The notes under the pieces were generated by a model, which worked only from the letters and a program-made list of their open reading frames with translations, ran no database searches and was not told the DNA's origin. Of a DNA stretch of 23,964 nt, positions 1 through 23,964 are shown piece by piece. Source of the stretch: a virus; the IMG/VR virus record IMGVR_UViG_3300005582_000102, positions 1 to 23,964 of that record. One strand, given 5' to 3'. How positions within the stretch are numbered: the stretch's first letter is position 1; every line of letters begins with the position of its first letter. The position numbers and the translations under genes are program-made.

Positions 1-18
1 CTTACGATCGAATTTCAT
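1..18 (-). CDS. Start of a gene cut by the window edge
   Basis: Only the first six codons (MKFDRK) lie in the window, so no function can be given. The start is credible because GGAG sits eight bases before the ATG and a sigma70-type promoter lies just upstream, ending in the previous gene. The gene continues to the left of the window. It belongs to the row of small separately promoted genes seen over the first 2 kb. Confidence 0.6.
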
Positions 19-45
19 TTGTTTTTCTCCATTCCTTATATTCTT

Positions 46-74
46 AATATAGTCTATTTTTGAAAAAATGTCAA
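46..74 (-). promoter_or_regulatory. Sigma70-type promoter TTGACA-17-TATATT
   Basis: On the minus strand the -35 box TTGACA matches the bacterial consensus exactly, the spacer is 17 bases and the -10 box is TATATT. The first bases of the -35 box are the stop codon of the upstream gene (CGT TGA CA). It is the only promoter in the window with a textbook -35 box; the others have TGTAC there instead. It should drive the gene that begins at the left edge. Confidence 0.75.
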
Positions 75-283
75 CGAATATTTTCAAAATAACGCACGTC
101 AGCTGCCGTGGTGTATGGATTCTCTGCCATAATCTTGGCAGTCAGTTCTTCCGTTAGGCCATCGATCTTGGCTAGGATCGCGTTAGCGAGACCGTATGCC
201 TCACCGTCCATGGCCTTGCTGTAGCTAGCCTCGAGGAAGTCCAGAGCAGACCGGATCTGATCGATGTTGAGGTAGTTGTACAT
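71..283 (-). CDS. Hypothetical small protein, 70 aa
   Basis: A helical-looking 70-residue protein beginning MYNYLNIDQIRSALDFLE. I do not recognise a family. The start at MYNYL is preferred over upstream in-frame methionines because AAAGGA lies eight bases before it; the alternative MKTKEN start would have only a weak AGGGAT. It has its own promoter of the TGTAC type, and its stop codon overlaps the -35 box of the next promoter. The position, in a run of short single-gene transcription units, suggests an early gene that may act on the host, but that is inference from context only. Confidence 0.65.
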   Translation of the reverse strand: MYNYLNIDQIRSALDFLEASYSKAMDGEAYGLANAILAKIDGLTEELTAKIMAENPYTTAADVRYFENIR

Positions 284-313
284 GCTGTTTTCCTTTGTTT
301 TCATCATATCCCT

Positions 314-342
314 AGAATAACACGCAATGCGAATAATGTACA
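314..342 (-). promoter_or_regulatory. Phage promoter, TGTAC-N18-TATTCT
   Basis: TGTAC is followed after 18 bases by TATTCT, the same geometry as the four cassette promoters to its right, with a less perfect -10 box. It lies between the end of the 104-residue gene and the start of the 70-residue gene, so it would serve the latter. A 15-base near-palindrome lies directly upstream. Confidence 0.55.
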
Positions 343-353
343 TAACGTGCCGT

Positions 354-368
354 GCATAGCTGCTATGC
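354..368. repeat. Inverted repeat at a stop codon
   Basis: GCATAGC-T-GCTATGC is a perfect seven-base inverted repeat around one central base. It overlaps the TAG stop of the 104-residue gene and sits 11 bases upstream of the TGTAC element on the transcribed strand. No T-run follows, so a simple terminator is unlikely; an operator or an RNA-end hairpin is possible. Confidence 0.45.
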
Positions 369-677
369 GGCCTGGAGCATGCTCAGTGGTACCCGATATG
401 AGGTGGTTACGCGAACTTGGCGCATTTTGGAGTCGTAGGCTTTGCCTGGAAGCTCGCACTCTACTACGGCTCGCTTGACCTTGACCGAGATTACTACACC
501 CTTGTAGAGCGTCCCCTTCGACGTGAAAGTCACCTTAGCGCCGGCCTTTATGATGCCCTTAGCCTGCTTGCCTATAGTCGCGCGGCGCGCCTTGATTGCC
601 TCGATGATGGCGTTGAGGTCTTCGATGCCTGCCGTGGTAAGGACGTAGGCGAGGGCGAGGTTGCGGTCGGTATTCAT
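363..677 (-). CDS. Hypothetical basic protein with SH3/KOW-like segment, 104 aa
   Basis: Function unknown. The N-terminal third is helical (NLALAYVLTTAGIEDLNAII). From about residue 40 there is an alternating pattern, GAKVTFTSKGTLYKGVV followed by VKVKRAVVE, that resembles small SH3/KOW-like beta barrels of nucleic-acid-binding proteins; this is a pattern impression, not a proven match. The start follows a strong ribosome site (CAGGAG, seven bases). It has its own TGTAC promoter and a leader shared nearly word for word with three neighbours, so the four genes are likely switched on together. Confidence 0.7.
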   Translation of the reverse strand: MNTDRNLALAYVLTTAGIEDLNAIIEAIKARRATIGKQAKGIIKAGAKVTFTSKGTLYKGVVISVKVKRAVVECELPGKAYDSKMRQVRVTTSYRVPLSMLQAA

Positions 678-716
678 TGTAGTCTCCTGTGTGTGTTTAA
701 CTTATCTTCTATTATT

Positions 717-745
717 AGTATATCAAGCGAGGCGAATTAAGTACA
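717..745 (-). promoter_or_regulatory. Phage promoter, TGTAC-N18-TATACT (cassette copy 1)
   Basis: TGTAC, 18 bases, TATACT, then AATAATAGAAGAT and a leader ending ACACACAGGAGACTAC before the ATG of the 104-residue gene. The upstream stretch TAAAATAAACA begins at the stop codon of the previous gene. Promoter and leader are nearly identical to copies near 1300, 1630 and 2020. Confidence 0.75.
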
Positions 746-753
746 TGTTTATT

Positions 754-1032
754 TTAGCCTACCACCGACTTTTTTCGCTTGCTCCAGCTCGAGCCATTAA
801 TGCCCAATCCCTCTGCCGAGAGTCGGCTGTTCCAATACATGCGGCTGACGTCCGCCGGCCTACGGCAATTCCTGTCCACGTCGTTCAGCATCATCTTCAG
901 CTGCACCGGATCTTTGATCACGGAGGTGAAGTGCTCCTTGAGGGCAGCCTTGCTGCGGTCGAGCGGGAGGCGGTCAAGCATGGCGAGGTCGGGGTTTGTT
1001 GCGATCATGAATTTGGCTATGTTGATGCGCAT
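754..1032 (-). CDS. Hypothetical protein, 92 aa
   Basis: Unknown function; helical N-terminal part and a basic end (WSKRKKSVVG). Its first residues, INIAKFMIA, repeat the C-terminal INVAKFMIA of the gene immediately upstream; the duplication is also visible in the DNA. The start has AAGG nine bases before it and lies one base past the upstream stop, so translation is probably coupled. No promoter lies between the two genes, making this the only two-gene unit in the left cassette region. Confidence 0.65.
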   Translation of the reverse strand: MRINIAKFMIATNPDLAMLDRLPLDRSKAALKEHFTSVIKDPVQLKMMLNDVDRNCRRPADVSRMYWNSRLSAEGLGINGSSWSKRKKSVVG

Positions 1033-1082
1033 GTCAAGCTGCCTTCATCTTTTCTGCGATCATGAACTTGGCTACGTTGATG
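1000..1082. repeat. Direct repeat across a gene junction (2 x 28 bp)
   Basis: Two 28-base copies, 1000-1027 and 1055-1082, differ at two positions and are offset by 55 bases. One copy encodes the end of the 72-residue protein (INVAKFMIA), the other the start of the 92-residue protein (INIAKFMIA), both in the same frame of the repeat. This looks like a local duplication that created, or was used at, the gene boundary. Confidence 0.8.
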
Positions 1083-1252
1083 TATTTGCGAGCCTGTTCC
1101 GAGTCACCAAACTCTAACACCTGTTGAGCGTCAGAGAGTATGCTCATGATCGTCATCTCGATACCAGCCAAGCGAGTGGTGATGCCGTTGATGAGATTAG
1201 CGTTGATATCTTCGACGGTCATTCCGTAGCAATCGCGTTCGAACTTAGTCAT
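1034..1252 (-). CDS. Hypothetical protein, 72 aa
   Basis: A small, probably all-helical protein of unknown function (TIMSILSDAQQVLEFGDSEQ in the middle). The ATG follows GAGGA at eight bases in a leader of the same type as its neighbours. It has its own TGTAC promoter. The last 16 residues carry the INVAKFMIA segment that is repeated at the start of the next gene, with which it is probably co-translated. Confidence 0.65.
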   Translation of the reverse strand: MTKFERDCYGMTVEDINANLINGITTRLAGIEMTIMSILSDAQQVLEFGDSEQARKYINVAKFMIAEKMKAA

Positions 1253-1346
1253 GTGTGTGTTCCTCTGTGTTATCTTCTATTATTAGTATATCAAGCGAGG
1301 CGAATTAAGTACATGTTTAATTTCAGCTGGCGCGAGTTATTTTTTA
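1253..1346 (-). repeat. Promoter-leader cassette, long form copy A
   Basis: This gene-free stretch is nearly identical to the one at 1971-2070 over the region upstream of the promoter (a block containing CGCGCCAGCTGAAATTAAAC), through TGTAC and TATACT. The repeat begins at the stop codon of the neighbouring gene, so a whole intergenic unit has been copied. The shorter copies at 678-756 and 1581-1655 share only the promoter and leader. Confidence 0.8.
1285..1313 (-). promoter_or_regulatory. Phage promoter, TGTAC-N18-TATACT (cassette copy 2)
   Basis: TGTAC, an 18-base spacer identical to that of copy 1, TATACT, then AATAATAGAAGAT. It serves the 72- and 92-residue genes. The leader ends in GAGGAACACACAC before the ATG, a variant of the leader in the other three copies. 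Confidence 0.75.
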
Positions 1347-1580
1347 GATCTCACCAGCGTCCACAATCTCCTGCATTGTTGCATGAGTGTCGAGGCAGAT
1401 TTCCTGGATGAAGCGGTCGACTGTCTTGCGATCGCGCTTGAGGTGAGCTTCCACGAAGTCCTGAAAGAGCTCGGCAATCTCGGTCTCAGCATAAGATTCA
1501 TAACCATCCAAGCTGTCCAGCATCTGCTGCGTGTAGTCGGTGATCTTAAACTTCATGCTGACGGTGATTGAGTTGCTCAT
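1344..1580 (-). CDS. Hypothetical acidic protein, 78 aa
   Basis: Unknown function. The sequence MSNSITVSMKFKITDYTQQM starts with a beta-like stretch and continues with acidic helices (ETEIAELFQDFVEAHLKRD). The start is fixed by a strong CAGGAG seven bases before MSNS; an in-frame extension upstream would begin inside the promoter and is rejected. It forms a one-gene unit behind its own promoter. Confidence 0.7.
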   Translation of the reverse strand: MSNSITVSMKFKITDYTQQMLDSLDGYESYAETEIAELFQDFVEAHLKRDRKTVDRFIQEICLDTHATMQEIVDAGEI

Positions 1581-1617
1581 GTGTAGTCTCCTGTGTGTAT
1601 GCTCATCTTCTATTATT

Positions 1618-1646
1618 AGTATATCAAGCAATGCTAATTAAGTACA
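1618..1646 (-). promoter_or_regulatory. Phage promoter, TGTAC-N18-TATACT (cassette copy 3)
   Basis: TGTAC, 18 bases (TTAATTAGCATTGCTTGA), TATACT, AATAATAGAAGAT and the ACACACAGGAGACTAC leader before the 78-residue gene. Here the upstream AT-rich element is replaced by a T-run and AGTGTAC, so the conserved core is TGTACTTAATT plus the -10 region. Confidence 0.75.
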
Positions 1647-1670
1647 CTAAAAAACGCACGTCATCTGAAA

Positions 1671-1970
1671 TTATTTCCAAATTTGGATTTCTCTGACATA
1701 CACATCGAACCGCGCGCCGTGCTCACGCTTGATGTCTTGGCTGCTGAGTCTCTTCAGTGGTCCACCGACTGCGTACAGGTGACGATGTGGATTATTCTTG
1801 CCTAGACGGGGACGGATGACCACTCGCTGCCTGACTATATTCTGTGCCGAATTTTGCAGCTCTTCTACTCTGCGCTTGGCATTGGCCACCTTTGCCATCC
1901 ACTTGGCTGCTGCTATGCCGGGGGCGTTGAGGTTGGTTACGGTGAACGCATAGCTCTCTGAGTTTCTCAT
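1671..1970 (-). CDS. Hypothetical very basic protein, 99 aa
   Basis: Unknown function, strongly basic. A helical section with AKWMAKVANAKRRVEELQN (around residues 22-40) is followed by an arginine-rich stretch (VRQRVVIRPRLGKNNPHRH). The composition would suit nucleic-acid binding, which is inference. The ATG follows CAGGAG at eight bases in the shared leader, and the gene has its own promoter. Confidence 0.7.
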   Translation of the reverse strand: MRNSESYAFTVTNLNAPGIAAAKWMAKVANAKRRVEELQNSAQNIVRQRVVIRPRLGKNNPHRHLYAVGGPLKRLSSQDIKREHGARFDVYVREIQIWK

Positions 1971-2070
1971 TGGTAGTCTCCTGTGTGTCTGTGGTTAGCT
2001 CGTATTATTAGTATATCAAGCAGTGCTAATTAAGTACATGTTTAATTTCAGCTGGCGCGAATTATTTTTA
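1971..2070 (-). repeat. Promoter-leader cassette, long form copy B
   Basis: Second long copy of the intergenic cassette. It matches 1253-1346 from the CGCGCCAGC block through the promoter; the promoter spacer is closer to copy 3. It lies between the terminator region and the 99-residue gene. The remaining stretch 2071-2113 holds no gene that I can support. Confidence 0.8.
2010..2038 (-). promoter_or_regulatory. Phage promoter, TGTAC-N18-TATACT (cassette copy 4)
   Basis: TGTAC, 18 bases (TTAATTAGCACTGCTTGA), TATACT, AATAATACGAG and then a leader ending CACACAGGAGACTACC before the 99-residue gene. It is the first promoter after the terminator at 2115-2139 in the direction of transcription, and so restarts transcription for the left region. 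Confidence 0.75.
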
Positions 2071-2114
2071 GCGGGGAGTGATTAGCTGCCGCTGAGTCTC
2101 GCGACGCTCGTATT

Positions 2115-2139
2115 AAAAAAAAGCTGATTTAAATCAACT
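2115..2139 (-). terminator. Rho-independent terminator
   Basis: On the minus strand AGTTGATTTAAATCAGCT is an 18-base palindrome (one G-T pair) followed directly by eight T residues. The hairpin stem includes the TGA stop of the ligase-like gene. The stem is AT-rich, but position and T-run fit an intrinsic terminator that ends the 2134-3088 transcript before the separately promoted left genes. Confidence 0.7.
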
Positions 2140-2448
2140 CAGTTCCGGATCGTACTGGTAGGAGTGAGCCATTACTTCTAGCTTGGAGTATTCAGGGTGT
2201 TTTCTTATCCACGATCCAGTATAGGCCGAGAACTGTTCTTTAAAGAACCTGTCTAGTTCTGTATACCTAGAGATCTGTTCTGGTGAGTGGTAATCCTCTA
2301 TAGTACTCATCTCTGGTCTAATAGACTTAGCTAGGTCGTCGAACTGTGAGTCTGTTAGTACCGGAGAGTCGAGTATCTCATACGCGTATGCAGCTCTCGC
2401 TACTAAGATTCGGTTTCTCCTCTCTAGTTCCTTCTCAGTTCTTATCAC
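2134..2448 (-). CDS. Small protein resembling the Ia domain of NAD+ DNA ligase, 104 aa
   Basis: Residues 15-45 (LVARAAYAYEILDSPVLTDS, then QFDDLAKSI) resemble the N-terminal Ia segment of LigA, where the pattern is A-YAYYVLD-P-ISDAEYD-L. In LigA this domain binds the NMN half of NAD+. The adenylation domain and KxDG lysine motif are absent, so it cannot be a ligase by itself. The C-terminal half (FFKEQFSAYTGSWIRKHPEY) is not recognised. The start is GTG, chosen because AGGAG lies eight bases before it; it overlaps the end of the nuclease gene by 14 bases. A role in NAD+ or DNA-end binding is a guess. Confidence 0.6.
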   Translation of the reverse strand: MIRTEKELERRNRILVARAAYAYEILDSPVLTDSQFDDLAKSIRPEMSTIEDYHSPEQISRYTELDRFFKEQFSAYTGSWIRKHPEYSKLEVMAHSYQYDPELS

Positions 2449-3088
2449 AGAATATACTCCTCACTCTGTCCTCATATTGATCTTTAGTCTTTACAAATAC
2501 TTGTGCGGGCTCGTGGTCTACTGCAATGATGATCGCTATCTGGGGGACTTGGATTTGGTAGATCTCCTCGATCATCATAGCATACGCAGTCGACTGAAGG
2601 AAATAAGACTGAATCCACTCTTCACGTTTCGGTTTAAGAGACGTCTTGAAGTCCACGATCGAAGATACGCCGTCGAAGTCCGCTACTAGGTCGGTTGTTC
2701 CAGCAGCTCTCAGCGTCGGCGAGTAGAGCATATGCTCGATAGCGCGGATGATCCCCACTCTCTCGTCTAGTACGGATTGAATAGACTTGAAAGTAAGTAC
2801 GTTCGACGGCATCGCTCCTAATAAATACGTATCATCGTTTTCTAGATATCTCTCGCATAACGCGTGAATGGCAGTCCCGCGATTAGCTGCTTGAGTACTG
2901 ATCTTAGCAGCCTTCTCGTGGCCAACCTTAGCACGCCACTTATCTAGGTGACCGTCGTCTAGCGCTCGACCTAAAATCGTAGTCACCGACTCGTAGGTTC
3001 CAGTAGGTGCCTCGTAATACCGCTTGTTGTGAAGCGTCACTCTCGTAACCCCTAGTGCAGTCAGTGGCTCGTGCTCAAATACTCTCAT
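2435..3088 (-). CDS. RecB/Cas4-type PD-(D/E)XK exonuclease
   Basis: A 217-residue single-domain nuclease. The motifs follow the RecB nuclease order: GTAIH at 71-75, GTTD ending in Asp133, the catalytic DFK at 146-148, and a QSTAYA helix at 165-170 after Gln160. This metal-dependent fold cuts DNA, and similar stand-alone proteins are common in T4-like phages, probably for recombination or end processing. It has its own TGTAC promoter and a GGAG site seven bases before ATG, and is co-transcribed with the ligase-Ia-like gene, ending at the terminator. The family is fairly sure, the substrate unknown. Confidence 0.82.
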   Translation of the reverse strand: MRVFEHEPLTALGVTRVTLHNKRYYEAPTGTYESVTTILGRALDDGHLDKWRAKVGHEKAAKISTQAANRGTAIHALCERYLENDDTYLLGAMPSNVLTFKSIQSVLDERVGIIRAIEHMLYSPTLRAAGTTDLVADFDGVSSIVDFKTSLKPKREEWIQSYFLQSTAYAMMIEEIYQIQVPQIAIIIAVDHEPAQVFVKTKDQYEDRVRSIFCDKN

Positions 3089-3106
3089 TACAATTCTCCA
3101 TTATTA

Positions 3107-3135
3107 ATCCTACACCGACACTCGATATATGTACA
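3107..3135 (-). promoter_or_regulatory. Phage promoter, TGTAC-N18-TAGGAT
   Basis: TGTAC is followed after exactly 18 bases by TAGGAT, a weaker -10 box, just before the RecB-like nuclease gene. The TGTAC lies a few bases after the TGA stop of the oxygenase gene, the usual position in this phage. Confidence 0.5.
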
Positions 3136-3138
3136 TGC

Positions 3139-3861
3139 TCACTTGACGTCGTACACGGTCCAGTGAGACGGATCATATATGCCAAACAGCATTCTATTAC
3201 TAGGATCTTTGTACACGAGCAGCACGTCACCAGCTATCGCTCTTCGCTTTTCTTTATCGAATGGTGTCCGCTTCGTCTTAGTCCAATGACTCAACTTGCC
3301 GGGAAATACCCACAGATCTCCCTCCTCGCACTGAAATCCCGTATCGAAGGAATTGTAGGCATTCCACTCCTTTATATTAGGCTGCCTACCGTCGACATTG
3401 GTTTCCGGTCCGGGATTGAACGCACCATGGAATGGCTGATTGATATTCGGTTGATGAGTGTTGCCAAAATGGATGTAATCCATTCCAGTAGGATCGTCTA
3501 CGTAGTAAATGAACGATATGTGGTGATCTGCGTGATTGTGAGGCTCTATATCTACAACATTATCCACGTAGGAAAGCCACGATTTGCCTATAATGATCCT
3601 GTACTTAGACGTGTCCATAGCTAATTCGGTCATGTAATGGTTGACGCTGCGGGCGATGAATGCGTATAAATTGCTAAATGCCGGTTCCTTGTGGACTGCA
3701 TTGAAACCGGTGTGCTCACCTGCATCGACACCTCGATCAGTACTCAGTAGATACTTGTTCTCGTGTTGATTAAATATATCCTCGAATTGCCTAGTTTCAT
3801 CATACTTGTACTTACATACCAATGTAGGAAATAAGTTAAACCTCTCCATCTCAACCGCCAC
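3139..3861 (-). CDS. 2OG-Fe(II) oxygenase (phage type)
   Basis: A 240-residue protein of the 2-oxoglutarate/Fe(II) oxygenase group, most like the Pfam 2OG-FeII_Oxy_5 type common in cyanophages. It starts with the typical NLFPTLV. The metal site is visible as EPHNHAD (His108/His110, Asp112), a distal His192 in PGKLSHW, and Arg206/207 in RRAIAGD as the likely 2-oxoglutarate anchor. Such enzymes hydroxylate or otherwise oxidise a substrate; the target here is unknown. The start is GTG, five bases after AGGAGG; the ATG twelve bases further on is too distant. The ribosome site overlaps the phoH stop codon, so translation is probably coupled to phoH. Confidence 0.85.
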   Translation of the reverse strand: MAVEMERFNLFPTLVCKYKYDETRQFEDIFNQHENKYLLSTDRGVDAGEHTGFNAVHKEPAFSNLYAFIARSVNHYMTELAMDTSKYRIIIGKSWLSYVDNVVDIEPHNHADHHISFIYYVDDPTGMDYIHFGNTHQPNINQPFHGAFNPGPETNVDGRQPNIKEWNAYNSFDTGFQCEEGDLWVFPGKLSHWTKTKRTPFDKEKRRAIAGDVLLVYKDPSNRMLFGIYDPSHWTVYDVK

Positions 3862-3870
3862 TCAGTCCTC

Positions 3871-4635
3871 CTATGCAACTATATTGAGTCTATCCTTAGC
3901 TATGATGTATTCTTTGACCATCGCCGACCTAACGATGTCGTTCTCGTCAAACTCTACGAACTCGAAGCTCTTCATCTTGGTAATGATGCGCATGAAGTCT
4001 TTGATGCCTTTCTTGTCCTCGTAGCGAGTGAAGTCGGATTGCCTAAAATCACCGCAGAATATGATCTTGCAGTTCTTACCAACTCTCGTGATCACTGAGT
4101 CTAGCTCGTGAAGAGTAAGATTAGCAATCTCATCTACAACCACAATACAGTCGTTAAGAGTAATACCTCTAATGAAAGACGTACTGATAAAGTCGACGAA
4201 GTCCTTCTGCTTGAGATACTCATAAGCATCAGATCTGCCAAACAATTCCGTAAATATAGATTGATACGGTGCTTCATATACTTTCGTCTTCTCTTTGTTA
4301 TTTCCTGGTAGGAATCCCATGTCTCTCGTAGGAACCACGCTCCTTACGATGACTAGCTTTTTAAATCTGCCGTTCTCCTCGAGAATCTGTCTGATCGCTA
4401 GAAATATAGATACGAAACTCTTTCCGGTTCCGGCTATCCCGTGCAAGAGTAGGTTCTTCCCGCTATCATAGTGGCTGAATGTGAGCTGCTGATTCTTAGT
4501 CAGTGGATCCACGCTCTTCAGTTTGAAGTTTAGTTTAAGATTGGTGTTAATGTCTTCCGATACTCCTGATTGACGCTGTATTCTTCTTTGTTTTCTTGTT
4601 AGCCTCTCGGGTGAATCCATTTGAAATCTTTTCAT
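3871..4635 (-). CDS. phoH: PhoH-like ATPase
   Basis: A 254-residue P-loop ATPase. Walker A is GIAGTGKS (66-73), Walker B VVVDE (165-169) followed by IAN where many family members have AQN, and the family block VPTRDMGFLPG (101-111) and GDFRQSD (195-201) are present. PhoH proteins are common in phages of water-dwelling hosts; their role is not settled, with RNA metabolism and phosphate-linked functions proposed. The N-terminal 40 residues are basic and lack a domain I recognise. The ATG overlaps the stop of the FmdB-like gene (TAATG), which suggests coupled translation in a run continuing into the oxygenase gene. Confidence 0.93.
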   Translation of the reverse strand: MKRFQMDSPERLTRKQRRIQRQSGVSEDINTNLKLNFKLKSVDPLTKNQQLTFSHYDSGKNLLLHGIAGTGKSFVSIFLAIRQILEENGRFKKLVIVRSVVPTRDMGFLPGNNKEKTKVYEAPYQSIFTELFGRSDAYEYLKQKDFVDFISTSFIRGITLNDCIVVVDEIANLTLHELDSVITRVGKNCKIIFCGDFRQSDFTRYEDKKGIKDFMRIITKMKSFEFVEFDENDIVRSAMVKEYIIAKDRLNIVA

Positions 4636-4874
4636 TAAAATGTGTTAATCGTCGACCTTGTGAGTCCCTTAGAGTTCTTTCTCTTTATGTCTCTGAGTAC
4701 ATCCCTGAAACCGTCATCAGGCTTTCTAGGAACTCCTGAAACGATCATTGGTGCGCCGTTAACTAACTGCGTTAAGTGACTGTTCTCCGTCATGTAAATG
4801 TCTAGCTGCGACATATTCATAAAGTCGGTGAATTCCTCACCGGTGGTATTATTCTTGAACTTGTAGGTTGGCAT
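4635..4874 (-). CDS. FmdB-like small protein without the zinc cysteines, 79 aa
   Basis: The protein begins MPTYKFKNNTTGEEFTDFM and continues with a helix and NGAPMIVSGV, a layout resembling bacterial FmdB-family regulators (MPxYxF..., then APxIVSG). The CxxC pairs that bind zinc in cellular FmdB proteins are absent, as in similar proteins of T4-like cyanophages. The end (RDIKRKNSKGLTRSTINTF) is basic. The ATG at MPTY is chosen over a GTG three codons upstream because MPTY is the conserved family start. Function unknown; it overlaps phoH by one base. Confidence 0.72.
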   Translation of the reverse strand: MPTYKFKNNTTGEEFTDFMNMSQLDIYMTENSHLTQLVNGAPMIVSGVPRKPDDGFRDVLRDIKRKNSKGLTRSTINTF

Positions 4875-4890
4875 TATTTCCACTAAACTT

Positions 4891-5121
4891 TCATAAATTT
4901 AAGTTATCTTGTTGGCTGTATTCGTAGTCAGTAGGATCTAACCCCTCATTATCCATGTCAATGAGTACATCGATATTCTTGGTCTTTACTGCACGCTCAA
5001 TCTTCTTTTCTTTAAGTCTCGCGATGTTAGCCATTCTATCAACATCATTGTATCTTCCACCATCCATATACTCCCTATCAGCATAATAGTCGTGGTTTTT
5101 AATATGTTTAGACTTACCCAT
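4891..5121 (-). CDS. Hypothetical protein, 76 aa
   Basis: Unknown function. The N-terminal half is rich in charged and tyrosine residues (HDYYADREYMDGGRYNDVDR); the middle is a basic helix (NIARLKEKKIERAVKTKN) and the end acidic. The ribosome site is weak (GGAG 13 bases before ATG), so expression probably depends on translation of the gene upstream, whose stop lies two bases from the ATG. No cysteines or membrane segments. Confidence 0.65.
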   Translation of the reverse strand: MGKSKHIKNHDYYADREYMDGGRYNDVDRMANIARLKEKKIERAVKTKNIDVLIDMDNEGLDPTDYEYSQQDNLNL

Positions 5122-5122
5122 G

Positions 5123-5551
5123 TTAGTTCGTAATCTCCACTGAAATTAAGTCGGGAAATGCTTCCTTGACAATGTCGGCCGTTATTCCCTTATACGGCAA
5201 CTTCTTTTCTTTAATTGAACACAGCAATTTTGCATCAGCTGGTGCGACATTCTCAAGTAACTCGATGAACATCATCTCGCGCTGCGACTGACTCCGGACA
5301 GCTGCACCACCTTCAACGAAGTAGTTTAGTTTGCGGCATTCCCTAAGGAGTACTCCTTCTTGATCTTGAATATCATTTGGTTTATAAGGAGGGATTCCTG
5401 GAGGTAATAGCCACTTAATCTTCGGATCATAAGCGCCCTGAAGTATAGTTCTGAGCGCGAAGCTAGTAGCTCGCTTCAAGATATCCACCTTCTCCTCGCG
5501 TTTCTTCATTTTTGACACGTTCTCTAGGAACTCGGCCATACCAATTACCAT
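5123..5551 (-). CDS. Conserved T4-like phage protein (DUF6433-like), 142 aa
   Basis: The sequence MVIGMAEFLENVSKMKKREE, the stretch ALRTILQGAYDPKIKWLLPP (about residues 32-51) and LLRECRKLNYFVEGG match my memory of a family present across T4-like cyanophages and their relatives, labelled DUF6433; role unknown. The start is at MVIG, where AGGAG lies seven bases upstream and the preceding gene ends two bases before. A longer frame reaching back into the RNase H gene has no ribosome site and is rejected. The number of the family should be confirmed by a profile search. Confidence 0.75.
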   Translation of the reverse strand: MVIGMAEFLENVSKMKKREEKVDILKRATSFALRTILQGAYDPKIKWLLPPGIPPYKPNDIQDQEGVLLRECRKLNYFVEGGAAVRSQSQREMMFIELLENVAPADAKLLCSIKEKKLPYKGITADIVKEAFPDLISVEITN

Positions 5552-5552
5552 C

Positions 5553-6401
5553 TTAGAACTCCTGGATGTGTTCGACCAAGTGCTTGAGCTTGTGTCCGGT
5601 AAAATAACCGAAGAGCTTCTCGCGAGTCTTAGTTTGTTGATTAAAAAAGCTATCAGCAATTGCCTGCTCTATCTGTTGGGGAATCTTCGTTAGGTCGATC
5701 AATGTTTGATTCCTACTATAATTTCTAGCTGAGATAGTATCTAACTCTACCTCTTTCCTATATATCTGATCCATCTTCTTTTGAGTCATGGGCTTCTGTC
5801 TCTTACCAGAAACGAATGTGTCATCGTCAGATAGGATATTTGGAATGCCGTCGCCTGCATCTCCTTTAAGAATGTGGTCGTGTAAGTATCGATTAGGATC
5901 TTCGTGCACGATCCACTTCTTCCTAACTGGATCGTATTGATTTACGTTGTTATACTTGTGAAGCTGAATGAAGTCCTTGTCACCGGATAGGATTAGGATC
6001 TTTTGTGCATTGGAAGTGCTATGTAGCTTTACGAGAGTGGCGATGATGTCATCTGCCTCGCACGACTCGATGTCAACTACCTTATAAGGGAAGAACTCTT
6101 TTAGATCTGATCTGATTGAGTTCATGCACTCGAAGATCGATTGCCAGTCGAGCTCTGACTTCTCTATGTTTTTCTTGCGATTAGCCTTATAATAAGGATA
6201 TATCTGTTTTCTCCAGTAGTTCTTATTATCGCAAGCTATGACTATCTCACCGTACTCGTCAGAGAACTTAGTCCTATATGATCTGATGGCATTGAGAACC
6301 ATGTGCCTTACCATATTCTCTTCTAGGCTAGCATTGGTATGATTACCGAGTTGCATCATTAGATTAGATATCATCACTTGATTTAGGTCAATTAAAATCA
6401 T
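5553..6401 (-). CDS. rnh: RNase H / 5'-3' flap exonuclease (T4 Rnh type)
   Basis: A 282-residue FEN-family nuclease close in size to T4 RNase H (305). Acidic metal ligands are in place: IDLN with Asp5, ACDNKNYWRK with Asp58, ESCEADD (113-118), SGDKD (139-143) and KGDAGDGIPNI (179-189), which also contains the helix-hairpin-helix start. In T4 this enzyme removes RNA primers and some adjacent DNA from lagging-strand fragments. That fits a genome that also carries a gp61-type primase. No good ribosome site precedes the ATG; a short GC hairpin (CGGC-TAAA-GCCG) lies there instead, overlapping the previous stop. Confidence 0.9.
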   Translation of the reverse strand: MILIDLNQVMISNLMMQLGNHTNASLEENMVRHMVLNAIRSYRTKFSDEYGEIVIACDNKNYWRKQIYPYYKANRKKNIEKSELDWQSIFECMNSIRSDLKEFFPYKVVDIESCEADDIIATLVKLHSTSNAQKILILSGDKDFIQLHKYNNVNQYDPVRKKWIVHEDPNRYLHDHILKGDAGDGIPNILSDDDTFVSGKRQKPMTQKKMDQIYRKEVELDTISARNYSRNQTLIDLTKIPQQIEQAIADSFFNQQTKTREKLFGYFTGHKLKHLVEHIQEF

Positions 6402-6413
6402 GATATGTCGGCT

Positions 6414-6797
6414 TTAGCCGTTTCCTTCCTCAATTGGTCTGAACTTAACACTTATGTTGTCTACTATCTTAAATGATCCCTCTTCTTCGTCATCTGGAAC
6501 GAAGATATTATCAGCTATAGCACTGAATGGGTGATTGATGCCGTGATATTTACAGAGCATCGCTTTTATAGACTCTACTACGAAAGCACCATCCTTTATA
6601 TATGGATCGGATTCTCCCTCGAGAGTACTGAAGTCAAATCCAACAGTTTCTAGTTGAGCGAAAAAAGAAGGTAGAATGTTCTGCAGACTCTCGTGAATGT
6701 GATGCAGCTTAAGGTCATCCATTCTATCTTCTATCTCTTCAAGATCAGCCGGAACAAACTTTGGATTGTTCTTTGGAAACTTAATAATATTGCTCAT
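6414..6797 (-). CDS. Conserved phage protein, 127 aa
   Basis: Starts MSNIIKFPKNNPKFVP and is acidic, with a long helical part (EEIEDRMDDLKLHHIHESLQ) and a C-terminal beta-like section ending DNISVKFRPIEEGNG. Proteins of this look, with an N-terminal IIKFPK, occur in T4-like marine phages next to rnh; no function is known to me. AGGA lies five bases before the ATG. A TGTAC promoter stands directly upstream, so this is the first gene of the run that continues through rnh and phoH to the oxygenase. Confidence 0.72.
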   Translation of the reverse strand: MSNIIKFPKNNPKFVPADLEEIEDRMDDLKLHHIHESLQNILPSFFAQLETVGFDFSTLEGESDPYIKDGAFVVESIKAMLCKYHGINHPFSAIADNIFVPDDEEEGSFKIVDNISVKFRPIEEGNG

Positions 6798-6815
6798 GCC
6801 AATCCTATTTTTTAT

Positions 6816-6842
6816 AGTATATTAATCTTCATAATATGTACA
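6816..6842 (-). promoter_or_regulatory. Phage promoter, TGTAC-N16-TATACT, with late-type box upstream
   Basis: TGTAC is followed by 16 bases and TATACTATAAAA; at the usual 18-base distance the hexamer reads TACTAT. Five bases upstream of TGTAC lies GATAAATA (6847-6854), which fits the NATAAATA late box of T4-like phages, so the gene run 6797 to 3139 may have both early/middle and late transcription. The late box is a weaker claim. Confidence 0.6.
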
Positions 6843-6852
6843 TGGTTATTTA

Positions 6853-7857
6853 TCATGTTGTTCGATACACGAATTTCTCCTCGGCAATAAATCTTGACTC
6901 AATAGTAGGGTAATCATTAAGGAGAGTTTTCAGCAAATTTTCCCACTGTTGCATTGCTCTGTTAATGTGGAATCGATTGTCTGCATAGAACTTTGCATAT
7001 CCAACTAATTCAGCGCTCTTATTGCTCTTAACTAACTCAATGGCTCCTTCGAGGTAAGAGTATAAGATATTAGCGTGAGAATTCCTATCATTAAAATTGC
7101 CATGATACATCATATTTAAACCACCTGAAGTATCAGCAAGAGCTCCAAAATTTGGATGAACGCAGACGAGACCAGCTGACATCGCTTCCATCAAAGCGAT
7201 GCAAGCGGTTTCCATCCATATCGATGGATAAGCAAAGATGTGACACTTATCTACGTGTGCTCTTAACTCATCATTAGGAGTAAAGCCATGATATGTTATT
7301 TGCGGGTGATTGCGACACTCTTCGTATAGAGGCTCATAACGCTTATCAGCTTCATCGAATCCATAGATCTTAAAGCTAGAGAATACGTCGAGGTGAATGT
7401 TTGGATACTTCTCAGCTAGTCGCTTAAATACTGGAACGAGGAGTTCTAGTCCTCTTTGAGGTGTAGATGTATACACCAACCTAATCTTATCATTGGGTTT
7501 ATTTAAGCAAGATGCCGGAGACGGTACAATTCCGTGCTCGATGATTATTGATGTAGTGTCATATGGCAAACCACTGAAAAGCTGGTATCTGTTATATTGC
7601 CAATTACTAACGAACACGAATTTGTGAAACTTATCTCGATATGCTTTATGCTTTATCTTTTCTGACTCTGGATCCTCTGGTAGGTCATGAGACCACATCA
7701 CTCGAATTTTTTCTGGGTTTAGTTCCCTGATTCGAGATGATATGATTTGAAAGTTGTCGAGGAGGGTTGGATCTAACAACCCTCCCAGTCTTCTCTTAAT
7801 CAACTCAGTACCACCATTGGCTTTCAGTGAAATCTCATTCTCTTCAAAACCGGCCAT
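6853..7857 (-). CDS. GT-B glycosyltransferase, family 4 type
   Basis: A 334-residue glycosyltransferase. NGGTE at 14-18 is the N-terminal nucleotide-sugar loop, EHGI at 107-110 and VYTSTPQRGL at 128-137 lead into the second Rossmann domain, and E216 to E224 forms the EX7E donor motif in YPSIWMETACIALMEAMSAG. It should move a sugar from an activated donor, but donor and acceptor cannot be read from sequence. In phages such enzymes modify DNA bases, virion proteins or host surface sugars. It has AGAGG five bases before ATG. The C-terminus ends at the promoter region for the next genes. Confidence 0.88.
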   Translation of the reverse strand: MAGFEENEISLKANGGTELIKRRLGGLLDPTLLDNFQIISSRIRELNPEKIRVMWSHDLPEDPESEKIKHKAYRDKFHKFVFVSNWQYNRYQLFSGLPYDTTSIIIEHGIVPSPASCLNKPNDKIRLVYTSTPQRGLELLVPVFKRLAEKYPNIHLDVFSSFKIYGFDEADKRYEPLYEECRNHPQITYHGFTPNDELRAHVDKCHIFAYPSIWMETACIALMEAMSAGLVCVHPNFGALADTSGGLNMMYHGNFNDRNSHANILYSYLEGAIELVKSNKSAELVGYAKFYADNRFHINRAMQQWENLLKTLLNDYPTIESRFIAEEKFVYRTT

Positions 7858-7870
7858 AATAACCTCTGTG

Positions 7871-8296
7871 TTAGTTCATTTGTTCTGGTGGAAGGATTTC
7901 TTGGCCGTCAACTTCTCCGCTCTCGTCGAATATAGGAGCCTGACGCTGGAGGAATGCTGTGTTGAATTTCTTGTGACCAAAGAAAGATGCAGTTAGGTTG
8001 ACTACAATTTGCGGATCAAATGGTTTGCAAGAGAACACGTCAAGATAGAAGCTGTCGCTCTCATTGACGAAGTGAGCGCAGATGTTGGAAGTCTCGATCA
8101 ATTGAACGAGTGTGATGCCTTCCTTATCACCTGATCCAAATTTTTGGATCATTGGCTCGCCGAAAGCTACCATGTCGATCTGCTTAACAAGTTCCTTAGC
8201 GAAGTTGCTTATGTTCTCTTCGCTAGTAATTGATCCGTGATCACAACCTGCTGCATCGAGAATGAGGTGATAACCCCAGTTAGTTTGTTCATTCAT
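7871..8296 (-). CDS. speD: S-adenosylmethionine decarboxylase proenzyme (SpeD)
   Basis: A 141-residue bacterial-type (class 1B) AdoMet decarboxylase, which cleaves itself to form a pyruvoyl group and makes decarboxylated AdoMet for spermidine synthesis. By the spacing of the Thermotoga enzyme (Ser63, His68, Cys83) the cleavage Ser is Ser70 in IETSNICAH, with His75 and Cys90 (DVFSC) at the same +5 and +20 offsets, so all three catalytic residues are kept. The N-terminal WGYHLILD and IDMVAFGEP are also typical. speD is known from T4-like cyanophages. No spermidine synthase gene is seen nearby; host enzymes would have to use the product. Confidence 0.92.
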   Translation of the reverse strand: MNEQTNWGYHLILDAAGCDHGSITSEENISNFAKELVKQIDMVAFGEPMIQKFGSGDKEGITLVQLIETSNICAHFVNESDSFYLDVFSCKPFDPQIVVNLTASFFGHKKFNTAFLQRQAPIFDESGEVDGQEILPPEQMN

Positions 8297-8300
8297 ATAA

Positions 8301-8633
8301 CTATTCCTCTTCTTTTATTTTTTTAGCGATGTTATTTTTTTGATATTTCTTCTGCTCAATCACTTCAGGATCAAGGATGTAAGATATCTTTTTCTCTGAA
8401 GGCCAATCTTTTAGATAGTCATTTTCTTTATCAAAGATCTGCAGATATTCTTTCATATCTATATCCCTGTAATTGACTATTTGCTCGCCTATCCATTCCT
8501 GCGACATCTCTTCTATGTCATCATCACCAATAAAATCTAAAACACCCTTACTATCTGTGTCTTTATCTTCCCAAAATGCATAGCTGTGTTTGAACATAGA
8601 TACGGTAGTAACCAATACTATTTTTTTGGTCAT
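8301..8633 (-). CDS. Hypothetical protein, 110 aa
   Basis: Starts MTKKIVLVTTVSMFKHSYAF, a beta-like opening, followed by an acidic middle (GDDDIEEMSQEWIGEQIV) and a basic, lysine-rich end. I recall similar short proteins in T4-like cyanophages but no function. The ATG lies one base past the stop of the gene upstream, so translation is likely coupled; a longer frame into that gene is rejected. Its stop codon is part of the AGAGGAATAG ribosome-site region of speD. Confidence 0.68.
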   Translation of the reverse strand: MTKKIVLVTTVSMFKHSYAFWEDKDTDSKGVLDFIGDDDIEEMSQEWIGEQIVNYRDIDMKEYLQIFDKENDYLKDWPSEKKISYILDPEVIEQKKYQKNNIAKKIKEEE

Positions 8634-8634
8634 A

Positions 8635-8907
8635 TCAGTAACCGTCGATCGCTTGAGCGTACTTGACTGAGTCGACTCTAAATGAGCGCCAACCACCGGC
8701 TTCCAAATCCCATGCAGCAACGAGATCCAAGTTCTCTGGCTTCTTGTGTTCTTCCATAATATCGCCGTTGGTTGTCTTAGGCGGAAGATACTTGTCCATT
8801 AGAGTGCAGCGAAGCTTGCGCTCTGTTCCGTCAACCTTAGTGAATATAATCTCGCATGCGCCGAAGCGAAGATCTTCAATGAGAGCATCACGTGTATAGA
8901 TCATCAT
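8635..8907 (-). CDS. WYL_2 (DUF2693)-like small protein, 90 aa
   Basis: The pattern ALIEDLRFGACEIIFTKVDG, KLRCTLMDKYLPP and VAAWDLEAGGWRSFRVDSVK agrees with the family once called DUF2693, now WYL_2, a Sm-like SH3 barrel abundant in T4-like phages of water bacteria. Ligand and role are unknown; related WYL domains act as sensors in transcription regulators. Two ATGs in a row (ATGATGA) overlap the glutaredoxin stop, with AAGGA five or eight bases before them, so either could be the start. Confidence 0.8.
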   Translation of the reverse strand: MMIYTRDALIEDLRFGACEIIFTKVDGTERKLRCTLMDKYLPPKTTNGDIMEEHKKPENLDLVAAWDLEAGGWRSFRVDSVKYAQAIDGY

Positions 8908-9176
8908 ATATTTCCTTCATTTAAAAGTTGTGTTGTTTTATCAAATTCAGTCTCTACCTTCTCGGCGAGTTGGCTATAACCGCCGATGTGGAATCCATCG
9001 ATCACTACTACTGGGTAAGATTTTGCATGTGGATACTTATCCATCAAAAACTCTCTAGTAAAGTCTACCGACAGTTTTTGCTCTGAAAATGCGATACTCA
9101 TAGTATTTAAAAGATGCTTAGCTTTCGTGCAATATGGGCAGTCTGGCTTCGTGTATATCTCTACGCTTCCTATCAT
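8904..9176 (-). CDS. Glutaredoxin
   Basis: A 90-residue thioredoxin-fold protein with the dithiol glutaredoxin site CPYC (13-16), the cis-proline Pro55 in SYPVVVIDG and GGY (65-67) of the glutathione groove. It can reduce disulfides with glutathione and is a likely electron donor for the phage NrdA, whose C-terminal cysteines are kept. Its ATG overlaps the stop of the 38-residue gene upstream (ATGA), which suggests coupled translation, and its stop overlaps the WYL_2 gene. Confidence 0.92.
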   Translation of the reverse strand: MIGSVEIYTKPDCPYCTKAKHLLNTMSIAFSEQKLSVDFTREFLMDKYPHAKSYPVVVIDGFHIGGYSQLAEKVETEFDKTTQLLNEGNI

Positions 9177-9289
9177 AATCTATGACTCCAATACAAATCT
9201 ATATCAAGCTGATAATTTGGGTCATATCCATTAGTTTCCATGTCCCTTATTATTAACAACTCTAGTTCACTATACAGCGATTCAAACAT
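9173..9289 (-). CDS. Small acidic protein, 38 aa
   Basis: The reading frame opens MFESLYSELELLIIRDMETN and ends DLYWSHRL, 38 residues. It is supported by AAGGA eight bases before the ATG and by the ATGA overlap of its stop with the glutaredoxin start, the junction type used throughout this genome. It fills the only gap between the nucleotidyltransferase and glutaredoxin genes. The family is unknown; the NGYDPNYQLDIDLYW section looks like a short conserved phage motif, but I cannot verify that. A possible promoter of the TGTAC type overlaps its 5' part. Confidence 0.65.
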   Translation of the reverse strand: MFESLYSELELLIIRDMETNGYDPNYQLDIDLYWSHRL

Positions 9290-9297
9290 AATGTACA
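9269..9297 (-). promoter_or_regulatory. Possible phage promoter, TGTAC-N18-TATAGT
   Basis: TAAAATAAGGATGTAC, 18 bases, TATAGT: upstream element, core and spacing all fit the promoter family. The -10 box falls inside the 38-residue gene, so a transcript from here would carry glutaredoxin but not an intact 38-residue frame. Either the small gene is read from an upstream promoter or this site is not used. Confidence 0.4.
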
Positions 9298-9300
9298 TCC

Positions 9301-10059
9301 TTATTTTAGACTTAATTGTTGATCTTTTAGGCTTTTTTCATAGTTATTCATTTTATCTAGGTATCCCCTATTCCTAAGTTCTTTAAATACGAGATTCTCG
9401 AAGCTAAACTCTCCACCCTTGGCAATGGCAGATGCTCTCATCTCAGCTATCTTTGACTTTAGGTCCTTTATAGTGGTCGGTCCCATCTTATTCTTGATAA
9501 TATTATCTATCAAGTGAACATAGTATATGACCTTCCTCTTCAACTCTGGGTCTGTTTTAAAGTTGAAGTTTCCGTGAATCGGTTTTTGTAGCCACTCTCC
9601 CCGTTTAAGACTGTAGACACCTTGTCCACTGGCATAACTGTCTGTAGAGTCCTGTGCGTATGGTTCAATTGGATATCCAAGGATAGTAATCTTGTGCGTG
9701 AGAGTCCATAGGATTTTCTTAGCTTGAAGATACTCATCTATAAATCCTCTATTCGCGTTTAATTTATTTCTATCCACTACTATATGGACGTCGATGTCAG
9801 ACTTTGAAGTATAGTTGTAATTTGTATTGCCACCTACCATTATGATATCTTGTATCAATTTTGAAGGTATCTTCGCAAAATCGGCCCATGCATTAGCAAA
9901 GTCTAGTAACTTCGATCTAACATCAGGTCTAAGATTCCACCCATTCCATAACTTCGAATTGAGTTCTGTGTGATAGTCTAAGCTTATCTTTGTTTCATTG
10001 AGTGGCAGTCCGCGCTCTTCACGGACCACCTTCTTCATTGTTTTTAATGTTGATTTCAT
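9301..10059 (-). CDS. Nucleotidyltransferase-fold protein
   Basis: A 252-residue protein with the pol-beta nucleotidyltransferase signature: GGN at 76-78 and SDIDVHIVVD with Asp88 and Asp90, the hG[GS]...DhD pattern for two metal-binding aspartates. A third carboxylate might be in GYPIEPY (after residue 125), not certain. The family joins NMP groups to RNA, proteins or small molecules; the substrate is not deducible. Similar proteins are found in cyanophages. The rest, with a basic helical C-terminus, is not recognised. GAGGG stands eight bases before the ATG, behind the tRNA gene and a possible late box. Confidence 0.8.
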   Translation of the reverse strand: MKSTLKTMKKVVREERGLPLNETKISLDYHTELNSKLWNGWNLRPDVRSKLLDFANAWADFAKIPSKLIQDIIMVGGNTNYNYTSKSDIDVHIVVDRNKLNANRGFIDEYLQAKKILWTLTHKITILGYPIEPYAQDSTDSYASGQGVYSLKRGEWLQKPIHGNFNFKTDPELKRKVIYYVHLIDNIIKNKMGPTTIKDLKSKIAEMRASAIAKGGEFSFENLVFKELRNRGYLDKMNNYEKSLKDQQLSLK

Positions 10060-10082
10060 AGATGTTTCCCTCTTTGATCATC

Positions 10083-10090
10083 TATTTATT
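10083..10090 (-). promoter_or_regulatory. Possible late promoter box AATAAATA
   Basis: AATAAATA on the minus strand fits the NATAAATA late consensus described for T4-like phages. It lies between the tRNA and the nucleotidyltransferase start, 24 bases from the ATG, which leaves a short leader that still contains the GAGGG ribosome site. An eight-base AT-rich match can arise by chance. Confidence 0.35.
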
Positions 10091-10094
10091 GTAG

Positions 10095-10182
10095 TGGCGG
10101 AAAGTGAGAGATTCGAACTCTCGGTAGGTTTCCCTACGTCTCGTTAGCAGTGAGGTGCCTTAAGCCGCTCGGCCAACTTTCC
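10095..10182 (-). tRNA. tRNA-Ser (anticodon GCU)
   Basis: An 88-base class II tRNA. Acceptor GGAAAGT pairs with ACTTTCC, followed by discriminator G and an encoded CCA; the T arm is GAGAG-TTCGAAT-CTCTC; the D arm GCC...GGC; the long variable arm GTAGG-GAAA-CCTAC is typical of serine. The loop CTGCTAA gives anticodon GCU, reading AGC and AGU. The anticodon stem is weak: only its three middle pairs are Watson-Crick, with C-A at 27:43 and A-C at 31:39. It probably supports translation of AGY serine codons, frequent in these AT-richer genes. Confidence 0.93.
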
Positions 10183-10189
10183 TTATTGG

Positions 10190-10423
10190 TCACATGTTGA
10201 ATAAGCTTATTCTATATATCCTGTCAGTAACTGGATCAACGTATATATCAATTCTGTCGTTTCCAGTATAACTGATGGTCTGCAGCTCATCGTATACAAC
10301 ATTTAGTTCAAAACCAAATTTAGATGATACCTTATCTAGCTCTTCGTCTACTACGCTATATATTTGGCCCATAAAACCTTCATATGGATTTTTATTCATC
10401 ATCATGTCAAACTTCTCATTCAT
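10190..10423 (-). CDS. Hypothetical protein, 77 aa
   Basis: Begins MNEKFDMMMNKNPYEGFMGQ and ends with a beta-like section containing DRIDIYVDPVTDRIYRISL. I do not recognise the family. The start overlaps the stop of the 30-residue basic gene (TAATG), so translation is likely coupled. It ends seven bases before the tRNA-Ser gene, and the transcript presumably continues through the tRNA. Confidence 0.65.
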   Translation of the reverse strand: MNEKFDMMMNKNPYEGFMGQIYSVVDEELDKVSSKFGFELNVVYDELQTISYTGNDRIDIYVDPVTDRIYRISLFNM

Positions 10424-10515
10424 TAACGCTTCTTATTCTGGCGACGTGCCTTACGCTTTCTGGATCCAACTTTGCGACGACCTTTGCGAGGACGATTTTT
10501 ATGCGGCCAACTCAT
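10423..10515 (-). CDS. Arginine/lysine-rich mini-protein, 30 aa
   Basis: A complete 30-codon gene beginning MSWPHKNRPRKGRRKVGSRK. Sixteen of 30 residues are Arg or Lys, with no acidic residue. It is supported by AGGAG six bases before the ATG, the stop of the previous gene inside that ribosome site, and a TAATG overlap with the next gene. The composition predicts tight binding to nucleic acid or another polyanion; DNA condensation, ribosome or RNA binding are all possible. I have a faint memory of similar small basic frames in T4-like cyanophages but cannot confirm it. Confidence 0.72.
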   Translation of the reverse strand: MSWPHKNRPRKGRRKVGSRKRKARRQNKKR

Positions 10516-10524
10516 GATGCTCTC

Positions 10525-11085
10525 CTATTTGTACAATCTAACCAATGTATGACCTACTTTTTCATGCTTAGGGAATCTATTGACTGCCCAAGCATACCAA
10601 GCTTCTCTACCTACCCAGTCGTGCAAGTAGATAACTGGATCTTTCTTCTTAGAAGCGGCGAGTACCATCATAGCACACGCAGCTCTAGCAATTCCGTCAA
10701 TGAAGAATATGTCTGCATCGAGAATCTTCTCATCGGGAACTATGTAGTCTTCCAATCCGAATGGGTGTTCCTCAATGATATCTGCGTAGCCGTGCTTGAA
10801 GCCGTGCTTCTCTTCACTTAGAATTAATTCGTGTCTAGTATTGTAGTCTGGATACAGCTTCATGGTATTTCTAATTTTTCTATACCATGATGTGTTGTGC
10901 TCGATAGTAACGAGCTTTTGGTCTTTTTGCATGCTTTCTAGCCACTTAATAGTGGATCCCCCGGAACCCCACTCTACCATCAAGCCATCTTTTTTCATAG
11001 ATTTAACAGATGATACTATCTCGTCTATTTCATCTTGCTGCATCTGGATCTCTGTTAGATCACCGTATTCAACCTTCACTGACAT
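10525..11085 (-). CDS. Rossmann-fold protein, methyltransferase-like, 186 aa
   Basis: The stretch LMVEWGSGGSTIKWLE (35-50) has the glycine loop of class I SAM-dependent methyltransferases, followed by TIEHN (60-64), where an acidic residue would bind the ribose, FFIDG at 127-131 and YLHDW at 153-157. The size fits a minimal methyltransferase domain without a target-recognition part. Substrate unknown; there is no NPPY or DPPY motif, which argues against an N6-adenine or N4-cytosine DNA methylase. A strong AAAGGAG site lies seven bases before ATG. The downstream genes follow directly. Confidence 0.72.
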   Translation of the reverse strand: MSVKVEYGDLTEIQMQQDEIDEIVSSVKSMKKDGLMVEWGSGGSTIKWLESMQKDQKLVTIEHNTSWYRKIRNTMKLYPDYNTRHELILSEEKHGFKHGYADIIEEHPFGLEDYIVPDEKILDADIFFIDGIARAACAMMVLAASKKKDPVIYLHDWVGREAWYAWAVNRFPKHEKVGHTLVRLYK

Positions 11086-11089
11086 ATCT

Positions 11090-11503
11090 TCACTCCTTTG
11101 GTATATGACTCTTATGTACCTTTACCATAATCCACATATTATAGTATTCTGTATTGGTTAAAACATTATTATCGAACTGGTGTTTAGCCTCGTAATAGTT
11201 GCACTCTCCTTTTGTTTTGCAGAGTCTTATAATCTCTCTCTTAAAATTAAAAAATCCTATATTAGCTACGTCTTCCAGCAGTTCCTTATTCGATCCATAG
11301 TAGTCCTTCCAATCCGACTCAACTAGTGATCTCTTCTTTTTCCCCTTAACTTGTCTAGTCTTGGTTCTCTTTAGCAGCTTCTTACCTATATATTTCTTGT
11401 TATCTATAAGATTGGTAATGACGTAGACGAATCCCAGATAATTTTCCAGTATTTCCGAGTCTACTATATTATTGCTGAACGTCCATGGATTCTCGTAACT
11501 CAT
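11090..11503 (-). CDS. GIY-YIG family endonuclease-like protein, 137 aa
   Basis: GFVYVITN (24-31) and KYIGKK (37-42) are the two strands of a GIY-YIG nuclease core, with a basic block (KRTKTRQVKGKKKR) and SDWKDYYGSN (63-72), a conserved part of phage versions. Glu105 in YYEAKHQF could be the metal-binding glutamate. Related phage genes are often labelled homing endonuclease-like, but no intron or DNA-binding extension is visible, so a repair or DNA-processing role is as likely. The gene overlaps the phosphoesterase gene by 35 bases, with only a weak GTGGA before ATG. Confidence 0.75.
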   Translation of the reverse strand: MSYENPWTFSNNIVDSEILENYLGFVYVITNLIDNKKYIGKKLLKRTKTRQVKGKKKRSLVESDWKDYYGSNKELLEDVANIGFFNFKREIIRLCKTKGECNYYEAKHQFDNNVLTNTEYYNMWIMVKVHKSHIPKE

Positions 11504-12254
11504 TCCACATTATCACTTCCATCTTACCATCGAGGTGTTCGACTACGGCGCTACAGGTCTCGCACCAGTCGCCACAGTTTATATATGTAATCCCGCTGAT
11601 GTCTCTTATATTTGGATGATGAATATGTCCACAGATTATTCCATCTACACCCTTGCTTTTTGCGTAGGATGTTAAGTTCTCCTCATAATCACCTATAAAG
11701 TTAACTGCTTCCTTTACTTTATACTTAGCCCAAGCGCTAAGAGACCAATACGGTCTGCCTAGAATGGTTCTAAGTTTCGATAGTAGAATGTTGATGTCTA
11801 TAGTAACGTCGTATGCCCAACTTCCAAAGTGAGATAACCATTTCATATTATTCACTACTACGTCAAATTGATCTCCGTGCATAACTAGATATTTTTTACC
11901 ATCGACACCAATATGTATGTTCTTATCGATTAAGGATATCTCTCCAAATGATGTATCGCAGAAACTGCGTAAGAACTCGTCATGATTTCCAGGAAGATAG
12001 ACTATCTTAGTTCCCTTACGCGCCTTACGCATCAGCTTCTGTATGACGTCGTTGTGTTCTTGGGGCCAATAGAAGTTCTTGTGCATTGCCCAGCCGTCGA
12101 TGATATCTCCGACTAAGTAGACAGTATCACACTCGAATGACTTGATAAAATCTAATAAAAATCCGGATTGACTCATCTTAGTACCGAGATGAGTGTCAGA
12201 TATAAAGACGGTGCGATACCTATTCAATTTAGAATGATTCCCTATCTTGGTCAT
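11469..12254 (-). CDS. LpxH-like calcineurin-type metallophosphoesterase
   Basis: A 261-residue phosphoesterase with the complete two-metal site: SDTHLG (Asp20, His22), GDIIDGW (Asp50), GNHDEFLR (Asn90, His91), MHGDQFD (His126) and CGHIHHP (His210, His212). The combination of GDIxDxW and NHDEFLR is that of the UDP-2,3-diacylglucosamine hydrolase (LpxH) group, which makes lipid X in lipid A synthesis. Whether the phage enzyme acts on lipid A precursors or another phosphoester is open. Its start overlaps the acidic small gene by 26 bases and its end overlaps the GIY-YIG gene. Confidence 0.85.
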   Translation of the reverse strand: MTKIGNHSKLNRYRTVFISDTHLGTKMSQSGFLLDFIKSFECDTVYLVGDIIDGWAMHKNFYWPQEHNDVIQKLMRKARKGTKIVYLPGNHDEFLRSFCDTSFGEISLIDKNIHIGVDGKKYLVMHGDQFDVVVNNMKWLSHFGSWAYDVTIDINILLSKLRTILGRPYWSLSAWAKYKVKEAVNFIGDYEENLTSYAKSKGVDGIICGHIHHPNIRDISGITYINCGDWCETCSAVVEHLDGKMEVIMWNELRESMDVQQ

Positions 12255-12483
12255 CCCAATCTAGATCTTCTTCAGCCTCTTCAGCATCTTCAATACCACT
12301 CATATCTCTGAGAATCTCATCGAAGAGCGGATCAACCTTAGAGCACTCATTTAATCCGCTATAACCGGATAACTCGATGAGGTTAATTAACTCATAATAT
12401 ATATTAGTTCTCAGTCCCTCGTCATCGATATTTTCCTTTAGTAGCTCTATTACCTCCGATATACTAATAGTTTCTTTTGTCAT
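12229..12483 (-). CDS. Hypothetical acidic protein, 84 aa
   Basis: Strongly acidic, most of all near the end (GIEDAEEAEEDLDWDDQDRE). The N-terminal part TISISEVIELLKENIDDEGL looks helical. Function unknown; an acidic tail of this type can mimic nucleic acid or bind basic partners, which is speculation. AAGGA lies seven bases before the ATG and the gene lies three bases after the nuclease gene, so the two are probably co-translated. Confidence 0.65.
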   Translation of the reverse strand: MTKETISISEVIELLKENIDDEGLRTNIYYELINLIELSGYSGLNECSKVDPLFDEILRDMSGIEDAEEAEEDLDWDDQDRESF

Positions 12484-12486
12484 TGA

Positions 12487-13308
12487 TTATTCCTTACACT
12501 GCTTTTTCTTATCATCCGCGTAAGTTTTCGATAGGATGATAGGGAATTGATTTTTGTTTGTTTTGGTGTCAGGAACTGGAAATTTATATCCAGATAGTAT
12601 TTCTATAGAATTAACCGTTGTCTGATAGTGTAGAATATTAGATATTAGTCCATCCTTATGAGGCATCATAAATGCATATGAAGTCTTAGTAGTATTGTCT
12701 ATTAGAATCTTATACAAATATTGAGGAACAATTACCTTGTCACTTCCAATTGTCTTGCCACCGAGAGTATATATGTTTCCCGCATATATCGTATATGCGT
12801 GCTTTGTCTGATGCACTAGAGCTCTAGTAGCTTCTTCCAATTCCTTCCACACACCTCTATTGACAGAAGGAAGTTGTGGACTCATATTTGACATAATGAA
12901 ACTTTCTCTCATTACGTCTTCATTCCACGACATATCAGCATTATTAGCTAAATGACCTTGATCGTATCCAGATCCGGCATAATCGCTAGGAGTAGAGCGT
13001 TGATCTATTGGAAGAGAAGCATCAGCGGCGAATGAATCTTTTCTAGGTAAGCATCCAATTGCATGTTCTGGTATTAGTGTCCATGCAACCCACCTAGGAA
13101 TCTTTGCTATTGGATCGTGTTCTAGTATGTAAGCTTTACGACAGATATATGTAGGATTCTTATCCAATGTTTTTGGAATTCCAAGTGGCACCTGCTGAAT
13201 GCAGGCTGCAACCGGATAAGGAGGTGTCTGGTCTATGGCATAAGCTATAGATCCGAAAGCGCCTAAAATAAATACTATGCTATAGCGTAAAACCTTTAAA
13301 TGATTCAT
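12487..13308 (-). CDS. Exported DNA/RNA non-specific endonuclease (NUC1 type)
   Basis: A 273-residue nuclease with an N-terminal export signal: KVLRY, a hydrophobic core SIVFILGAFGSIAYA and a probable cut after AYA at 24. The beta-beta-alpha-metal core reads YDQGHLANNADM (Asp116 to His119), then NRGVWKELEEATR with Asn150, Glu158 and Arg162 at the spacing of the Serratia enzyme (Asn119, Glu127, Arg131). The usual DRGH is DQGH here. Four cysteines (36, 56, 86, 271) could form disulfides outside the cytoplasm. It should degrade DNA and RNA in the periplasm or medium. AAGGA eight bases before the ATG supports this start, inside the end of nrdB. Confidence 0.86.
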   Translation of the reverse strand: MNHLKVLRYSIVFILGAFGSIAYAIDQTPPYPVAACIQQVPLGIPKTLDKNPTYICRKAYILEHDPIAKIPRWVAWTLIPEHAIGCLPRKDSFAADASLPIDQRSTPSDYAGSGYDQGHLANNADMSWNEDVMRESFIMSNMSPQLPSVNRGVWKELEEATRALVHQTKHAYTIYAGNIYTLGGKTIGSDKVIVPQYLYKILIDNTTKTSYAFMMPHKDGLISNILHYQTTVNSIEILSGYKFPVPDTKTNKNQFPIILSKTYADDKKKQCKE

Positions 13309-14395
13309 TTGATATATCCTTTTTTACTCCGCCGCCAATGTACGAAGATATTTCTGTTTCTTGCGGAGCTACCTGAACTTCAGAACCGCTGATCCACTTA
13401 ACGGTCCAAGGGAGTGGATTACTGCCAGTCCTATATATAGGAGTTAAACCGACAGCAGTCATTCTCTTATTGCAGATCCACTCGACGTACTCATTGAGTA
13501 GGTGCTCGTTTAATCCAATCATAGATCCATCTGCAAATAGATAGTGAGCCCAAGCTTTTTCCTGCTCAGCTGCATCTCTAAACATCTTAATGCACTCTTC
13601 TCTTGTCTCTTCTTTAATTCTTGCAAAATCAGAATCATCAGTTGGCAACACTTTAAGCAGCTGTTGAGTGCCAGCGAGGTGAAGGTTCTCATCGCGAGCG
13701 ATCAACTTGATGATCTTGGCATTGCCCTCCATCTTCTTTACCTCAGCGAACGCCCAAGAGCAAGCAAAACTAACATAGAAGCGAACACCTTCAAGGATAT
13801 TAACCGACATGAGTGTAAGCCACAAAGCTTTCTTATGACGATATCTATCAGTCCAGTCGTTGTAACCGGCATCTACTCTATACCCATTCAAGCTATGAAA
13901 TTCATTCATCATGATCAAGTTATCGTAGTACTTGCTGATGTCACCAGCGCAGTCTACGATTTCCTTCATGTCCATCATTCCATCAAATATAATCGACGGG
14001 TCAGAGTATACGTTCCTAATGATGTGAGTGTAACTTCGTGAGTGGATAGATTCGCTGAATGCCCAGGTAAGGATCCAATTCTCCAACTCAGGAAGTGAGC
14101 AGATGGGACTGAATGCTGCAGTTGGCGCGCGTCCTTGAACGGAGTCGAGAAGGATCTGTCGCTTGAGATTGGATGTGAAGATATGTTGCTCATGTTTGGT
14201 TAGTGCCTTAAAATCCTTAGCATCTCTATATACATCTATTTCTTCTGGGCGCCAAAAGAAACCGAGCTGAGATTGTGTTAGCTTCTCGAGGAATGGATAC
14301 TTCTGCTTATCGTAACGAGCGATCGTTACTGGATCATCAAAGAATGCCCAGGCTTTCATCGGGTCTTTGTGATTAGTTATGTCGAATACACTCAT
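13280..14395 (-). CDS. nrdB: Ribonucleotide reductase class Ia, small subunit
   Basis: A 371-residue beta subunit that holds the di-iron/tyrosyl radical. Asp84, Glu115, His118 and the radical Tyr122 (SESIHSRSYTH) fall at the same numbers as in Escherichia coli NrdB, and Glu202, Glu236 and His239 (ARDENLH) complete the iron site, so the protein looks fully active. It pairs with NrdA encoded upstream, two small genes away. The C-terminal tail ESFKGFTL is probably the NrdA-binding end. GGGAG lies before the ATG; the last 29 bases also encode the start of the exported nuclease. Confidence 0.96.
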   Translation of the reverse strand: MSVFDITNHKDPMKAWAFFDDPVTIARYDKQKYPFLEKLTQSQLGFFWRPEEIDVYRDAKDFKALTKHEQHIFTSNLKRQILLDSVQGRAPTAAFSPICSLPELENWILTWAFSESIHSRSYTHIIRNVYSDPSIIFDGMMDMKEIVDCAGDISKYYDNLIMMNEFHSLNGYRVDAGYNDWTDRYRHKKALWLTLMSVNILEGVRFYVSFACSWAFAEVKKMEGNAKIIKLIARDENLHLAGTQQLLKVLPTDDSDFARIKEETREECIKMFRDAAEQEKAWAHYLFADGSMIGLNEHLLNEYVEWICNKRMTAVGLTPIYRTGSNPLPWTVKWISGSEVQVAPQETEISSYIGGGVKKDISNESFKGFTL

Positions 14396-14593
14396 TTACC
14401 ATCTCCCATCGTCGATAAAGATTAATACTTTTAAGAATAGAACTTTAATTACTAAGTCTAACTTTAATCCTGGATCCATGTCACTGTCAGTCTCACAATG
14501 AAAATAGAAAGGAGATTGAATCCAACTAAACGGATTCAATATAATTGTAAAGATTATGTTTGAGTTCTTGATATATTCTATTAGATTTTTCAT
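14396..14593 (-). CDS. Hypothetical protein between nrdA and nrdB, 65 aa
   Basis: Begins MKNLIEYIKNSNIIFTIILN and has a hydrophobic, aromatic character (NPFSWIQSPFYFHCE) with a motif DMDPGLKLDLVIKVLFLKVL; similar small proteins occur in T4-like cyanophages, function unknown. The segments are too short or broken to call a clear membrane span. The ATG overlaps the previous stop (ATGA) and its stop abuts nrdB, so it is translated as part of the nrd operon. Confidence 0.68.
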   Translation of the reverse strand: MKNLIEYIKNSNIIFTIILNPFSWIQSPFYFHCETDSDMDPGLKLDLVIKVLFLKVLIFIDDGRW

Positions 14594-14784
14594 TTATTAA
14601 ACCGCTCCACTAGTGCAATTCTAGATTCCCTATTGTATTGATTTTCTAGTATCAAAATAGCCTTTCTAAGCATGCCTATTGCTAGTAGAACAACATCATC
14701 TGCGTTGTCTGACATCATTATCGCGGTTTCAACTGGCAACATCATCTTCGCTATCTTAATTTCCAGCTTTTCTTTGTCTGTCAT
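14590..14784 (-). CDS. Hypothetical helical protein, 64 aa
   Basis: A short, probably all-helical protein (KLEIKIAKMMLPVETAIMMS, then LLAIGMLRKAILILENQYN). No family recognised. Its ATG overlaps the nrdA stop (ATGA) and its own stop overlaps the next ATG, so expression is tied to nrdA. The location within the nrd operon may mean a helper role in nucleotide metabolism, which is inference only. Confidence 0.66.
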   Translation of the reverse strand: MTDKEKLEIKIAKMMLPVETAIMMSDNADDVVLLAIGMLRKAILILENQYNRESRIALVERFNK

Positions 14785-17075
14785 ATCTTACAACTTTCAC
14801 AGTCCTCATCATCTATTGCACCTAATGCTAGTTCTTGATGAACATCGATTTCACCAGCACCATCGTTTGTATTGAAGTAGTACAGCTGCTTTCCTCCATA
14901 CTTATAGAACATTAGGAGGTGTTGCAGCATAGTAGACATAGGAATTTGCTCTTCTTTGTAAAATTTTGGATTATAGGAAGTATTTACTGAAATTCCTTGA
15001 TCAATAAACTTTTGGAGGACAGACACGATCTTAATGTATCCTTCTGGAGAAACCTGGGACCAAAGTAAATCGTACTTATTCTTAAGGCGCCTGACTTCTG
15101 GGACGACTTGCTTGAGAACGCCGTCCTTACTTTGCTTAACAGAGACGAGACTCCGAGGAGGTTCAATGCCGTTTGTCGAGTTTGAAATCTGAGCGGAGGT
15201 TTCCGCTGGCATGAGTGCCATGAGAGTGGAGTTTCTAATTCCATAATGCTTAGCCCTTTCTCGAAGAATATCCCAATCCAATTTATAGTTAGGTGCTACT
15301 AGCTCGTCTACTTCTTTTTTATAGGTGTCGATCGGCATGATACCTTGGGAGTACTTAGTCTCGTTAGACTTGGAAGGAGCTCCTGTTTCAGCCGCCCTGT
15401 CGATAGAGGCTTTAATGAGATAGTAAGACCAAGCTTCGGTATATTCATGCAGTTTATCTAGTCCTTCACTGTCTATATTTTGATAATCGAGATCATTGCG
15501 AGCTAGCCAGTATGCGAGATTAATGATGCCTACGCCGAGAGGTCGACGAGCCATAGTAGAGTTTTTTGCTGCTAGCACAGGATAATCTTGGTAGTCGAGA
15601 AGCTCGTCTAGTGCTCGAACGATGAGGGTGCACGGTCGCTCGAAGTCTGATGGATCCTTTATCTTACCCCAATTAATAGCAGCTAGAGTGCACAGAGATA
15701 TTTCACCATTTGGATCATTTAAGTCGGATAGCGGCTTAGTAGGAAGAGTAATCTCTGTGCATAGATTACTCATGCGAATTGGTGCTAGTTCTTTAATGAA
15801 AGAGCCATGATCATTTGCGTGATCAACATTCTGCAGGTATATGCGCCCGGTATCCTTACGCTCTTGCATAAATGCAGAGAATAATTCAGTAGCAGATATT
15901 ACTTTCTTTCTAATCTTAGTAGATCGCTCATACTTTTCGTATAATTCTCTAAATTTGTCGACGTCAATGAAGAACGCATCGTAGAGGTCAGGTACATCAC
16001 TAGGACTAAAAAGAGTAATATTACCGCCTTGAAGAAGACGCTCATACATGACTTTATTAAACTGTACCCCGTAGTCGAGATGTCTGACACGATTATCCTC
16101 CGTTCCCTTGTTATTTTTTAGTACGAGTAGGTCTTCTACTTCCAGATGCCACACTGGATAGTAAAGAGTAGCAGCGCCACCTCGTACACCTCCTTGGCTG
16201 CAGCTCTTAACTGCTGACTGAAAGTGCTTATAGAACGGTATAACGCCAGTATGAGACGCATCGCCACTACGAATAGGACTGCCGACAGCGCGAATACGAC
16301 CGGCACCAATGCCAATACCAGCTTTTTGGGAAACGTACTTAACAATGGCTGAAGCTGTTGCATTAATGGAGTCCAGCGAATCTTCTGTTTCAATAAGAAC
16401 ACACGAAGAGAATTGCTTCTGAGGAGTACGAAGACCCGCCATGATCGGAGTAGGGAGCGATATCTCAAAGCTAGATGTTGAATCATAAAATTCTCTCACC
16501 CATTTAAGTCTGTCTTCCTTATAATTACGAAATAGTACCATGCCAATAAGCATGTAAGCCATCTGAGGAGTCTCGTAGTACTTACCGGTAACTCTGTTTT
16601 TTACCAGATACTTACCCCTAAGCTGTTCCATGCCAGCATATGTAAGAGTGAAATCTCGCTTATGGTCAATATACCCATTAAGTAGTCCAAGGTCTGCTGG
16701 TCCGTACCATGATAGGATCTCAGAGTCGTAATATCCTGCATCAACAACAGATCTAATATGAGTAACAAGATCAGATGGATTGAAATTTCCATAAACTTCT
16801 TTTCTTAAGTTATAATTGATAAGTCTACCAGCAACATACTGATAATTAGGAGCATCCTCGCTTATGAGGTCTGCAGCTGCCTTGATGAGTGTTTCCTGTA
16901 TATTCTGAGTCTTAATTCCGCTATAGAATTGTATCGAAGAATTGATCTCGATCTGCGACTCAGAAACACCGGTAATCCCGTCGCAAGCCCATGCTACTAC
17001 CTTGTGAAATTTATTAAGATCTAGTACTTCCTTAGTACCATCTCTCTTCGTTACCGTCGTAGCACTCGCTATCAT
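14781..17075 (-). CDS. nrdA: Ribonucleotide reductase class Ia, large subunit
   Basis: A 764-residue alpha subunit that reduces ribonucleoside diphosphates. Catalytic Cys225, Asn437, Cys439, Glu441 and Cys462 fall at the Escherichia coli numbers; the paired tyrosines of the radical path are in KQLYYFN near the end. The N-terminal VTKRDGTKEVLDLNKFHKVV is an ATP-cone, so allosteric on/off control may be kept. The C-terminal redox pair is CESC (759 and 762), a CxxC instead of the CX4C of Escherichia coli. AGGAG lies eight bases before the ATG, and a TGTAC promoter serves this gene and the run to nrdB. Confidence 0.97.
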   Translation of the reverse strand: MIASATTVTKRDGTKEVLDLNKFHKVVAWACDGITGVSESQIEINSSIQFYSGIKTQNIQETLIKAAADLISEDAPNYQYVAGRLINYNLRKEVYGNFNPSDLVTHIRSVVDAGYYDSEILSWYGPADLGLLNGYIDHKRDFTLTYAGMEQLRGKYLVKNRVTGKYYETPQMAYMLIGMVLFRNYKEDRLKWVREFYDSTSSFEISLPTPIMAGLRTPQKQFSSCVLIETEDSLDSINATASAIVKYVSQKAGIGIGAGRIRAVGSPIRSGDASHTGVIPFYKHFQSAVKSCSQGGVRGGAATLYYPVWHLEVEDLLVLKNNKGTEDNRVRHLDYGVQFNKVMYERLLQGGNITLFSPSDVPDLYDAFFIDVDKFRELYEKYERSTKIRKKVISATELFSAFMQERKDTGRIYLQNVDHANDHGSFIKELAPIRMSNLCTEITLPTKPLSDLNDPNGEISLCTLAAINWGKIKDPSDFERPCTLIVRALDELLDYQDYPVLAAKNSTMARRPLGVGIINLAYWLARNDLDYQNIDSEGLDKLHEYTEAWSYYLIKASIDRAAETGAPSKSNETKYSQGIMPIDTYKKEVDELVAPNYKLDWDILRERAKHYGIRNSTLMALMPAETSAQISNSTNGIEPPRSLVSVKQSKDGVLKQVVPEVRRLKNKYDLLWSQVSPEGYIKIVSVLQKFIDQGISVNTSYNPKFYKEEQIPMSTMLQHLLMFYKYGGKQLYYFNTNDGAGEIDVHQELALGAIDDEDCESCKI

Positions 17076-17097
17076 TTATTAGCTCCTTTATTATTAT

Positions 17098-17124
17098 AGT
17101 ATATTATATTTTTAATTAAGTACA
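17098..17124 (-). promoter_or_regulatory. Phage promoter, TGTAC-N16-TATACT, for nrdA
   Basis: TGTACTTAATT matches the cassette promoters exactly; TATACTATAATAAT follows after 16 bases, so a hexamer at 18 bases reads TACTAT. The TGTAC begins a few bases after the thyX stop. The very AT-rich -10 region suggests a strong promoter for the nrd genes. Confidence 0.65.
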
Positions 17125-17129
17125 TTAAA

Positions 17130-17795
17130 TTATTCGGTAACTATGTTTAGGCTATCCCTTAGCGATGGAAACTCGGTTGTTATTTGGTACCATGCGTCCC
17201 TCGCTACTTCTCTATGCTCCTTCTGCGTGCCAATACCCATGCGTAGCTCACAATAGTGCACCCAACTTCTAAGAGAACCAGTCATATAAAGACGGGAACA
17301 AGTAAGACCTTCTGGAAGAACTGCACGAGCTTGTTCTTTCGCAATACCATTGTCAATCGCCCAAGAATATACATGCTTAGCCTGTACTATTAGGTGTGAT
17401 TGTTTAAATTGCCATTCTGTCTCTAGTTTCTTATCATCTGTTTCTATAGAGTTCTGCCTATTCTTGTTATCTTGTAAACGTGCTTTACGAGTTTCGAAGC
17501 CCATGTCTGCTGTTGGATCAGCATATCGCTGACTGAATTCTTGAAAAGAGAAAGAGCGGTGCCTAAGAATCTGGCGAGCGATATCCCGCGTTGTATTGAT
17601 TTCCATGACTATGTGCACCATCTCAAACGGAGACCAGTGCTTGTGCTTCATTAAGTATTTTAGCAACCTCTGCGAAGTGTCTTTATTATTTTGATTTAAT
17701 GGATTAGACACCCTAGCTACATATGCAACAAAGTCATCTACACTCATCGTAGAATCAATGGGCCTCGTCACTGCAATTATCTTAGAACTATTCAT
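17130..17795 (-). CDS. thyX: Flavin-dependent thymidylate synthase
   Basis: A 221-residue ThyX that makes dTMP from dUMP with FAD, NADPH and methylene-tetrahydrofolate. The signature RHRx7S is present as RHRSFSFQEFS (78-88). The fold pattern HKHWSPFEMVHIVMEI (51-66) and AVLPEGLTCSRLYMTGSLRS further on are also typical. It forms a unit with primase (ATGA overlap) and lies upstream of nrdA, so thymidylate and deoxynucleotide supply are adjacent. Confidence 0.96.
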   Translation of the reverse strand: MNSSKIIAVTRPIDSTMSVDDFVAYVARVSNPLNQNNKDTSQRLLKYLMKHKHWSPFEMVHIVMEINTTRDIARQILRHRSFSFQEFSQRYADPTADMGFETRKARLQDNKNRQNSIETDDKKLETEWQFKQSHLIVQAKHVYSWAIDNGIAKEQARAVLPEGLTCSRLYMTGSLRSWVHYCELRMGIGTQKEHREVARDAWYQITTEFPSLRDSLNIVTE

Positions 17796-18817
17796 ATTTT
17801 ACTCCATGATGTGAGGGCCATCTTCGCTGCTAAATCTTTGTAAGTGTTCTGATCAACTATATATCTTATAAATTCCGAACTCAGGCCAGCTTTTATCATA
17901 TCATTAACATCTTTGTGCTGCATACTATCTGGCCATATGCAGCAGTTAAACCCATTCATTATCGCACGATCAATCTTTTTTACAGTATCCTTAGATCTTG
18001 GCTCGTTGTCGTACACAATGACTGCATTCTTTTTGAGATGACTAGGCAGAACGGATATAATATCACCGCCAGCACTAGCGATACTATTAGGCACAAACAT
18101 GCTATCGATAGGACCTTCAAAAACATAAAACTTATTGTCGTAGTTGACTGTGTCGAGTCCATATATCTTTTCTACGCTGTCGTCCGTTACTATGGTTATA
18201 TACTTTAGGCTACTCTTAGGATCCAAACTCCTTCCCTGCAGAGCATGAATTTTCTTTTCTTTATTGATAAATGGTATCAGTAGTCGAGTTTCGTCCCTCT
18301 TCAAAGATTCCTCAGAGAATTTATTAGGTATGACACCATTTATATATGCATAGAAATTGGGACACAGGAATAGCTTGGCGTGATACGGGTTAGGTATCTG
18401 CCGACTAACTACGTACTTCTTAATTGGATGATCTGGAGATAGCTGACTTACCTTCTTCAGGCCTTTAAGGATTCCCTCTGTCTGAAATACTGGCTTCTTC
18501 ATCTTGTTGACGAAGTTCTCGAGGTCTATCTGCTCAGGAGTCTTGTTATTCTGGAGTTTTTCCATGTTGTACTCATTGTACAACTGCTGATCGATCATCT
18601 TAATGAAATTAGGGACACCCATTGATACACTGCAATTGAAGCAGTGAAACATACTTTTTCCCTGATTCTCATATATCCAAGCTCGAGCCTTATACTTGTT
18701 AGTGGCCGAGTCCCCGCATACAGGGCAACGGAAGTTGAATTTTCCTGATGATTTCCTAGTAAATCTATCCAATCGACCAGATAACAGACTTACGTACTTT
18801 TGTTCTAGCCAATTCAT
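17792..18817 (-). CDS. 61: DNA primase, T4 gp61 type
   Basis: A 341-residue primase that makes RNA primers for lagging-strand synthesis together with a helicase. The N-terminal zinc site is CPVC (31-34) with FHCFNC (57-62), followed by a linker and a TOPRIM domain: YVFEGPIDS (231-239, Glu234), VIVYDNE (266-272, Asp270) and QHKDVNDMI (300-308). The size equals that of T4 gp61 (342). GGAG lies eight bases before the ATG, and the gene has its own promoter. The stop overlaps thyX. The partner helicase (gp41) is not in the window. Confidence 0.92.
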   Translation of the reverse strand: MNWLEQKYVSLLSGRLDRFTRKSSGKFNFRCPVCGDSATNKYKARAWIYENQGKSMFHCFNCSVSMGVPNFIKMIDQQLYNEYNMEKLQNNKTPEQIDLENFVNKMKKPVFQTEGILKGLKKVSQLSPDHPIKKYVVSRQIPNPYHAKLFLCPNFYAYINGVIPNKFSEESLKRDETRLLIPFINKEKKIHALQGRSLDPKSSLKYITIVTDDSVEKIYGLDTVNYDNKFYVFEGPIDSMFVPNSIASAGGDIISVLPSHLKKNAVIVYDNEPRSKDTVKKIDRAIMNGFNCCIWPDSMQHKDVNDMIKAGLSSEFIRYIVDQNTYKDLAAKMALTSWSKI

Positions 18818-18843
18818 GTACTATTCTCCAATGCATAAAATCT

Positions 18844-18871
18844 ATTATACACTAATTGGATAAAATGTACA
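18844..18871 (-). promoter_or_regulatory. Phage promoter, TGTAC-N17-TATAAT, for primase
   Basis: TAAAATAGGCATGTAC is followed after 17 bases by a consensus TATAAT. The upstream element begins at the TAA stop of the coiled-coil gene. It drives primase and thyX and marks the border between the replication side and the late side of the window. Confidence 0.7.
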
Positions 18872-18879
18872 TGCCTATT

Positions 18880-19284
18880 TTACATAGATGATCCAAGCCA
18901 GTAGTTAATTGCATAGGTTAGTAGCCATACACCGACCATGCCTGCACCAACTGACGTCCAGACGAATTTCTCAAGCTTTGATATCTTTATGGACATTTCC
19001 ATGTGCTGGGCTGATGTGTCTACTCGCATTTTTTGAAGTTCTTCTAGTATTCTATTGTCTTGATCTCTCATCGTATTATAAACCGAATCGATTTGCCCAT
19101 CTATCTGTGCTCTTCTTTTTTCTATAATTTCTTCTATATAATCGTGCTGCTTGTCGTGTTGCATTAGTCTCTGCTCGTGAACTGCTAACATACTCTTTAG
19201 ATCTACAGATACTTCAGTTAGTCTTTGAAGCCATGCATCCATCTTATCGATGCGCTGCATCGCATAGTCAACATCCGCGTTCAT
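18880..19284 (-). CDS. Coiled-coil protein with C-terminal membrane anchor (XhlA-like layout)
   Basis: 134 residues: a long heptad-type helix (about 8-104; QRIDKMDAWLQRLTEVSVDL and so on) and then one hydrophobic span FVWTSVGAGMVGVWLLTYAI (107-126) near the C-terminus. This resembles XhlA-type haemolysin enhancer proteins of phage lysis cassettes, and similar proteins occur in T4-like cyanophages. It could act in lysis or anchor something to the inner membrane; no holin or endolysin is in the window to support either. The start overlaps the preceding stop (ATGA). Confidence 0.7.
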   Translation of the reverse strand: MNADVDYAMQRIDKMDAWLQRLTEVSVDLKSMLAVHEQRLMQHDKQHDYIEEIIEKRRAQIDGQIDSVYNTMRDQDNRILEELQKMRVDTSAQHMEMSIKISKLEKFVWTSVGAGMVGVWLLTYAINYWLGSSM

Positions 19285-19427
19285 ACTGGAATCTTTCTCT
19301 TGATCATAGGAGTTATATCCCTGAGTTTCTTTTTTTTCTTTCCCAGTAAGGGATCATAGGTGTCTATCGCCCCAGTGCTCGGAGTAGAGCTCGATGATCC
19401 CATTGAATTTGTCGCAATATCTGACAT
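19281..19427 (-). CDS. Small Ser/Thr-rich then basic protein, 48 aa
   Basis: A complete 48-codon gene: MSDIATNSMGSSSSTPSTGA, then IDTYDPLLGKKKKKLRDITP and a basic end. The evidence is AAGGA seven bases before the ATG, a TAATG overlap with the upstream gene and an ATGA overlap with the downstream gene; it fills the gap exactly. A flexible serine-rich head and a lysine-rich tail suggest an adaptor or a virion/membrane-associated peptide, but nothing specific is recognised. Confidence 0.72.
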   Translation of the reverse strand: MSDIATNSMGSSSSTPSTGAIDTYDPLLGKKKKKLRDITPMIKRKIPV

Positions 19428-19819
19428 TAAACTTTCCTTAAAGCTGCTACTATATTTTCATCCATCGTTATCATTGTCAAGTCTATAACTTTTTCATCTT
19501 TAATGTCATATATCTTTTCAGGCAATGCATTTAATAGTAATAAAAATGGCTTAACGTATTTAAAATGTGACTTCATCTTCATGTATAGTATCCTGGAGAG
19601 GTGATCAGGTGAAAATACATTATGTAATATAATAATATGATTTAATATTAGTCTATCTTTAAGGTCACCGCTATCGATATATCTAGTTATTAGCTTCTTG
19701 ATATATCTAATTCGCTTTAAGTCTTCAATGAACTCCTCTGTGGAGTAGCACTGCGGATTATCATAGTGTCTTGCACAGTAGATTAGAAAATTATCCTCAC
19801 TTAGTTTCTCGAACTTCAT
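19427..19819 (-). CDS. Conserved T4-like phage protein, 130 aa
   Basis: FLIYCARHYDNPQCYSTEEF, DLKRIRYIKKLITRYIDSGD and LKDRLILNHIIILHNVFSP are recognisable as a highly conserved family of small proteins in T4-like cyanophages and relatives, of unknown function, always near structural genes. It is all-helical by appearance. The ATG lies one base past the previous stop, with no clear ribosome site, so it relies on coupling. The end overlaps the 48-residue gene. Confidence 0.75.
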   Translation of the reverse strand: MKFEKLSEDNFLIYCARHYDNPQCYSTEEFIEDLKRIRYIKKLITRYIDSGDLKDRLILNHIIILHNVFSPDHLSRILYMKMKSHFKYVKPFLLLLNALPEKIYDIKDEKVIDLTMITMDENIVAALRKV

Positions 19820-19820
19820 C

Positions 19821-20198
19821 TTAGAACGAATCGTCTAGAGGCACTCTTTTCCATTTATTGAGTGAAACGCATACATAAAGATAATTAGAATCAACTCTCA
19901 TAGAACCTTGTCTGCCAGTGAATAGGGTTGTATTCGGTACAGTATTTGCTAGCTTGATATATAAGCCACCGTCATTCGTCTGAATGCCAATACCGTCAGA
20001 GCCGTCTGCTACTACACCCAAATGAGTAGAATTTGCTATCGGTATCGAATTACTCATCACTTTGCCGAAGTTAGTTACCGTAATACTCTGTACGTTAGCA
20101 ATCGACGTATCCGGGCCGGTTAACACAACTATTCTGTCATTAGCTGCTAGAGTAGTTGGTACACCGAGCTCGGATATTCTCTTTGAATTATTCGCCAT
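19821..20198 (-). CDS. Putative virion protein, 125 aa
   Basis: An S/T/N/G-rich, beta-type protein: ISELGVPTTLAANDRIVVLT followed by repeats of short strands (VQSITVTNFGK, GIGIQTNDGGLYIKLANTV) and VDSNYLYVCVSLNKWKRVPL. The same layout appears in phage fibre and collar-like proteins that start with an ISEL-anchor segment. Role as a structural or fibre-associated protein is inference. GAGGA lies nine bases before the ATG, and the gene follows the larger structural gene by 16 bases. Confidence 0.62.
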   Translation of the reverse strand: MANNSKRISELGVPTTLAANDRIVVLTGPDTSIANVQSITVTNFGKVMSNSIPIANSTHLGVVADGSDGIGIQTNDGGLYIKLANTVPNTTLFTGRQGSMRVDSNYLYVCVSLNKWKRVPLDDSF

Positions 20199-20214
20199 AA
20201 TATATTATCCTCAA

Positions 20215-21129
20215 TTAGTTTGAATCTGGAAGGATTTCGTCGTCACTGGCGTCTCCCGATATGTCGCCACCCATAGCTACCAGAGTTTCGTATTGTACTC
20301 TTCCAGCTCTTCCGCCGGTTCCTTCTGTTCTAAGAACCCAACCAGCGTGACTGACTCCACGATTTATTGCGCCGCCGACTGTTACGTATCCGGTAGCAGT
20401 ATCACCCTGCAGAGAGTGGCCCGTATCGTTCGATCCATTTGCAGTGAAGTTGATTGGACTTCCACCTACAGTAGTCGATAGAAGAACTGCAGTAGTATTG
20501 GCACCTTGAATATAGTAGTAGGTGTTATTTGCGAGAGGAGTAATTACTGCACCAGTCGTGCTCTTATATAGAACTCTATCTCCGGCTAGGAACTTACTAT
20601 TAGCTGTACTTATTATAATTGAGTCGTCCGCTAGGCTGATGCCTGATACTCCATTGAATGTAACGGCAGCTGGAGCTGCAATAGCTATAGTTGGATTAGT
20701 CTTATAACCTGAACCTGCAACTTGAATCTTAACTGCAGCAATACGCCCGCATGAATTAGCATTAGCGTTAACTACACCGGAAGTTCCACCGTTTGTTACT
20801 GTTATAGCAACAGCGGCATTTGCTGCGTATCCAGAACCCGGGCTAGTTACATATGCGAAAGCAATATTTCCCGAAGTAACTCCAGTTTCGGCAGAGTTTA
20901 TACCAAATATGCCAGTTGCCATACCAGGAATAAATGCTCCTACAGTAGTATTGCCGAACATAGTCTTATCGGCATTGGCCCGAGTTCCATTGGTATTACC
21001 TTGATGAGAAGAATCTCCACCACCAGACTTTACGAGGGCATATGTGCCAATAGGCGCGCCAGTCGTTGATTCTACGGTGGTACTTGTTGTCACAGTAACA
21101 GACTGATCGATTTTACCCCATTTTGACAT
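20215..21129 (-). CDS. Virion structural protein with GSGY repeats
   Basis: 304 residues, rich in G, A, T, N and S. The N-terminus (MSKWGKIDQS) and the C-terminal HAGWVLRTEGTGGRAGRVQY plus ETLVAMGG resemble a virion protein widespread in T4-like cyanophages. Two copies of a pattern VTSPGSGYAANAAVAI (94-109) and IQVAGSGYKTNPTIAI (135-150) are of the type GSGYxxxPxVxI found in marine phage structural proteins. The gene has the best ribosome site here (AGGAGGG, seven bases) and a T4-type late promoter, both expected for an abundant late product. Confidence 0.78.
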   Translation of the reverse strand: MSKWGKIDQSVTVTTSTTVESTTGAPIGTYALVKSGGGDSSHQGNTNGTRANADKTMFGNTTVGAFIPGMATGIFGINSAETGVTSGNIAFAYVTSPGSGYAANAAVAITVTNGGTSGVVNANANSCGRIAAVKIQVAGSGYKTNPTIAIAAPAAVTFNGVSGISLADDSIIISTANSKFLAGDRVLYKSTTGAVITPLANNTYYYIQGANTTAVLLSTTVGGSPINFTANGSNDTGHSLQGDTATGYVTVGGAINRGVSHAGWVLRTEGTGGRAGRVQYETLVAMGGDISGDASDDEILPDSN

Positions 21130-21161
21130 TTTTTTATCCCTCCTAGAGAAGTTGTTTTTAT

Positions 21162-21169
21162 TATTTATA
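21162..21169 (-). promoter_or_regulatory. Late promoter TATAAATA
   Basis: An exact T4 late box (TATAAATA) 33 bases before the ATG of the virion structural protein, in a stretch without genes. In T4 such boxes are read by host RNA polymerase with gp55 and gp33. It is the only exact match I saw between genes in the window. Confidence 0.75.
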
Positions 21170-21173
21170 TATT

Positions 21174-21548
21174 TTAGACGTCAGAATTTTCTTCATCATC
21201 ATCAGGAGTTATATCAACTGCATCTTTACGCATATCTTCCATATAAGAAGAAACTCCTCGATTTAAGGTTTTTTTTCTATTTTGAGGAATATCGATATAG
21301 CTACTTACATTGACGTACTTTGGTGCTTTTGGTTTCTTTCTCAAGATTACTATCTTCGAAGCTGAAACATGGCCTTCATTCTCTGGCTCTTTTTTAGCTT
21401 GAGGTTCTGGTCTAGCTATCTTAACTATATTACCAGCACTTAAGCCAGAAGACTTGACAGTAGAATTTCTTACTTCTTCAACTTCAGGAAGTTCTAGCTC
21501 AATCACGATCTTTTCTAACTTGATAGTATTATTAACTATTAAGGCCAT
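21174..21548 (-). CDS. Hypothetical charged protein, 124 aa
   Basis: Starts MALIVNNTIKLEKIVIELEL, a beta-like segment, then a charged, low-complexity middle (PEPQAKKEPENEGH; VILRKKPKAPKYVNV) and an acidic end. Probably mostly disordered. No family recognised. It is coupled to the upstream gene by TAATG and lies before the late promoter, in the late half of the window, so a virion or assembly role is possible. Confidence 0.62.
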   Translation of the reverse strand: MALIVNNTIKLEKIVIELELPEVEEVRNSTVKSSGLSAGNIVKIARPEPQAKKEPENEGHVSASKIVILRKKPKAPKYVNVSSYIDIPQNRKKTLNRGVSSYMEDMRKDAVDITPDDDEENSDV

Positions 21549-22264
21549 TAACTTTGAGTTCCCGTAATCTTACCTGCTAGGCTAACCTTAGGCTGAATTT
21601 TTTCTGGCTTGCCGGCTAGAGCATCATCCATTGATTCTTTACTGCGATGAATTCTAGTAGCATATGCTAGCTTCTCTGCAGAAGTCTTAAGACCGTCGTG
21701 GTGAGCTAGGATCTTGTGAGCTACCTTAGGATCCATCCTATGCTTATCACCATTGATGTGAGTAAATGTATATTGCCCTCTAAGTGAAATAGCCTTACGA
21801 GCCTGTGCAATTGGATGTTCTGATCCGGTTCGCTCAGTTTCTTCGTGCATCTTCTTGAGAGTCTGCTTAAAGGATGGTATCTTCTGTCTTTGACCAACTG
21901 GATTTTGCTTTGACATCTCTTTTTCCCTATCATTTATTTGAGTTTGCTTGTTCTTTAGTTGCAGAGTATTTTGATCTACTGCCTGTTTATTTAGTGCACT
22001 CCTACGAGAATCAGCTGATCTCTGCAGAGAACTAGTGCTTGCGGGTGCATTTTTTGATTTAACTATAGCGACTGAGGACATCTGAACCGGTTTTCCCCTA
22101 ATTGGATTATATGCAATCTCATCAGTCAAGCCTACTACTTGGTTCTTATCGCCTATTCCACCTTGATCGGAGTTAGCTCCTCTGCTGGTAGACGAAAAAG
22201 CGGGTGCTGCATAAGTGTGCGGCGCCTTCATCTTCTTCCTAATCTTTTCAACCAGTTCTATCAT
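21548..22264 (-). CDS. Hypothetical basic protein, 238 aa
   Basis: Unknown function, lysine- and glutamine-rich and probably partly disordered over residues 20-130 (SSTSRGANSDQGGIGDKNQV and similar). A more regular C-terminal part contains MDPKVAHKILAHHDGLKTSA and KLAYATRIHRSKESMDDALA, helical and histidine-containing. The ATG overlaps the stop of the AspH-like gene (ATGA), with AAGGA nine bases upstream; a TTG one codon earlier is less likely. In the late region, a capsid-internal or assembly role is possible. Confidence 0.62.
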   Translation of the reverse strand: MIELVEKIRKKMKAPHTYAAPAFSSTSRGANSDQGGIGDKNQVVGLTDEIAYNPIRGKPVQMSSVAIVKSKNAPASTSSLQRSADSRRSALNKQAVDQNTLQLKNKQTQINDREKEMSKQNPVGQRQKIPSFKQTLKKMHEETERTGSEHPIAQARKAISLRGQYTFTHINGDKHRMDPKVAHKILAHHDGLKTSAEKLAYATRIHRSKESMDDALAGKPEKIQPKVSLAGKITGTQS

Positions 22265-22827
22265 CAATAGATGTCCTTCTTTAAGAATGAGATCAGTAGA
22301 ACTCCGCGAGTGCTAGATCCATTATTTTTAACCCAGTGTGTTATACTCTCGTCGAACACATTGAGGTCTCCTGCCTTTAATTCCCTAGCTTCTCTTTCTT
22401 GTCCAACACCGTGACCTAGCATACACTCTCCATCTACGGGAGTACTGAGAGAAAGATGATACTTAATCACTTTACTATAACCGCCTACAGTATTTTCGTC
22501 ATAATCCCTGTGTGGAGCTATCTCACTATTCCCAGCCAAGTTAGAAAAGGCAGAGAGTATCGGTGTAACTCCTAAGTCCATTAGTATCTCAGCAGTCCTA
22601 AGTTTCTTCTTATAAGGATAAACCTGTGACTTGTATATAATAGGATATACCTGCCAACTTTCACCATTATTAGAAGGGCCATTATTCAATATATTATTGA
22701 TGCCTTCTCTAACAGAGATGTAGTCGATAAAATCCTCACTCATTAAGGACAAATACTCGTCCCTAATTATCTCAAAACTGTCAAGTAACTTCTTATTGTC
22801 AATCTTATTGGATGGTACCAAAAACAT
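22264..22827 (-). CDS. Aspartyl/asparaginyl beta-hydroxylase-like 2OG oxygenase
   Basis: A 187-residue Fe(II)/2-oxoglutarate enzyme of the AspH type. The iron site reads APHRDYDENT (His106, Asp108) and FDESITHWVKN (His164), with Arg174 in STRGVLLISF as the 2-oxoglutarate anchor; YHLSLSTP (123-130) is also typical. AspH domains hydroxylate Asp or Asn in proteins or modify small molecules; the target is unknown, perhaps a virion protein since it lies among late genes. It differs clearly from the other oxygenase of this phage. Confidence 0.83.
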   Translation of the reverse strand: MFLVPSNKIDNKKLLDSFEIIRDEYLSLMSEDFIDYISVREGINNILNNGPSNNGESWQVYPIIYKSQVYPYKKKLRTAEILMDLGVTPILSAFSNLAGNSEIAPHRDYDENTVGGYSKVIKYHLSLSTPVDGECMLGHGVGQEREARELKAGDLNVFDESITHWVKNNGSSTRGVLLISFLKKDIY

Positions 22828-22842
22828 AATGTAATTCCATAA

Positions 22843-23964
22843 TTATTCTACAGTGTTTAATATAGCTTCAATGCGTGCGATCTCAGCATCAGAGAACTCA
22901 ACTTCTTCATTAGTAGCAGGAACTTTAGCTGAAGCAATACCGCCAGTACTACCCCAACGTTTTTTGCCGGCTAGAAATCTCATTTTTTCTCTTTTTTCAG
23001 GCTCTTCTACACCTCGATCTACCAGACGTCTAGTTTTATCAGAGTATCTTTGCAAGATGCCGGTGCGACTAAGCTCATCGATCCGCTCGGCTTCTTCTTT
23101 GGTTGTTTTAACACGTTCACCTTTAGAATTCATTCTAACACCTTTTTTCCAATCTTCTTTAGAAATTCCTTTAGATCCATGAATTTCATGGTGTGCATAC
23201 CAACCATCATCTTCTTCGTTTAATGCTTTCGATGCTGCTAATGCAGCAGCTGCATACTTCTCAGGATCCTTTGCAGCCATACCATGTAGATCGGCTGCCT
23301 TACGAATCTTTTCTCTCATCTTTGAAGGAATATTGTGACCGGCTGCTTTATTAATAAGCTCTGATCTTTCTTTTTTATGATCGACTTCTTCTTCAAAATT
23401 TTGCTTACTTATTTCTTTTTCTGTTTGATTGGGGCCAACAGCAACAACTCTGTGACCAATAGGTCTTTTTATTGATACCTTTGCCATCTCTGCCTTACGA
23501 GCCTTTTCACCACGGATCATAGCACCCACACGTTCTGGTCCAAACTTAGAAGCTTTTTTAAAATTATCTATCGAACCTAGAGCTTCATCGATTTCTGCTT
23601 CTTCATTGGTTTTCTTTACACTATCATATCCCTTAAAGAACTGACGTTGAGCTTCTTCTTTGCCAGAACGCATACCAAAATGTGGACCATATTGACGAAG
23701 ATGGCCAGATTTTGCAGCAAGGTCGCCAGCTTCGTGATGTTTTCCTTTAGATTTCAAATTGTTAACTTCACGATGAGAATTGGCTTCATCGAGTTCTACT
23801 TCTTCTTTCATAGCCGGTTTTGCATTACGATAACCTATAGGATCAGCCTTTAAACGATGATCTTTTTCTTTTTTCATTTCGTCCTTGGTATAACTGCCGT
23901 GTGGTACACCAGTATTAATATGCCACTTAAGACGACCGTCAGACATTTTTGAAATTGCTTCATC
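22843..23964 (-). CDS. Repeat-bearing putative internal head protein (partial)
   Basis: The frame is open to the window edge (DEAISK precedes the first in-window Met), so the true start lies outside. Counted from that Met, a motif recurs: KEEVELDEA (48-55), NEEAEIDEA (114-122), ALNEED (241-246), KEEAERIDEL (283-292) and NEEVEF (346-351). LDE-A, IDE-A and IDE-L fit the (L/I)xE cleavage rule of the T4 prohead protease gp21. Segments between are basic and mostly helical. This suggests a scaffold or internal capsid protein cut during head maturation; the identification is inference. Confidence 0.6.
   Translation of the reverse strand, partial: DEAISKMSDGRLKWHINTGVPHGSYTKDEMKKEKDHRLKADPIGYRNAKPAMKEEVELDEANSHREVNNLKSKGKHHEAGDLAAKSGHLRQYGPHFGMRSGKEEAQRQFFKGYDSVKKTNEEAEIDEALGSIDNFKKASKFGPERVGAMIRGEKARKAEMAKVSIKRPIGHRVVAVGPNQTEKEISKQNFEEEVDHKKERSELINKAAGHNIPSKMREKIRKAADLHGMAAKDPEKYAAAALAASKALNEEDDGWYAHHEIHGSKGISKEDWKKGVRMNSKGERVKTTKEEAERIDELSRTGILQRYSDKTRRLVDRGVEEPEKREKMRFLAGKKRWGSTGGIASAKVPATNEEVEFSDAEIARIEAILNTVE

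Follow-up and report, generated by a model that had tools for sequence, protein, structure and literature searches.

A phage protein that seems to string together many small, largely basic modules, with nearly the same putative cut signal between them

At one edge of the window, i.e., the whole 23,964-nucleotide stretch analysed here (IMG/VR record IMGVR_UViG_3300005582_000102, positions 1 to 23,964), lies a minus-strand gene fragment whose product can be read, with a probability of roughly 60%, as the C-terminal third of an internal-head polyprotein that is built of modules and cut by gp21 in the prohead of a T4-like phage. The bacterial virus seems to encode in one chain many small modules, most of them basic, each set off from the next by almost the same cutting signal. 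In the proposed course of events, the 1009-residue chain and its relatives with a T4-like targeting start would enter the prohead core, where a serine protease of the gp21 type, activated in the prohead, would cut after EE-x-E-(x)-[LI]DE to leave about eight mostly basic pieces sharing the head with the DNA; by analogy with the T4 internal proteins, these pieces may be injected. As a single precursor chain would carry them all, many different payloads would be loaded in equal number. We infer the cleavage, location and payload function of the polyprotein, the presence of a gp21 in the phage of the window, and the retention and injection of the pieces.

The open reading frame at 22843-23964 is translated from 23964 to 22843 into 373 residues followed by a stop; its start is missing, with the 5' end outside the window and the frame open at the window edge. 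This fragment is identical in three IMG/VR contigs (L002, L003 and L004), of which L002 (50,435 bases) holds the entire gene (L002:4093-7122) for a 1009-residue protein beginning MENKFKSL, the 373 residues being its C-terminal part. The preliminary description had taken the protein to be 367 residues long, a count that starts at an internal methionine and not at the true start, and the full copy corrects this. Reading inward from the window edge on the minus strand, the frame opens with DE, the final two residues of a site EEVELDE|A that the edge splits (23959..23964). There follow a cassette of 58 residues including its terminal site (AISKMSDGRLKW..., 23785..23958), with a relative in L007 at 62% identity over 71 residues, closed by EEVELDE|A (residues 54-60, 23785..23805); a cassette of 67 residues (ANSHREVNNLKS..., 23584..23784), whose relatives in L005 (81% identity) and L006 (79%) have different neighbours, closed by EEAEIDE|A (residues 121-127, 23584..23604); a cassette of 170 residues with a computed pI of 9.5 (ALGSIDNFKKAS..., 23074..23583), closed by EEAERIDE|L (residues 290-297, 23074..23097); and the C-terminal cassette (LSRTGILQRYSDK...SDAEIARIEAILNTVE, 22846..23073), a C-terminus that recurs in L240. 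The 170-residue cassette may hold extra cuts beyond the counting rule (LNE|E, EEEVDHKK).

Database searches place little of this chain among known families. PHROGs and Pfam gave no match to the 373-residue fragment, and no Pfam domain, peptidase domain or prohead PHROG match was found in the 1009-residue protein, of which residues 26-102 match positions 442-518 of the 698 in phrog_26930 as a single segment (E 4.3e-18). Against named phages, tblastn returned just one 54-residue match to the fragment, in Rhizobium phage RHph_TM16, where a stretch about 50% identical to the ANSHREV cassette (23584..23784) occurs as a stand-alone 111-residue gene product; at E 1e-3 neither the full protein nor the corresponding protein of L036 had any match. 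The AlphaFold models were of low confidence (pLDDT 56 and 68), too poor to base a search for similar folds on.

The recurrence of the cut-site motif is far beyond what composition provides. EE.E.?[LI]DE is found three times in the fragment against a mean of 0.001 in residue shuffles, none of 20,000 of which reach three, and [LI]DE three times against a mean of 0.25 (38 of 20,000 reaching three); the full protein has five and eight of them, respectively, and 0 of 20,000 shuffles reach either count. A looser rule, which asks for [LIVM][DN]E and two or more acidic residues among the preceding seven, gives seven sites in the full protein, four of them touching the window. The repeated motif singled out in the preliminary description is thus confirmed, as are its individual sites: LDE-A, IDE-A and IDE-L, placed at 52-55, 119-122 and 289-292 in the count from the internal methionine, are the sites ending at residues 60, 127 and 297, and the DE-A noticed at the window edge is the end of an EEVELDE|A that lies after residue 638 of the full protein. 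For a product this rich in E, D and K, one might suppose that acidity and low complexity alone made the motif recur by chance, but the shuffles and the same role of the motif in many phages make this scarcely credible.

What recurs is more than the T4 rule, on which the earlier reading had been founded. According to the accessible part of a published account, T4 gp21 cuts after L/I-X-E (PMC9026906), and the sites do fit this; bare [LI]xE, on the other hand, is not enriched over shuffles, either in the fragment (4 against 4.4 expected) or in the full protein (13 against 9.4), so that what stands out is the longer acidic stretch and not (L/I)xE alone. The sites are real, yet the T4 rule alone would never have picked them out. 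The P1' residue is Leu at 57 and Ala at 53 of 239 sites among the matches listed; the T4 junctions examined all have Ala there (gp23 FLTE|A; IPII and IPIII IAE|A).

The pieces that such cuts would release are basic in their bodies. With the last 10 residues removed, the segment bodies of the 1009-residue protein have computed pI values of 9.1-9.9, the kind of product known from T4-type internal proteins; with the acidic tails the values are 6.0-9.5. Because a cut after Glu would leave the acidic tail on each piece, the computed charge is near-neutral to basic, and the basic peptides foreseen at the outset can be retained for the bodies but must be softened for the pieces with tails. The same division of charge is seen among the matches listed, wherein 297 cassette bodies from 72 non-gp22 proteins have a median net charge of +6 (86.5% positive) and the 10 residues preceding the cut a median of -4.

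A DNA scan for EEVEQLDE returned at least 120 stretches, and 80 loci were examined. The motif lies inside an open reading frame in 76 of these, with two or more motifs in 35 (among the matches listed); the non-redundant proteins with at least two sites number 88 among the matches listed, 16 of them gp22-like. The segments between the sites recur with different neighbours. For example, cluster C (LSxxTLxSYxxKA) comprises 15 cassettes from 12 proteins, flanked by 13 different neighbours on the left and 12 on the right (among the matches listed), and two segments that adjoin in L006 (89% and 84% identity) are separated in the window protein by about 275 residues. These clusters come from segments with trimmed ends, with cluster A still partly chained; single-linkage clustering with untrimmed ends was dropped, since the motif itself was aligned and a single cluster of 245 resulted. 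A recognizable domain, HicA_toxin (PF07927), occurs as a cassette above the Pfam cut-off in all five proteins tested (L253, L225, L181, L185 and L227).

With the motif masked, 81 of 318 alignments of one protein with another (among the matches listed) have their start at a site in each of the two, against a mean of 2.7 and a maximum of 11 in 500 trials with random positions; random masks by themselves attract few alignment starts (0-4 of 400-502), and without masking 287 of 644 alignments begin close to a site, compared with a mean of 12. Judged by these comparisons, the repeated site is the seam where cassettes are exchanged between genes, for homology resumes right after it, as is expected of a seam as opposed to a bound epitope. 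This bears directly on the idea that EExxLDE is never cut and instead serves as a docking repeat that binds gp22, gp20 or the shell, repeated for avidity. A conserved stretch longer than a gp21 site requires, the lack of enrichment of the bare (L/I)xE and the frequent Leu and Ile at P1' all agree with docking; nevertheless, the conserved part ends at the Glu after L/I-x, exactly as in the T4 rule given in the consulted part of PMC9026906, homology restarts directly past the site, and relatives adjoin the protease, all of which make docking an improbable explanation.

The relatives occupy a telling place in T4-like genomes. Portal scans gave 160 rows, and 166 loci with 1959 open reading frames contain 17 frames with at least three EE.{2,4}[LIV][DN]E, of which 15 are repeat-site proteins and two gp22 scaffolds. 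In L005 and L007 such proteins lie directly behind a T4-type portal (PF07230), and in L036, L037, L038, L068 and L074 the repeat-site protein lies between the portal and a gp21-type protease, as detected by an HMM seeded with AAY80_016 of Stenotrophomonas phage DLP6; gp22- and gp23-like frames come next after the protease in L036 and L068. A gp21-type protease follows in order in 81 of 162 portal loci, or 62 after removal of 19 duplicates. The most sites per protein in these 62 non-redundant gp20-gp21 intervals is none in 16, one in 20, two in 11, three in six and four or more in nine; i.e., at least one site is present in 46, at least two in 26 and at least three in 15. The corresponding T4 interval holds gp67 (annotated in T4 as "precursor to internal peptides") and gp68. 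In DLP6, a gene between portal and protease annotated as a holin (AAY80_013, L009:9162-9419) has a start like that of a targeted protein, and with this position and start the holin label is probably wrong.

It is from this interval that the main rival explanation arises, namely that the protein is a prohead core filler like gp67, gp68 and gp22, whose gp21-cut pieces leave or stop filling the head, being discarded with no function after assembly. Apart from the shared gp67/gp68 interval, it can draw on the first repeat protein of L005 (462 residues), which opens on a prohead segment like that of gp67 (phrog_1064, E 0.002) and is also similar to a 53-residue DLP6 gene product, and on gp22 of phages with repeat-site proteins, which carries LDE sites too. 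A filler need not, however, be built of cassettes that include recognizable folded domains such as HicA_toxin, nor of cassettes that are mostly basic and exchanged as units, and the window gene itself is away from the head block; on balance, we consider the filler unlikely, if less so than docking, and prefer the internal-head polyprotein.

The N-termini of relatives and of neighbouring gene products are in keeping with delivery into the prohead. Many proteins of the gp20-gp21 interval begin MKSFK(x)hhSE|V or similarly (e.g., MKSFKQIISE|I, MKSFKKFVTE|V), and these starts resemble those of T4 IPII and IPIII (MKTYQEFIAE|A; IPI begins MKTFKEF). The first ten residues of IPIII are enough for targeting, as stated in the available portion of PMC9026906. 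Relatives in L036, L068 and L007 and neighbour genes in L002 match the targeting pattern. The 1009-residue protein itself (MENKFKSLSSVFREM...KVIDE|S) gives no match to the short targeting pattern, and its first candidate cut is at residue 30. In the 50-kb contig, three of 75 frames have [FYL]..F[LIMV].E close to their beginning, against 0.24 expected (2 of 2000 shuffles reach three): a DUF6267-cytidylyltransferase, a DUF6321 protein and a 213-residue protein, all upstream of the repeat gene and two of them only about two genes away.

Comparable signals accompany virion proteins in the phage S-CREM2. The pattern [FYL]..F[LIMV].E, chosen after part of the data had been inspected, is found in five of 26 virion-detected and one of 142 undetected proteins (p 3.4e-4) among the 168 CDS of three genome stretches, in which 26 of the 52 published detections fall. 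On a partial list, the strict targeting pattern did not separate the two sets (2 of 26 detected, 2 of 78 undetected, p 0.26), and any [LIVM]xE ending at residue 5-20 occurred in 12 of 26 and 17 of 78, respectively (p 0.02). The virion-detected S-CREM2 products ORF6, 12, 13 and 14 (L301), comprising a SAM hydrolase, a Cas9-like nuclease, an APH-like kinase and ORF13, have ends FDSFLEE, FASFMAE, LHSFLTE and FDAFLTE; such T4-IP-like ends suggest packaged internal proteins. Similar N-termini make the products of three genes, including those with DUF6321 and DUF6267-cytidylyltransferase, candidate internal head proteins (L002:2459-2746 and L002:2734-3375, both GFKEFISE|; L011:16643-18595, FKTFLVE|). 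A family in L180, L189, L208, L219, L237 and L252 that starts MRDQEIhGLYE|AY or nearly so, with LDE sites and a recurring segment "HLhxEGYADT...IMxNMSEEWR", looks from its sequence like another family of targeted internal proteins.

The window gene resides elsewhere, near primase and NrdA and outside the head block, so the gp20-gp21 location characteristic of gp67 and gp68 does not apply to it. The genes for NrdA, a ThyX-like protein and DNA primase (14781..18817, minus strand) are its neighbours, placing the repeat protein in a conserved slot between cytidylyltransferase and primase-NrdA, which also holds a 1006-residue protein in P-TIM68, a 682-residue one in Cr30 and the 297-residue ORF160 in S-CREM2. 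L002 has frames of the size expected for T4-type DNA polymerase, primase, RNR and recombinase, and its list of frames shows no head genes. A search for the PF03420 protease was negative in all seven records with the protein or its close relatives, all of which are fragments; this absence of gp21 is uninformative, as the contigs are pieces of T4-like phages lacking the head block. The portal model likewise gave no match in the 50-kb contig, in a run that matched no record, although the model fits the portals of both L005 and L007. In contigs that the motif alone brought up (among the matches listed), the PF03420 protease is present in 8 of the 16 tested and in six of the seven that reach at least 100 kb; the eight without gp21 are also without a T4 portal match.

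With its gene among primase, NrdA and ThyX, outside the head block, and with no TATAAATA late promoter directly before it (L002 has three such words against 1.4 expected, a count that 35 of 200 shuffles reach and hence no excess), the product might be regarded as a non-virion multidomain protein acting in the infected cell, its linkers being mere flexible joints. What makes this a very remote prospect is that S-CREM2 products from the same slot are in virions: mass spectrometry, in the accessible text of the report, detected ORF154 (the cytidylyltransferase), ORF155, ORF156 and ORF160 there and not ORF157-159 (PMC10665884). Similarly, a cytidylyltransferase or NMNAT is reported in the virions of S-SM1 and S-SCSM1 in the parts of those papers available (PMC3037559, PMC9602691), and the two close upstream genes have T4-like targeting N-termini. 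ORF154, with the N-terminus MKNFSSFLTE|A, is 37% identical to the cytidylyltransferase domain of the 50-kb contig, and the nucleotidyltransferase-like protein at 9301..10059 (minus strand), in which LNE|T among the early residues fits a cut site, is 49% identical to ORF156, a likeness to a virion-detected protein that indicates that the region carries virion-type genes. The undetected ORF159 is 37% identical to the product of window 19427-19819.

For ORF160, the consulted part of the same report gives seven peptides and 13.1% coverage, which places it in virions and has no bearing on its cleavage or place therein (PMC10665884). Two of its segments, adjacent in ORF160, recur in the P-TIM68 protein at 64% and 80% identity, there in reversed order and about 370 residues apart, and the second begins exactly after ISE|. 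A DUF6321 in these two proteins, assumed at first, was refuted when the domains were re-checked. A direct comparison of the window protein with ORF160 gave no match at E 1e-3, and the 1009-residue and P-TIM68 1006-residue proteins are marginally similar (31.6 bits); L007 has one cassette in common with the window protein and a different one in common with P-TIM68. The virion evidence therefore reaches the window protein through gene position and through cassettes in third proteins. As a separate observation, an N-terminal stretch of ORF160 (GFTGAAAPEGPVAGYDPLM; L300:16343-17236) resembles the mature N-arm of the S-CREM2 major capsid protein (GFTGAAAPGGPNAGFDPVM), and it is possible, going by this resemblance, that the N-arm is mimicked for incorporation.

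Other features of the window may be recorded here. A 76-nt repeat with the core TATTATTAGTATATCAAGC is present in four copies (701-776, 1269-1344, 1602-1677 and 1994-2069) with 67-89% identity to the reference; three of them lie 17-24 bases upstream of small minus-strand frames, and the repeat is perhaps an early promoter or leader. A DNA/RNA non-specific endonuclease (PF01223, E 6.6e-39) is encoded at 12487-13308 on the minus strand, and its signal-peptide-like N-terminus suggests a periplasmic or secreted nuclease. A tRNA-Ser (GCT) at 10095-10182 (minus strand) is close to a SegE-type GIY-YIG endonuclease gene at 11090-11503 (minus strand).

A broader generalization, which we put forward tentatively and with more doubt than conviction, is that T4-like phages possess a payload-loading platform made of a targeting end and interchangeable cassettes between prohead-protease sites. 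Effectors, including HicA-type RNase-like and EF-hand-like modules, could then be added, dropped and reordered with the loading machinery untouched, and each virion would bring equal numbers of many small proteins into the cell. If this is true, sense can be made of the large "hypothetical" proteins found in many aquatic T4-like phages: cut sites would show in advance the N-termini of peptides in virions and would divide these proteins into testable modules, some with known folds (HicA). It would also explain the equal-dose loading of many different internal proteins and allow injected effectors to be listed from metagenomes by a sequence rule.

In the literature searched, to which subscription papers, preprints and supplementary files did not belong, no description of exchangeable cassettes delimited by gp21 sites was found. 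The protein is placed in none of the families of T4 internal proteins, gp67/gp68 or polyvalent proteins, because their defining features are not established for it; nonetheless, each offers a parallel. The T4 proteins gp67, gp68 and gp22 are, in the sources as far as available, cut into several fragments by gp21, and the gp20-gp21 place is common to them and the relatives described here; in contrast, gp67 (80 residues) and gp68 (141 residues) are without EExxLDE repeats and are not built of exchangeable cassettes. In the giant phages phiKZ and SPN3US, a gp21-related prohead protease recognizes a short motif in many head proteins, which it cuts after Glu, and propeptides carry several protease sites. 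As far as the partial sources go, those sites lie within propeptides and not between interchangeable cassettes. The protein of phrog_5709 (Caulobacter phage Cr30 AGS80949.1), of "Unknown function" in PHROGs and with no interpretation met with in the literature searched, shares with the present relatives the LSxxTLxSYxxKA cassette behind LDE sites and with the window gene the slot next to cytidylyltransferase and primase-ThyX-NrdA, and differs in its set of cassettes. The nearest published idea, in the accessible text of PMC5512222, is that of the polyvalent proteins of phages and conjugative elements, which are multidomain and mosaic and are proposed to be packaged, cut and injected, much as is proposed here; they are said to be freed by an embedded peptidase (MPTase), whereas here none was found and the proposed cutter is a separate prohead protease. 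Finally, the T4 internal proteins IPI, IPII, IPIII and Alt, as described in the parts of the sources available, are small and basic, are packaged into the prohead core and begin with a targeting sequence, about 10-19 residues long, that ends in (L/I)xE; they are separate single-payload genes with one cut each, whereas the present protein has up to eight segments and a repeated acidic site. By analogy, then, the repeat protein would work like a chain of T4 internal proteins.
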